A stretch of 51,577 bases of DNA from Cytophagales bacterium. Its GTDB lineage: Bacteria; Bacteroidota; Bacteroidia; Cytophagales; Spirosomataceae. Below the pieces are notes generated by a model that made no database searches, was not told where the DNA came from, and saw nothing but the letters and a program-made list of their open reading frames with translations. The stretch covers positions 1 through 51,577 of the forward strand of contig RDXN01000068.1 of NCBI GenBank assembly GCA_004292855.1, in the 5' to 3' direction. A program made the translations under genes and the position numbers. Numbering within the stretch: position 1 is the stretch's first letter; the number at the start of each line of letters is the position of its first letter. Shown piece after piece: positions 1-51,577 of this stretch.

Positions 1-1
1 A

Positions 2-79
2 ACCTACAACTGGAAAGAGGTGATTAACGAGTTGACGCTTATTTTTGAAGATCGCATCAAACCCCATCGCTTCTACTAA
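2..79 (+). CDS. C-terminal end of an unidentified protein (partial)
   Basis: The frame is open from the window edge for 25 residues and ends in TAA. The fragment contains YNWKEVINEL and ends in KPHRFY. An amphipathic final helix beginning with N-W and followed by acidic/hydrophobic residues is common at the end of GT-B glycosyltransferases. The next gene, on the other strand, is a sugar nucleotidyltransferase. That makes a glycosyltransferase plausible, but the fragment is too short to identify. Confidence 0.5.
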   Translation, partial: TYNWKEVINELTLIFEDRIKPHRFY

Positions 80-113
80 ACCAAAGCCTGACACAGTTTG
101 AAAATCACTCCCC

Positions 114-248
114 ATGAAACGTCCTTGGCGAGAATTAGAGCCTATCATTCGTAAAGCCAGGGCTTTTCTAGCTGTAGCTGCCTCTGACAAAAAGCCCTTT
201 GCTTTAATGGTTCGACAAAACTTCCCGCATCTTCCTCACAAGCCCTAA
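114..248 (+). CDS. Possible 44-residue small protein
   Basis: An ATG-started frame of 44 codons begins MKRPWRELEPIIRKARAF, is rich in basic and hydrophobic residues, and ends in TAA. It lies in the ~270-base gap between the preceding gene fragment and the convergent nucleotidyltransferase. No family is recognised and no clear ribosome-binding site is visible. The same bases hold a 9-bp inverted repeat (AGGGCTTTT / AAAAGCCCT), which could be part of a transcription end signal instead. Treat it as unproven. Confidence 0.22.
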   Translation: MKRPWRELEPIIRKARAFLAVAASDKKPFALMVRQNFPHLPHKP

Positions 249-347
249 ACTTACAATCGTCAACATTATACGGTGTTTGCATTTCTGCAACGTAACAACG
301 GGTGAAGCAGGACGCCCCACCCGTTACGTTTTCTCCTTTTAGATGCA

Positions 348-1262
348 TTATCCCCACAACCCCGCCGGATACGCTCCGTCTTCATGCAACTTAGCCAAAG
401 CCGCCTGCACGGTGGGTTTGTCTTCGGGATAGGTGACGCCGAACCAGGCCGAACGGCTACGGAATACCTTGCAGTGGCCGGTATCGGTTTGGATTAACGT
501 GCTCATCACGGTCGGAATATAAAACTCGGCCTTTGGCGAGTCGATGTTGGCGATGGCGTAACTCTCAAATTGTTTTTCGAGCAGGGGGAACACCGATGGC
601 TTGAAGCCCCAGAAATTCATCGAAACGGGCGTATCGGGCGCGAGTTCGGTGATGCCTTCGCCTTCTTCAAAAACGATCTTGCGGTCGGTTTCGCCGGTTT
701 CATCTTCATAGATTTTGGTCCGCTCGATCACCGATAACAAATTGCCGTTTGGCCCCACGGTACACACGCCCCGCGACACCGAGCCGTTTTCAGACAGCGT
801 ATTACGCACTTCGTATCCCACCATTGCGTGGAGCCGGTCGTCGGTGTCGGTGCGTAGGAAATCGCCCAATACCTGGAAGGCCTCTTGTCCGTAGAAATCG
901 TCGGCGTTAATAACCGCGAAGGGCGTTTGGGTTTGCTCTTTGGCGCAGAGCATGGCGTGGCCCGTACCCCAGGGTTTGGTTCGTGTCACCGCGCCCAATT
1001 CTTCGGGAACGTACGAATCGAGGGCCTGAATGGCAAAGTCAACCTCAATTTTGCCTTGTAGTTTGGGCAGAAAAATCTCCTCAAAGTCGGCGCGAAGCTC
1101 CTCGCGGATAATGAACACCACCTTGCCAAAACCGGCCCGGATAGCGTCGTACAGCGAATAATCGATGATCGTTTCGCCGTGTGGCCCAAACTGATCGAGT
1201 TGTTTGACGCCCCCGTAGCGGCTCCCCATGCCAGCGGCCAATATTAACAGTGTTGGTTGCAT
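348..1262 (-). CDS. Nucleotidyltransferase (NDP-sugar pyrophosphorylase-like)
   Basis: A 304-residue protein whose N-terminus carries the Rossmann-type nucleotide-binding signature of sugar-phosphate nucleotidyltransferases (LILAAGMGSRYGG, then KQLDQFGPHGE at residues ~7-31). Such enzymes join a nucleoside triphosphate to a sugar 1-phosphate in the cytoplasm, releasing pyrophosphate and supplying activated sugars for polysaccharide or glycolipid synthesis. A further typical element is VINADDFYG at about residue 120, the region that binds the sugar nucleotide and metal. Length and domain order fit a single-domain pyrophosphorylase with no acyltransferase extension. The specific sugar cannot be told from sequence. 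The gene is monocistronic here and faces the fragment at the window start. Confidence 0.82.
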   Translation of the reverse strand: MQPTLLILAAGMGSRYGGVKQLDQFGPHGETIIDYSLYDAIRAGFGKVVFIIREELRADFEEIFLPKLQGKIEVDFAIQALDSYVPEELGAVTRTKPWGTGHAMLCAKEQTQTPFAVINADDFYGQEAFQVLGDFLRTDTDDRLHAMVGYEVRNTLSENGSVSRGVCTVGPNGNLLSVIERTKIYEDETGETDRKIVFEEGEGITELAPDTPVSMNFWGFKPSVFPLLEKQFESYAIANIDSPKAEFYIPTVMSTLIQTDTGHCKVFRSRSAWFGVTYPEDKPTVQAALAKLHEDGAYPAGLWG

Positions 1263-1336
1263 TCGTCGGTTGTTTTCGGGGCGAATTTAAGGGATTGGAA
1301 CGCGGATTGAACGGATTTGACGGATTGGAACGGATT

Positions 1337-1427
1337 TTTTGTCATCCCGACGAAGGAGGGATCTAGCTCGTCTACTCTCAGCTTGATAATGCCAGATGTA
1401 GATCCCTCCGTTGTCGAGATGACAAAA
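1337..1427. repeat. Palindromic repeat, family A, copy 1
   Basis: Two ~29-base arms, 1337-1365 and 1399-1427, are inverted copies with three mismatches, separated by a ~33-base loop. The arm core is GTCATCCCGACGAAGGAGGG. Related copies lie at 9119-9225 and 32312-32400. It sits between the nucleotidyltransferase and hmgA and probably folds as a long hairpin. It resembles REP/MITE-type extragenic elements that are common in Bacteroidota. Confidence 0.85.
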
Positions 1428-1515
1428 AACGCTCAATCAGCTTCATCCGCACTCCAGTCCACTACCAGTAAATCACTTTCTAAACAAAATTATCTCTGCA
1501 TAGTACAAGGATTAG

Positions 1516-1554
1516 ATAATTGTCGTTATAATTGTGCGTAAAACAATAATTGTT
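1516..1554. promoter_or_regulatory. Candidate operator upstream of hmgA (three ATAATTGT boxes)
   Basis: ATAATTGT occurs three times in the same orientation, at 1516-1523, 1528-1535 and 1546-1553. The last lies inside a perfect 13-base palindrome, AACAATAATTGTT (1542-1554), 31 bases before the hmgA start. AT-rich palindromes of this size are typical MarR-family targets, and a MarR gene lies in the same cluster at 4860. That link is inference. Confidence 0.45.
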
Positions 1555-1585
1555 AAAGCAATTAAATTATTTCGCTAATACCACC

Positions 1586-2749
1586 ATGTTTTATCACACC
1601 CTCGGCCAGATACCACGCAAGCGGCACACGCAGTTCGAAAAACCCGACGGAAAGCTCTACTACGAGCAGTTGTTTGGGACAATCGGCTTCGATGGGATGT
1701 CATCGCTGCTGTACCATGTGCATCGCCCCACGCAGGTGCGGGCCGTACTCGACAGCGTCGATGTGGCCCCAAAACTGGCCGTGGAGAAGAATATGCTGGC
1801 CCGTAAACTAATTGGCTTTAACCTGACGCCAACCGAAGGTACGGACGCGCTCACGAGCCGGGTGCCGTTGCTGTTTAATAAGGACATGGTGCTAGGTTTG
1901 TCGGCCCCCACGGGGTCGATGACGGAGTATTTCTACAAAAACGCCGACTCCGACGAACTGATTTTTGTGCATCGCGGCACCGGAACGTTACGTACGCTGC
2001 TTGGCAACATTCGGTTTGGCTACGGCGATTATCTGGTAATTCCGCGCGGTATGATTTACCAGATTGCCGTTGATGCGGGTGAGCAAGTGCGGCTGTTGTA
2101 TGTAGAATCGCACAGCCCGATTTACACCCCCAAACGATACCGCAACCATTTCGGGCAACTGCTCGAACATTCGCCGTTTTGCGAGCGCGATATCCGGCGT
2201 CCGCAGGATCTCGAAACCCACGACGAAACGGGTGATTTCGTCATGAAGATTAAAAAACAGGGTTCGTTGCACACGCTCGTCTATGCCACGCACCCGTTTG
2301 ATGTAGTGGGTTGGGATGGGTATAATTTCCCGTATGCCTTTAACATTCAGGATTTTGAGCCGATAACGGGGCGAGTGCATCAGCCACCACCGGTTCACCA
2401 AACGTTCCAGACCGACGCGTTTGTGGTATGTTCGTTTTGCCCACGCCTGTACGACTACCATCCGAAGGCGATTCCGGCCCCCTATAACCACTCGAACATC
2501 GACTCCGACGAGGTGATCTACTACGTGGATGGCGATTTTATGTCGCGCAACGACATTGCCCCCGGCTACATCACGCTCCATCCCGGCGGCATTCCGCACG
2601 GACCTGCCCCCGGCGCGATGGAGCGCAGCATCGGCAAAACAAGTACCGAAGAATACGCCGTGATGGTCGACACGTTCCGGCCCCTCATGCTCACCGAACA
2701 GGCGATGGGGGTAGACGACGGCGTGTATTGGCAGTCGTGGCTAGCGTAA
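1586..2749 (+). CDS. hmgA: Homogentisate 1,2-dioxygenase
   Basis: A 387-residue cupin-fold Fe(II) enzyme that opens the ring of homogentisate to maleylacetoacetate, the third step from phenylalanine in the tyrosine degradation pathway. The start is set at the ATG giving MFYHTLGQIPRKRHTQF, because the family begins with this sequence and the in-frame extension from 1550 is AT-rich leader. The metal site is recognisable near the C-terminus: His in NHSNIDSDEV (~residue 301), Glu in the same motif, and His in HPGGIPHGP (~332-337). The flanking genes hppD, phhA and fahA encode neighbouring pathway steps. A triple ATAATTGT box upstream suggests local repression. Confidence 0.93.
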   Translation: MFYHTLGQIPRKRHTQFEKPDGKLYYEQLFGTIGFDGMSSLLYHVHRPTQVRAVLDSVDVAPKLAVEKNMLARKLIGFNLTPTEGTDALTSRVPLLFNKDMVLGLSAPTGSMTEYFYKNADSDELIFVHRGTGTLRTLLGNIRFGYGDYLVIPRGMIYQIAVDAGEQVRLLYVESHSPIYTPKRYRNHFGQLLEHSPFCERDIRRPQDLETHDETGDFVMKIKKQGSLHTLVYATHPFDVVGWDGYNFPYAFNIQDFEPITGRVHQPPPVHQTFQTDAFVVCSFCPRLYDYHPKAIPAPYNHSNIDSDEVIYYVDGDFMSRNDIAPGYITLHPGGIPHGPAPGAMERSIGKTSTEEYAVMVDTFRPLMLTEQAMGVDDGVYWQSWLA

Positions 2750-2750
2750 C

Positions 2751-2809
2751 GCGGTTGTCCTCAACCGCGAGAATAAATACTTCATCAAACGGCGGTTGTC
2801 TTCAACCGC
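2751..2809. repeat. Tandem small hairpins (GCGGTTGTCCTCAACCGC) between hmgA and hppD
   Basis: Two 18-base units, 2751-2768 and 2792-2809, each form a 7-bp stem (GCGGTTG/CAACCGC) with a TCCT or TCTT loop. They are separated by 23 bases and fill the space between the hmgA stop and the hppD start. Tandem hairpins between co-transcribed genes may stabilise or attenuate the transcript. Confidence 0.8.
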
Positions 2810-2820
2810 GATACAGCAAC

Positions 2821-3951
2821 ATGGAAACGCTCGAACTTCTCGAACCACAAACAACCCAAACGACAGACTTTCTGCCCTTGAACGGCACGGATTATCTGGA
2901 GCTTTATGTGAGCAACGCCAGGCAGGCGGCTCATTATTTTCAAACGGCCTTTGGCTTCCAACCGTTGGCCCATGCGGGTTTGGAGACGGGCCTGCGCGAC
3001 CGCGAATCGTATGTGATAGTGCAGGATAAAATCCGGCTGGTGCTGACCTCGCCCCTGCACAGCAACACCGAACTGGGTCGGCACATTGATCAGCATGGCG
3101 ATGGCGTGCGGGTGGTGGCCCTGTGGGTCGACAACGCGACGGAGGCTTTTCAGGAAACCACGAGCCGGGGCGCACGGCCCTTTATGGAACCCATTCGCGA
3201 GGAAGACGAAAACGGCTACGTGGTGCGGTCGGGCATTCACACCTACGGCGACACGGTACACGTGTTTGTGGAGCGTACCGGCTACAACGGGGCCTTCCTG
3301 CCCGGTTTCAAACCCTGGAATCCGCACTATCAGCCCGCGCCGGTGGGCCTCAAATTCGTGGATCACATGGTGGGCAACGTGGGTTGGAACGAGATGAACA
3401 CCTGGACCCGGTTCTATGCCGAGGTGATGGGCTTCTCGCAACTCGTTTCATTCGACGATAAAGACATCTCGACCGACTACACCGCCCTGATGAGCAAGGT
3501 GATGAGCAACGGCAACGGGCGTATCAAATTCCCGATCAACGAACCCGCCGAGGGCCGCAAAAAGTCGCAGATCGAAGAATACATCCACTTTTACGAGGGC
3601 GCGGGCGTGCAACACATCGCCGTGGCAACCGACAACATCATCGAAACCGTCGTGGCCTTGCGTGACCGGGGCGTGGAGTTCCTGCGCGTGCCCAATTCAT
3701 ATTACGACGATTTAAAAGGCCGTATTGGGCAGATCGATGAGGAGATCGAAACCCTGCGCCCGCTCGGTATTTTGGTCGACCGGGACGAGGAGGGGTATCT
3801 GCTTCAGATTTTCACGAAGCCCATAACGCCCCGCCCAACGTTGTTCTTCGAGATTATCCAGCGGAAAGGGGCCAAATCGTTCGGGAAAGGCAATTTCAAG
3901 GCCCTTTTCGAGGCCATCGAGCGCGAACAGGAATTACGGGGAACGTTGTAA
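2821..3951 (+). CDS. hppD: 4-hydroxyphenylpyruvate dioxygenase
   Basis: A 376-residue Fe(II) dioxygenase that converts 4-hydroxyphenylpyruvate to homogentisate, feeding HmgA directly. It consists of two vicinal-oxygen-chelate halves. The three metal ligands are visible in the C-terminal half: His in FVDHMVGNV (~182), His in GVQHIAVAT (~265) and Glu in FFEIIQRKG (~343). The C-terminal helix region typical of the family (GKGNFKALFEAIEREQ) is complete. The start is METLELLEPQ at 2821; an upstream in-frame start at 2728 would read through hmgA and the hairpins. It lies 71 bases after hmgA, most likely in one operon. Confidence 0.94.
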   Translation: METLELLEPQTTQTTDFLPLNGTDYLELYVSNARQAAHYFQTAFGFQPLAHAGLETGLRDRESYVIVQDKIRLVLTSPLHSNTELGRHIDQHGDGVRVVALWVDNATEAFQETTSRGARPFMEPIREEDENGYVVRSGIHTYGDTVHVFVERTGYNGAFLPGFKPWNPHYQPAPVGLKFVDHMVGNVGWNEMNTWTRFYAEVMGFSQLVSFDDKDISTDYTALMSKVMSNGNGRIKFPINEPAEGRKKSQIEEYIHFYEGAGVQHIAVATDNIIETVVALRDRGVEFLRVPNSYYDDLKGRIGQIDEEIETLRPLGILVDRDEEGYLLQIFTKPITPRPTLFFEIIQRKGAKSFGKGNFKALFEAIEREQELRGTL

Positions 3952-3955
3952 TTGA

Positions 3956-4040
3956 TGTGTAGAGACGCAAAATTTTGCGTCTCCTGACCGGATGGTTTTT
4001 GCTGACGCTAATGAGACGCAAAATTTTGTGTCTCTACACA
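3956..4040. repeat. Palindromic repeat, family B, copy 1
   Basis: Arms 3956-3983 and 4013-4040 are near-perfect inverted copies built on GTAGAGACGCAAAATTTTG. The element fills the hppD-phhA gap and ends three bases before the phhA start codon, so the phhA leader would be part of the hairpin. A second family member is at 42099-42144. Confidence 0.85.
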
Positions 4041-4043
4041 AAA

Positions 4044-4799
4044 ATGAATCAGGATTATTCCAACTATTCCCCCGACGATCAGGCGGTTTGGCGGACGTTA
4101 TACGAGCGGCAAATGGAGTTGCTGCCGGGGCGGGCGAGTCAGGCGTATATGGACGGCATTTTGGCGTCGGGATTCCCGGACGTGCGGATTCCTGACTTTG
4201 ACCGGATGCTTAATCTCCGTCTCGAACCCATTACGGGTTGGCGGGTGGTGGCGGTGCCCGGTCTGATTGGGAACCGCGAATTTTTCGAGCTGATGGCTGA
4301 CCGGCAATTCCCGGCCACCACTTGGCTCCGTTCGCGGGATCAACTCGATTATATTCAGGAACCCGACATGTTCCACGACACCTTCGGGCATGTGCCGGTG
4401 CTGACAAACCAACATTTCTGTAATTTTTTGCAGGATTTGGCTCGCATTGCCTTAAGCCATGTGGAGAATGAAGAGGCTATCGAGATGATCGCCAGGTTGT
4501 ACTGGTACACGGTCGAGTTTGGGTTGATACAAGAGTCGGAAGGGCTTCGGATCTACGGTGGGGGCATTTTATCGTCGCCGGGCGAGACGGTCTATGCCCT
4601 TGAAAGTCCCATCCCGAAGCGCGAACCCTACGACGTGGCCACGCTGCTGCAAACCCCCTACGTGATCGACCGCTTCCAGGAACGCTACTTTGTGATCGAC
4701 TCTTACGAGCAATTGTATCATTCAAGCCCGGAGATTGAAGCAAAACTGGAAGAGCTTCTGGTAGTAAGCAGTCAACAGTGGGCAGTAGGCAGTTCCTGA
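4044..4799 (+). CDS. phhA: Phenylalanine 4-hydroxylase
   Basis: A 251-residue pterin-dependent aromatic amino acid hydroxylase that makes tyrosine from phenylalanine with tetrahydrobiopterin, O2 and non-haem iron. It is the short monomeric bacterial form with no regulatory domain. The iron ligands are the two histidines of FHDTFGHVP (~residues 111-116) and the Glu of YWYTVEFGL (~157). The start is MNQDYSNYSPDDQ; the longer frame from 3975 is made of repeat sequence. The last ~12 residues (VVSSQQWAVGSS) are encoded by a palindromic repeat arm, so the native C-terminus was probably shorter. The gene belongs to the aromatic-degradation cluster. Confidence 0.93.
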   Translation: MNQDYSNYSPDDQAVWRTLYERQMELLPGRASQAYMDGILASGFPDVRIPDFDRMLNLRLEPITGWRVVAVPGLIGNREFFELMADRQFPATTWLRSRDQLDYIQEPDMFHDTFGHVPVLTNQHFCNFLQDLARIALSHVENEEAIEMIARLYWYTVEFGLIQESEGLRIYGGGILSSPGETVYALESPIPKREPYDVATLLQTPYVIDRFQERYFVIDSYEQLYHSSPEIEAKLEELLVVSSQQWAVGSS

Positions 4800-4844
4800 A
4801 ATGATAAGCATCTTTGCAGACTGATACTGCCCACTGTTGACTGC
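4768..4844. repeat. Palindromic repeat overlapping the phhA 3' end
   Basis: GCAGTCAACAGTGGGCAGTA at 4768-4787 is an exact inverted copy of 4825-4844. The left arm lies inside the phhA coding sequence and the right arm ends 15 bases before the MarR start. It is a single copy of its family in this window. Confidence 0.85.
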
Positions 4845-4859
4845 ATACTGCTCACTGAA

Positions 4860-5294
4860 ATGACCCACCCTTCTGACGCCCGCGCGTATTTTTTCAAGAT
4901 CGACACCACGATCAAGAAAATCCGTAATGCCTTGCAAAAACGCTTCACTGATGCCGGTTCCGACCTGACTGTGGATCAGTGGGTGGTGATCGACCACCTG
5001 CACCGGAACCCGGCTATCGCCCAAAACGCGCTTGCCGATCTGACCGCTAAAGACGCCCCGACCGTGACGCGGATTATCGACCTGCTCGTAAAAAAAGGCC
5101 TGGCCGAACGGCGCATGGCCGACGACGACCGGCGCAAGTTCCTGGTCTCGCTGACACCTGATGGTGAGCAAGTTTACGAACAATTGTTGCCCGCCGTGAT
5201 TGATATTCGGCGGCAGGGATGGGGCACGTTGAGCGATGAGGATTACACCCATTTCGTCCGGATTATGGACGAGATTTACGGGAATTTCAATTAG
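4860..5294 (+). CDS. MarR-family transcriptional regulator
   Basis: A 144-residue winged-helix protein. N-terminal helices are followed by the recognition region (LTVDQWVVIDHLHRNP, then DAPTVTRIIDLLVKKGLAER) and the basic wing DDDRRKFLVSLT at ~residues 85-96. MarR proteins are dimeric, usually ligand-responsive repressors. Its position inside the phenylalanine/tyrosine degradation cluster suggests that it controls these genes, with the ATAATTGT boxes upstream of hmgA as the likeliest target. HmgR-type MarR regulators of homogentisate genes are known in other bacteria; equivalence here is inference. A palindromic repeat separates it from phhA, so it may also be transcribed independently. Confidence 0.88.
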   Translation: MTHPSDARAYFFKIDTTIKKIRNALQKRFTDAGSDLTVDQWVVIDHLHRNPAIAQNALADLTAKDAPTVTRIIDLLVKKGLAERRMADDDRRKFLVSLTPDGEQVYEQLLPAVIDIRRQGWGTLSDEDYTHFVRIMDEIYGNFN

Positions 5295-5320
5295 ATTTAG
5301 GAGATCAAACAGCCAACGTC

Positions 5321-5890
5321 ATGGTAACTACTGAGATAGAAGAACCCAAAACCCTACCCACCCACCTACAAACGGTAGACGAGTTTGAAGCCTGGCTCCG
5401 CGAGGTTGGCGACGACAACAACTATGAGTTTGTCAGCGGTCAGATTATTCCTAAACCAGGTATGAAACAAGACGAGATTGCAATTGCCAAATTTTTGTTG
5501 CGCCGGTTCACCAAAACATCTGCCTACGAGCGGGGGGATGAATTATTGCCCGAAACGGATTCCTACGTGGATAGCAAACGGAAGCGTATACCGGATCTAA
5601 CGTACTTCTCTATGAAGCAGCAGGAGGCTATCCGACAAGGGGAACGGGTCAGAACCCTGTTCGCCATTGAAATTTTGTCGGAGTCTGAAGTACACGAAGA
5701 GGTAGTCGACAAAATCGAAGACTATTTCGACGGGGGCGCACAATTGGTCTGGTACATTATGCCGAAGAAAAAGAAAATCGAAGTCTATACCACACCCGAC
5801 GCTATGCAGGCCTATAAAGGCACCGACGTGATTTCTGCCGCGCCTGTTCTTTCCGATTTTTCATTTACTGTAGCGGATCTTTTCGCCTGA
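5321..5890 (+). CDS. Uma2-family (DUF820) PD-(D/E)XK-fold protein
   Basis: A 189-residue protein of the Uma2 family, a restriction-endonuclease-like fold that is hugely expanded in cyanobacteria and some Cytophagales. Visible family features are VDEFEAWLRE, the RIPDLTYFS strand with an acidic residue, FAIEILSESE, and GGAQLVWYIMPKKKKIEVYT near the end. The cellular role of the family is unclear. Its presence inside a metabolic cluster is odd: it starts 26 bases after the MarR gene, and its stop overlaps the fahA ATG (TGATG), in a place where FahA lacks its usual first ~18 residues. That suggests a late insertion into the operon. Confidence 0.85.
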   Translation: MVTTEIEEPKTLPTHLQTVDEFEAWLREVGDDNNYEFVSGQIIPKPGMKQDEIAIAKFLLRRFTKTSAYERGDELLPETDSYVDSKRKRIPDLTYFSMKQQEAIRQGERVRTLFAIEILSESEVHEEVVDKIEDYFDGGAQLVWYIMPKKKKIEVYTTPDAMQAYKGTDVISAAPVLSDFSFTVADLFA

Positions 5891-7059
5891 TGTACGGCAT
5901 TTTCTCTTACTCTATAGCCGGGCCACACGTTGGCTTCAAGCACGGCGACCATATTCTCGACCTCGGCCAGGTGGCCCTGCTGGGCGTTTTTAAGGATTTG
6001 GGCGTCCATCCCGCCGTTTTCGCGCAGGCTACCCTGAACGATTTCATGGCTCTTGGCCGCGACACGTGCCGGGCCGTTACCGCCCGTATCCGCGAACTCC
6101 TGGCCGATGGTGAGCGCGGTGTAGAGACTGTCCACGATCAGGTTTTGATCGAACTGTCGCGGGCCAAGTTGCACCTGCCCATCCAGATCGGCGATTACAC
6201 CGATTTTTACGCGGGCATTCACCACGCCGAGAACGTTGGTCGCATGTTCCGGCCCGACGGTGATCCGCTCCTGCCCAACTACCGGCACATGCCCGTCGCG
6301 TATCACGGTCGGGCATCGAGCATCGTGGTGTCGGGGACGCCCATCCGCCGACCAAGTGGACAGGTGCTTGGTCCCGACAAACAACCGGTGTTTCAGGCGT
6401 CGGAATCCCTCGATTTTGAGCTGGAGTTAGGGCTGGTGATTGGCCGGTCGTCGGTATTGGGTGAGCCAGTGCTGGTTGGTGAGGCCGAAGACTATATTTT
6501 CGGCGTAGTGCTGTTCAACGACTGGTCGGCGCGGGACATTCAGCGGTGGGAATACCAACCGCTGGGGCCGTTTTTGGGCAAAAATTTTGGCTCGTCAATG
6601 TCGGCCTGGGTGTTGCCGTTCGACGATCTCGAACCCGCCCGCGTGCAAGGCTCTGACCAAACACCCGCGCCCCTGGATTACCTGCAACAGGCTGGCCCCG
6701 GTCATTTCGATATTTCGCTGGAAGTACTGCTCAACGACACCGTCATTAGCCAAAGCAACGCTCGGCATTTGTATTGGTCGTTTGCGCAGATGATTGCGCA
6801 CCACACCGTCAACGGCTGTAACCTCAACGTGGGCGATGTGCTGGCAACCGGCACCATCTCCGGCCCCTCGCTCGACTCGCTCGGCTCCCTGCTCGAACTC
6901 TCGTGGAATGGCTCACGCCCACTCACGCTATCCGACGGCTCGCAACGCACGTTTTTGCGGGATGGCGACCGCGTGACCTTGCGCGGACGGGTAGGGAGAC
7001 GGGCCGACGGGTCGGGGGATTTGGGCGAAGTGAGTGGACGAGTAACCTCAACCAAATGA
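5890..7059 (+). CDS. fahA: Fumarylacetoacetase, N-terminally shortened
   Basis: A 389-residue hydrolase that splits fumarylacetoacetate into fumarate and acetoacetate, the last step of tyrosine degradation. Catalytic and metal residues are present: Asp and His in GDYTDFYAGIHHAENVG (~100-116), the two Glu of LDFELELGLV (~177-181), Asp in NDWSARDIQ (~214) and Lys in GPFLGKNFG (~232). The protein starts at YGIFS, whereas homologues usually carry about 18-25 residues before this point (human FAH has MSFIPVAEDSDFPIHNLP). The reading frame upstream of the ATG does not encode that segment. The ATG overlaps the Uma2 stop, suggesting translational coupling. Confidence 0.92.
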   Translation: MYGIFSYSIAGPHVGFKHGDHILDLGQVALLGVFKDLGVHPAVFAQATLNDFMALGRDTCRAVTARIRELLADGERGVETVHDQVLIELSRAKLHLPIQIGDYTDFYAGIHHAENVGRMFRPDGDPLLPNYRHMPVAYHGRASSIVVSGTPIRRPSGQVLGPDKQPVFQASESLDFELELGLVIGRSSVLGEPVLVGEAEDYIFGVVLFNDWSARDIQRWEYQPLGPFLGKNFGSSMSAWVLPFDDLEPARVQGSDQTPAPLDYLQQAGPGHFDISLEVLLNDTVISQSNARHLYWSFAQMIAHHTVNGCNLNVGDVLATGTISGPSLDSLGSLLELSWNGSRPLTLSDGSQRTFLRDGDRVTLRGRVGRRADGSGDLGEVSGRVTSTK

Positions 7060-7955
7060 AAACCATTGCTCCCCAAGACCTCGACGTACAGTCTTTTTAC
7101 CGGCTGCTCAATAGCTCCATTGCCCCCCGGCCCATTGCCTTTGCGAGCACGATTAGCAAAGAAGGCCACGTGAACTTGTCGCCGTATAGCTTCTTTAACT
7201 TGTTCGGATTTAACCCGCCGATTCTGGTGTTTTCGCCAAGTCGTAATCGGCATGGCGAGAAGAAACACGCCCTGCTGAACGTGGAGGAGGTTCCCGAAGT
7301 GACCATCAACCTCGTGAACCACGCGATGGTCGAGCAAATGTCGCTGGCAAGCGCGGAGTTCGACCGGCACGTGAACGAGTTCGAGAAGGCGGGTTTCACG
7401 GCGGTGGCGTCGGAGCGGGTTCGGCCCCCGCGTGTGGCCGAGGCTCCGGTGGCCTACGAGTGCCTTGTGCGGCAAACGCTGCCGTTGGGCGATGGGAGTG
7501 CGACTCTCCGACCCGGTGCCGGGACCCTCGTTATTTGCGAGGTGGTACTAGCGCATTTTCAGGACGAAATCTTTGATGAGAAAAGCCGAATCGACCCTCA
7601 CAAAATCGACCTCGTGGGGCGTTTGGGGGCCGATTGGTATGTGCGGGCTAACGACGCGGCCTTGTTCGAGGTAGCCCGACCGCAGATGGGCGTGGGTGTG
7701 GATGCCCTGCCCGCGTCGGTGCGGAATAGTAACATTCTGACCGGCAACGACTTGGGTAAATTGGGTAGTGTACTCGCCCTGCCAACCCCCAATGCCGTAG
7801 CCTCCCACGCCCAAACCGACGGTATGAAAGCACTGGCTGAAGAAGCCCGTTTCGGATGTCAGTATCTTCCCGATTTGCTGCATCATCGCGCCAAACAACT
7901 GCTGGCAGAAGGAAAAGTTGAGGAGGCCTGGTTGACGCTGTTGCTGGAAAAGTAA
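7056..7955 (+). CDS. Flavin reductase-like FMN-binding split-barrel protein
   Basis: A 299-residue protein whose N-terminal ~190 residues match the flavin-reductase-like split barrel (SIAPRPIAFASTISKEGHVNLSPYSFFN, then PPILVFSPS). Members bind FMN/FAD and supply reduced flavin or act as small oxidoreductases. The ATG overlaps the fahA stop (ATGA), so the two genes are translated together. The start is taken there rather than at the upstream frame that overlaps fahA. The C-terminal ~100 residues (NILTGNDLGKLGSVLALP onward) form a helical extension outside the barrel. Its role in aromatic degradation is unknown. Confidence 0.85.
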   Translation: MKTIAPQDLDVQSFYRLLNSSIAPRPIAFASTISKEGHVNLSPYSFFNLFGFNPPILVFSPSRNRHGEKKHALLNVEEVPEVTINLVNHAMVEQMSLASAEFDRHVNEFEKAGFTAVASERVRPPRVAEAPVAYECLVRQTLPLGDGSATLRPGAGTLVICEVVLAHFQDEIFDEKSRIDPHKIDLVGRLGADWYVRANDAALFEVARPQMGVGVDALPASVRNSNILTGNDLGKLGSVLALPTPNAVASHAQTDGMKALAEEARFGCQYLPDLLHHRAKQLLAEGKVEEAWLTLLLEK

Positions 7956-7984
7956 GTAACTTTCGGCTTTGAAAGTCCTAGTTC

Positions 7985-9106
7985 ATGGCCACCGAATTTA
8001 ATCGTACCTCATTCTTTGTTTCTCCGCCCGATAATTTAGCCGAAGCATTCCAACGGCATTGGCTCCTGACCGTGCTTGTGCGTATGCGCTGGATGTTTTA
8101 TGTCGGTTTGGTTCTCCACGTTATTTTTTTTTCGCTCGACTGGGTTCGGTATCAGGAGGGCACTCTGCTCACAAACACATCACACCGAGGGCTTTTTTAT
8201 TCGCATTTTGTGTCATTTAGCCTTAACCTGATGTATTGGTGGGCCACTACTCACCGGAAAGCCGTTTGGGAGGGACAATCGACAGAAGTCCAACGAATTG
8301 TACTCGGAATCTTTATTTTCTTCAGCTTGTATGGCATTCCACGGGCAGCGTTTGCCTACGTTGACCGGCAAACGCTGGTCTTTTTTACGTATTATCTGGT
8401 TGTGACGCAGGTGTTGTTTTTGATTGGACACCGGGGACGTATAATCACAGCGGCAGTGGCTATTTTGGTACTTCTGGCCGTTACGTATCAGTACACCGAT
8501 GGCCTGCTCTCGCAACGATACAGTGTGATGGTGGAAGTAGTGGTTTTCGGTGGGGCTATTTTCGGATTGGGGACGTATTTCTACAATGTTTTTGTGCGGG
8601 AGTTTGTGCAACGGCGGCTCATCGAAGCGCAAAACGAGCAAATTCGTCAGCAGGCCGAGCAGTTGGAAAAAGACCGCCAACAGGCTGTGCAGGAATTAGA
8701 GCAGCGGAGTCAGGAACTCATCAGCTACATTTTGCAGGAGCAACAGCGCAACACGTTTCTGGTCGAATTGAAACAAAAAATCAAGCAACCCGATGCGACC
8801 GATACCACCCGAATTGCTCAGCTTATCGACTCCCAACTGAGTCAGGAGGACCGTTGGCAACATTTCGTGTTGTTGTTCGAGCGGGTGCATCCACAGTTTT
8901 TTGGCCGGATTCAGGCGATGTATCCGAGTCTCAGTTCGCACGATTTGCGGGTGATGGCCCTGCTCAAGATGAACCTCTCTACCAAAGAAATTGCAGGTCT
9001 GCTAGGCATCTCACCCCAAAGTGCCAACACGGCCCGATATCGCCTGCGTAAGCGACTCCAACTCGACGCAGAGGATTCGCTGGAAGCGTTTCTGCAATTG
9101 AATTAG
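7985..9106 (+). CDS. Membrane-anchored HTH (LuxR-type) transcriptional regulator
   Basis: A 373-residue protein in three parts. Residues ~25-200 hold about six hydrophobic segments. Residues ~208-265 are Gln/Glu-rich with coiled-coil character (EQIRQQAEQLEKDRQQAVQELE). The last ~70 residues are a helix-turn-helix (LSSHDLRVMALLKMNLSTKEIAGLLGIS is the helical region, followed by SANTARYRLRKRL). This layout is common in Bacteroidota as a membrane sensor joined directly to a DNA-binding domain. No ligand-binding domain is recognised. It is the gene immediately before the surface-protein island and in the same direction, so it is a candidate regulator of it. A small hairpin (ACTTTC/GAAAGT, 7959-7976) precedes it. 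Confidence 0.83.
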   Translation: MATEFNRTSFFVSPPDNLAEAFQRHWLLTVLVRMRWMFYVGLVLHVIFFSLDWVRYQEGTLLTNTSHRGLFYSHFVSFSLNLMYWWATTHRKAVWEGQSTEVQRIVLGIFIFFSLYGIPRAAFAYVDRQTLVFFTYYLVVTQVLFLIGHRGRIITAAVAILVLLAVTYQYTDGLLSQRYSVMVEVVVFGGAIFGLGTYFYNVFVREFVQRRLIEAQNEQIRQQAEQLEKDRQQAVQELEQRSQELISYILQEQQRNTFLVELKQKIKQPDATDTTRIAQLIDSQLSQEDRWQHFVLLFERVHPQFFGRIQAMYPSLSSHDLRVMALLKMNLSTKEIAGLLGISPQSANTARYRLRKRLQLDAEDSLEAFLQLN

Positions 9107-9118
9107 AGGTACGGAATA

Positions 9119-9225
9119 CATTGGCGTTTTGTCATTCCGAGGAACGAGGAATCTAGCGTCCTTGTAATCAATTTGATTGTAGAGGAACTAGATTCCTCGT
9201 TCCTCGGAATGACAAAACGCCAATG
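9119..9225. repeat. Palindromic repeat, family A, copy 2 (perfect 38-bp arms)
   Basis: Arms 9119-9156 and 9188-9225 are exact inverted complements around a 31-base loop. The core is GTCATTCCGAGGAACGAGGA. It follows the HTH regulator gene and would make a strong hairpin, probably acting as a transcription barrier before the island promoter. Perfect arms suggest recent spread or active conversion. Confidence 0.9.
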
Positions 9226-9267
9226 CACGTCTAATCCCCTTTCACTCGCCCTTATTTTTTTTACCAG

Positions 9268-9342
9268 TATAGACTTAATATAGACAGCTCCTAAAAAGCC
9301 TGTTTCCCACTTGTAAAAGCCCTTTTTGAGATAATACATTTG
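9268..9342 (+). promoter_or_regulatory. Island promoter 1: TATAGAC direct repeat plus Bacteroidota -33/-7
   Basis: TATAGAC occurs at 9268-9274 and 9279-9285, an 11-bp period (one helical turn). After 25 bases comes TTG (9311-9313), then exactly 21 bases, then TACATTTG (9335-9342), which matches the Bacteroidota sigma-factor -7 consensus TAnnTTTG. The ATG of the 1257-aa protein is 34 bases further on. The same elements at the same spacings precede the 2213-aa protein gene at 21285. Confidence 0.75.
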
Positions 9343-9376
9343 AAGGTGACATCATATTTGATGACTTACCATTCAA

Positions 9377-12300
9377 ATGAAATCTTTTTCTTTTTGCCTC
9401 TTGAGTTTGTGGCTGACCCTGCTCGTTGGCGGGGTGGCCACGGCTCAACCCACGCGTTTGTACGTCAACGCGAACGCCACCGCCGGAGCCAACACTGGTC
9501 TCTCCTGGCCCGACGCCTTCACCAGCCTGCAATCGGCGCTGACCTTCCCCAACTCCCAAAGCCTGACGGAAATCTGGGTGGCGGGTGGGCTATACAAACC
9601 TCACGCGTCGGACCGGACGGTTCGGTTTCAGATTCCGTCGGGGGTGGCGGTGTATGGCGGGTTTGTGGGAAGCACCCCCGGTAACCCCACCGGCGAGACG
9701 GCCCTCGGCCAACGTCCCGCCGTAAATCCCATCGCGGGTAACCCCAGCAGTTCCACGCTCTCCGGCGACATCGACAACAACCAAACTCTCGACGCGGCCA
9801 ACACCGACGGTGTGGTGTCATTCAGCGATGTGGCCGCAACCACCCGGCTCGACGGATTCGTGATTACGGGCGGCTGGGCCAGCGATGGACTCGGCTATGG
9901 GGGTGGGGTTCGGATTCAGGGCGGCACCCCACGGCTTGCTAACCTGCTCATTACCGATAACCGGGCCACCAACCGGGGGGGCGGTTTGGATGCCGATCTA
10001 TTTCTGGGCACAATGACTATTTCGGATTCGCGCATCACTCGCAACCAATGCACCCAGGATTTTAGCAATGGCGGGGGCGTCTATGCTGTGGGCTTTTCGA
10101 GCGGCCCCGATGGCGGAACGCTGGTGATAACCGGCACCGACATAAGCCAAAACACAATGGCGGGCAACTTTGGGGCTGGTGGGGGCTTGTCTTTGGGGAA
10201 TATTACCGCCCTGACGATGGTCAACAGTACGATCCGGCAAAACAGCTCGACCAACCGAGGGGGCGGACTATACACCAACAACGTAGCAGCCCTGACGGGG
10301 TGCGACATTAGCCAGAACACCGCCCTGACCGGCAACGGGCAAGGTGGGGGCTGGGCTATTGAGGGTGGTGCCCTGGCCGGGCGACCCGTGCGGGTAACCA
10401 GCACGACCATTAGCCAGAATGTGGCCGACAATGTGGGGGGCGGCCTTGTCTGTAATGCCGGTAACAGTGAATTGCTTATGACCGATGTGGTGGTTTCGGG
10501 CAACCGAAGCAGTGTCGAAGGGGGCGGTTTGTTATCTGGCAACAACAGCGTGACGCTCACACTGACTAATACCACCTTCCGCGATAATGAGTCAGCAGGC
10601 AATGGCGGGGGCATCGCAACGGAGAGCATCGTCAGGCTTACGAACACTCGTTTTGAAAACAACAGGTCCGCCCAATTCGGTGCAGGCATGTACTTGCGGG
10701 GTAACGCGTCTGCCAGCATTGCAGGTAGCACGTTCCATCAGAACCAAACCCCTGCCCGCGGGGGTGGTCTGTACGCAGCGGGCAGCACAAGCCTGACATT
10801 GACCAACTCCGTTCTGAGCAGCAACACGGCATTAGCGGGTGGGGGTGGGAGTTTTTACGACAACACAACGGCGGTTATTACGAGTTGCACCGTAACAAGT
10901 AACACCACAACCGGCAACGGCGGGGGGCTGCTTGCAGAACAGTTTACGACGCTGACACTGCTCAACAGCCTTATCACCCAGAACCGTAGTCTGGCTATTG
11001 GCGGGGGTGTGCTGCGGATCGGGAGTTTCACGGCTCTCAACACCACCTTTTCGGGTAACATAGGCAACCGGGGCGGTGGCTTGTACAATTCGGGCGAGCG
11101 GGTAGTGAGCATCAGTGCCTGCACGTTCGACAGCAACACCGCCCTGAGAGGGGGTGGAGGAGTAGGTGACGGGTATCTGGATCGGATAACCTACAGCAAC
11201 TGCCTGTTTCAGAATAATATAGCGAGCAATGGCGGGGCGGATGGCAGTGGCGGAGGTATCCGAATTACGAGTGGCACGGCGGTGATTGGTCAATCGCGGT
11301 TCCTGAACAACGCAGCCCTCGGCACCAACGACGTTGGCGGAGGGGGCGTTGTGCTTTTTAATGCTCATGTTACATTGAATGATTGTATCGTGAGCGGCAA
11401 TCGCTCGGCAACATGGGGTGGCGGCATCGCTGTTGATCGGGGTGGCACAACACTAGCAACGGTTGTTGTTACGAACACCCGCATCGAAAGCAACACGGCC
11501 CAAAACGGTGGGGGCTATATGTGCCGGAATCCCTCGATTAACCAGTTGACCTCCGTGACGATCACCGGCAACCAGTCTATGAAAGACGGTGGGGGCGTTT
11601 TTGTATCAGGGAGCGCGACCCTGGTGTCCGCGAACCTGCTCATCAGCAACAACGTCGCCACCGAATGGGGGGCTGGCGTATACAGTAACAGCGGTGTCTC
11701 GGCGTTCATGTCCACGTCCCTTGTTGGCAATCACGGCAGGACAGGGGGTGCCCTGCTGTTCAACAACGATAGCCAATCGACAATTACCAACTGCTTTTTG
11801 CTCAGCAACACCGCCACCACCAGAGGGGGGGCTATGCACTGCGAAAACAACAGTAACCCCCGGCTCACGCAGGTGCTGGCGGCCTTCAATCAGGGAGGTT
11901 CCGACGGCGGGGCATTCTCGCACAAAGGCAGCAGCCCAATCTATACGGGCGTGACGGTAGCCAACAACTCGGCCACAGTGGGCGGGGCGTTTAGTGGCAC
12001 GAGTAGTAGCGCACCAACGATCACGAACTCAGTGATTTGGGGTAACGGGGGAGCATCGGCCATTGGCAACGACGGGACGAGTTCGCTGTCGGCCACGTAC
12101 AGTTTGTTCGAGGATGGGGCCACGGGTTACAACGCGTCGGCCACAAACCGGGTCTCGGTTCCCTCGCCGTTTGTGTCGGCTGGTAATTTCCGGCTCAATG
12201 CCTGCGGGTTGGCCATCGACGCGGGCAACAATGCCACTAACACGGCTTCTCTCGACCTCGACGGCCTCACGCGTGTTCAAAACGGTACGGTCGATATGGG

Positions 12301-13150
12301 GGCGTATGAATTTAGCGGGACACCCACCGCACGCGGGGGCATTACGGCCGGTCCGGGTGGCCCACTCACGGTCTGCGTAGGGTCGGCGGTGTCGGCTCCG
12401 GTTAGCGTGAGCGGAACCGGCCCCTTTAATTATCAGTGGTACAAAGATGCATTCAGCAGCCCCGTGGCGAGCCAAACCACCGCCACGCTCACCTTGCCCT
12501 CGGCGGGTTTGGGCGACACCGGGAGCTATTCGGTAGTGATTGTGGACGGTTGTCTGTTCAGCTTCACGAGCGCGGGGTTCAGCCTGAGCGTTTCGGCGGG
12601 TGTGCCGCCCGTGCTGACGCTTGCCGCCAACAGTTCGGTGGGATGCGTGGGGTCGGGCGTCGTGCTGCCCGTTACGGTGGCTGGTCCAGTTACGAATTTT
12701 CAATGGTACAGAGATGGTCAGTTAATAAGCGGGCAACTATCGGCCACGCTGACGCTGGCGGGCATCCAACCCACGCAAGCGGGCAACTACTCACTCGTAG
12801 CCACCGATACGGGCGGTTGTGGGTCGGCTACCAGCACGGCGTTTAGCCTCACCGTTCGGCCTGTGCCGGTGGTTACGTTGAGCTTCCCTACTGGGTCAAC
12901 GGTGGTGGGGCCGGGAACGGGCGTAGCGACTATTACGGTGCCCGCTCCCTTCACCGCCACGACCATGCAGGCCTTCGGCGGTACGCAGTTTGACTGGCTC
13001 GCTGTCATTGACCGTATCAACGGCTACGAGATTCGGCAGGTGGACAGCAACACAACCGGGCTATTCACCATCACCCGAACAGGGCCGTTCCGCCTGACCG
13101 TGACGGACAGCAACGGGTGCCAACGGACGGTGGAGGGTGTGATTCATTGA
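9377..13150 (+). CDS. Secreted beta-helix surface protein with Ig-like domains (1257 aa)
   Basis: A cleavable signal peptide (MKSFSFCLLSLWLTLLVGG, cut near VATAQ) begins the protein. Residues ~25-140 open with the LYVNANATAG...WPDAFTSLQSAL motif seen at the start of many right-handed beta-helix proteins. Residues ~140-970 contain dozens of short GGG-plus-SxNxA-type repeats like chlamydial polymorphic membrane protein/beta-helix rungs, ending in VDMGAYEFSG, as in choice-of-anchor Q proteins. Two Ig-like domains follow (~985-1160). The last ~95 residues (nucleotides ~12862-13147) form a module shared with two later proteins of the island. No standard type IX C-terminal sorting signal was recognised. 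Adhesion or surface-structure function is inferred. Confidence 0.88.
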   Translation: MKSFSFCLLSLWLTLLVGGVATAQPTRLYVNANATAGANTGLSWPDAFTSLQSALTFPNSQSLTEIWVAGGLYKPHASDRTVRFQIPSGVAVYGGFVGSTPGNPTGETALGQRPAVNPIAGNPSSSTLSGDIDNNQTLDAANTDGVVSFSDVAATTRLDGFVITGGWASDGLGYGGGVRIQGGTPRLANLLITDNRATNRGGGLDADLFLGTMTISDSRITRNQCTQDFSNGGGVYAVGFSSGPDGGTLVITGTDISQNTMAGNFGAGGGLSLGNITALTMVNSTIRQNSSTNRGGGLYTNNVAALTGCDISQNTALTGNGQGGGWAIEGGALAGRPVRVTSTTISQNVADNVGGGLVCNAGNSELLMTDVVVSGNRSSVEGGGLLSGNNSVTLTLTNTTFRDNESAGNGGGIATESIVRLTNTRFENNRSAQFGAGMYLRGNASASIAGSTFHQNQTPARGGGLYAAGSTSLTLTNSVLSSNTALAGGGGSFYDNTTAVITSCTVTSNTTTGNGGGLLAEQFTTLTLLNSLITQNRSLAIGGGVLRIGSFTALNTTFSGNIGNRGGGLYNSGERVVSISACTFDSNTALRGGGGVGDGYLDRITYSNCLFQNNIASNGGADGSGGGIRITSGTAVIGQSRFLNNAALGTNDVGGGGVVLFNAHVTLNDCIVSGNRSATWGGGIAVDRGGTTLATVVVTNTRIESNTAQNGGGYMCRNPSINQLTSVTITGNQSMKDGGGVFVSGSATLVSANLLISNNVATEWGAGVYSNSGVSAFMSTSLVGNHGRTGGALLFNNDSQSTITNCFLLSNTATTRGGAMHCENNSNPRLTQVLAAFNQGGSDGGAFSHKGSSPIYTGVTVANNSATVGGAFSGTSSSAPTITNSVIWGNGGASAIGNDGTSSLSATYSLFEDGATGYNASATNRVSVPSPFVSAGNFRLNACGLAIDAGNNATNTASLDLDGLTRVQNGTVDMGAYEFSGTPTARGGITAGPGGPLTVCVGSAVSAPVSVSGTGPFNYQWYKDAFSSPVASQTTATLTLPSAGLGDTGSYSVVIVDGCLFSFTSAGFSLSVSAGVPPVLTLAANSSVGCVGSGVVLPVTVAGPVTNFQWYRDGQLISGQLSATLTLAGIQPTQAGNYSLVATDTGGCGSATSTAFSLTVRPVPVVTLSFPTGSTVVGPGTGVATITVPAPFTATTMQAFGGTQFDWLAVIDRINGYEIRQVDSNTTGLFTITRTGPFRLTVTDSNGCQRTVEGVIH

Positions 13151-13157
13151 CAAAAGA

Positions 13158-13284
13158 CCCCACCCCAACCCCTCCCCCGTAGGGAGGGGCTTTGCGAAGC
13201 CATCTTCTGCCTTCAAATAGGCTCTTAGATCAGAACAAAGGTTGTCTTTTAACCCCTCCCTACGGGGGAGGGGTTGGGGTGGGG
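13158..13284. repeat. Palindromic repeat, family C, copy 1
   Basis: Arms 13158-13189 and 13253-13284 are a perfect 32-bp inverted repeat starting CCCCACCCCAACCCCTCCC. The 63-base centre includes a second hairpin (GGCTT-TGCG-AAGCC). The element fills the whole gap between the first and second surface-protein genes and ends 19 bases before the second start codon. A near copy lies at 18425-18555. Confidence 0.9.
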
Positions 13285-13303
13285 TGATATTTTCTACAAA
13301 ATC

Positions 13304-16300
13304 ATGACAAAAACACATTACTTCTTCTTTTTCCTGTGGCTCTTATGCCTCACAAGCCACCGGGCGACGGCTATTGACATCTATTGGACGGGCAACACCA
13401 GCACCGACTGGAACACGGCCTCAAACTGGAGTCCCGCCCAACTGCCAGCAACGGCAGATGTGGTCTGGATTAACTCGGCTACGAACTATCCAGTCATTTC
13501 GTCGGGTACGGTAACCGTTGGGCTGGTTCGTATGTCTGGGCAATTAACCGTTAATGCCGGTGCTGTGCTGAACCTGAGGGGTGTAGCTACAGAAGCGGCT
13601 TGCATGGGTTTGGGCGGCTTACTAACCAACAACGGAACCATCAACATTGGCGTGGCTGGGCAGGGAAAAGATGGGATTGAGTGTGAACCTGGTGGCCGTA
13701 TCGTCAATAACGGTACGATTACGTTTCTTGAGGCTGGCCGATATCAGATCTATGGCAGTAGTGGTGTTGCCAGTACTACGATCACGAATGGAACAACCGG
13801 GACGTTGGATCTGAATGGAGGTATCTTTCGCGATATTACAGGTCGTTCACCGCTTGCATTACAGAACAGTGGCCTTGTTAAAGCAGGAACTATTCAGCTT
13901 GATTTGGCTGGCTCATCGGTTATCAATACCAACTGCGGGCAGATCACCTGCGCTACGTACAAGGTGGATGGGACAAGCACCAACGCCGGTTTTCTGGAGG
14001 TAACGGGTACGCTCACGCGGTCGGGTGGAACATTTACCAACGATGGTGTACTGAATTATGGTGCTCTCGCAGGCACTATCACCAGCAACACGGGTTCGGT
14101 GATCGTCAACGAAAACCCGACCAATACCAGCATTTTTACTTATCAGGGTACCTTCGCGGGGACCGTCGACGGTATTTTCTCCAATTCGGCGGCTACCACC
14201 TCGGCGGGGACGTTCGTGGCCCCCAACAGCTTCACCCCGTCGGGCTTACCCAATGGTCCCCTAACGCTCTACGCCAAAATTACGCCTTCGGGTGGGGGCT
14301 GTGTCTATGTGGTTCCCTTTGCGTACACGGTTCCTCCGCCCTCCATTGGGGCTTTCTATGTTGCGCCCAACTCCGTTTGTAGCGGTCAGGTGGCTACTTT
14401 CAGGGCCACAGTGGGCGACGTAACGGGCAGTTATGACTTCACGCTCACCAACGGAACCAGCACCATTACGGGTGCCACAACCAGCAACGCTTTCAGCCAA
14501 AGCTGGACAACGGCAGGCTCCGGCCCTCAGAGCTTCACCCTGCGCGTTTCGGACAACGGCCTCTCTACCATCGCCACCACCACGCTGACGGTGAATCCGC
14601 CACCCGTTGTGAGCCTGGTCAATACCGGCGCGGGCAGTTGTGCCGATATCGCCAGTTTATCGGTGAGTAGCGATGCCGTTATTGGCTCGTTAGCCTGGTA
14701 CCGAAACGGAAGCCTGGCCAATACCACACTACCGCAAACCGGCTCGGCGGGTGTGACCGTGGCGGGAGGGGCCGGAACAGGCAGTGGGGCTACTCAACTG
14801 AATGCCCCTACTGGGATGTACATAGACCATGATGGAGCCATCTATGTGGCCGATCTTGCGAATAATCGGATTCAGAAGTTCCCGCCCAACAGCACGGCGG
14901 GGACGGCGGGCACGACCGTAGCCGGGGGGAACGGAGCTGGCGGAGGGGCCACGCAACTGAATAATCCTGCTGATGTCTATGTGGACGGCAGTGGGGCCAT
15001 TTATGTGGCTGATAAGCGAAACCATCGCATTCAGAAATTTCCGCCCAATAGCACGGGGTCCACGGCGGGTACTACTGTAGCCGGAGGAACCGGGTCAGGT
15101 TCAGGGGCGAATCAACTGAACACGCCCCGTGGGGTGTTTGTAGATGGGAGCGGGGCAATTTATGTGTCTGACTATATAAACAGTCGGATTCAGAAATTTT
15201 CGCCCAACAGCACGGCGGGTACGGCAGGTACGACCGTGGTGGATCAAATTCGATTACCTGGCACGATCTATATGGATGGTAGCGGAGCAATCTACGTAGC
15301 CGACACGGGTAACGACCGGATTCAGAAGTTTCCGGCCAACAGTACGGCGGGTACGGCGGGGACCACCGTAGCCGGGGGCAATGGTAGTGGCTCCGGGCCT
15401 ACTCAATTGGACTCGCCTTTTGCGGTCTATCTGGATAGTAGAGGAGCGATCTACGTAGCCGACCAGGGAAACAACCGCGTTCAGCAGTTTCCACCCAACA
15501 GCACAGGGGCCACGGCTGGCACCACCGTAGCCGGTAAGAACGGATTTGGCGCAGGGGCTGCCCAATTTATCTTTCCTCAAGGTTTGCATGTGGATGGAAG
15601 CGGGTCGGTCTATGTGGCCGACCAGGGGAACAACCGGATTCAGAAGTGGGCGGCTACGGTCAACCCGGCGTATGCTCCCACGTCACCGGGGACTTACTCG
15701 GTGTTGGTAACCTCGGCAGCGGGTTGTACGGCCATCACAAACAGCCTTACCGTAACAGCTCCCCCGGCGGCAAGCATAGCCGCTACGCCTTCACTGCTGG
15801 TCTGTTCAGGCAACAGCCTGACCCTAACGGCCTCCGGGGGCGATTCATTCGCGTGGAGTACGGGCAGCAACTCCACCAGCATCGTGTTAACGCCGACCAG
15901 CACCACGCTGGTGTCGGTAACGGCAACGTCGGGCGGTTGTATCTCGGTCAGCAGCGTGGTGGTAACGGTAAGCCCTACCCCCGTCGTGAGCCTGGTCAAT
16001 ACCGGGGCGGGCAGTTGTGCCGATATCGCCAGTTTGTCGGTGAGTAGTAATGTCGTTATTAGCTCGCTGGCCTGGTACCGAAACGGAAGCCTGGCCCAAA
16101 CCACGCTGCCCCAGGCAGCTACGGCGGGCGTCACCGTGGCAGGGGGGAATGGCATAGGCAATGGGGATGCACAACTGAATTACCCGATTAGCGTCTATGT
16201 AGATGGTAGCGGGGCGATTTATGTAAGCGACCAATTTAACAGCCGGATTCAGAAGTTTCCGCCCAACAGCACAGGTTCCACGGCGGGCACCACCGTAGCC

Positions 16301-18391
16301 GGGGGAAGCGTCGGCTCAGGGGATACACAATTCAGGCAGACACAGGGTGTGTTTGTGGATGGTAGCGGGGCCATTTATGTAGCCGACTATTTAAACAGTC
16401 GGATTCAGAAGTTTCCGCCCAACAGCACGGCAGGCACGGCGGGCACCACCGTAGCTGGCGGAGCCGGGTCCGGTTCAGGGGCTGGTCAACTGGATAGCCC
16501 TGTTGGGGTGTTCGTGGATGGTAGCGGGGCCATTTATGTGGCCGACCTCAGCAACCATCGGATTCAGAAGTTTCCGTCCAACAGCACGGCAGGCACGTCG
16601 GGAACCACCGTAGCTGGGGGAAATGGTCAAGGCTCCAATGCGAATCAACTTCGATTCCCTACCAGTGTGTATGTGGATGGAAGCGGATCTATCTATGTGG
16701 CCGATAATTTAAATCACCGGATTCAGAAGTTCCCATCCAACAGCACAGGTTCCATGGCTGGCACCACCGTAGCTGGGGGGGGCGGGGCCGGTTCGGGGGC
16801 TACGCAATTGCAAAATCCTGCTGGTGTTTCGGTGGATGCTACCGGAGCAATTTACGTAGCCGATGTGGGTAACCACCGGATTCAGAAGTTTCCGCCCAAC
16901 AGCACGACGGGTACAGCGGGCACGACCGTGGCCGGGGGCAACGGAGCTGGCGGAGGGGCTACGCAACTGGATGGACCCAGTGGTTTCTTTGTGGATGGAA
17001 ACGGAGCGATTTATGTGGCTGACCTCAATAACCAACGCATCCAGAAGTGGGTCGCTACGATCAACCCGGCGTATGTCCCCACGCTACCGGGAACTTACTC
17101 GGTGTTGGTAACCTCGGCAGCAGGTTGCACGGCCAGCACCAACAGTGTTACAATAACGGCTCCCCCCTCGGCGAGCATAGCCGCTACGCCCTCGCTGACG
17201 GTCTGTTCGGGCAACAGCCTGACCCTAACAGCCTCCGGGGGCGATTCATTCGCGTGGAGTACGGGCAGCAACTCAACCAGCGTCGTGTTGACCCCGGCCA
17301 GCACCACGGTGGTGTCGGTAACGGCAACGTCGGGCGGTTGTATCTCGGTCAGCAGCGTGACCGTCACCGTCAATACCACGCCCACCGCTACGCTAACCCC
17401 TGGCCCCAGCAGCACGCTCACCTGCGCCCAGACCAGCCTGACGCTCACCGCTACGGGTGCGGCCGGCGTTCCGGGCACGTCCTACACCTTCAGCGGGCCG
17501 GGCCTGAACCAATCGGGAGCCTCGGCCACGGCAGTGGTGAGTCAGCCGGGGTTGTATTCGGTAACGGTTACGAGTGGCAACAGTTGTACCAACACGGCCA
17601 GCACCACAATCTTTAGCAATACGGCAGCCCCCACCCTAAGCATCAACCCCACCTCCGGCACCATAACCTGTTCCACGCCCTCGCTCACCCTCACGGGCAG
17701 CACGTCGGGAACGGGCTTGTTGTGGAGTAATGCCCAGACCACGCCCACGATTGTGGTCAGCATGAGTGGTACGTACTCGGTCACGGCAACAGCGGCCAAC
17801 GGTTGCATCAGTACCACGAGCGTCACTATCAACACCGATCTGGCGGGTGTGCCGCCAACCCCTACGCTTTCGGCGAGTTCGTCGGTGGCGTGTGCGGGGG
17901 GCAACGTGCAGGTGGTGGCAAGTGGGGTTGGGTTGTCGCCCATGATGTGGTATCGGAATGGGCAACCAACAGGTCAAAGCTCGGCCACGCTCTTGTTGGG
18001 GGGAGTGCAATCGGCGCAGGCGGGGCAGTATGTGCTGGTTGTGGCAGGCGTTTGTAGCGTCACCTCAGCTCCGTTTGCCCTGACGGTGAACCCCTTGCCG
18101 GTGGTCACGTTGAGCTTCCCCACGGGGTTAACCGTGAATGGGCCGGGAACGGGCGTAGCGACCATTCTGGTGCCCAGCCCCTTCACAAGCACGGCCATGC
18201 AGGCCTTTGGCGGAACGCAGTTTGACTGGCTCACTGTCTTGGATCGCACCAACGGCTACGAAATCCGGCAGGTGGACAGCAACACCACCGGGCTATTTAC
18301 CATCACCCGAACGGGGCCGTTCCGCCTGACCGTGACCGATGCGAACAGGTGCCAACGGACGGTGGAGGGGACAGTGGTAGTGAGGCCGTAA
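13304..18391 (+). CDS. Secreted Ig-like/NHL-repeat surface protein (1695 aa)
   Basis: The start is the ATG at 13304 giving a signal peptide (MTKTHYFFFFLWLLCLTSH, cut after RATA); the in-frame extension from 13274 is repeat sequence. The mature N-terminus has the WTGNTSTDWNTASNWSP motif shared with the 2213-aa protein, then a beta-rich region to ~residue 350. Residues ~430-1356 hold two copies of a composite module: an Ig-like half (VSLVNTGAGSCADIASLSVS...AWYRNGSL), six NHL repeats, then the other Ig-like half (NPAYxPTxPGTYSVLVTSAAGC). Three to four further Ig-like domains follow, and the shared ~95-residue C-terminal module (nucleotides ~18096-18388). NHL propellers bind proteins or glycans in other systems; the ligand here is unknown. 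Confidence 0.88.
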   Translation: MTKTHYFFFFLWLLCLTSHRATAIDIYWTGNTSTDWNTASNWSPAQLPATADVVWINSATNYPVISSGTVTVGLVRMSGQLTVNAGAVLNLRGVATEAACMGLGGLLTNNGTINIGVAGQGKDGIECEPGGRIVNNGTITFLEAGRYQIYGSSGVASTTITNGTTGTLDLNGGIFRDITGRSPLALQNSGLVKAGTIQLDLAGSSVINTNCGQITCATYKVDGTSTNAGFLEVTGTLTRSGGTFTNDGVLNYGALAGTITSNTGSVIVNENPTNTSIFTYQGTFAGTVDGIFSNSAATTSAGTFVAPNSFTPSGLPNGPLTLYAKITPSGGGCVYVVPFAYTVPPPSIGAFYVAPNSVCSGQVATFRATVGDVTGSYDFTLTNGTSTITGATTSNAFSQSWTTAGSGPQSFTLRVSDNGLSTIATTTLTVNPPPVVSLVNTGAGSCADIASLSVSSDAVIGSLAWYRNGSLANTTLPQTGSAGVTVAGGAGTGSGATQLNAPTGMYIDHDGAIYVADLANNRIQKFPPNSTAGTAGTTVAGGNGAGGGATQLNNPADVYVDGSGAIYVADKRNHRIQKFPPNSTGSTAGTTVAGGTGSGSGANQLNTPRGVFVDGSGAIYVSDYINSRIQKFSPNSTAGTAGTTVVDQIRLPGTIYMDGSGAIYVADTGNDRIQKFPANSTAGTAGTTVAGGNGSGSGPTQLDSPFAVYLDSRGAIYVADQGNNRVQQFPPNSTGATAGTTVAGKNGFGAGAAQFIFPQGLHVDGSGSVYVADQGNNRIQKWAATVNPAYAPTSPGTYSVLVTSAAGCTAITNSLTVTAPPAASIAATPSLLVCSGNSLTLTASGGDSFAWSTGSNSTSIVLTPTSTTLVSVTATSGGCISVSSVVVTVSPTPVVSLVNTGAGSCADIASLSVSSNVVISSLAWYRNGSLAQTTLPQAATAGVTVAGGNGIGNGDAQLNYPISVYVDGSGAIYVSDQFNSRIQKFPPNSTGSTAGTTVAGGSVGSGDTQFRQTQGVFVDGSGAIYVADYLNSRIQKFPPNSTAGTAGTTVAGGAGSGSGAGQLDSPVGVFVDGSGAIYVADLSNHRIQKFPSNSTAGTSGTTVAGGNGQGSNANQLRFPTSVYVDGSGSIYVADNLNHRIQKFPSNSTGSMAGTTVAGGGGAGSGATQLQNPAGVSVDATGAIYVADVGNHRIQKFPPNSTTGTAGTTVAGGNGAGGGATQLDGPSGFFVDGNGAIYVADLNNQRIQKWVATINPAYVPTLPGTYSVLVTSAAGCTASTNSVTITAPPSASIAATPSLTVCSGNSLTLTASGGDSFAWSTGSNSTSVVLTPASTTVVSVTATSGGCISVSSVTVTVNTTPTATLTPGPSSTLTCAQTSLTLTATGAAGVPGTSYTFSGPGLNQSGASATAVVSQPGLYSVTVTSGNSCTNTASTTIFSNTAAPTLSINPTSGTITCSTPSLTLTGSTSGTGLLWSNAQTTPTIVVSMSGTYSVTATAANGCISTTSVTINTDLAGVPPTPTLSASSSVACAGGNVQVVASGVGLSPMMWYRNGQPTGQSSATLLLGGVQSAQAGQYVLVVAGVCSVTSAPFALTVNPLPVVTLSFPTGLTVNGPGTGVATILVPSPFTSTAMQAFGGTQFDWLTVLDRTNGYEIRQVDSNTTGLFTITRTGPFRLTVTDANRCQRTVEGTVVVRP
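14750..15649 (+). repeat. NHL repeat array 1 (six units, coding)
   Basis: Six in-frame repeats of about 53 residues share VAGG, DGSGAIYVAD, NRIQKFPPNST and AGTT. The fourth unit lacks about nine residues at its start. Nucleotide similarity between units is high, so the array is prone to recombination. Six units would close one six-bladed propeller. Confidence 0.85.
16127..17050 (+). repeat. NHL repeat array 2 (six units, coding)
   Basis: A second set of six NHL units with the same motifs as array 1, embedded at the same position of a second copy of the Ig-like domain. The flanks of both arrays are nearly identical in DNA, which points to a duplication of the whole ~1.4 kb composite module. 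Confidence 0.85.
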
Positions 18392-18424
18392 ATGAATAGT
18401 TGTTGTAAATATCTCGTTGCAATC

Positions 18425-18555
18425 AACCCCAGCCCAACCCCTCCCCGTTAGGGAGGGGCTTTGCGAAGCCATCTTCTGCCCTGAAATAAGCTTCTGAATC
18501 AGGACGATGGTTGTCTTTCAGCCCCTCCCTATGGGGGAGGGGTTGGGGTGGGGTT
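18425..18555. repeat. Palindromic repeat, family C, copy 2
   Basis: Arms 18425-18458 and 18522-18555 are inverted copies with a few mismatches. The centre is nearly identical to copy 1, including GGCTTTGCGAAGCC and the CATCTTCTGCC segment. As at copy 1, it lies between two surface-protein genes and ends 16 bases before a start codon. Confidence 0.9.
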
Positions 18556-18571
18556 ATTCCCTAACAAAACC

Positions 18572-20704
18572 ATGAAAAAAAACCTCTATTTCCTCCTGTG
18601 GCTCCTATGCCTCACGCAAAGCACCTACGCCCAAACCTGGCAGAAACCCCTGGCATTGGGCGGCAATTACCAAACCGAAGACCTTTACAGTGTACAACTG
18701 ATTGATGCCAACACAGGCTGGATCGCGGGGCAAAGGGGTCTGGTGCTGAAAACCACCAACGGCGGCCTTACCTGGACCGATAAAGGCGTTAATACTGTTA
18801 ACCGCCTTCGGTCTGCTTCTTTCCTGGATGCAAACACGGGCTGGGTGGCTGGCGATGGGGGGGATGTTCGCGTCACTACAGATGGTGGTGACACCTGGAC
18901 GCTGAAGTCCGGCACCTCGGAAACTCTGTTTGCGGTTCAGTTCCTCAATGCCACTACGGGCTGGGTGGCCGGAACACTTGGTACCATTCAGAAAACCACC
19001 GATGGCGGCACCACCTGGACCACGCAAACGTCGGGAACAAACGATATTCTACGCGACATGCACTTTGTGGATGCCAACACGGGCTGGATGGTGGGCGATT
19101 GGGGTAAGATTATCTACACCAGCGATGGCGGCACTACCTGGACTGCGCAAACATCCAACACGGGTCAATATCTGTCTGGCGTTTTCTTCCGAAATGCCAA
19201 CAAGGGCTGGGTTGTTGGCGATAATGGAACGATCCGCGTCACCACGGATGGCGGCACTACCTGGACCACGCAAACGTCGGGTACTACCACCGATTTGTTC
19301 AACGTTTTCTTTCTCGACGACAACACGGGCTGGATTGCGGGCGAGGATGGGTTGGTGCTGAAAACCACCAATGGCGGCACCAACTGGACTCCCCAAACGT
19401 CGGGTGTGCAGACAAGGCTACTCAACGTCTATTTTGCCAATGCCGCTGCGGGTGTGGCAGTAGGGCGCGATGGGTATATTATCCGAACCACTGACGGCGG
19501 CACCACCTGGACCAATCCCTACCTCGGCACGAGCGACGATTTCGACGCGCTGTACTTTGCAAATGCCACTACGGGTTGGGCCGTGGGCGAAGATGGTGTT
19601 GTATTCAAGACTTCCGACGCGGGTATCAACTGGGCAAAGCAGAACTCCACGACCACGGAGCAACTCTGGGATGTGTTTGGCGTGGATGCCAGTACGCTCT
19701 GGGCCGTGGGCGAGTCGGGCGTGATTGTAAAAACCAGTAACGGCGGCACCAACTGGGTGGCTCAAAATTCCGGGTTTAGCGACATTCTCTACGGTGTTCA
19801 TTTCGCCAACGCCAGCACAGGCTGGGCGGTTGGCGAGGGTGGCGTGATTCTGAAAACAACAGACGGTGGAGCTACTTGGGGGGCTTCATCGCCGAACCTG
19901 AGCGAAGACCTTTTTGGCGTTTGGTTCACCAATGCCTCTACGGGCTGGGTGGTAGGCACTAATGGGTTTATCGCCAAAACAACCGACGGGGGTGCCACGT
20001 GGACTCCGCAAACGTCTCCCGATCCCAACGCCAACTTCCTCAACCGGGTGCAGTTCATCAACGCCACTACGGGCTGGATTGTAGGGGATGAGGGTGTAAT
20101 CCTGAAAACGACAGACGGTGGCACCACCTGGTTTCAGCAAAATTCGGGTACGACCGAATACCTGGGCGATCTCCATTTTCTGGATGCCAACAACGGTCTG
20201 CTGGGGGCCGGTGGCTATCAAATCCTGCGAACCACCGACGGCGGCACCACCTGGACGAGCATGCCCACCAAGAACGGATCGACGTATTACGTGAACGGCG
20301 TTTACTTAACCAGCCCTACGTCTGCCGTTGGCGTTGGCGACCACGGAGGCATCGTGGTGTTGCAAACCCCGCCCGTTTCCTGCACGGGCACTCCGCCCAA
20401 CGCCTTGCTGGTGGGGTCGGGGAATTTGAGTTGCCAAACGCCCACCTTGAGCCTCACGGCCGTAGGTGGTACAAACTACGCCTTCAGTGGCCCTACCAAC
20501 GACCTATCGGGGATTGTGAGCCAGTTCAACGGCACCGAGTCGATCATTGTGGGGGCGTATATCATCAACAAACGGGACATCCCCACGTTTGGCACGGCGG
20601 TGGTGAACAAGCCCGGTATCTATACCGTACTCGTCACCGACGACCGGGGCTGCTCCAGCACCGCCACCATCAACGTCACGGGCGAGGCTTGTCCGGGACG
20701 ATAG
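18572..20704 (+). CDS. Secreted Ycf48-like/BNR repeat protein (710 aa)
   Basis: The start is the ATG at 18572, giving a clear signal peptide (MKKNLYFLLWLLCLTQSTYA) and a mature end at QTWQKPLALGG. Residues ~35-600 are fourteen repeats of ~41-45 residues with the pattern NATTGWVVG..G.I.KTTDGGTTWT, the Ycf48/BNR type of beta-propeller blade. Fourteen units would make two seven-bladed propellers. After them comes one Ig-like domain with a Cys pair (NLSCQTPTLSLTA...DRGCSS). It lacks the C-terminal module of the other three island proteins, so it may be exported or anchored differently. No catalytic Asp-box sialidase residues are evident, so enzymatic activity is not claimed. Confidence 0.87.
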   Translation: MKKNLYFLLWLLCLTQSTYAQTWQKPLALGGNYQTEDLYSVQLIDANTGWIAGQRGLVLKTTNGGLTWTDKGVNTVNRLRSASFLDANTGWVAGDGGDVRVTTDGGDTWTLKSGTSETLFAVQFLNATTGWVAGTLGTIQKTTDGGTTWTTQTSGTNDILRDMHFVDANTGWMVGDWGKIIYTSDGGTTWTAQTSNTGQYLSGVFFRNANKGWVVGDNGTIRVTTDGGTTWTTQTSGTTTDLFNVFFLDDNTGWIAGEDGLVLKTTNGGTNWTPQTSGVQTRLLNVYFANAAAGVAVGRDGYIIRTTDGGTTWTNPYLGTSDDFDALYFANATTGWAVGEDGVVFKTSDAGINWAKQNSTTTEQLWDVFGVDASTLWAVGESGVIVKTSNGGTNWVAQNSGFSDILYGVHFANASTGWAVGEGGVILKTTDGGATWGASSPNLSEDLFGVWFTNASTGWVVGTNGFIAKTTDGGATWTPQTSPDPNANFLNRVQFINATTGWIVGDEGVILKTTDGGTTWFQQNSGTTEYLGDLHFLDANNGLLGAGGYQILRTTDGGTTWTSMPTKNGSTYYVNGVYLTSPTSAVGVGDHGGIVVLQTPPVSCTGTPPNALLVGSGNLSCQTPTLSLTAVGGTNYAFSGPTNDLSGIVSQFNGTESIIVGAYIINKRDIPTFGTAVVNKPGIYTVLVTDDRGCSSTATINVTGEACPGR

Positions 20705-20765
20705 TACGTTCAGTTCTAACCCATTTTTTAACCAAACCAATGTTTACTCCTCAATTTTTACCCTC

Positions 20766-21152
20766 ATGGAATTGCTCGATTACACGACGAAGGCAGCCTA
20801 TGCCCCCCGTCAACAACCTGTATTTATTCGCGTTAATGACCCGCTTATCGGCTGGCAATCGCGCCCGATTCGAGATTTGATTATGGTCCGGGGCGACAAT
20901 GGCTACAGTTGGCTTTACTGGAAAGATGGGAGCCGCCACATTGCCGCCTACCCCGTGAAGCATTATGAATCGAAACTCCCCGAAAGCCAGTATATCCGGG
21001 TTCATCAGAACAGTATTGTGAATCTGGATTTTATTCAGAAGCTCCACTTGACCCACAAAGGCCCACAAATCAGCCTCACCACGGGCGACAAACTACCCGT
21101 GTCGCGCAGGCGATGGGGGTTTGTCAAAGAGAACCTAAGGCATTTGTTGTAA
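20766..21152 (+). CDS. Stand-alone LytTR DNA-binding regulator
   Basis: A 128-residue protein made almost entirely of a LytTR domain: DLIMVRGDNGYSWLYWKDG, HYESKLPESQYIRVHQNSIVNLDFI and the final VSRRRWGFVKENL strand. There is no receiver domain or membrane segment. LytTR proteins bind pairs of direct repeats about one helical turn apart, upstream of the promoter. Two such pairs (TATAGAC with an 11-bp period) flank this gene's island, one directly downstream at 21176. That makes it a good candidate for the island's own activator; this is inference. It follows the Ycf48-like gene by 61 bases and may be co-transcribed with it. Confidence 0.88.
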   Translation: MELLDYTTKAAYAPRQQPVFIRVNDPLIGWQSRPIRDLIMVRGDNGYSWLYWKDGSRHIAAYPVKHYESKLPESQYIRVHQNSIVNLDFIQKLHLTHKGPQISLTTGDKLPVSRRRWGFVKENLRHLL

Positions 21153-21175
21153 CGTCGGGGTTATCGCGGCACCCG

Positions 21176-21250
21176 TATAGACTTGATATAGACAATGGGC
21201 TTTTGAACACTTTAGGCCTTGCATGCCTACCCAAAGCACCCTTACATTTG
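21176..21250 (+). promoter_or_regulatory. Island promoter 2: TATAGAC direct repeat plus Bacteroidota -33/-7
   Basis: TATAGAC at 21176-21182 and 21187-21193, then 25 bases, TTG (21219-21221), 21 bases, TACATTTG (21243-21250), then 34 bases to the ATG at 21285. Every spacing equals that of promoter 1 (9268-9342), while the intervening bases differ. This argues for a conserved functional architecture rather than a recent copy. Confidence 0.75.
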
Positions 21251-21284
21251 AAAAACGGCTCATTTGTCCGGGTCGGCTTTTCGG

Positions 21285-24200
21285 ATGATTACTTCCTCTT
21301 TTTTAACGAAATGGCTGTGGGCCGCTGCTCTATTATTGAGCATGGCTCACAGCTTTGTTGCGTTTTCGCAAACCAAAACCTGGACCGGGGCCGTTAGTGT
21401 CGACTGGCATACGGCGGGCAACTGGAGTCCATCGGGCGTACCCACGGCGTCGGACGTGGTTCTACTTCCGGCTATATCCACCATTCAAAATCAACCGGCG
21501 TTGTTAACGGCCTCTGCCTCGCTGTCGGGCCTGATTATCGACAACAGCGGGGCCGATTATCAATTGGTCAACAACGCGCCCCTGGGCTACTCGTTCTTTA
21601 TTGGCCGGGCGGGGCTTACCGTTCAGTCGCCCACGGGAACGGCCCCGTATGCCACCACGATTGGGGCAAGCGTGCAGATGTTGGCCACACAAACGTGGTC
21701 GGTGAGCCACCCCGTCAGCACGACCCTGGGTCGGTTGGTGGTCACGGGCCGAATCAGCGGGAATACCGCCCTCACCAAGTCCGGCAACGCTATTCTGCAA
21801 CCCGCGAGCCTGACCAACACCTACACGGGCGGGACGTTCGTGAATGAGGGCGTACTGCTGGGTAACATCGACAGTCCAGTCCTCGTGGATGAGTATGTGA
21901 TACGGATGTTTGGGACGGCCAGTCGCCCTATTGTAGTGGCCAATGCCGCCACGCTCGCCCTGGTGAGCAATGGTAAACTAACGCTGGAAAACAGTCTGAC
22001 CCTAGCCGGTAGTGGGGCCGAGGGCTATGAGGGAGCCTTGTGGGTCACTGCCGATCAGAACCTCACGCCTGGTGTTTTCCTTAGGCTTGATGGTGATGTT
22101 ACCCTGGCGGCAGACGTACACATCTACCGCGATTGCCTAATCAACGTCCAGAGCGACATCAGCGGACCGGGTAACTTGACGCTGAACGGCCCCGATATTA
22201 TTCGGTATGACAGGCCCTTTCAAACTAACTATGGGCAACGAACCACCGTCACCGCCGGAGCACTGGTCTATGCGGGGCGGCTACCGGCCAACACCGACCT
22301 GTTTCTGGGAAGTCCAAATTCTGCGTCGGCTGTTTCTGTTGATTTAGTTGAGGATGATTTGATACTGAACAGTTTGGCATCGTCGCGCCAGGCAGAGCAT
22401 AGCCTATTTTCCAGCAGTGGAACCGTTGATGAGGTTACGCTCACCATCAATCAGGCCACCAACACCACCTATTGGGGGAATTTCTGCGTCGCTAAACCCG
22501 ATGGTAGTATCAAACTGGTGAAGCAGGGCGTAGGTACGCTGAATTTGGGGGGCGATAACGTTTGCCAGAGCGATGTAGTGATTGAGGGCGGGCGGCTGCA
22601 ACTGATTAACACCCTGGGCAGCGCAACCGGCACGGGATTCGTGTGGGTCGAAGCGGGCGGCACCCTGAGCGGCACGGGCGTGAGTTCGGGCACGCTGACG
22701 GTGGCCAACAGCGGCACCGTAGCTCCCGGCACCGGCACGGGTAGCGCACCGGGGAGTTTGCGCGTGGGTCCGGCCCGGCTGTCGGGTGGGGGCGCGATGA
22801 CCTGGCGACTCAACAATGCCACCCCCGCCGTTGCGAATCAGGACCGGTTGGTGGTCAACGGGTTGCTCGATCTGAGCGGCCTGACGTCCGCAAATCGGTT
22901 TGTGATCCAGATGCAATCGCTGGGGGCCACTAACCAGCCGGGGAGTTTACCAGGCTTTGTCAGCAGCAACTCCTATTCCTGGACCATCGCCACGTTTAGC
23001 AGCCTCTCGCTGCCCGCCGGAGCCACGTTGAACAACCTGTTCACCCTCAACCGGACGGGTTTCACGAATCTCACGGCCAGCAACGCCACGTTCACCATCG
23101 TGCGGAGTGGCAACGCGCTCGTGCTGCGCTACGACGTTCCCTGCGCCGTGACAATGAGTGTGGAGAGCGAAACGATTTGCCGGGGTAGTTCGGCCAACAT
23201 CACGGCGAGTGGCTGCACGGGCGGCACCGTTGTGTGGCCTGCGGGCTTCACCGGCTCCGGCCTGACCCGCACAGCCTCGTTCACCATTACCACCAACTAC
23301 ACCCTCACCTGCACCGTGGGCGGTTGCACCACCACGGCTACCGGCACCCTCACGGTCCGCACCCCGCCCACGGTTAACCTCTCGGCAGCAAACGCCTGTG
23401 TGGGGCAGGCCGTTAGCCTGTCGGCCACGAGTGGGTTGAGCAGCTACACGTTTTCGTGGTCGGGTGGGGTCATTGCCGGGGGCGCGACGGCCAACACGCG
23501 TTCGTTGTCGGGGGTATCGGCGGGGACGTATAGCTTTACCGTTCGGGTGGCCAACACCAATGGCTGCACCAACACGGCGACTGATGCGGCCACCGTCGTT
23601 GCCCTGCCCACACCCACCCTCACAGCCTCACCGAGCCGCACGCTGACCTGCGCGGTTAGGAGCCTGACGCTCACGGCGGGCGGGGGAGGCTCATATGCCT
23701 TCGCACGGGTTGGTGGGGGCGCGGGTCTGGTGAGTCAGAACAGCGCGTCGGGCACGGCGGTTGTGAATGCGTCGGGAACGTATGCTGTGACCGTGACGAA
23801 CAACGGCTGTTCGGCCACCACCAGCACGAGCATCAGCAGCAACACCACCGCCCCACCGCTCACGCTCAACCTGAACACGGGCACGCTCACCTGCGCCACC
23901 ACGCGGCTTATTCTGACGCCCACGACCTCGGCAACGGGTGTCCGCTGGAACACCGGAGCCGTAGCCAACAGCCTGACCGTGACCACTTCCGGCACGTACA
24001 GTCTCACGGCCACCGGCGCGAACGGCTGCACCGCTACGGCCACCAGCACCATCACGAGCGACACAGCCGCCCCCATGCTCACCGTCACGCCCGGCAGCGG
24101 CACACTCACTTGTGCATCGACAAGCCTGACCCTCACGGCGGCCACCTCCGGCACGGGCGTTCGGTGGAACAACAACACAACGAGCTTAACCCGCGTGGTC

Positions 24201-27200
24201 AATTCGGCCAGCACGTACAGCGTCACGGCTACCAGCGCGAACGGATGCCGGTCGGTGTCGAGCGTGGTGGTGAGTCAGGATGGGGATCTGCCTACGCTCG
24301 ACATCGTCCGGGATGCCGGACCACCGGCGAGTGGGGTACTGAGTTGCGCCCAACCAAGCCTGACGCTCACGGCCATCTCATCGGCAACCGCGTTGCGCTG
24401 GAGCACGAACGCCACGAGTACGACCCTCGCCGTGAATGTGGGCGGGACGTACAGCGTCACGGCCACGGCTCCCAACGGTTGTTCGGTGGTCGATTCGGCG
24501 GTGATAACGGCCAACAGCACGCCCCTTGGGGCCACGCTCACGGCCAACCAGATTACCGGACCTCCCTCTACCACAATCACCTGCGCCAACCCCATTCTGG
24601 CGATCACGGCCACGGGTTCGGGTGATGATTTCCGGTTTGCGCGGGTTGGTGGTGGGGGTATTGTTTCGCAGCAGGACGAGGTGATTCAGGTGAATCTGAG
24701 CGGCACGTATTCCGTGACAATCATTGACACCAATAGCGGCTGCTCATCGACCACCAGCATCCAGATTAGCCAGGATTTGATCCCGCCCACGCTATCAATC
24801 AACCCAATTAGCGGCACGCTCACCTGCGCCAGTCCCACGCTTACCCTTACGGCCACCTCATCGGCTTCGGACCTGCTCTGGAACGACGGAACCACCGGAA
24901 ACCAACTGACCGTGAATGTGGCTGACGACTACAGTGTGTTGGCTACCGCCCCCAACGGTTGCACGGCTTTGAGGAGCGTTACTATTAACCAATCAACGGT
25001 CATCCCAACGGTGAACCTGTCGCCCAGCAGCGAGACATTGACCTGTGGCATCCGGTCCGTCACGCTTACGGCCACCAGCGGGGCAACCTCGTTCACGTTC
25101 CGAAGCGGCACACCCGCGTCGCCGGGGGGTGTGATTTCATCAACGGGCAACATGGCCGTTGTGACCACGGCGGGCGACTATTTTGTGATTGTTTCAACGC
25201 CATCGGGTTGCACGGCCACCGATAACGTAACCCTTTTTCAGACGGGCAACCTGCCCAGCGCGAACCTTGTGGCCTCCAATGGCGGGGTCATCACCTGCGC
25301 CGAAACCACCCTGACCCTCACCGAAACAGCCAACGGCGGCAGCACCGATGTTACGTATGCCTTCAGCGGCCCCGGCCTGAATCAAAGCGGTTCGGACAAC
25401 CTCACGACTATTGACCAAACGGGCCTCTATTCCGTAACGGTGACCGATGCCAACGGCTGTAGCCAAACCGCCACGACCACCGTTACGGCCAACACCGCCA
25501 CCCCCACGGGCGTGAGTCTCGCTGCCTCGAACGGGGACGTATTGACTTGCGCCGTGCCTTCGGTGACGCTCACGGCCAGCCCGGCTGGTGCGGCTAGTTA
25601 TGCGTTCAACGGGGTGGCTCAATCGGGTAACACGTTGGTTGTCAACAATCCCGACACCTACACCGTGACGGTCTTTGGCACGAATGGTTGCTCGGCTACG
25701 GCCTCGGTGGGTGTCACGCAAAACGTCGATCTGCCTTCGGTGACGCTCACGGCCAACAACAACGCGGCCTGCCCACCGGTCACGCTCACCCTCACGGCCC
25801 AACCCGGCACGCCCGGAAGTTACTCGTACGTATTTTCGGCGGGGGCTACGCAGGTGAGCGGCCCTACCAGCCCAACGGCCACGGTTACGGGCAGTGGTAG
25901 CTATTCGGTGACGATTGTGAGCGGGAGTAACGGCTGTTCGGCCCTGAGCAACGCGGTGGCGATTCGGGTGGGAAGTCCCCGCGCCCTCACCGTTAATTCC
26001 ACTGCCGACACTCCCGACGCGAACGTGGGCGATGGCGTCTGCGCCGATGCGTCGGGTAATTGCACGCTCCGGGCGGCTGTGGAGGAACTGAACGCCAGTA
26101 ACTGTGGCTCCACACTCGTCACACTACCGGCCAATCAGACCATCGGCCTGGATCTTGGCGAGCTGGAAATTCGGTTCAGCGGTACCATCACGAGCGGTAG
26201 CACACTCTGCCCGGCCACGGGTGCGGGCGGCACCACCATCCGGCGCGTCGGCCCCGACCCCGCCCGGTTGATCTATCACCAAAACGGTAACCTCACGCTC
26301 CGCAACCTGACATTTGAAAACGGCTCACCCATCGACGATGCCGGGGGAGCCATTACGAGCGAAAACTGTTGCGGTGGTTCCTCGTTGTCGCTCGTGCTGG
26401 AAAACTGCGTGTTCCGCAATAACTGGAGCGGACGCATGGGCGGCAACCCAATGGGCAGCGGGGGTGCATTGTATTGCATCGGAATGGACGTGAGCATCGC
26501 CAATTGTTTGTTCACGGACAACAACGCCGAACGCGGCAAAGACATCGCTCATGCAAAGGGAACGCTCCGGGTGACGAACACGACATTTACGAACACAACC
26601 CCCAACGGAACCGGCATCGACATCGGTGGGGGAACGGCCCTGCTCACCAACTGTACGTTCTACGCGCCCACTTCGGCAACGGCGGCTATCGTGGCCGAAC
26701 CCCGTTTCGAGGCCGTCTCGCTCTCGATTCTCCACTCGACGTTCCACGTGCCCAATTTTCAGCACGCGATCATGGTGTATGAAGATGAGACCGGAACCTT
26801 CCCGATCAGTACGCACTTGAAAAACAACCTGTTTGGGCAAACGCTCTCGTCGCCCATCCGGCCCGTTTCGTTCACCAGCCTGAACATCGCGTTGGCTGGT
26901 GGAAACGTGTTTGCGGGCGATGCCACGGCGCAAAACTCAGTCTCGGCAGCGGTTACCCTGTCGGGAACGGACCGGAACAACGTGGGGGCCGGGGCGTTTG
27001 GGTTGATCGCTCCCGTGGCTTCGTCGGGCGAGTGCATCCCGACTGTTGCGCTTGCCTGTTTCAACCCGGCTAACGATGCGGGCGGGGCAATCCTCGCCAA
27101 CGGCACGACCGACGCACGAGGCACGGCCCGCACCAATCCCGTTTCGGCGGGGGCCTACGAAGGAAATACGGGCGGACCGGTGGCGTTCTCGGTCAGCAGC

Positions 27201-27926
27201 AGCACGGTTTGCAGTACGGTTGCCAGCCTAACGGCGAGCGGTTGCACGGGCGGCACGGTCAACTGGCCGGGTGGTACTACGGGCAACCTGTTCACGGCAA
27301 ATCAGAGCGGCCCCTACACCGCTACCTGCACCGTGGGAGGCTGCTCGACTACGGCCACCGGCACCGTGCTGCTGGGTGTGGGTGGTGTGGCCCCAACGCT
27401 ACTGGCGAGTAGCTCGGCTACCTGCGCCGGAACCACCGTACAAATTTCCGCGACGCTCAACACCCCGGCAACCGGCTATCAGTGGTATCGGAACGGCGTC
27501 TCGCTCGGTGCCATCGGCCAAAGCCTGACCCTGACGCTCGGCAGCGTACAGCCCAATCAGTCAGGAAATTATGTGCTGAATACAACGGGCCTGTGCAGTG
27601 CTACCTCGTCGGCGTTCGCGCTGACCGTAAACCCGATACCCACGGTGCTGCTCACCTTCCCCAGCAGCGCGACCGTGCAGGAAACGGGCACCCCGACGGT
27701 CATCATTCCACCCGTTTATCCGCTAACGGTTCGAGCATCAGGCGGGGTATTTTACGAGTGGATGATGGTACTCGACCGCATCAACGGCTACGAAATCCGG
27801 CAGACTGACCAGAACACCACGGGCCTCTTCCCGATCAACCGCACGGGCCGCTACTGGATCACCGTCACCGACGCCCTCGGTTGTCAACGCCGGGTCGAGG
27901 GTTTATTAATCAACCCACCGCGATAA
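21285..27926 (+). CDS. Giant secreted surface protein: autotransporter-type repeats, Ig-like array, CSLREA (2213 aa)
   Basis: The ATG at 21285 (MITSSFLTKWLWAAALLLSM) gives a signal peptide ending near VAFSQ; the longer frame uses TTG at 21264 and spoils this. Residues ~10-60 hold TWTGAVSVDWHTAGNWSP, like the 1695-aa protein. Residues ~165-505 have beta-strand repeats of the autotransporter-associated type (GGTFVNEGVLLG; GTLTVANSGTVAPG). Residues ~620-1560 contain about twelve Ig-like repeats, most with a Cys pair (LTCA...NGC). A CSLREA motif (VNSTADTPDANVGDGVCA...CTLRAAVEE) at ~1565 starts a beta-helix region to ~1960. Two Ig-like domains and the shared ~95-residue end module (nucleotides ~27636-27923) follow. 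Adhesion is the likely role. Confidence 0.88.
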   Translation: MITSSFLTKWLWAAALLLSMAHSFVAFSQTKTWTGAVSVDWHTAGNWSPSGVPTASDVVLLPAISTIQNQPALLTASASLSGLIIDNSGADYQLVNNAPLGYSFFIGRAGLTVQSPTGTAPYATTIGASVQMLATQTWSVSHPVSTTLGRLVVTGRISGNTALTKSGNAILQPASLTNTYTGGTFVNEGVLLGNIDSPVLVDEYVIRMFGTASRPIVVANAATLALVSNGKLTLENSLTLAGSGAEGYEGALWVTADQNLTPGVFLRLDGDVTLAADVHIYRDCLINVQSDISGPGNLTLNGPDIIRYDRPFQTNYGQRTTVTAGALVYAGRLPANTDLFLGSPNSASAVSVDLVEDDLILNSLASSRQAEHSLFSSSGTVDEVTLTINQATNTTYWGNFCVAKPDGSIKLVKQGVGTLNLGGDNVCQSDVVIEGGRLQLINTLGSATGTGFVWVEAGGTLSGTGVSSGTLTVANSGTVAPGTGTGSAPGSLRVGPARLSGGGAMTWRLNNATPAVANQDRLVVNGLLDLSGLTSANRFVIQMQSLGATNQPGSLPGFVSSNSYSWTIATFSSLSLPAGATLNNLFTLNRTGFTNLTASNATFTIVRSGNALVLRYDVPCAVTMSVESETICRGSSANITASGCTGGTVVWPAGFTGSGLTRTASFTITTNYTLTCTVGGCTTTATGTLTVRTPPTVNLSAANACVGQAVSLSATSGLSSYTFSWSGGVIAGGATANTRSLSGVSAGTYSFTVRVANTNGCTNTATDAATVVALPTPTLTASPSRTLTCAVRSLTLTAGGGGSYAFARVGGGAGLVSQNSASGTAVVNASGTYAVTVTNNGCSATTSTSISSNTTAPPLTLNLNTGTLTCATTRLILTPTTSATGVRWNTGAVANSLTVTTSGTYSLTATGANGCTATATSTITSDTAAPMLTVTPGSGTLTCASTSLTLTAATSGTGVRWNNNTTSLTRVVNSASTYSVTATSANGCRSVSSVVVSQDGDLPTLDIVRDAGPPASGVLSCAQPSLTLTAISSATALRWSTNATSTTLAVNVGGTYSVTATAPNGCSVVDSAVITANSTPLGATLTANQITGPPSTTITCANPILAITATGSGDDFRFARVGGGGIVSQQDEVIQVNLSGTYSVTIIDTNSGCSSTTSIQISQDLIPPTLSINPISGTLTCASPTLTLTATSSASDLLWNDGTTGNQLTVNVADDYSVLATAPNGCTALRSVTINQSTVIPTVNLSPSSETLTCGIRSVTLTATSGATSFTFRSGTPASPGGVISSTGNMAVVTTAGDYFVIVSTPSGCTATDNVTLFQTGNLPSANLVASNGGVITCAETTLTLTETANGGSTDVTYAFSGPGLNQSGSDNLTTIDQTGLYSVTVTDANGCSQTATTTVTANTATPTGVSLAASNGDVLTCAVPSVTLTASPAGAASYAFNGVAQSGNTLVVNNPDTYTVTVFGTNGCSATASVGVTQNVDLPSVTLTANNNAACPPVTLTLTAQPGTPGSYSYVFSAGATQVSGPTSPTATVTGSGSYSVTIVSGSNGCSALSNAVAIRVGSPRALTVNSTADTPDANVGDGVCADASGNCTLRAAVEELNASNCGSTLVTLPANQTIGLDLGELEIRFSGTITSGSTLCPATGAGGTTIRRVGPDPARLIYHQNGNLTLRNLTFENGSPIDDAGGAITSENCCGGSSLSLVLENCVFRNNWSGRMGGNPMGSGGALYCIGMDVSIANCLFTDNNAERGKDIAHAKGTLRVTNTTFTNTTPNGTGIDIGGGTALLTNCTFYAPTSATAAIVAEPRFEAVSLSILHSTFHVPNFQHAIMVYEDETGTFPISTHLKNNLFGQTLSSPIRPVSFTSLNIALAGGNVFAGDATAQNSVSAAVTLSGTDRNNVGAGAFGLIAPVASSGECIPTVALACFNPANDAGGAILANGTTDARGTARTNPVSAGAYEGNTGGPVAFSVSSSTVCSTVASLTASGCTGGTVNWPGGTTGNLFTANQSGPYTATCTVGGCSTTATGTVLLGVGGVAPTLLASSSATCAGTTVQISATLNTPATGYQWYRNGVSLGAIGQSLTLTLGSVQPNQSGNYVLNTTGLCSATSSAFALTVNPIPTVLLTFPSSATVQETGTPTVIIPPVYPLTVRASGGVFYEWMMVLDRINGYEIRQTDQNTTGLFPINRTGRYWITVTDALGCQRRVEGLLINPPR

Positions 27927-27985
27927 CTCGGACAAACGTTCCAAACTCTTTTCTCGTTATCTTAGCAGAATAAAAACGGGAAATC

Positions 27986-28138
27986 ATGAAAACCTAAACG
28001 CCAAAAACGGGTAAGGCAGTCTTGGAAAAACCGCAGGTGAAGTCCAACCTGAAAGCGGCTCTCGGAAAATACAAGGGCGTTATTGTCGAAAAAGAAGGTT
28101 GTTGGGATGCCGACCTCAAAAAGACCATTGTTGATTAA
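27986..28138 (+). pseudogene. Small lysine-rich ORF broken by an early stop
   Basis: ATG-AAA-ACC is followed at once by TAA, yet the same frame stays open for 46 more codons with coding-like content (KTGKAVLEKPQVKSNLKAAL, then GKYKGVIVEKEGCWDADLK) and ends in TAA. The simplest reading is a ~50-residue small protein inactivated by a nonsense change. It could instead start at TTG (28022). No family is recognised; its size and charge resemble small antitoxin-like proteins. It follows the surface island and opens the AT-richer accessory patch. Confidence 0.4.
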
Positions 28139-28183
28139 TGAGGTACGAATCAGATAGATGATCGGATATAGTATATTTGAAAA

Positions 28184-28636
28184 ATGAGAAATCTGACAAG
28201 AATAAACCTGCCGAAACACGTTAGTATTGAAGAGATTAGCAACTATGAGGGCAATTTCAATTTGAAATTACCTATTCAATTGATAGATTTAATAGAAAAT
28301 TACAATAGTACAAGTGTGGAGGAAGCTTTGTTTGACTCTGATGACACTTGGATTATAAACTTCTTTCTGGGCTTCGATGGGGAGCATTCGTCGATCACAA
28401 ACCTTACAGAAGAAATAAACGATAACGGCACTGTAGAGTATATTCCATTTGCGATGGACCCAGGGGGATGGCACTTTTGCTTTTGTGTTAACGAGACAGA
28501 GTATGGGGCGATTTACGTCTTTAGATGGACAGATCATTCACCTGAAAATGCCTTTTTGAAAATAGCTTCTGGCTTGAGTGAATTCATCGATAAACTTTAT
28601 AAATACAAGAGTCCTGTTGAGCGTAATACCGATTGA
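28184..28636 (+). CDS. SMI1/KNR4 (SUKH) family protein
   Basis: A 150-residue protein with the SUKH pattern: an N-terminal KLPIQLIDLIENYN helix, then YIPFAMDPGGWHFCFCVN in the centre, and a C-terminal helix IASGLSEFIDKLY. SUKH proteins serve widely as immunity proteins against polymorphic toxins. No toxin gene lies beside it, so here it may be an orphan immunity gene. Codon use is markedly AT-rich compared with its neighbours, which suggests horizontal transfer. A TATATTTG element (28172-28179) ends four bases before the ATG, so its mRNA might be leaderless. Its 3' end overlaps the truncated PIN remnant on the other strand. Confidence 0.82.
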   Translation: MRNLTRINLPKHVSIEEISNYEGNFNLKLPIQLIDLIENYNSTSVEEALFDSDDTWIINFFLGFDGEHSSITNLTEEINDNGTVEYIPFAMDPGGWHFCFCVNETEYGAIYVFRWTDHSPENAFLKIASGLSEFIDKLYKYKSPVERNTD

Positions 28637-28737
28637 TAAATGGTTTTGTCGGCAAGCAACGGAAACATAGAAGGGTTTCCTGCCAAGAAATGAATCAGGG
28701 CGTTGGTATCGGCCAGAACAAGCTCAGTTCCATTCAT
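28597..28737 (-). pseudogene. Truncated PIN-domain toxin (VapC-like remnant)
   Basis: Reading from the ATG at 28737 on the minus strand, the first ~33 residues (ELVLADTNALIHFLAGNP, then MFPLLADKTIYQS) match the N-terminus of PIN-domain ribonucleases, including the first catalytic Asp of the LADTN motif. A complete protein would be ~130 residues, but homology stops at about base 28638, where the frame runs antisense into the SUKH gene and ends in TAA. The remaining acidic catalytic residues are therefore absent. Its start overlaps the end of the antitoxin-like gene by 14 bases, the usual toxin-antitoxin layout. The toxin should be inactive. Confidence 0.72.
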
Positions 28738-28888
28738 CTCTTAATGAACGCTGAAAGGTGAGCGGGTCTTCGTCCCAGTTGATTTTGCCAAAATACTTGG
28801 CCGCATTCAACTTTTTTGTTGGACGGACTTTCTTGAGAGCCGCTTGTATGGCTTTCTCAGAGCTATTTGGATCAATCTTGATCGTCAT
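28724..28888 (-). CDS. Antitoxin-like small protein (partner of the truncated PIN toxin)
   Basis: A 54-residue protein (MTIKIDPNSSEKAIQAALKK..., ending FQRSLRDEWN) of the type found upstream of PIN toxins in Bacteroidota: a short N-terminal strand, a helix, and a C-terminal toxin-binding tail. The start is the ATG at 28888, because a good -7 element (TACTTTTG, 28911-28904 on the minus strand) lies just upstream and overlaps the alternative start at 28906. The gene overlaps the toxin start, implying translational coupling. With the toxin broken, it is an orphan antitoxin that may decay or cross-neutralise other toxins. Confidence 0.68.
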   Translation of the reverse strand: MTIKIDPNSSEKAIQAALKKVRPTKKLNAAKYFGKINWDEDPLTFQRSLRDEWN

Positions 28889-28944
28889 GCTGATGCGTTT
28901 TAACAAAAGTAAAAAGAATGCACTGGGTAAGCAACGACATTAGT

Positions 28945-28974
28945 ATGCGTAGTGCCCTGTGGAACACTACGCAT
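28945..28974. terminator. Perfect 10-bp stem hairpin 3' of rtcB
   Basis: ATGCGTAGTG (28945-28954) and CACTACGCAT (28965-28974) form a perfect 10-bp stem with a 10-base loop, between the antitoxin promoter and the rtcB 3' end. There is no strong U-tract on either strand, so intrinsic termination is possible but unproven. Confidence 0.5.
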
Positions 28975-29012
28975 AACTCGCCAGTACCTGTTTACTGCTG
29001 GCTGCCAACTGA

Positions 29013-30548
29013 CTAGTCCTCCCGCCCTTCTTTCCGATTCGCATCGGCCATGCGGACGATCTTGGGTGTGAATTTGGCCAGCACCTGCACTAGCTCTTTC
29101 TGAGCACCAATCACGGTCTCAATGTTTTTGTAAACCATCGGGGCCTCGTCCAAATCGCCCCCGATTAGTTGAATATCAGCCTCTTGCAAAGCCTTGTTCA
29201 TTTGCGAGCGCGTGACCGAGTTGAACGCCTGCGTGCGCGACATCTGCCGCCCAGCCCCGTGCGAGGCCGAGTTGATCGAGTCGGGGTTACCCAGGCCGCG
29301 CACCACGAAGCCCGGATGGGTCATGGAGCCGGGAATAACGCCCAACACGTCGGGACCGGCGGGCGTGGCCCCCTTGCGGTGGACGATCACCTCGCGCCCA
29401 TCGGCGAGTTGCTCCTTCCAGGCAAAGTTGTGGTGGTTCTCGACCATCACCAACGGCTTCTCCCGCAACGATTTGGCCATTTTCCGGTGAATCTCGTGGT
29501 GGTTCGCCGAGGCATACTCGCCCGCCAAATTCATCGCGATCCAGTATTCCTGCCCCTCCTCGGTGTTCAAATCGAGCCAGGCGAGGTGAGCGGCTTGTTT
29601 GGGGAGTTTGGTCCTCTGCATAGCCAGTTTCGAGTAATAACCCGCCACGGTCCCCCCAAATCCCCGCGAACCGGAGTGCGACAACAGGGCCAAATACTCG
29701 CCCGGAGGCAGGTTCAGGGCCGCGTTGCCCGGTTGGGCGGCATCTGCGTAGACCTCCACAATGCCCCATTCGACAAAGTGGTTGCCGGTGCCGGAGCTTC
29801 CCAACTGCCGATATGCCTTGTCTTTGAGGTCGCGGATGATCTTGGTGGCCCGCCATTCGGGGAGGTCCATCACGCTCTCGTCGATCTTCTCACGAGTTTC
29901 ACCCCCGATGCCGAATTTGGTGTTTTCGACCAATGATTTTTTCAATAAATGCGGCTCGCGTTTCAAGTAGTCGGGCCGCAGGTCGAAGATCGATAGGCAC
30001 ATCCGGCAGGCAATATCTACGCCCACGGCATAGGGAATCACGGTGTCGGCGGTGGTTGCCAACACGCCCCCGATGGGCAGGCCGTATCCCTGATGGGCGT
30101 CGGGCATGAGCGCACCGGCCACCGAAATGGGCAGGCTGGCAGCGGTTTCCATTTGGCGCAAGGCTCCCTCCTCAATGTACTCGCGTCCAAACACGGCGTA
30201 CGACAACGCACCCTCGCGCAACTCGAACGCCCGCTCGGTTTGGGGCGTGTTCGACCCCAGCACATACGGAGCCGGTTCGGGGGGCAGGTAAGCGGCCCCG
30301 GCCTCGCTCAGGGGTATGGCAATGCCTTGCTTGTTCATCGCGTATATAGCCTGTGCCAGGTTCGTGACCTTGTTTTTCGAGTAGGCGTACTTTTTAGGGT
30401 TCTGGAGCATCTTCGCCAGCAACCCCATCACGTTCGCCTTCGGGTACTCGGCCCGCCCGGTCAGCCCGTTGGCAACCCGCAAAAATTGGGGTTGCAGGTT
30501 TTCGGGAATAGGGCCGAGGGTAAGGATATCGTCTAGTGTGATTTCCAT
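29013..30548 (-). CDS. rtcB: RtcB-family RNA ligase
   Basis: A 511-residue protein of the RtcB family, which joins RNA ends with 2',3'-cyclic phosphate or 3'-phosphate to 5'-OH using GTP and Mn2+. Conserved elements in order: VGVDIACRM (Asp and Cys metal ligands, ~165-175), SSGTGNHFVEW (His), LLSHSGSRGFG (His), VENHHNFAW (His) and SHGAGRQMSRTQA, whose His is the guanylylated residue in studied RtcB. The start is MEITLDDI at 30548; an upstream in-frame start would overlap the slipin gene. It is the second gene of a tight operon with a slipin, behind a structured leader. Repair of cleaved tRNA or rRNA is the expected role. Confidence 0.93.
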   Translation of the reverse strand: MEITLDDILTLGPIPENLQPQFLRVANGLTGRAEYPKANVMGLLAKMLQNPKKYAYSKNKVTNLAQAIYAMNKQGIAIPLSEAGAAYLPPEPAPYVLGSNTPQTERAFELREGALSYAVFGREYIEEGALRQMETAASLPISVAGALMPDAHQGYGLPIGGVLATTADTVIPYAVGVDIACRMCLSIFDLRPDYLKREPHLLKKSLVENTKFGIGGETREKIDESVMDLPEWRATKIIRDLKDKAYRQLGSSGTGNHFVEWGIVEVYADAAQPGNAALNLPPGEYLALLSHSGSRGFGGTVAGYYSKLAMQRTKLPKQAAHLAWLDLNTEEGQEYWIAMNLAGEYASANHHEIHRKMAKSLREKPLVMVENHHNFAWKEQLADGREVIVHRKGATPAGPDVLGVIPGSMTHPGFVVRGLGNPDSINSASHGAGRQMSRTQAFNSVTRSQMNKALQEADIQLIGGDLDEAPMVYKNIETVIGAQKELVQVLAKFTPKIVRMADANRKEGRED

Positions 30549-30552
30549 AATT

Positions 30553-31665
30553 TTATCGCACAAATAATTGTTTTAATTGATCGACCATTGGGCCGTTGTT
30601 CGAGACGGAGATCGTGCTGATCTTGTCGGCGATTTTCTCGACGTATTCCATCTCTTTCAGCTTCCACAGCATGGCATTGTCTTCCATCAGCTTGGCCGTG
30701 TTCAGCAAGCTTCGGGTCGAGGCTGTCTCCTCCCGACGCATGATGCTGTTGGCCTGCGCCCGCTTCTCGGCCATCAGAACCTGGTTCATGATGTCGCGCA
30801 TGTCGCCGGGCAGGATCACGTCGCGCAGACCACCGTCGCCCAGTTCGACGCCCAACTGAGCCGCTTTGGTGGCCGTTGCATTCAAGACAAACGGAGCCAA
30901 TTCACCTTTGCGCTCCAACAATTCGTCGAGCGTGAGCGTGCCGATGTACTCGCGCAGAGCCAACTGCACGGCCACGTACAACTGCTTGTCGAAATCTTTG
31001 TTGTTAACCACGGCCTTCATCACATCGCGGACCTGGTACTGCACAAAAAAGCTCACCCGCAACGACGCCTTATCTTTGGTCAGAATCTCCTGACCCGCGA
31101 CCTCCAGTTGTTGCTGGCGCATATCGACCTTCAACACGTGAACAAGGGTGTTGTTTTTCCACCACTGATACGTGCCCGGTTGCAACACCCGATCAAACGC
31201 CCAGTCGATGAACAAAACGCCCCGCTCGTGCGCTTCCACGGCAAACGTACGCACATACGGCCCCAAGGGCGCAGGCATAAGCGACGCCAAATCAACGTCG
31301 GCGGGAATGGTCAACTGGTTCAGATCAGCCCGGACGTAGGTGTATTGTCTCACCGCATCGGCGGACCGTCCCTTCCAAAACGCATACCGACCCTTGCGCA
31401 GGATGGTCTTATACAGTCCGTTTTCGTATTGCAGGGCTATCTCATTATCCTGAACATCGACAACATCGAGTTGGGCGGCAACCTCCGGCTGATCCAGCAT
31501 CACGGCCAAATCGAGGGGCGGATTCTGTAGCTGTTCGCCCCGGTTGTAGACATAGGCTGTCTCCGTTGGCCAAACCCAGTATTTACCCTGAGTCAGCACG
31601 CGCTGGAAGCCTTCATGTTTGAACAACAGCCCAATCTGGTGGGCCTGGATGCGTACAGTTTTCAT
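30553..31665 (-). CDS. Slipin-like SPFH (band-7) protein
   Basis: A 370-residue protein with a central/C-terminal SPFH domain: RTFAVEAHERGVLFIDWAF, then QEILTKDKASLRVSFFVQYQV, AVQLALREYIGTLTLDELL and GVELGDGGLRDVILPGDM, followed by an Ala/Glu-rich helical tail. A first ~140-residue region repeats the same 'xxxGLLFxxGxFxRVLxPGxYxxW' style. Slipins usually carry an N-terminal membrane hairpin; none is visible here, so it may be soluble or peripherally bound. It ends five bases before the rtcB start, so the two are translated as a unit. SPFH proteins form ring or scaffold assemblies; a scaffold for RNA repair is inference. Confidence 0.87.
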   Translation of the reverse strand: MKTVRIQAHQIGLLFKHEGFQRVLTQGKYWVWPTETAYVYNRGEQLQNPPLDLAVMLDQPEVAAQLDVVDVQDNEIALQYENGLYKTILRKGRYAFWKGRSADAVRQYTYVRADLNQLTIPADVDLASLMPAPLGPYVRTFAVEAHERGVLFIDWAFDRVLQPGTYQWWKNNTLVHVLKVDMRQQQLEVAGQEILTKDKASLRVSFFVQYQVRDVMKAVVNNKDFDKQLYVAVQLALREYIGTLTLDELLERKGELAPFVLNATATKAAQLGVELGDGGLRDVILPGDMRDIMNQVLMAEKRAQANSIMRREETASTRSLLNTAKLMEDNAMLWKLKEMEYVEKIADKISTISVSNNGPMVDQLKQLFVR

Positions 31666-31710
31666 TAGTGTACTTGGTAAAAAGGTTAAAAATACCAGTC
31701 CTGAAGCTAC

Positions 31711-31922
31711 CCGTTCGGCCTGAACGGAGGTTAGTGCGGCTCTGGCTGCGGTTCAATGGTTGAGTTGGGTGTGGATAGGCAACCCAATTCGCCGAACGTT
31801 CGCCGGGGCGTTCCCGACCTGCTGGTCCTTGCCAAACTGCTTTCCCATTGGTCGGAACCTTCGGTGAAGCTGAGTCGCTTCGGACTGGTTAAAACGTGAA
31901 ACGGTCATTTTTAAAAGTGACC
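31711..31922 (-). other. Structured leader of the slipin-rtcB operon
   Basis: Between the tRNA-like modules and the slipin ATG (31665), several helices can be drawn: GGTCA/TGACC (31903-31907 with 31918-31922, inside the near-palindrome GGTCATTTTTAAAAGTGACC), a 9-bp stem with one bulge (31810-31819 with 31850-31858), TTGGGT/ACCCAA (31765-31770 with 31782-31787), and CCGTTC/GAACGG (31711-31716 with 31722-31727). No ORF of useful size lies here on the operon strand. The density of stems suggests a structured RNA or regulatory leader. Confidence 0.5.
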
Positions 31923-31928
31923 AGCTTT

Positions 31929-32041
31929 TTCCACCATCGGAATCAACTTTTATAGAGTTGACGTGGGAGTCGAACCCACTACATCTGTTGCTCTACCCAC
32001 TGAGCTACCTTGCTCACGCAAGAGAAGGATTCGAACCTTCG
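31929..32041 (-). ncRNA. Tandem permuted tRNA-like modules (YrlA-type Y RNA candidate)
   Basis: On the minus strand, in order: a T-arm GAAGG-TTCGAAT-CCTTC (32040-32024); a hairpin CTTGC-GTGA-GCAAG with a GNRA loop (32022-32009) plus a flanking U-G pair; TA, as at tRNA positions 8-9; a canonical D-arm GCTC-AGTGGGTA-GAGC (32005-31990); ten bases; a second T-arm GTGGG-TTCGACT-CCCAC (31979-31963); a 6-bp hairpin GTCAAC/GTTGAT (31962-31942); and a short D-arm-like TCC-GATGGT-GGA. A closed acceptor-like stem between T-arm and D-arm is the permuted arrangement described for bacterial YrlA RNAs. No anticodon arm or open acceptor is present, so these are not ordinary tRNAs. The RNA lies directly upstream of slipin-rtcB on the same strand. 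Confidence 0.62.
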
Positions 32042-32261
32042 ATCTACAGACCCAGGTGACGAAACCGCCCGATTACCAACAGCATATCGATCCAGTCAGA
32101 GACCGCGACACTACGGGGCTATGCAGAAACCCGCGTCCGGTTTAGTCATCGTTCGCTTCCGTCGATACAAAGATTTGGGGCATCTGCGCAGTGTTTTTGC
32201 GTAGTTGAGATTATTTTTGAAAATTGTGAAAGAATTTTTAGACACCGGTACGCCGGAGCGG

Positions 32262-32465
32262 GAGGGGCACGGTGACGCACCGCACCGGCGGACCGGGAGG
32301 TACACGGAGAATTTGTCATCCCGACGCAGGAGGGATCTATCTTACTAACGCTCAACTTGAATAGTAACCGAGTAGATCCCTCCTGCGTCGGGATGACAAA
32401 AAACGCTGCTGGAAAACCTCCGTGTACCTCCCGGTCCGCCGGTGCGGTGCATCACCGTGCCCCTC
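32262..32465. repeat. Palindromic repeat, family D, copy 2, with a family A copy nested inside
   Basis: Outer arms 32262-32309 and 32418-32465 (48 bases each, one mismatch seen; right arm contains CCGGTGCGGTGCATCACCGT) enclose a family A palindrome with perfect 28-bp arms (32312-32339 and 32373-32400). Related outer sequence is at 39563-39672. It lies between the tRNA-like region and the WYL gene, so it separates two divergent units. Confidence 0.85.
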
Positions 32466-32481
32466 TGTGTCCCAATAAAAA

Positions 32482-33513
32482 ATGCCAGCAAACCGAAACG
32501 CGCTCGTTCGCTATAAAACACTCGACGCCTGCCTGCGGAATCGGCAGCGCACGTGGACCCTCGACGACCTGATGGAGGCCGTCTCGGATGCGTTGTATGA
32601 ATATGAGGGTATCGACAAGGGCATCAGTCGCCGGACGGTGCAGGCCGATTTGCAGTTGATGCGCAGCGACAAATTGGGCTATTTCGCGCCCATTATCGTG
32701 GTCGACAAAAAGTACTATACATACGAAGACCCTAGCTACAGCATCACGAATATTCCCTTGTCCGACAGCGATTTATCGCGCATGAACGAGGCCGTGGAGG
32801 TGCTGAAACAGTTTCGGGGTTTCTCGCATTTTGAGGCTTTGAACGAGGTTGTGCAGAAGCTCGAAGATCACGTGTACTCGACCGCGCGGAAGTCGGTGCC
32901 GGTGATCGACTTCGAGAAAAACGACAACCTGAAAGGGCTTCACCACCTCGATCAGTTGTACCGGGCGGTGGTGCAAAAACAGGCGATGAAGATTGATTAC
33001 CAGTCGTTTTCGGCGCGGCAATCGCAGACGATGATCTTCCACGTCTGGTGGTTGAAGGAGTTCAAAAACCGCTGGTTTGCCGTGGGTGAATGCACGGGAC
33101 GCAACCACGTGTTCAACTTGGCCCTCGACCGGATGCTGGCTCTCGAACCCGCGCTCGACGTAGACTATATTGCCAACCCCGGCATCGACCCTGATACGTA
33201 TTACCGCGACGTGATTGGCGTGTCGGTGAGTTCAAACATGCGGGCCTCGCAGGTGAAGTTATTGGTCACGAGCCTGCACGCGCCCTACGTGGAGACCAAG
33301 CCCCTGCACCATTCGCAGCGCGTGTTGGAACGCACCGACGCAGGTATGGTGATTCTGCTTCGGGTGCAGCTCAATTTTGAACTTGAAAAAGAAATCCTGT
33401 CGTTTGGCGATGGCATACAGGTACTCGAACCGCCCAAACTTAGGCAGGCTATCCGGCGTCGGTTGCGGGCGGGGGCCAGAGCATACGACCCACCTCAAGA
33501 CGACACCTTTTGA
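32482..33513 (+). CDS. WYL-domain transcriptional regulator
   Basis: A 343-residue protein with an N-terminal helix-turn-helix region (LDDLMEAVSDALYEYEGIDK, then GISRRTVQADLQLMR at ~42-56) and a central WYL domain from ~150 (QLYRAVVQKQAMKIDYQSF, then HVWWLKEFKNRWFAVGEC), where WWLKEF-RWF replaces the usual W-Y-L residues. A C-terminal WCX-like region ends near LRQAIRRRLRAGARAY. WYL regulators sense nucleic-acid or nucleotide ligands and control DNA-damage or phage-defence genes in several systems. It is divergent from the tRNA-like RNA-slipin-rtcB unit, which is its likely target. The following 262-base gap holds two small hairpins (CGTTA/TAACG at 33559-33574; TTGAAC/GTTCAA at 33586-33606) and the receptor promoter region. 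Confidence 0.85.
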   Translation: MPANRNALVRYKTLDACLRNRQRTWTLDDLMEAVSDALYEYEGIDKGISRRTVQADLQLMRSDKLGYFAPIIVVDKKYYTYEDPSYSITNIPLSDSDLSRMNEAVEVLKQFRGFSHFEALNEVVQKLEDHVYSTARKSVPVIDFEKNDNLKGLHHLDQLYRAVVQKQAMKIDYQSFSARQSQTMIFHVWWLKEFKNRWFAVGECTGRNHVFNLALDRMLALEPALDVDYIANPGIDPDTYYRDVIGVSVSSNMRASQVKLLVTSLHAPYVETKPLHHSQRVLERTDAGMVILLRVQLNFELEKEILSFGDGIQVLEPPKLRQAIRRRLRAGARAYDPPQDDTF

Positions 33514-33775
33514 GTGGATAGTCATTCGTCATGACGTAAAATCTTGACCGTATGCTCTCGTTATCGAAGTAACGTTGCGGCTCGTTGAACCGGTTTCTAG
33601 TTCAAATTAGCTACCGATTTGCCCTGTAAGATTATGATTTATTTAGCCAACTATTAAGTTTTTGGGCCGCATGTGAAACTTGTATTATGAATGCCTAGAG
33701 TGGGCGTTGTGATCCAAATCAGACGATGATGTAGCGGTATTTTTACCGAGTAGCCAGATTCCAGCTACGTACATC

Positions 33776-36700
33776 ATGTATCAACGTCTTACTTTTTTGA
33801 TCAGCCTGAGTCTACTTTTAGGACTCTGCATCTCATCACGTTCCTTTGGGCAGGCAACCGATGCCACCATCACCGGAACTATCAAGGGCAGCGACGGGGG
33901 TGTTTTGCCCGGTGCCACCATCACAGCCCGCAACGAGTCGACCGGGTATCAACTGAACACCATCTCGGCGGTCGATGGGCGGTACACAATCCGGCAGGCT
34001 CCGCTGGGTGGCCCCTACACCATCACGGTGTCGTACATTGGTTTTGCCAATCAGGTTCGTGCAGGGTATCGGCTCAACCAGGGTGATCAGGCGGTGGTCG
34101 ATTTCAATTTGGCTGAGAACACGGGCCAATTACAGGAGGTAACCGTCACCGAAAACGCCCTCAAAAGCCGCGTCGACAAACTGGGATCGTCGTTGGCCAT
34201 CACCAGCAGCAACATTGCCAAACTGCCTATCAGCAACCGGAGTTTTACGAGTTTGCTGGCCCTCTCGCCCCTGAGCAACGGGGGTAGCGTGGGCGGTCAA
34301 CTCCCCTCATCGACCAACTACCTCATCGACGGAGCGAGTGCCCGCAACAACCTCACGAGCGGTGCGTTGGGCAACGGGCCATTTTCGCTCTCGCTCGAAG
34401 CTATCCGCGAGTTTGAAATCAGCACCAACGACTACGACGTAACCAAAGGTCGGCAGGGTGGTGGGTCGGTGAGTGCCGTGACCAAATCGGGCACCAACAC
34501 CGTTACCGGAACAGCCTTCACGTATTACAACGCTAGCGGCCTGGCTAGTGCGCGGGATATTCGCGGCAACCCCCGGATCGTGGATTTCAAGCGGTTTCAG
34601 TACGGTTTCAGCCTCGGCGGGCCAATCATCAAAGACAAGCTGCACTATTTTGTGGCCCTAGACCGGCAAACCGAGTCGGCCCCGTTCTACATCGCCGACA
34701 TTCGGACCGATGCCGATGCCAACGCGCTCAATATCAGCAAGGCTGTGCTGGATAGTGTGATTACGATTGGACGGCAGAAATATGGCTTGAGCAACACGCA
34801 GCAGGTTGGCGAGTTCACCCGCGAGACGGTAGCCAACACCCTGTTCACGCGCCTGGACTGGCAAATCAACCCCCGGAACATCCTGACGTTCCGCAACAAT
34901 TTCAGCAACTGGAACAACCCCAACAGCACGAACGACAACTCGGCCATTAACTTGTTTGAGGTGTTCAGCGATTTCCGGTCACGGGAAAACAGCACCCTGG
35001 TTTCGCTACGGTCGACGTTGAAACCAACCCTCATCAACGAGTTGAAAGTGCAGTATCAGACCGTTAGTCGCAACTTCGAAGCCAACAGCCTGTTGCCTGC
35101 GGCCAACATTCCCCGCGCTATTGTGATGGTGCGTTCGGTGCTGCCCAATGGTCGCAGCAGCAACACTTCGGTACAGTTGGGTGGTCAGCGGTTTACGCCC
35201 GAACGCAACCTTGAGAACCAGATTCAGTTAGCCAACACGCTCTACTGGAACAAGGGCCGGTACAACTTTACGTTCGGCACCGACAACACGCTGACGTATC
35301 TGGACACGTATATCTCGAACGAGCAGAACGGACGGTTTGTCTTTAACAGCCTCGCCGAATTCAACAACCTGAACCCCTCGCGCTACGCCCGCGAAGTGCC
35401 CATTGCCGGGGTGCCGTCGGTGCAGCAATACGTGCTGAATGCCTCGCTATTTGGGCAGATGCAATTCAACCCCATTCCTGATGTGCAGGTGCAGGCGGGT
35501 TTGCGCTGGGATATGACCAGCTACCTCACCAAAGGCGATTACAACCCGACGGTGGAGCGTGCCTTGGGCCTGCGCACGGATGCGAACCCCACCGACTGGA
35601 ACAATTTTCAGCCGCGTATTCAACTGACTTACAACCCCGGTGGTCGCAACCGCGACATCGTACGCATTGGTGGCGGGGTGTTTTCGGCCTACGTGATCAA
35701 CTACGCGCAGGTGAACAACATCCAGAATAGCGGCACCAAAGTGGCGGCTATCGACGTAACGCGCCCCGCGAGTGCTACGGCGGTGAACCGGGTGCCGCGC
35801 CCCGATTTTGTAAGCTATCGCAACGATCCGTCCACCGCGCCGGGCATTCCCGCCGGTACTGCCCCGACTGCCATCGTATCGACCATCAACCTGAACGACC
35901 CCAATTTCCAGGTGCCGACCATCTACAAAGCCAATGCATCGTATAGTCACTTCTTCAGCGACAACTTCCGCATGGGCGTCAATGTGCTTTACACCCGGAC
36001 GCTCAACAACTACGTGTATCTGGACAAAAATATCGTCGATCAACCCGCCTTCACGTTGAGCAACGAGGATAACCGGGGCGTGTTTGTACCGGCCAACACC
36101 ATTGCCACCAACAGCGGACAGACTAACAACGTGCTCGGACGTAAAACGCAGGAGGTAGGCCGGACGCTGATGCTGACCAACGGTGCCAAACTGACAACGC
36201 TCACGTTTGTGGTGGATGGCGAACTTCGCCTGCCCCGCAACGGCTCGCTAGCGTTCAGCTACACCTGGAACGATGCTAAAGACAATACGTCGTACAACGG
36301 CAACGTGGCTAACACGTCTACCTTTCGACCCATCAAGAGCGACCCGCGCAGCCTGGATGAGATCAACTATTCAGACAACCATTTTCGCCACAAACTCGTG
36401 GCCTACGGATCGACACCTTCGTTCGGGGGCGTAGTGATGAGCGTTCGGTTTACGGGCGTTGGCGGCACGCGCTACTCGGTAACGGTCGATGGCGACATCA
36501 ACGGCGACTTTGTGGGTGGCCCCGGCAACGACAACGATCTGGCGTTTGTGTTCGACCCGAACAACCCCGAAGTAGCCGCAGCCGTCCGCACGTCGATGCA
36601 ACGAGTGCTCGACAACCCCGATAACCGTGCCGCCGACGCGATCCGCAACAGCATCGGCAGAATTTTTGACCGCAACGGGGGCGAAAATCCGTTTGCAGGC

Positions 36701-37012
36701 ACGTTCGACGTGCGTCTATCGAAGATTTTCAAGACCTACAAAACTCAGCGACTCGAGGCATCCATCGACGTGTTCAACTTCGGAAACTTTCTCGGCCAGG
36801 CCCTCGACGGTGTGATTACGCGGGGCAACGACGCCCAATCGGGGCGCAACTGGGGCGGCAATTTCAACCTCGGTCAGCAAACGTTGCTCACGCCGTCGGG
36901 CTTCAACGCCACCACCCGCCAGTATGTGTATCGGGTGAACGAGAGCGTGGGCGTTACCCAGAAAAACGGCACCCCCTATTCGGTTCAATTGGGCGCACGG
37001 TATTCATTCTAA
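33776..37012 (+). CDS. TonB-dependent receptor, Oar type
   Basis: A 1078-residue outer-membrane protein. A signal peptide (MYQRLTFLISLSLLLGLCIS, cut near RSFGQ) is followed by a carboxypeptidase-regulatory-like Ig domain (~28-110: ITGTIKGSDGGVLPGATITA, then DGRYTIRQAPLGGPYTITVS), a plug domain (~120-235: GSSLAITSSNIAKLP, and YLIDGASARNNL), and a long beta barrel ending in the aromatic terminal residue typical of BamA clients (QLGARYSF). Oar-like members of the family include large-solute or protein-translocating receptors; the substrate here is unknown. It appears monocistronic, with a strong terminator after it. Confidence 0.92.
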   Translation: MYQRLTFLISLSLLLGLCISSRSFGQATDATITGTIKGSDGGVLPGATITARNESTGYQLNTISAVDGRYTIRQAPLGGPYTITVSYIGFANQVRAGYRLNQGDQAVVDFNLAENTGQLQEVTVTENALKSRVDKLGSSLAITSSNIAKLPISNRSFTSLLALSPLSNGGSVGGQLPSSTNYLIDGASARNNLTSGALGNGPFSLSLEAIREFEISTNDYDVTKGRQGGGSVSAVTKSGTNTVTGTAFTYYNASGLASARDIRGNPRIVDFKRFQYGFSLGGPIIKDKLHYFVALDRQTESAPFYIADIRTDADANALNISKAVLDSVITIGRQKYGLSNTQQVGEFTRETVANTLFTRLDWQINPRNILTFRNNFSNWNNPNSTNDNSAINLFEVFSDFRSRENSTLVSLRSTLKPTLINELKVQYQTVSRNFEANSLLPAANIPRAIVMVRSVLPNGRSSNTSVQLGGQRFTPERNLENQIQLANTLYWNKGRYNFTFGTDNTLTYLDTYISNEQNGRFVFNSLAEFNNLNPSRYAREVPIAGVPSVQQYVLNASLFGQMQFNPIPDVQVQAGLRWDMTSYLTKGDYNPTVERALGLRTDANPTDWNNFQPRIQLTYNPGGRNRDIVRIGGGVFSAYVINYAQVNNIQNSGTKVAAIDVTRPASATAVNRVPRPDFVSYRNDPSTAPGIPAGTAPTAIVSTINLNDPNFQVPTIYKANASYSHFFSDNFRMGVNVLYTRTLNNYVYLDKNIVDQPAFTLSNEDNRGVFVPANTIATNSGQTNNVLGRKTQEVGRTLMLTNGAKLTTLTFVVDGELRLPRNGSLAFSYTWNDAKDNTSYNGNVANTSTFRPIKSDPRSLDEINYSDNHFRHKLVAYGSTPSFGGVVMSVRFTGVGGTRYSVTVDGDINGDFVGGPGNDNDLAFVFDPNNPEVAAAVRTSMQRVLDNPDNRAADAIRNSIGRIFDRNGGENPFAGTFDVRLSKIFKTYKTQRLEASIDVFNFGNFLGQALDGVITRGNDAQSGRNWGGNFNLGQQTLLTPSGFNATTRQYVYRVNESVGVTQKNGTPYSVQLGARYSF

Positions 37013-37032
37013 GTACTATATTCACACATGAA

Positions 37033-37070
37033 AAGGCCACTGGTTGAGAAATCAGTGGCCTTCTTTGTTT
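37033..37070. terminator. Rho-independent terminator after the TonB receptor
   Basis: AAGGCCACTG (37033-37042) pairs perfectly with CAGTGGCCTT (37053-37062), followed by CTTTGTTT. On the minus strand the stem is followed by TTTTCATG. It lies between convergent genes (receptor and MarR) and may serve both. Confidence 0.85.
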
Positions 37071-37072
37071 AG

Positions 37073-37789
37073 TTATCCAATACCGCCCACCATGCGCGTG
37101 TGAATCTCGTCGAACTCTGCGTTTTTGCCTTGTCGGTAATGGTCCGCGTGATAGCGGTCGAGTTTTTCCAGAATCTGCACCAACAAGGCTTTTTCGCCGT
37201 CCGTGAGCGAACTGTAGGCCACATCTGCGACGCGGTCCATCACCGGAAGAGCTTGTTGAATAGCCTCTAGTCCGTTCGATGTAATGCGTACGCGCTTGGA
37301 CCGGCGGTCGTGTTCGTCGGGGAATTCCTCGATAAAGCCCATGCCGATGAGCCGATTGATGATGTCGATCCCCGACGCAAATTCGGACATCATCTCGAAG
37401 ATCAGCTCACTTTTTTTGGGTGTCCCCATCTGGAGTAAAACCAGCAGATAAACGGGGTCTTCGATGCTTCTGAATTGGAGGGGCTGCATTGCCTTCTTCG
37501 AGTAAAAGTAGGCGTAGTTCGACAGTCGACCCACCAACGCCCCCAGCCGGGCTTCGGGCCGTATGGTCACCACCGACCGATTGGCTTTGCCAGTCAAGCT
37601 TTCGACCCACTGTTCGTCGATCAATTCTGCTTCGTCAAGCGTGGGTTGTTGCGAAGTTGGCGGCAAAGGCTGGACATGCTGAATGAGATAATGCAGACAA
37701 AATCCGGGCAAATCGGCATCAGGGGTCGTCTCGCTGTAGGCCGCCCATGCGTTCACCAGTTCCACTAATTTCTTCTCGCCACTATCCAT
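37073..37789 (-). CDS. MarR-family regulator of the adjacent export operon
   Basis: A 238-residue protein, longer than usual for MarR because of a ~95-residue N-terminal extension. The winged helix is in the centre: YLLVLLQMGTPKKSELIFEM, then SGIDIINRLIGMGFIEEF and the basic wing PDEHDRRSKRVRITSNG (~165-180). The C-terminal helix pair (LPVMDRVADVAYSSLTDGEK) fits the dimerisation region. It is divergent from the four-gene export operon, the usual layout for a MarR repressor of efflux genes. Three TTTCGTA half-sites lie in the shared intergenic region. Confidence 0.85.
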   Translation of the reverse strand: MDSGEKKLVELVNAWAAYSETTPDADLPGFCLHYLIQHVQPLPPTSQQPTLDEAELIDEQWVESLTGKANRSVVTIRPEARLGALVGRLSNYAYFYSKKAMQPLQFRSIEDPVYLLVLLQMGTPKKSELIFEMMSEFASGIDIINRLIGMGFIEEFPDEHDRRSKRVRITSNGLEAIQQALPVMDRVADVAYSSLTDGEKALLVQILEKLDRYHADHYRQGKNAEFDEIHTRMVGGIG

Positions 37790-37799
37790 ATCACTGTGA

Positions 37800-37889
37800 T
37801 TTCGTACTGATAACGGTTTTTTAGCTCCATTTAACTACGAAAATAAAATAATTTTCGATTTAACAAAACAATAGCTATGGTTTCGTAGT
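37800..37889. promoter_or_regulatory. Candidate MarR operators in the divergent promoter region
   Basis: TTTCGTA half-sites occur at 37800-37806 and 37881-37887, with the inverted ACTACGAAA at 37834-37842 matching TTTCGTAGT at 37881-37889. A 7-bp palindrome CGAAAAT/ATTTTCG spans 37838-37857. The region is strongly AT-rich between two divergent starts. Assignment to the adjacent MarR is inference. Confidence 0.45.
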
Positions 37890-37917
37890 AATATTGCTGT
37901 CAAATAGCACAATCACT

Positions 37918-38601
37918 ATGATTGCGGAACTAAAAGGAGCAGGTAAAGAGTATAAAACGGGCGATCAAACGATTGTGGCCCTCCAACCGACTACGCTCAA
38001 ACTCAACGAGGGCGAGTTGTTGCTCATCATTGGGCCGTCGGGGTCTGGGAAGACCACGTTGCTGTCGTTGTTGGGGTGCGTGATCTACCCCAGTCAGGGC
38101 GATTTATGGGTTGACGGCCAGCACGTGAATCAACTCAAAGAAACGGCGTTAGCTAAACTTCGGCTCAATACCATCGGGTTTGTATTTCAGAATTTTAACC
38201 TGTTGGCCCCGCTCACCGCCGAAGAAAACGTGATGATGCCCCTGCAACTCCAGGGCGTTAACGGCTCCGAGGCCCGCGACCGCACGCAACGCGCTCTGCA
38301 AACCGTAGGCATGACCGACCGACGCCGAAACCTGCCCAAACAACTGTCGGGTGGTCAACAGCAACGCATTGCCATTGCCCGCGCTCTCGTCACGAACCCC
38401 AAACTCGTGCTCTGCGACGAACCCACGGCCTCGCTCGATAAAGACTCGCTCGGCATTGTCATGAACGAACTCCGTACCCTCGCCGACGGGGGCAAATCGG
38501 TGGCCGTGGTTACGCACGACCCGCGCCTGAAGCAATACGCCCACCGGATTGTGGAGGTCGACAATGGCGTGGTAACGGAACTAAGTGGATTCAATAACTA
38601 A
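37918..38601 (+). CDS. ABC transporter ATP-binding protein (LolD/MacB/DevA type)
   Basis: A 227-residue ATPase with Walker A GPSGSGKTT (~39-47), Q-loop FVFQNFNLL, signature LSGGQQQR, Walker B LVLCDEP and the switch His in VVTHDPRLK. The start is the ATG at 37918 (MIAELKGAGKEYKTG); the frame from 37894 uses TTG. It powers the FtsX-type permease encoded two genes downstream. Adaptor, permease and outer-membrane channel genes follow in one operon, so it belongs to a tripartite exporter rather than an importer. Confidence 0.92.
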   Translation: MIAELKGAGKEYKTGDQTIVALQPTTLKLNEGELLLIIGPSGSGKTTLLSLLGCVIYPSQGDLWVDGQHVNQLKETALAKLRLNTIGFVFQNFNLLAPLTAEENVMMPLQLQGVNGSEARDRTQRALQTVGMTDRRRNLPKQLSGGQQQRIAIARALVTNPKLVLCDEPTASLDKDSLGIVMNELRTLADGGKSVAVVTHDPRLKQYAHRIVEVDNGVVTELSGFNN

Positions 38602-38606
38602 CTGAA

Positions 38607-39557
38607 ATGAGAGCTATTTTCCTATTAATCAACCTTGTTTTTCTGACAGCCTGTTCGGGCGACAACGAGCAAAAAGCCGCCGAGCAAGCCGCCGATTCGG
38701 TGCGGACCGTGCAAACGCCTAAACAGGTGAACGAGGTGGTGGGCGTTGCCGTGATCGAACCGGCGGCCCGCATCTCGCAACTCTCCGCCGAAACGGGTGG
38801 GTTGGTGCGGACCGTAAACGTCGAAATTGGGCAGCAGGTCCGCAAGGGGCAGGTGCTGCTTACGATGGACAACGCCGTGGAAACGGCTCAACTCCGGCAG
38901 GCCAATGTAAAGATCAAAACCCAGCAGGACGCCATCGAAACGGCCCGGCAGAACCTGCAAACCCTGCGCGTTCAACTCCAAAAGGCCGATGCCGACCTGA
39001 AACGTAACGAGACGTTGTTTGCAGGCAAAGCATTGACTCAACAAGACTTAGATGACTCGCGCTACACGTCTCAGAACCTACAACAGCAAATCCGGGCGTC
39101 GGAAGCGCAGGTCCGGCAGGCCGAGGGCCAAATTGGCTCGCTTAGGGCCGACATTCAGTATGCGGGCACCGTTGCTGGTCTGAAAACGGTGAAAGCCCCC
39201 GCCAACGGGACCATCCTTAGCCTCGACGCTAAGGTGGGTCAATACTTGAGCAACAACCAGTCGATTGGGGAGTTTGCGCCCGCCGGTCCGCTCGTAGCCG
39301 TGACGGAGGTCGACGAGTTGTTTGCCCTGCGGGTGAAGGTCGGGCAGCGGGCGTATGTGCGTCCGCAGGGTAGCGACGAACGCCTGACCACGGGCACGGT
39401 GGTGCTGGCATCGCCCTACCTCCGTAAGAAATCGCTTTTCTCCGATAATGCCCAAAACCTCGAAGACCGGCGCGTACGCGAGGTTCGCGTACAACTCGAC
39501 AACCCTGGTCAAGTGATCATTGGCGCACGAGTTGAATGCGTCATTAACGTAAAATAA
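38607..39557 (+). CDS. HlyD-family periplasmic adaptor lipoprotein
   Basis: A 316-residue membrane-fusion protein. The N-terminal signal ends in the lipobox LTAC (Cys ~16), so it is probably a lipoprotein held to the inner membrane. A lipoyl/barrel-sandwich half (GGLVRTVNVEIGQQVRKGQV) precedes a long alpha-helical hairpin (~95-180, Gln-rich: QARQNLQTLRVQLQKADAD style), then the second lipoyl half (VKAPANGTILSLDAKVGQYL) and a beta-barrel domain with LVAVTEVDELFALRVKVGQR. It bridges the ABC permease and the TolC-like channel. It starts five bases after the ATPase gene. Confidence 0.9.
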   Translation: MRAIFLLINLVFLTACSGDNEQKAAEQAADSVRTVQTPKQVNEVVGVAVIEPAARISQLSAETGGLVRTVNVEIGQQVRKGQVLLTMDNAVETAQLRQANVKIKTQQDAIETARQNLQTLRVQLQKADADLKRNETLFAGKALTQQDLDDSRYTSQNLQQQIRASEAQVRQAEGQIGSLRADIQYAGTVAGLKTVKAPANGTILSLDAKVGQYLSNNQSIGEFAPAGPLVAVTEVDELFALRVKVGQRAYVRPQGSDERLTTGTVVLASPYLRKKSLFSDNAQNLEDRRVREVRVQLDNPGQVIIGARVECVINVK

Positions 39558-39562
39558 TTTTA

Positions 39563-39672
39563 GACACAGAGGAGCACCAAGACGCACGGAGGACCACAGA
39601 GAAAAGATTGGTTGCACACATGATTAAAAAAACTCTGTGTAACTCCGTGCATCACCGTGGTCCTCTGTGTCC
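39563..39672. repeat. Palindromic repeat, family D, copy 1
   Basis: Left arm 39563-39601 and right arm 39633-39672 are imperfect inverted copies (right arm contains CTCCGTGCATCACCGTGG and CTCTGTGTCCC). It lies inside the export operon between the adaptor and permease genes and ends nine bases before the permease ATG. Confidence 0.82.
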
Positions 39673-39680
39673 CAAAAAAC

Positions 39681-40805
39681 ATGTTCAGAACAGCATTCAA
39701 ATTCATTCGGTACGACAAGGCCAAGTCGTTTGGGGCGTTGGCCGGTATCGTGATCTCGGTGTTCCTGGTGGGGCAGCAGGCGGGTATTTTTATCTTCCTG
39801 ACCGACGCCATGCGCAGCATTGTCGACAACAACACGGGCTACATCTGGGTGACCGACGAGACCACCACCAACGCCAATCAACTGAGCCTGCTCGACGTAC
39901 GGAAGGGCAACGAAATTGCCTCGTTGCCGGGCGTTGATCGGGTGTTTCCGGTGGTAATTGCGGGGGCCGGGGCTAAGTTTGCCAACGGCACCACAAGCGG
40001 TTTTTCGCTGATTGGCTCACAGGCCCCCGACTTTGTAGGTGGCCCCTGGCGACTCTACACCGCCAAACCCCAGGACATGCTCCCCGAAGGCGCACTCATC
40101 ACCGATTTCTACGATGCACCCGCTCTAGGCGACCTCAAACCCGGCGATTATTTTGAGATAAACGGCAAGAAGGTGTACAACGCCGGACTGACGCGGGGTG
40201 CCCGGTCGTTTGGCGGGGGGCTGCTGGCGTTCACAACCATCGAACGCGCCCGTTATCTGGCTAACGTCCCGACCGACAAGGTGAGTTTTTACCTCGTGCG
40301 ACCCAAAGCGGGTGTGTCGGAAGTAAGCGTGATTTCGGCCATCAACCGGGGCATCAACGGCGTACGGGCCTGGAACGCCAAAGACCTCTCAACCACGACC
40401 GTCAAGACCGTGTTGGCCACTAATGGCATTGCGGCTTCGTTCGGAAGCCTGATCGGATTCGCTATCATTTCGGGACTGGTCATCATCGGGTTAACGCTCT
40501 ACTCGGCGGCCATCGACCGGATCAAAGACTACGGAACGCTCAAGGCCATCGGGGCCACGAACGGCTACGTGAGCCGCCTGATTCTGACTCAGGCTCTGCT
40601 CTTTGCTGTGGTGGGGTACGTGCTGGGCCGGCTCATGGTCGAAGGCTTCCGGGCGGGCATCGCGCAGTCGGGGACGCTGTTCTTTTTCCCGATCTGGTTC
40701 GAGTACGCTCTATTTGTGGTCACGTTGTTGATCTCGCTCGGTGGCAGTGTGTTCGCCATCCGACGCATTAATTCACTGGAACCCGCCACGGTTTTCAGGG
40801 GGTAA
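39681..40805 (+). CDS. FtsX-family ABC permease (MacB/DevC-like)
   Basis: A 374-residue membrane protein. The start is the ATG at 39681 (MFRTAFKFIRYDKAKSFG), since the frame from 39657 is repeat sequence. One transmembrane helix follows the start (ALAGIVISVFLVGQQAGIFIF). A ~220-residue periplasmic domain follows (~45-255), then three C-terminal helices including IIGLTLYSAAIDRIKDYGTL and KAIGATNGYVSRLILTQALL, the conserved FtsX cytoplasmic turn. It is the size of heterocyst DevC-type permeases and works with the ATPase and adaptor to export a substrate in one step across both membranes. The substrate is unknown. Confidence 0.9.
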   Translation: MFRTAFKFIRYDKAKSFGALAGIVISVFLVGQQAGIFIFLTDAMRSIVDNNTGYIWVTDETTTNANQLSLLDVRKGNEIASLPGVDRVFPVVIAGAGAKFANGTTSGFSLIGSQAPDFVGGPWRLYTAKPQDMLPEGALITDFYDAPALGDLKPGDYFEINGKKVYNAGLTRGARSFGGGLLAFTTIERARYLANVPTDKVSFYLVRPKAGVSEVSVISAINRGINGVRAWNAKDLSTTTVKTVLATNGIAASFGSLIGFAIISGLVIIGLTLYSAAIDRIKDYGTLKAIGATNGYVSRLILTQALLFAVVGYVLGRLMVEGFRAGIAQSGTLFFFPIWFEYALFVVTLLISLGGSVFAIRRINSLEPATVFRG

Positions 40806-40816
40806 AAATCAAAACC

Positions 40817-42103
40817 ATGAAACTGTTTATCCTATTCTTCCTTCCCCTCATCGCGACGGCCCAGTCGCCCATTTCCCTCCCCCAGGCCCTGCAACAGGCG
40901 CAGACGAACCGGCTGGAGGTGACCAACGGGCAGTTACAGGCGCAAATCGCGGAGAGCGACGAGGCCCGCCGACGCGCCCGCTGGCAACCGCAGGTGAACG
41001 CCGGGGCCGATTTTCGCTGGAACACGCAGATTCAGCGGAACGTGATCAAAGGGGGCTTTACGGGCAACGGTCCCGATCAGGTGCTGCGGTTTGGTACGCC
41101 CATCAACAACGTGTTGAATGTGCAGGCCGAGCAAAAAATCTACGACGCCCAGAGCCGCATCGACCACGATATTAATCGCCTGAACGTGACGAGTCAGCAA
41201 GCCGCGCTTGAACGCGTCAAGGTCGATGTGCGGCAACAGGTAACGGAGGCTTACTATCAGGCTGTGTTCAATCGGGAGAAACGGCAACTGTCGGAGCGGG
41301 CCGTGGAACGGGCGCGGGGCTACCTCGATCAGGCCCAAACGCGCTTACAGGCTGGCACTTTGTTGGAGTCGGACTTCAATCGGTTTGCCCTCGACCTGAG
41401 CAACGCTGAACTGACTTTACGCAACGATAGTCGCGACTACAAACTCAGCCTCGACAACCTTCGCTACCGGATCAGCACCCCCGACGCGGTCGAACCTGCC
41501 GACTCACTCGCGGCCCTGTTCGCCCAGTTCCGCGCCGACGAAGGGGCCACCGGAGAGCGCGTTGAGATTCAGCAGGAGGAGTTAGCCCGGCAGGTAAACG
41601 TGCTCAACGAACGAAAGGAGCAGGCCCGGTTGAACCCGGTCGTCTCGGCCTACGGGGCGTATTTCGCACAGCAGTTTGCCGACACGTTCAACCCGTTTGC
41701 GTCGGGCACATGGCTTCCATACAATTATGTGGGGCTGAAAATCAATGTGCCGCTGTTCGATGGTCGGCAAACGCGCCTGAACCGGCAAGACTACGTTCGG
41801 CGGGCGCAGATCAACCAAAATACCGCCCAACGGCTCCGCAACGATTTCGACTACGAAACCCGCCAGGCTCGCAACACCCTCGAACAGGCCCGCGAGAACC
41901 TCGTCGAAACCCAACGAAACATCGCCCAAGCCCAGAACATCCTGACCGTCGACCGGGTCCGTTTCGATGTCGGTACGCTGCTCCTCGCCGACTTCCGCAA
42001 CAGCGAATACGCCCTCCAACAGGCCGAAAACAATTATCTGCGGGCGGTGTACGACGTGCTGCTGGGGCAGTTGCAGGTGAAGCGGGCGTTGGGATCGTTG
42101 TAG
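40817..42103 (+). CDS. TolC-family outer membrane channel
   Basis: A 428-residue outer-membrane efflux protein with a signal peptide (MKLFILFFLPLIATA, cut before QSPISLPQ). Two related halves of long helices and strands follow, as usual for TolC: SLPQALQQAQTNRLEV at the start, DAQSRIDHDINRLNV and LNVPLFDGRQTRLNRQD-type segments inside, and NILTVDRVRFDVGTLLLADF with the final FRNSEYALQQAENNYL motif. It completes the ATPase-adaptor-permease operon. The TAG stop falls inside a family B palindromic repeat. Confidence 0.92.
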   Translation: MKLFILFFLPLIATAQSPISLPQALQQAQTNRLEVTNGQLQAQIAESDEARRRARWQPQVNAGADFRWNTQIQRNVIKGGFTGNGPDQVLRFGTPINNVLNVQAEQKIYDAQSRIDHDINRLNVTSQQAALERVKVDVRQQVTEAYYQAVFNREKRQLSERAVERARGYLDQAQTRLQAGTLLESDFNRFALDLSNAELTLRNDSRDYKLSLDNLRYRISTPDAVEPADSLAALFAQFRADEGATGERVEIQQEELARQVNVLNERKEQARLNPVVSAYGAYFAQQFADTFNPFASGTWLPYNYVGLKINVPLFDGRQTRLNRQDYVRRAQINQNTAQRLRNDFDYETRQARNTLEQARENLVETQRNIAQAQNILTVDRVRFDVGTLLLADFRNSEYALQQAENNYLRAVYDVLLGQLQVKRALGSL

Positions 42104-42144
42104 AGACGCGACGGCGGGGCGGCCCGTGCCGTCGCGTCTCTACA
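42099..42144. repeat. Palindromic repeat, family B, copy 2
   Basis: TGTAGAGACGCGACGGC (42099-42115) is an exact inverted copy of 42128-42144, with a 12-base loop. The left arm supplies the tolC stop codon (TAG, 42101-42103). It could act as the operon's end hairpin. Confidence 0.88.
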
Positions 42145-42188
42145 TGAGAAAACCTTGCATATTAACGACACTTTTTGTTGGTTGCCGT

Positions 42189-43067
42189 ATGATCGACTAC
42201 GACCCCAAAGACTGGCTCCGATTTATCTTTTCGATTCACAAGTCCGATACCATCCGTAAACTGGCACCGGCTCTGGTGGGTATGGCTGTTTACTGCGCCT
42301 TGGTGGCCTATTTTGTAATCGAATACCTGCATCCCGGCCCCGACTCCGACCTGAAGAACATCGCCATCATGCACTCGTTGCTGGGTTTTGTGATCTCGTT
42401 GTTGCTCGTATTTCGGACCAACACCGCCTACGACCGCTGGTGGGAAGGCCGAAAAGCCTGGGGCACACTCACTAATAATTCGCGGAATCTGGCTCTAAAA
42501 CTTGCCCATATCCTCGAAACAAACGACGTCGAGTCGAGGCAGTTTTTCCGGGCTATGATCCCAAACTACGCCTTCGCGCTCAAAAATCACTTACGCGGAA
42601 CCACCCTGCCCGGCGAATTGGAACCCTGTCCCGATTTTGACCCCGCCGATTTTGACCCCGCCAAACACCAGCCGAATCAGATGGCCATGCGGCTGTTCAG
42701 TAAGTTGGACGAACTCTACCAACGGGGCACCATCCGGGCCGAACACCTGCTGGTGCTCAATATGGAGTTCAGCACCTTTACCGACGTCTGCGGCATCTGC
42801 GAACGAATTCACGGCACGCCTATCCCGTTCTCGTACTCGTCGTTTCTCAAGAAATTCATCGCAGTGTACTGCCTCACACTGCCGCTCGGCTATGTGTTAT
42901 CGCTGCATTATTGGGTAATACCGGTGGTGCTGATTGTGTTCTACGTGCTGGCAAGCCTTGAACTCATTGCCGAAGAGATCGAAGACCCCTTCGGCACCGA
43001 CGCCAACGACCTCCCCACCGACCGGATGTCTCAAGGCATCCGCAAAGCCGTCGCTGAATTATTGTGA
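42189..43067 (+). CDS. Bestrophin-like (UPF0187) membrane channel
   Basis: A 292-residue membrane protein of the bacterial bestrophin family, with hydrophobic segments at ~30-50 and ~58-75 (LLGFVISLLLVFRTNTAYDR), and a pair near ~232-265. The family signature FRTNTAYDRWWEGRKAWG is intact. Bestrophins form pentameric ion channels: chloride in animals, cation-selective in a studied bacterial member. The start is MIDYDPKDW at 42189, because the longer frame runs back into the palindromic repeat. No partner gene is evident. Confidence 0.88.
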   Translation: MIDYDPKDWLRFIFSIHKSDTIRKLAPALVGMAVYCALVAYFVIEYLHPGPDSDLKNIAIMHSLLGFVISLLLVFRTNTAYDRWWEGRKAWGTLTNNSRNLALKLAHILETNDVESRQFFRAMIPNYAFALKNHLRGTTLPGELEPCPDFDPADFDPAKHQPNQMAMRLFSKLDELYQRGTIRAEHLLVLNMEFSTFTDVCGICERIHGTPIPFSYSSFLKKFIAVYCLTLPLGYVLSLHYWVIPVVLIVFYVLASLELIAEEIEDPFGTDANDLPTDRMSQGIRKAVAELL

Positions 43068-43230
43068 TAATCAGCCCGTTAACTGGGGGGGGGTAGTCAA
43101 GTTCTATTGGTGGTATAGAAATCCGGTTTCGTGCTAGTTTAAGCTCCTTACATGTGGCAGCGGGTATTTTGCCGTTACCTTCAGGCGATGACTGCGTTAG
43201 TATAGTCTAACCAACCACCGAACGCTGCCG

Positions 43231-45129
43231 ATGAAGACTTGCTCCTTAAAAAACCTTTGCCTAACGCCCCTTCTCTGCCTCATCGCCCTCGTTACCCTGG
43301 CTCAATCGCCCCCCGACCCCGTTTTGCCCACACGCAACTGCGGTACCCAATCGCTGCCTGCCGACAAACGCCGTGCGCTCGAAGCCGAGGCCGCACTGGC
43401 TTTTCGACTCAAACAGGCCGAGAAAACGCACACTGTTACCTACGTGCCCATACGCCCGCACATTGTTCGCCGAAGCAACGGCACCGGGGGGTTCAATACC
43501 ACCCGTATGAACAATGCAATGGCCATTGTGAACAGCAAATACCGAGCGACTAACATCCAGTTTTATTTTTCGGGGACGGCTCCCAACTACATCAACGACG
43601 ATGGTCTTTTCGCCGGATACAGCGAAAGTGGCGATGAGGCTACCCTGACCGGCCCCAATAGCGTGACCAACGCCATGAACCAATATTACATACAGGCATT
43701 TCTGGACGATCCTTCCCTCGGCGGCTACGCATATTACCCCGACAACGCGCTGTACTCAACCATTTCGGTCATTAAAGACCCCGGCGTTACGACCGATAAC
43801 GACTACGACTTTAACCACGGCCTGTTGCCGCACGAGATCGGCCACAACTTCAACCTGATCCACACCTTCGACTCCAGCAATGGCTTTGAATTGGTGAATG
43901 GCAGCAATTGCGCAACGGCGGGTGACCTCGTCTGTGACACCCCCGCCGACCCTTACAAACGGTTTCCGGCGGCTACATCGAACTGCGTTGCGGGTTGCCC
44001 ACCGGCCTATGTGTGCAACATTACCGAACCCGTTACCGGCTCGCGCTACAGCCCAATGCCCAACAATCTTATGTCGTATTATGGTGTCTGCAACTACGCC
44101 TTTACACCGGGGCAGTATGCCCGTATTCAGGCTGGCTTGGCTCTCCGGCAGTCGCACCGACGGTATTCGCTCAACGCCCCTTCCACGAACGTGACGCCCG
44201 CCAGCAACCTCACCACCACGGTGGCAAACGCGCGGCTTGTGCTGTCCTGGACCGACAACGCGAACAACGAGATGGGGTATTTTATCGAACGCTCCACCAG
44301 CCCCGACCCGGAAAGTTTCGTACCGGTGGGGGGCGTGGCCGCCAATGCCACCTCGTTTACGGACGTAACGGCTCCATCGGGCCAACCGATTTACTACCGG
44401 GTTCGCCCGTCGAACAGCACCGGGAATAGCAGCACGATTGTGCAGGGTGAAGCCCCTGTTTGCAGGCCTACGTTTGCCGAAGGGTGCAGCGAATTCTCAA
44501 CGGGTGTGGGCAGCTTTACGGTGAATGGGCAGGTGTTGAGCCAGAACTCGGGTTGTTCGGCGTCGGCTTATGGGCAGTTTACGGCTGTAGCTCCTGCCGT
44601 TACGCCGGGCAATACCTACGCGTTTCGGATTGCCCCCATCAACAGCACCAACTCGATTCGGTACGGGATCTGGGTAGATTTCGACCGGAACACCCAACTC
44701 ACCGACGCGGGCGAGCTTATTTATCAATCGACGTCGGCGAGCCGGAACCCGGTGTCGGGCACCTTCACGGTCCCGGCGAGTGCGTCGGCGGGGGTGATTA
44801 CGTTGCGGGTCATTGCTCTGTCGAGCGCGAACGCGGCCCCCTTCGACCCGTGCGGTTCGTACGACTACGGCGAGGCCGAAGATTACCGGCTCACCGTAGT
44901 GCCAACGGTTTGCAACGCCATGACCACGCTCCGAAGTGGCAACTGGACCGACCCCACCGTTTGGTCGTGTAACCGGGTGCCCGTTGCGGGCGAAACCGTT
45001 ACGGTGCTTCATGCGGTTACGGTGCCTGCGGCTGTTGCCCCCAATCCAACCGGCTTCAGCCGACGCGTCAGTTTTGGCACGGGCGGACGGCTCACGTTTG
45101 CTTCGGGTGGAAAGTTGTCCTTGAATTAG
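43231..45129 (+). CDS. Secreted M43 (pappalysin-like) zinc metallopeptidase
   Basis: A 632-residue secreted protein with a signal peptide (MKTCSLKNLCLTPLLCLIAL, cut near VTLAQ). The catalytic domain carries HEIGHNFNLIHTF (~residues 202-214), the three-histidine zinc motif with Glu, and a Met-turn NNLMSYYG (~276-283). Cysteines nearby fit the pappalysin subfamily. Then come a fibronectin type III-like domain (LVLSWTDNANNEMGYFIERS), a GEVED domain (YGIWVDFDRN to YDYGEAEDYRL) and a final segment with RSGNWTDPTVWSCNRVP, related to the N-terminal motif of the island proteins. No standard sorting domain is seen at the end. It probably degrades external protein. Confidence 0.88.
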   Translation: MKTCSLKNLCLTPLLCLIALVTLAQSPPDPVLPTRNCGTQSLPADKRRALEAEAALAFRLKQAEKTHTVTYVPIRPHIVRRSNGTGGFNTTRMNNAMAIVNSKYRATNIQFYFSGTAPNYINDDGLFAGYSESGDEATLTGPNSVTNAMNQYYIQAFLDDPSLGGYAYYPDNALYSTISVIKDPGVTTDNDYDFNHGLLPHEIGHNFNLIHTFDSSNGFELVNGSNCATAGDLVCDTPADPYKRFPAATSNCVAGCPPAYVCNITEPVTGSRYSPMPNNLMSYYGVCNYAFTPGQYARIQAGLALRQSHRRYSLNAPSTNVTPASNLTTTVANARLVLSWTDNANNEMGYFIERSTSPDPESFVPVGGVAANATSFTDVTAPSGQPIYYRVRPSNSTGNSSTIVQGEAPVCRPTFAEGCSEFSTGVGSFTVNGQVLSQNSGCSASAYGQFTAVAPAVTPGNTYAFRIAPINSTNSIRYGIWVDFDRNTQLTDAGELIYQSTSASRNPVSGTFTVPASASAGVITLRVIALSSANAAPFDPCGSYDYGEAEDYRLTVVPTVCNAMTTLRSGNWTDPTVWSCNRVPVAGETVTVLHAVTVPAAVAPNPTGFSRRVSFGTGGRLTFASGGKLSLN

Positions 45130-45194
45130 CGAACTGGTATTGGCCCGATTCACACGGCAAAATAGGCTATCTTTAGGGGATAATTGACCCTAGT

Positions 45195-45818
45195 ATGGCT
45201 TACAGCGACTTTACATTAGACCAATTAGAACGCGTATTTGGCATATCCGAAACGCAGGTTCGCTTGTTTTCGGATGATATAATAGTCCCGATTCAACCTA
45301 GCGAACGACTCTTGGCCGATGTGCAGGAAGGGCAGGAATTGCCTGTTTTTAGTGAAAAAGCTAAATCGGAAATGCTCATTACACCCGTACTGCGCGAAGT
45401 CCGCCGACAGTCGGGTAATCAGTTCAATATTTTTTCGGGTTACCAATTCGAGGTAGACCGGGAGCGGGGCCTGACGGGGATTTGCGATTACCTTTTCACA
45501 ACGCACCCGCGCACCAACCGGATTAAATCGCCCGTGTTTTGCGCCGTGGAGGCCAAAAGCCGCTCGGTCGAAGAAGGTATTGCCCAAGCCGGGGCCGAGA
45601 TGATTGCCGCCCGACTCTTCAACGAGCGCGAGAACACACCTACCCCCGTCGTGTTCGGCTGCGTAACCAACGCCTACGAGTGGCTGTTCCTGAAGCTCGA
45701 AGGCGACCAACTGTTCACCGATACTGACCGCTATTTTCTGGATGTGCTCAACCTACCGAGGTTGTTGGGAGTGCTGGGGCAGATTGTGGCGTTTTATAAA
45801 GGGGAGCAAGAGCGATAA
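45195..45818 (+). CDS. Conserved protein with PD-(D/E)XK nuclease-like core
   Basis: A 207-residue cytoplasmic protein. The centre reads GICDYLFT, ~20 residues, then FCAVEAKSRSVEEGIAQAGAEMIAA, which matches the D...ExK...Q pattern of restriction-endonuclease-like folds (Asp ~96, Glu ~117, Lys ~119). Similar proteins occur widely in cyanobacteria and Cytophagales as lone genes. Methylase or toxin partners are not present nearby. Whether it cuts nucleic acid is not shown; the fold assignment rests on the motif and predicted strand-helix order. Confidence 0.68.
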   Translation: MAYSDFTLDQLERVFGISETQVRLFSDDIIVPIQPSERLLADVQEGQELPVFSEKAKSEMLITPVLREVRRQSGNQFNIFSGYQFEVDRERGLTGICDYLFTTHPRTNRIKSPVFCAVEAKSRSVEEGIAQAGAEMIAARLFNERENTPTPVVFGCVTNAYEWLFLKLEGDQLFTDTDRYFLDVLNLPRLLGVLGQIVAFYKGEQER

Positions 45819-45827
45819 CAAGGTTCC

Positions 45828-46322
45828 TCAGAACCGCAACTGGTAATATTGGCACTGAAACGTTTGTCCGAACTCGTGAATGGTTCGTTGATGTGTGGGT
45901 GTAAATCCATTACGTTCGTAGAACTGCATGAGTTTTGGGCGGGTAGCGTCGGTCTCAAGCTGAATCTCGTGGATACCCCGCTCGCGGCACTGCTCCTGGC
46001 AGAAATCGAGGATGGGCGCGAATAGGTTTTGCCCGCCAAACTGCCGCCGAATGGCTACTTTATGAATAAACCCCGCCGTGTTCTCGGGCACGTCGCCGTA
46101 ATAGAGTGGGTCTTTCCATTGCAGGGTGAACGTAGCCGCCGGAACGTCCGCTACATACATCACCCACAGGTTGTTGCGGGTGTAGTCGTCCACGAGGTTG
46201 GCCTCAGTCAGGGTGTCTATCGCCCAAAGTTCCTGCCCGTTGTCGACGAGCCATTGGCCCACCTCGCGCAGGATACTCAGAAACTCGTCGGGGGTGTCGT
46301 TACGAAAGGTATAGGGAGTCAT
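45828..46322 (-). CDS. GNAT-family N-acetyltransferase
   Basis: A 164-residue protein with GNAT features: VMYVADVPAATFTLQWKD (beta-4), AGFIHKVAIRRQFGGQNLFAPI (motif A; the R/Q-x-x-G-x-G/A loop reads RRQFGGQ), IHEIQLETDATRPKLMQFYERNGF (motif B). It transfers an acetyl group from acetyl-CoA to an unknown amine. The start is MTPYTFRNDTPDEF at 46322; an in-frame start at 46421 would read through a palindromic repeat. It converges with the upstream PD-(D/E)XK-like gene. Confidence 0.85.
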   Translation of the reverse strand: MTPYTFRNDTPDEFLSILREVGQWLVDNGQELWAIDTLTEANLVDDYTRNNLWVMYVADVPAATFTLQWKDPLYYGDVPENTAGFIHKVAIRRQFGGQNLFAPILDFCQEQCRERGIHEIQLETDATRPKLMQFYERNGFTPTHQRTIHEFGQTFQCQYYQLRF

Positions 46323-46362
46323 TGCCTGCCATTGAGTAACGTTTCTATTAAGCCGGATTGTA

Positions 46363-46415
46363 ATAACCCTGCAAGTCGGGCCGCCGGAGCGGTCTTCAAA
46401 ATCTTGCAGGGTTAT
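46363..46415. repeat. Palindromic repeat (ATAACCCTGCAAG family)
   Basis: ATAACCCTGCAAG (46363-46375) and CTTGCAGGGTTAT (46403-46415) are a perfect 13-bp inverted repeat around a 27-base GC-rich loop. It lies between the murA 3' end and the GNAT gene. Confidence 0.85.
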
Positions 46416-46429
46416 GAACAACGTACATC

Positions 46430-47728
46430 TTACAGCCGCACAATCTCGGCTCCAATTGCATTCAGTCGGGTGTCGATGTTCTGATACCCCCGGTCGATTT
46501 GCTCGATGTTGTCGATGATGCTTGTGCCGTTGGCTGAGAGGGCCGCTATGAGCAGCGAAACCCCCGCCCGGATGTCGGGCGAGACCATGCGGATGCCTTT
46601 GAGTTGTTGCTGACGGCCTAAGCCAACTACTGTGGCCCGGTGTGGGTCGCAGAGGATAATCTGGGCACCCATTTCGATGAGTTTATCGACGAAGAACAAC
46701 CGGCTCTCGAACATTTTCTGATGCACCAACACCGTACCGCTTGCCTGAATGGCCGTTACGAGCACAATACTGAGCAAGTCGGGCGTGAAACCTGGCCACG
46801 GTGAGTCGGCCACGGTCATCATGCCGCCATCCAGAAACGTCTCGACAGTGTAGCGTTCCTGAGCGGGAATATGAATATCGTCGCCCCGGAATTCCATCTG
46901 GATACCGAGTCGCTTAAACACGTCGGGGATGATGCCAAGCTCAGGAATCCGGCAATTTTTGATCGTTATCTCCGATTGGGTCATAGCCGCGAGGCCAATA
47001 AATGAGCCAATCTCAATCATGTCGGGCAACATGGTATGCTCGGTGCCGCCTAATTCTGAAACCCCTTCAATGGTAAGCAGATTGGAGCCTACGCCCGATA
47101 TGTTGGCCCCCATCCGGTTGAGCATCTTGCTCAGTTGTTGCAGGTACGGTTCGCAGGCTGCGTTGTAGATCGTAGTGGTGCCCTCGGCCATTACAGCCGC
47201 CATCAACACGTTGGCCGTTCCTGTCACCGAGGCTTCGTCCAGAAGCATATAGGCACCCTTCAATTGATCGCCCTCGACGCGGTAGAAATCACCGTCGAAA
47301 TGAAACTTGGCACCGAGTTTTTCAAAGCCCAGGAAGTGTGTGTCCAACCGCCGACGGCCAATTTTGTCGCCACCGGGCCGGGGAATCCGACCTTTCTTGA
47401 ACCGGGCGAGCATCGGGCCGAGCAGCATGACTGACCCCCGAAGAGCGGCTGCTTTCCGCTTGTAGGCATCGGTCTCCATGTGGTCCAGGTTCACGTTGCT
47501 GGCCTGAAAACGATACGACGATTCGCCGATCTTCGTGACCCATACGCCCAAATCGCCCAGCAGGTCAATCAATTGATTGACGTCGCGGATGTTCGGGATG
47601 TTGTGAATGGTTACGGGTTCGCTGGTGAGCAAAACAGCGCAGAGAATCTGCAAGGCTTCGTTTTTGGCTCCCTGTGGCACTACTTCGCCTTTAAGCTGCC
47701 GCCCACCGGTAATTTTAAATGAAGACAT
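46430..47728 (-). CDS. murA: UDP-N-acetylglucosamine 1-carboxyvinyltransferase, Asp variant
   Basis: A 432-residue enoylpyruvyl transferase that adds phosphoenolpyruvate to UDP-GlcNAc, the first committed step of peptidoglycan synthesis in the cytoplasm. Substrate-binding GAKNEAL (~20-26) and the pseudo-symmetric inside-out barrels are complete. The catalytic loop reads PRPGGDKIGRR, so Asp121 stands where E. coli has Cys115. Cys-to-Asp enzymes are active but insensitive to fosfomycin, as known for Mycobacterium tuberculosis and Chlamydia. It is the second gene after the DUF4290 gene, 11 bases apart. Confidence 0.95.
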   Translation of the reverse strand: MSSFKITGGRQLKGEVVPQGAKNEALQILCAVLLTSEPVTIHNIPNIRDVNQLIDLLGDLGVWVTKIGESSYRFQASNVNLDHMETDAYKRKAAALRGSVMLLGPMLARFKKGRIPRPGGDKIGRRRLDTHFLGFEKLGAKFHFDGDFYRVEGDQLKGAYMLLDEASVTGTANVLMAAVMAEGTTTIYNAACEPYLQQLSKMLNRMGANISGVGSNLLTIEGVSELGGTEHTMLPDMIEIGSFIGLAAMTQSEITIKNCRIPELGIIPDVFKRLGIQMEFRGDDIHIPAQERYTVETFLDGGMMTVADSPWPGFTPDLLSIVLVTAIQASGTVLVHQKMFESRLFFVDKLIEMGAQIILCDPHRATVVGLGRQQQLKGIRMVSPDIRAGVSLLIAALSANGTSIIDNIEQIDRGYQNIDTRLNAIGAEIVRL

Positions 47729-47739
47729 AATGTGTTAGT

Positions 47740-48558
47740 TTATCGTCTGCGCCGGTTGTTGTTGCCGCGAAAATCGTTGCGGTTGCTGTTGCCGGGATTT
47801 GTATTGTTCGGGCGATTGCCGGGATTGTTGTTGGGTCGGTTGCCGGGTGTGTTACCACGCCCGCCGGGGCCGGGGTTCGTGCGCCCACCGGCGTTGTTCG
47901 GACCCGCATTGCGCCCGTTGTTGCGCGGCCCTGCCTGACGGCCCCCGCCTTGTCCAAAATTACCGTAGCCCTGCCGATTGTTGTTGCGTTGTGGCTGCGT
48001 GCGTTGCGGCTGAACCTGATCGCCGGCCCGTTCGCGTGGGGTCGATTCAACCAGCCCTTCCCGACGGATCAACTCAACATCGTCGGCTAGCTGACCTTTT
48101 GAAACCTCAAGTAATCCCTGGTAGATAGTCTCGTCTTCAACTGATTCCTTATTCCAGGTTGTGTAGAACGATTTCATCAGCCGGAACAGGTACGAGACAA
48201 ACGCCCGTTTTTCCTCAGGATCTTCGAGGGCAATGGCCTTCTGGACCAGAAGCGTTACGTTATACCCAAAGTGCTTAAAGCGCAGGTTGTGCGTATTGTA
48301 GGGGACTGATTGTGGAGCTTTGCCAAGGGCCTCCTCCGATGGGGGCGGGTAAGGGCTGTCGACGTCGAGTGTGAAATCCGAGATAATATACAGGTCGTCC
48401 CAGAGTTTGTTATAATAATCCTGCCCGTCTTTCATGTTCGGGTGGATTTGCCGCATCAGCTCAACTAATATGTGAGCGTAGCGAGTGCGCTGTTCACGGT
48501 CTTCGATGTTGACCATGTTGCTCACTAGTTTTTGAATATTACTACCGTATTCTTTCAA
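47740..48558 (-). CDS. DUF4290-family protein
   Basis: A 272-residue protein. The first ~180 residues are helical and match DUF4290 (YGSNIQKLVSNMVNIEDREQ, RYAHILVELMRQIHPNM), a Bacteroidota family of unknown function. The last ~85 residues are low-complexity, rich in Gly, Asn, Arg and Pro (GGRTNPGPGGRGNTPGNRPN), a composition often seen in RNA-binding or phase-separating tails. It is directly upstream of murA on the same strand and probably co-transcribed. A cell-envelope or RNA-related role is not established. Confidence 0.82.
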   Translation of the reverse strand: MKEYGSNIQKLVSNMVNIEDREQRTRYAHILVELMRQIHPNMKDGQDYYNKLWDDLYIISDFTLDVDSPYPPPSEEALGKAPQSVPYNTHNLRFKHFGYNVTLLVQKAIALEDPEEKRAFVSYLFRLMKSFYTTWNKESVEDETIYQGLLEVSKGQLADDVELIRREGLVESTPRERAGDQVQPQRTQPQRNNNRQGYGNFGQGGGRQAGPRNNGRNAGPNNAGGRTNPGPGGRGNTPGNRPNNNPGNRPNNTNPGNSNRNDFRGNNNRRRR

Positions 48559-48650
48559 GCTGCTGATTTGATTCGGATGAATAAAGACAAAATTAGCAAT
48601 TTTACGGCCCTTAGCCGAATTGTCGTTGGCTGAACCCCAATCGTAGTAAA

Positions 48651-48926
48651 TTAACGAACAGGTTTGTGGGCGTTTGTTTGATAGGTTCCCAAAAACATTT
48701 CGACGTGATAAACCGTATCAGAATCAGCAAATAGTAGCGTATCGCCCCCGGAAATGTGGTAATCCTGGCGTTGTTCGGGAGTAAGATGAGCGATGTCTGG
48801 AAATTGATGTAGAGGAACATATACGATTCGATCATCCTCAAACAAAATACCCATGTACTCATCCCGGTCGAATAGCAATTCGTCTATGACCGGCTTTGTT
48901 TGAACGTATCCACGAGAATTGCTCAT
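48651..48926 (-). CDS. DUF2442-family protein
   Basis: A 91-residue protein with the DUF2442 core (EYMGILFEDDRIVYVPLHQFPDIAHLTPEQRQDYHIS), where a short beta-sheet holds V-P-L at its centre. Its ATG overlaps the end of the DUF4160 gene by four bases. DUF2442-DUF4160 pairs recur in bacterial accessory regions and resemble toxin-antitoxin modules in size and coupling; activity is not proved. The gap to DUF4290 (~90 bases) holds nothing else of note. Confidence 0.82.
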   Translation of the reverse strand: MSNSRGYVQTKPVIDELLFDRDEYMGILFEDDRIVYVPLHQFPDIAHLTPEQRQDYHISGGDTLLFADSDTVYHVEMFLGTYQTNAHKPVR

Positions 48927-49195
48927 AGCAGAATGGCCTTGGTTTTATTACCCTTTTCAAACTCCTCAATAAGAGAAAGAATGGTTTCTTTGTTTAATTG
49001 AAGGATTTTCTGACACTGCTTCAGCTCTTTTGCGGTTAAGTCACCTTGTTCGAAAACATCAAACGTATCCAGCCATATCTTTGCCGGGTTACTCTTGCGG
49101 CTTTTCGTGTTAGAAATGTGTACATGCAGACGCTCTGACAAGTCGTAGCTGTACAGGTGAAACACAAGATGACCCCAAACGGCTAATTTGGGCAT
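48923..49195 (-). CDS. DUF4160-family protein
   Basis: A 90-residue protein with the DUF4160 features: an N-terminal FHLYSYDLSERLHVHIS strand pair containing the conserved HVH, an SNPAKIWLDTFDVFEQGDLTAKEL segment, and a C-terminal helix (KETILSLIEEFEKGNKTK). It starts the two-gene unit with DUF2442; the stop and start overlap (ATGA). The pair is divergent from the ridA-like gene. Confidence 0.83.
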   Translation of the reverse strand: MPKLAVWGHLVFHLYSYDLSERLHVHISNTKSRKSNPAKIWLDTFDVFEQGDLTAKELKQCQKILQLNKETILSLIEEFEKGNKTKAILL

Positions 49196-49265
49196 GAGTT
49201 AGATGGGTTTATTGACCATAAAAGTAGGAACTTTACGGCAAGTTTTCAATCATCTCCCTCTTGTC

Positions 49266-49682
49266 ATGCGCACATTGCTGTTGTTCATTCTTAGTACTCT
49301 TTCATTTTCCTCAATGGCCCAGACCCCCGCTCCGCCCCCCCCGTATTCCGACGCTGTTGAGGCCAACGGTATGCTCTACGTGTCGGGGCAAATTGGCCGC
49401 GCCAACGGGCAACTCGTTACGGAATCGTTCCCTGCTGAGGCCCATCAGGTCATGAAAAACGTGGGCGAAATCCTGCGCAAACGGATGCTCACCCACGACG
49501 ATCTGGTGAGCGTAACGATCTACCTCAAAGACATGAAGAACTACGCGGCCATTAACGAGGTGTACCGGACCTATTTCCGGGGCGCACGCCTGCCTGCCCG
49601 TGTCTGCATTGCCGTTGCGGAGTTGCCCTTGAACGCCAACGTTGAGATTGCGGGCATCGCACAGATGAAACGAGTCAAGTGA
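49266..49682 (+). CDS. Secreted RidA-family protein
   Basis: A 138-residue protein: a signal peptide (MRTLLLFILSTLSFSSMA, cut before QTPAPPPP) and a complete RidA/YjgF domain (PYSDAVEANGMLYVSGQIGR to ARVCIAVAELPLNANVEIAGIAQ). Cytoplasmic RidA hydrolyses reactive enamines; the conserved Arg of PARVCIAV and Glu of NANVEI are kept. The start is the ATG at 49266 because it gives a clean signal peptide; the longer frame from 49203 does not. Export of a RidA protein is uncommon and the periplasmic substrate is unknown. Its stop overlaps the MATE region. Confidence 0.87.
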   Translation: MRTLLLFILSTLSFSSMAQTPAPPPPYSDAVEANGMLYVSGQIGRANGQLVTESFPAEAHQVMKNVGEILRKRMLTHDDLVSVTIYLKDMKNYAAINEVYRTYFRGARLPARVCIAVAELPLNANVEIAGIAQMKRVK

Positions 49683-49690
49683 AATCTATC

Positions 49691-51073
49691 ATGCCAATAT
49701 ACTCCCTCCGTTCCGAATTTAGTGATACCGTTCGCTTGAGTCTGCCTATTGTGATTGCCCAGTTGGGCGTGGTGCTGATGGGCGTAACCGACAATCTGTT
49801 TGTGGGACGACTACTTGGGGCCGTGCCCTTGGGGGCGGCTGGACTAGCCAATAATCTGTCGTTCTTGGTGTCGAGTATTGGCCTGGGTGGGCTGTCAGTG
49901 GTGTCGGCGATGGTGTCGCGGGCTAACGGGCAGGGCAATAAGGCCGAGATAAATCGGCTCTTTCGGGCGTCGTTGCGGGTTGCCCTGCTATTTAGTGTGC
50001 TGTTTGGCGGGGCATCGGCGGTGGTGGCCCTGTTTTTTGAGGTGTTCCGTCAAACGGCGGAGGTGACGCAGATGGGGCGTGAATTTATGCTGATTCTGAG
50101 CCTGTCTACGCTGCCCCTGATGTTCTTCACGGCATCGCGCCAATTGGCCGACGGACTTCGCCAACCGCGTGTGGCTATGACCATCACATTGTTGGCTTTG
50201 GCAATCAATGCCTTATTTAACTACTTGCTCATTATCGGAGTGGGGCCATTCCCGCAGATGGGCCTGAACGGGTCGGCCACGGCAACGCTCCTGTCGCGGG
50301 TGTTCATGGCGGTGGCAATGCTGACGTATGTGTACAGGTCGGGCCTGTTCCGTCCGTTTTTGCAGGCTACTTACGCTAAACTGCCTACTAATGAACAAGT
50401 CCGCGATATTCTGCGGCTGGGGTTGCCGGGGGGACTTACGTTCTTTTTTGAGATTGCGGCTTTCTCCATTGCCGCCATCATGATTGGCTGGTTGGGGGCT
50501 ACCGCACTCGGCGCGCATCAGATCGCGATCAACATGGCTTCGACGACGTACATGGTGGCTACGGGTATCTCAACAGCCGGGGCCATTCGGGTGGGGAATG
50601 CCGTGGGGTCGGGCGATGTGCTGGGCATCCGCCGGGCGGGCATAGCCGCGTTTTTGCTGGCCACGGGGTTCATGGCTGTTTGCGCGCTGGTATTTTTCAC
50701 GGCCAACGACTGGCTCGTGAGCTTGTATATCCGCGACAATCCAACGGTGGCTAATCTGGCCGCGTCGCTGGTGATCGTGGGGGCGTTTTTTCAGCTCTCC
50801 GATGGCGTTCAGGTCGTGGGTATTGGCACGCTCCGGGGCCTCTCCGATGTAAACGTGCCTACCTGGATCACCCTTTTTGCCTATTGGGGGATGTCGTTGC
50901 CGCTGGGCTATTGGCTGGCGTTCCCGCTGAACATGGGTGCTGTAGGGGTTTGGCTCGGCTTACTAATTGGCCTAACCATTGCCGCCATTTTGCTCACGTA
51001 TCGCTTCTTTAAATTGGCCAACCGCTACCGGGCTACCGCATCGGGTCGAGCAGCTGCTCCCGCGTCGGTTTAG
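49691..51073 (+). CDS. MATE-family multidrug/cation antiporter
   Basis: A 460-residue membrane protein with twelve predicted helices in two related halves: LPIVIAQLGVVLMGVTDNLF at the start, GLPGGLTFFFEIAAFSIAAI opening the second half, and GAHQIAINMASTTYMVATGI. MATE proteins expel organic cations with Na+ or H+. The ATG at 49691 (MPIYSLRSEFSD) is chosen; a GTG at 49679 would overlap the ridA-like stop and is possible. Spacing suggests co-transcription with the ridA-like gene. Confidence 0.9.
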   Translation: MPIYSLRSEFSDTVRLSLPIVIAQLGVVLMGVTDNLFVGRLLGAVPLGAAGLANNLSFLVSSIGLGGLSVVSAMVSRANGQGNKAEINRLFRASLRVALLFSVLFGGASAVVALFFEVFRQTAEVTQMGREFMLILSLSTLPLMFFTASRQLADGLRQPRVAMTITLLALAINALFNYLLIIGVGPFPQMGLNGSATATLLSRVFMAVAMLTYVYRSGLFRPFLQATYAKLPTNEQVRDILRLGLPGGLTFFFEIAAFSIAAIMIGWLGATALGAHQIAINMASTTYMVATGISTAGAIRVGNAVGSGDVLGIRRAGIAAFLLATGFMAVCALVFFTANDWLVSLYIRDNPTVANLAASLVIVGAFFQLSDGVQVVGIGTLRGLSDVNVPTWITLFAYWGMSLPLGYWLAFPLNMGAVGVWLGLLIGLTIAAILLTYRFFKLANRYRATASGRAAAPASV

Positions 51074-51281
51074 CGGTTGTGGTTGCGTAGCGGATGCCTT
51101 CGAGGTCGAGATAATCGACAAAAGCCGGGTAGTTTTCACGCTCCACATCGAACACATAAAGATTCGGGTGCGGCTCGTTGAAGGCTTCGGTTTCGGTGAG
51201 AGCCGCTTTTTTCTGGAGGGCCTGGAACTGCGACGTGCTGAGGTCGTCTTGCTGAATAATAAAATGCCACATGCTGAGCAT
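51033..51281 (-). CDS. Small hypothetical protein (82 aa)
   Basis: An 82-residue frame starting MLSMWHFIIQQDDLSTSQF with good coding character and ending REQLLDPMR. An alternative start is the ATG at 51272. The 3' end overlaps the MATE gene end by 41 bases in convergent orientation. No family is recognised; no membrane segment or signal peptide. The following 51297-51549 stretch holds AT-rich promoter-like sequence and nothing firm. Confidence 0.55.
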   Translation of the reverse strand: MLSMWHFIIQQDDLSTSQFQALQKKAALTETEAFNEPHPNLYVFDVERENYPAFVDYLDLEGIRYATTTAKPTREQLLDPMR

Positions 51282-51549
51282 AACGAAAAAGGGCACGTGT
51301 TAGTTGCTCTTTTTCGTCGCAAACCCTCTGTCTATACGATAGATTTTATAGCTTAGTTCAAACTTCCAATCAACGGTTGTCGTCTACGCGATCTGCCCGC
51401 TTCGTGTTGGTTTTGGCACCTGCTTTAACCGCTTTTGAATTGCTTTTCGTTGCCTCTTTGTCGACTTGGTTTTTTCGCCTAAGAGTACGTTTTGGATAGG
51501 ATAAAACCGAGAGTCTGTCTTATCTTGGAGTTCCCCAACTACCAAGATC

Positions 51550-51577
51550 ATGAACGAATCGTTTCAAGAACTAACAG
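51550..51577 (+). CDS. Start of a gene cut off by the window edge
   Basis: ATG at 51550 begins MNESFQELT and runs to the window end. A TATCTTGG element 28 bases upstream (51522 region) is a weak match to TAnnTTTG. Nine residues are too few to identify. Confidence 0.45.

Follow-up and report, generated by a model that had tools for sequence, protein, structure and literature searches.

Among RNA-repair systems, Burroughs and Aravind reportedly listed in 2016 SPFH/Band-7 modules that have a novel tRNA-like RNA as their cognate partner. These systems reportedly share with the locus described here a Band-7 protein, RtcB and a tRNA-like RNA, and given this precedent it is doubtful that the combination of WYL regulator, tRNA-like RNA, slipin and RtcB is undescribed, as a sequence-only reading of this DNA had suggested it may be. 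A search of the open-licence literature found no paper on a slipin with RtcB and a tRNA-like RNA, its scope being such that this absence means little.

The Salmonella rtcR-rsr-yrlBA-rtcBA operon also has a divergent regulator, a tRNA-mimic RNA and RtcB, according to its description (PMC7790460), in which damaged tRNA is reported as a signal for RtcR. Relative to this operon, WYL replaces RtcR and slipin replaces Ro60 in our locus, and no RtcA is seen adjacent. YrlA, which accompanies Ro60/Rsr, has a similarly permuted module of T-arm, acceptor hairpin and D-arm and, according to PMC8394870, likewise lies near RtcB in RNA-repair loci. The TrcR regulon of Anabaena brings rtcB, a slipin gene and an operon of 26 tRNAs under one repressor that is lifted by translational stress; unlike our locus, the excerpted account has a ribbon-helix-helix repressor and scattered genes, and reports no tRNA-mimic RNA (PMC10272220).

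Here, we analyse a window of 51,577 nucleotides from a Cytophagales bacterium (assembly GCA_004292855.1, contig RDXN01000068.1) and its relatives. At the level of sequence, a predicted, conserved RNA that contains one or two circularly permuted tRNA modules lies ahead of a putatively soluble slipin and, mostly, RtcB, and a palindromic site shared with the divergent WYL gene marks the RNA start.

Results and Discussion

Layout of the locus

The features of the locus are collected in Table 1. WYL is divergent from the slipin-RtcB pair, as had been noted earlier; the gap within the pair, however, is 4 bases rather than the 5 first given, when counted between the stop codon of slipin and the ATG at position 30548. 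The RtcB protein of the window matches PF01139 and retains its catalytic residues, the motifs of the metal site being present. The SPFH domain of the slipin is identified by Pfam and by matches to solved stomatins at E 7e-22. No N-terminal membrane segment was found in the window protein (Kyte-Doolittle maximum 0.90), and across 41 relatives the maximum ranges from 0.79 to 1.97. Because the slipin is without a membrane-segment-like stretch, a role as membrane scaffold is not indicated.

Table 1. Features of the WYL-RNA-slipin-RtcB locus, in window coordinates.
Feature	Position	Strand	Basis
WYL-domain regulator	32482-33513	+	Pfam WYL 44.2 bits, WCX 50.3 bits
21-bp inverted repeat CTACGCA-N7-TGCGCAG, likely WYL operator	32184-32204	.	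genome uniqueness and conservation
AATCTTTG, resembles Bacteroidota -7 box	32168-32175	-	kept directly downstream of inverted repeat, 16-locus alignment
Conserved, predicted structured RNA element, ~470 nt	31688-32165	-	alignment; ends inferred
5' hairpin AACC-loop-GGGTT	32128-32142	-	16-locus alignment, by eye
Conserved GCCCC(A/G)TAGT...CGATATGCTGTTGG box	32076-32119	-	alignment
Module 1, circularly permuted tRNA mimic	31985-32049	-	covariation alignment; Rfam YrlA 38.3 bits
Module 1 T-arm	32024-32040	-	comparative
Module 1 acceptor hairpin (sealed acceptor stem)	32008-32023	-	comparative
Module 1 D-arm	31990-32005	-	comparative
Module 2, second permuted module, without anticodon arm in window	31931-31979	-	comparative
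Module 2 T-arm	31963-31979	-	comparative
Module 2 acceptor hairpin	31943-31961	-	comparative
Module 2 short D-arm-like part	31931-31940	-	comparative
H-type pseudoknot	31903-31929	-	pattern counts in family loci
3' domain, then U run	31694-31890	-	closing helix: AACCAGTCCGAAGC (31877-31890) with GCTTCAGGACTGGT (31694-31707)
Slipin (SPFH/Band-7), no obvious membrane segment	30553-31665	-	Pfam Band_7 88.4 bits; hydropathy; model
RtcB RNA ligase	29013-30548	-	Pfam RtcB PF01139 278.6 bits; motifs DIAC, GTGNHF, SHSGSRG, HHNF, SHGAGR

Comparative evidence for the permuted modules

Folded singly, the minus strand is of ordinary stability (z -0.81), and the evidence for RNA structure is therefore comparative. 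Module 1 runs in the order half anticodon stem, T-arm, acceptor hairpin, D-arm and other half anticodon stem, with the anticodon stem opened. It was aligned in 32 rows (31 distinct, the window included; alignment A1), without those loci whose first module escaped the T-arm pattern (e.g. L060 and L062). In this alignment 98.7% of the pair cells are standard, compared with 85.2% in shuffles, none of the 500 shuffles reaching the observed value, and both sides have changed in 13 of the 18 pairs (as many in 0/500 shuffles). Compensatory changes are present in all four helices, and shifting the partner by 1-3 columns lowers the pairing to 43-57%. Furthermore, RNAalifold, unaided, gives the identical 18 pairs, and the elbow residues are retained, TTC-A of the T-loop being invariant (32/32 rows) and GG of the D-loop present in 31-32 of 32. 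The comparative pairing thus bears out the claim that permuted tRNA-like elements lie between WYL and slipin on the operon (minus) strand.

These data also bear on whether the elements might be functionless remnants of a decaying tRNA array. In favour of decay, tRNA arrays stand beside some loci, and Rfam scores fragments of normal-order tRNAs in several loci. Against it, all helices of module 1 covary and the element is conserved throughout the phylum; the decayed array was rejected on this covariation, and we consider it exceedingly improbable. A normal-order fold from D1 to T2 was likewise rejected as the main fold: an anticodon arm is missing from it, its score in the window is 24.3 bits, and by eye the flanking acceptor strands stay unpaired. 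No tRNA was detected by ARAGORN in the window, and a circularly permuted tRNA gene with all arms was not found there, the anticodon arm being absent; such genes do occur among relatives, in rows chosen for the arm. In those relatives complete permuted tRNAs with anticodon arms adjoin an RNA ligase gene, which is consistent with permuted genes matured to working tRNAs with the help of RtcB. However, the acceptor stems are sealed, with 4-7 bp and short loops, no CCA is seen by eye, and module 1 joins at the anticodon, making such maturation very unlikely.

Downstream of the modules, the pseudoknot pattern occurs in 29/43 family loci and in 22/430 shuffled sequences; an earlier, uncontrolled search had placed its best match off the expected position in 17/44 sequences. 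The long-range closing helix scores 37.1 with its own partner, 28.9 with mismatched loci and 27.4 when shuffled, and is better than the best shuffle in just 2/43 loci. These folds, the pseudoknot and the terminator-like helix could together form a cis-acting leader that controls slipin-rtcB transcription or translation, the modules sensing tRNA-binding proteins or uncharged or damaged tRNA. Wherever the RNA is present, it indeed lies directly upstream of slipin and shares its strand, and in the window the closing helix and U run stop 22 nt before the slipin start. Yet a D/T elbow and several modules exceed the needs of a leader, and in Ro60-containing Emticicia loci related modules occur apart from slipin; a leader seems unlikely.

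Distribution of the modules

Modules were detected by a T-arm-plus-hairpin parser, which fires in 80/2159 control windows (3.7%). By this measure, at least one module lies upstream of slipin in 77/80 named Bacteroidota loci and in 43/44 family loci, the window included; the 80 named and 43 family loci share species. That related slipin-rtcB operons might lack the elements, a check proposed along with the sequence-only reading, was run on these loci and did not refute it. One genome of the family, L075, has lost the modules, and its slipin is also without its first 297 residues. In slipin loci L110, L112 and L119 the place of the permuted module is taken by a tRNA-Tyr-like sequence.

RtcB, WYL and TROVE were each sought in the loci with a single tblastn query, and their counts may be too low; some loci stop at contig ends. 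With this limit, RtcB was not detected within 5 kb in 21/80 named loci, and WYL was found in 34/80 and not in 46/80. Since modules are kept in 18 of the 21 loci without RtcB, and WYL is present in only 34, the closest partner of the RNA is slipin. Of the proposed four-part combination, conservation of the modules with slipin, and usually with RtcB, therefore stands, but not the partnership of the whole foursome.

None of the 66 named non-family loci went into building model R1; it matches upstream of slipin in 63 of them, with at least 52 bits in 54. Furthermore, in 296 genomes of the phylum all 9 R1 matches of at least 65 bits precede slipin by 320-680 nt. When whole genomes are scanned at E 1e-6, R1 is largely unspecific, with matches in 243/296 genomes; one source of cross-matches is tandem ordinary tRNAs, which reach up to 50.8 bits (a match straddling two tRNAs, L062). 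In Photobacterium, one tRNA-like element is a normal-order tRNA (Rfam 54.1 bits), and the R1 score of 48.2 there is therefore no proof of permutation. The same slipin family with an upstream T-arm-plus-hairpin element occurs in E. coli, at least 80% of the slipin-plus-upstream stretch being present in 1621/5426 complete genomes; R1 gives a non-significant 10.9-11.3 bits on the E. coli and Citrobacter regions. A phage origin was rejected, as a viral contig scan gave 395 pattern matches, none of them a relative. Because the arrangement recurs in many bacteria, the conserved tRNA-mimic RNA probably does real work in a system, known in outline, that handles damaged RNA.

Anticodon arms in relatives

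Outside the family of the window, module 2 often retains an anticodon arm, with varying anticodons. A perfect 5-bp, 7-nt arm with U33 and purine 37 follows 32 of 58 parseable non-family module 2 copies, compared with 1.1% of random places, and 35 copies with the arm carry 17 different anticodons of 12 amino acids. Alignment A4 holds 33 of these 35 (L105 and L165 left out), all selected for the arm, so that the pairing there arises partly by selection. In addition, tRNA arrays lie upstream in many loci, with at least three tRNAs in 29/80, and are rich in Lys, Gln, Phe, Arg, Asn and His.

These observations raise the idea of a damage-sensing RNA whose anticodon can be exchanged. Across Bacteroidota, an intact module 2 arm with a species-varying anticodon would be bait for tRNA-cutting enzymes such as anticodon nucleases, whether they belong to phages, to rivals or to the defence of the cell itself. 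The cut product would trigger the regulator and so switch on the repair operon under WYL or RtcR control, and resealing by RtcB would reset the RNA. In the window, however, module 2 is without the arm and the design of module 1 leaves it open at the anticodon; on this view the window's family would have lost the arm and kept the scaffold role only. We regard both the bait and the exchangeable sensor as distinctly unlikely.

Relation to Ro60 and Y RNAs

Positions 23-89 of the Rfam YrlA model match 32048-31982 with 38.3 bits (E 1.1e-6, 901 bases searched), below the gathering score of 69 that the family needs, and at gathering scores the whole window has no match in Rfam. TROVE has 0 matches in the window's genome, which is 96.5% complete (a Deinobacterium control was positive), and was not found in 39/44 slipin genomes of the family sample. 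For the window's genome, the expectation of a Y-RNA-like permuted module without Ro60 is thus supported. A bona fide Y RNA, its Ro60 partner missed or acting from elsewhere, would agree with the module order, which is that of YrlA, and with the presence of Ro60 in the same locus in three Emticicia genomes; given the score and the TROVE counts, a genuine Y RNA with Ro60 was rejected here and retains very little probability. Furthermore, YrlA measures 90-150 nt and the RNA of the window about 470 nt, and the latter adjoins slipin and has an extra module, the pseudoknot and the closing helix. The slipin-associated RNA appears to resemble the Ro60-Y RNA system without being a member.

Regulation and proposed function

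The inverted repeat at the divergent promoter is a single site in the 6.25-Mb genome. Its strict motif lies upstream of slipin in 30/43 family loci, and it is found at most 500 nt from the WYL start in 22 of the 34 named loci with WYL. This conservation points to a likely WYL operator and supports the earlier proposal of WYL as the putative regulator of the locus. In Photobacterium, RtcR (NCBIfam 772 bits, cut-off 650) occupies the position of WYL, divergent from tRNA-like elements, slipin and RtcB. Citrobacter has rtcR beside slipin and RlaP, and a Clostridium-class record has the order WYL-RNA-slipin-RtcB-RlaP.

We lean, with modest confidence, towards a stress-switched RNA-repair locus in which a damage-induced ribonucleoprotein of tRNA-mimic RNA and soluble SPFH protein would serve RtcB. 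WYL would repress from the palindromic site and release it on binding a nucleotide ligand made by RNA damage, whereupon the RNA would be made together with slipin and RtcB. The RNA would be bound by a slipin oligomer, and its modules, through their tRNA-like elbow, may recruit or hold tRNA-handling factors or damaged tRNA for resealing by RtcB. The scheme would work like that of Ro60 and Y RNA, except that an SPFH oligomer would stand in for the Ro60 ring.

If this is correct, Ro60-Y RNA would not be the sole RNA-guided partner of RtcB, and a second widespread tRNA-mimic particle would be built on an SPFH protein, with WYL or RtcR as its switch. As E. coli has the same slipin family with a T-arm-plus-hairpin element upstream, a laboratory organism is at hand for asking what bacteria use permuted tRNA mimics for.

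Genes of the locus

The sequence-only reading had placed a divergent WYL gene beside an operon of slipin and RtcB, and the identities and orientation of all three genes were confirmed in the window. Slipin and RtcB do form a tight pair as proposed, albeit with a counted gap of four bases rather than five. RtcB keeps the motifs DIAC, GTGNHF, SHSGSRG, HHNF and SHGAGR, which we take to be the metal and guanylylation site. The SPFH domain of slipin is related to solved stomatins (E 7e-22), and no membrane-segment-like stretch was found in the window's slipin sequence; its predicted structure has intermediate quality scores (mean pLDDT 78, pTM 0.55). The neighbouring SUKH protein belongs to a family of immunity proteins.

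Features of the slipin locus in the window
Feature	Position	Strand	Remark
SUKH (SMI1/KNR4) family protein	28184-28636		a short way downstream of RtcB
RtcB	29013-30548	-	gene as in the sequence-only reading
slipin	30553-31665	-	gene as in the sequence-only reading; stop codon included
Inverted repeat to closed RNA domain	32204-31688	-	order as in text
Hairpin-forming repeat	32230-32470		between inverted repeat and WYL
WYL regulator	32482-33513	+	divergent from slipin and RtcB

A permuted tRNA-like RNA

Between WYL and slipin, the minus strand reads from a 21-bp inverted repeat into AATCTTTG, which resembles a -7 box. Next come a short hairpin and a conserved box, followed by the two tRNA-like modules 1 and 2, an H-type pseudoknot and a closed domain. 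A 14-base helix closes this last domain and ends in a U run, a short way ahead of the start of slipin; that the RNA is a cis-acting leader is one of the two chief rivals to the repair particle proposed below.

The arms of module 1 run T-arm, acceptor hairpin, D-arm, within a four-pair helix that is the counterpart of the anticodon stem, so that it amounts to a tRNA whose acceptor end is sealed and whose anticodon end is open. Across an alignment of 32 loci, which give 31 distinct rows, pairing holds in 98.7% of the pair cells, and none of 500 shuffles reaches the observed values; sliding the partners lowers pairing to 43-57%. Changes on both sides occur in 13 of the 18 pairs, at least one in each helix, RNAalifold gives the same fold, and the elbow letters of the T-loop and D-loop are conserved. 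Membership of the Y RNAs was considered and rejected, since the Rfam model of YrlA, the bacterial Y RNA, matches module 1 at 38.3 bits, below its 69-bit cut-off, and no Ro60 partner was detected in the genome.

Module 2 is commonly a whole permuted tRNA outside the window's family: 32 of 58 parseable copies there lead into a perfect anticodon arm of 5 bp and 7 nt, with U33 and a purine at 37; the same pattern occurs at 1.1% of random places in these loci. Among 35 listed copies there are 17 anticodons for 12 amino acids, and the other chief rival takes the RNA to be an anticodon bait. In an alignment of 33 of these copies, with rows selected for the anticodon arm, 97.5% of the cells are paired and 16 of 18 pairs have changed on both sides. 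The window's own module 2 has no anticodon arm, and the pseudoknot directly adjoins its D-arm-like stretch. At one locus (L049) the pseudoknot stands in two tandem copies, whose stem letters differ between copies yet match within stems.

Distribution in Bacteroidota

The RNA and slipin form a steady partnership, with RtcB and a damage-responsive regulator as frequent companions. This slipin is present in one of four genomes of the window's genus and in 44 of 200 of the family sample. Of these 44 loci, the window included, one or more modules occur in 43, WYL in 36 and RtcB within 5 kb in 34; all three are combined in 25. Either module may be absent, and at some loci each occurs alone.

Named genomes, a set overlapping the first in species, yielded 512 relatives when scanned; 80 loci were kept, all Bacteroidota going by record titles. 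Modules lie at the right place in 77 of them (75 with a D-arm), compared with 80 of 2159 control windows (42 with a D-arm). In 59 of the 80 named loci RtcB follows within 5 kb; 34 have WYL at any position in the locus, and 4 have TROVE. The search model for the permuted RNA, R1, matched upstream of slipin in 63 of the 66 out-of-family loci, none of which was used in building it, with at least 52 bits in 54. Over 296 genomes of the phylum R1 is unspecific at E 1e-6 (matches in 243), since tandem tRNAs mimic the permuted arrangement; all nine matches of at least 65 bits lie 320-680 nt upstream of a slipin. In twelve of the 14 slipin genomes in this set a match is listed no farther than 700 nt away; the exceptions are G006 and G283, the latter with a match 1.6 kb away.

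At one locus (L075, genome G145) WYL and RtcB are kept, and the RNA and first 297 slipin residues are missing as if by one deletion. At L110, L112 and L119 a plain tRNA-Tyr-like sequence takes the place of the permuted RNA, flanked directly by the same palindrome and by slipin.

A putative WYL operator

The 6.25-Mb genome has a single copy of the 21-bp inverted repeat, which we infer to be the WYL operator. A strict version of the motif precedes slipin in 30 of 43 family sequences; among the 34 named loci that have WYL, 22 carry it no more than 500 nt from the start of that gene. In several Chitinophagaceae loci (L101, L126, L127, L138) the two halves have changed in concert to CTGTGCA...TGCACAG, and L134 has two copies, one next to WYL, the other ahead of the slipin RNA. 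WYL lies 278 nt from the likely operator in the window, as against 36-41 nt in many relatives, owing to the intervening hairpin-forming repeat, whose related copies give 80 matches over the two genome strands together.

Neighbouring genes and other phyla

At least three ordinary same-strand tRNA genes lie upstream in 29 of the 80 named loci, most frequently Lys, Gln, Phe, Arg, Asn and His, and seldom Ala, Val or Thr. In the family sample, three Emticicia genomes have Ro60 placed between a tRNA array and slipin. Emticicia islands (L107/L060, L143/L068, L062) hold 12-16 tRNA genes, Ro60, slipin and RtcB, one (G029) also with an RNA_ligase-family and a PcfJ-like protein. Extra R1 matches outside predicted tRNAs number two each in L060 and L068 (44-57 bits), and L062 has matches of 54.9 and 32.5 bits. 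Further repair genes among the neighbours are RlaP, Thg1, a kinase-like AAA_33 protein and an RNA_ligase-family protein.

Photobacterium carries RtcR in divergent orientation, opposite tRNA-like elements, slipin and RtcB; the first element also matches a normal-order tRNA in Rfam (54.1 bits), and permutation is therefore not demonstrated there. Citrobacter has an annotated rtcR divergent from slipin and RlaP (the latter identified in an E. coli relative), with a T-arm and then a hairpin between rtcR and slipin (R1 11.3 bits, not significant). A Subdoligranulum record joins a WYL protein, an RNA element (R1 30.9 bits), slipin, RtcB and RlaP. In E. coli strains slipin and RlaP are sited between yjbD and lysC; in strain WAT (L188:6529-9415) a zeta-toxin-family gene follows the pair.

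Proposed function

Burroughs and Aravind, in 2016, reportedly associated Band-7 proteins with a tRNA-like RNA in RNA repair; the window locus would be a variant of this known association. The permuted fold, RNA length, palindrome and varying anticodons found no match in the open-licence papers searched.

Passages in PMC7790460 report RtcR as switched on by damaged tRNA, and in the window WYL takes the place that RtcR holds at its own loci. From this substitution and the steady RNA-slipin pairing, with RtcB and a regulator frequent, we infer a role in repair. The sequences themselves establish which genes are present, their order, the fold of the RNA and the palindrome; induction, binding and repair belong to the proposal. 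Upon RNA damage, the locus would produce a particle of tRNA-mimic RNA and SPFH oligomer, which would aid RtcB-type repair and would be, we think, a functional parallel of Ro60 with its Y RNA.
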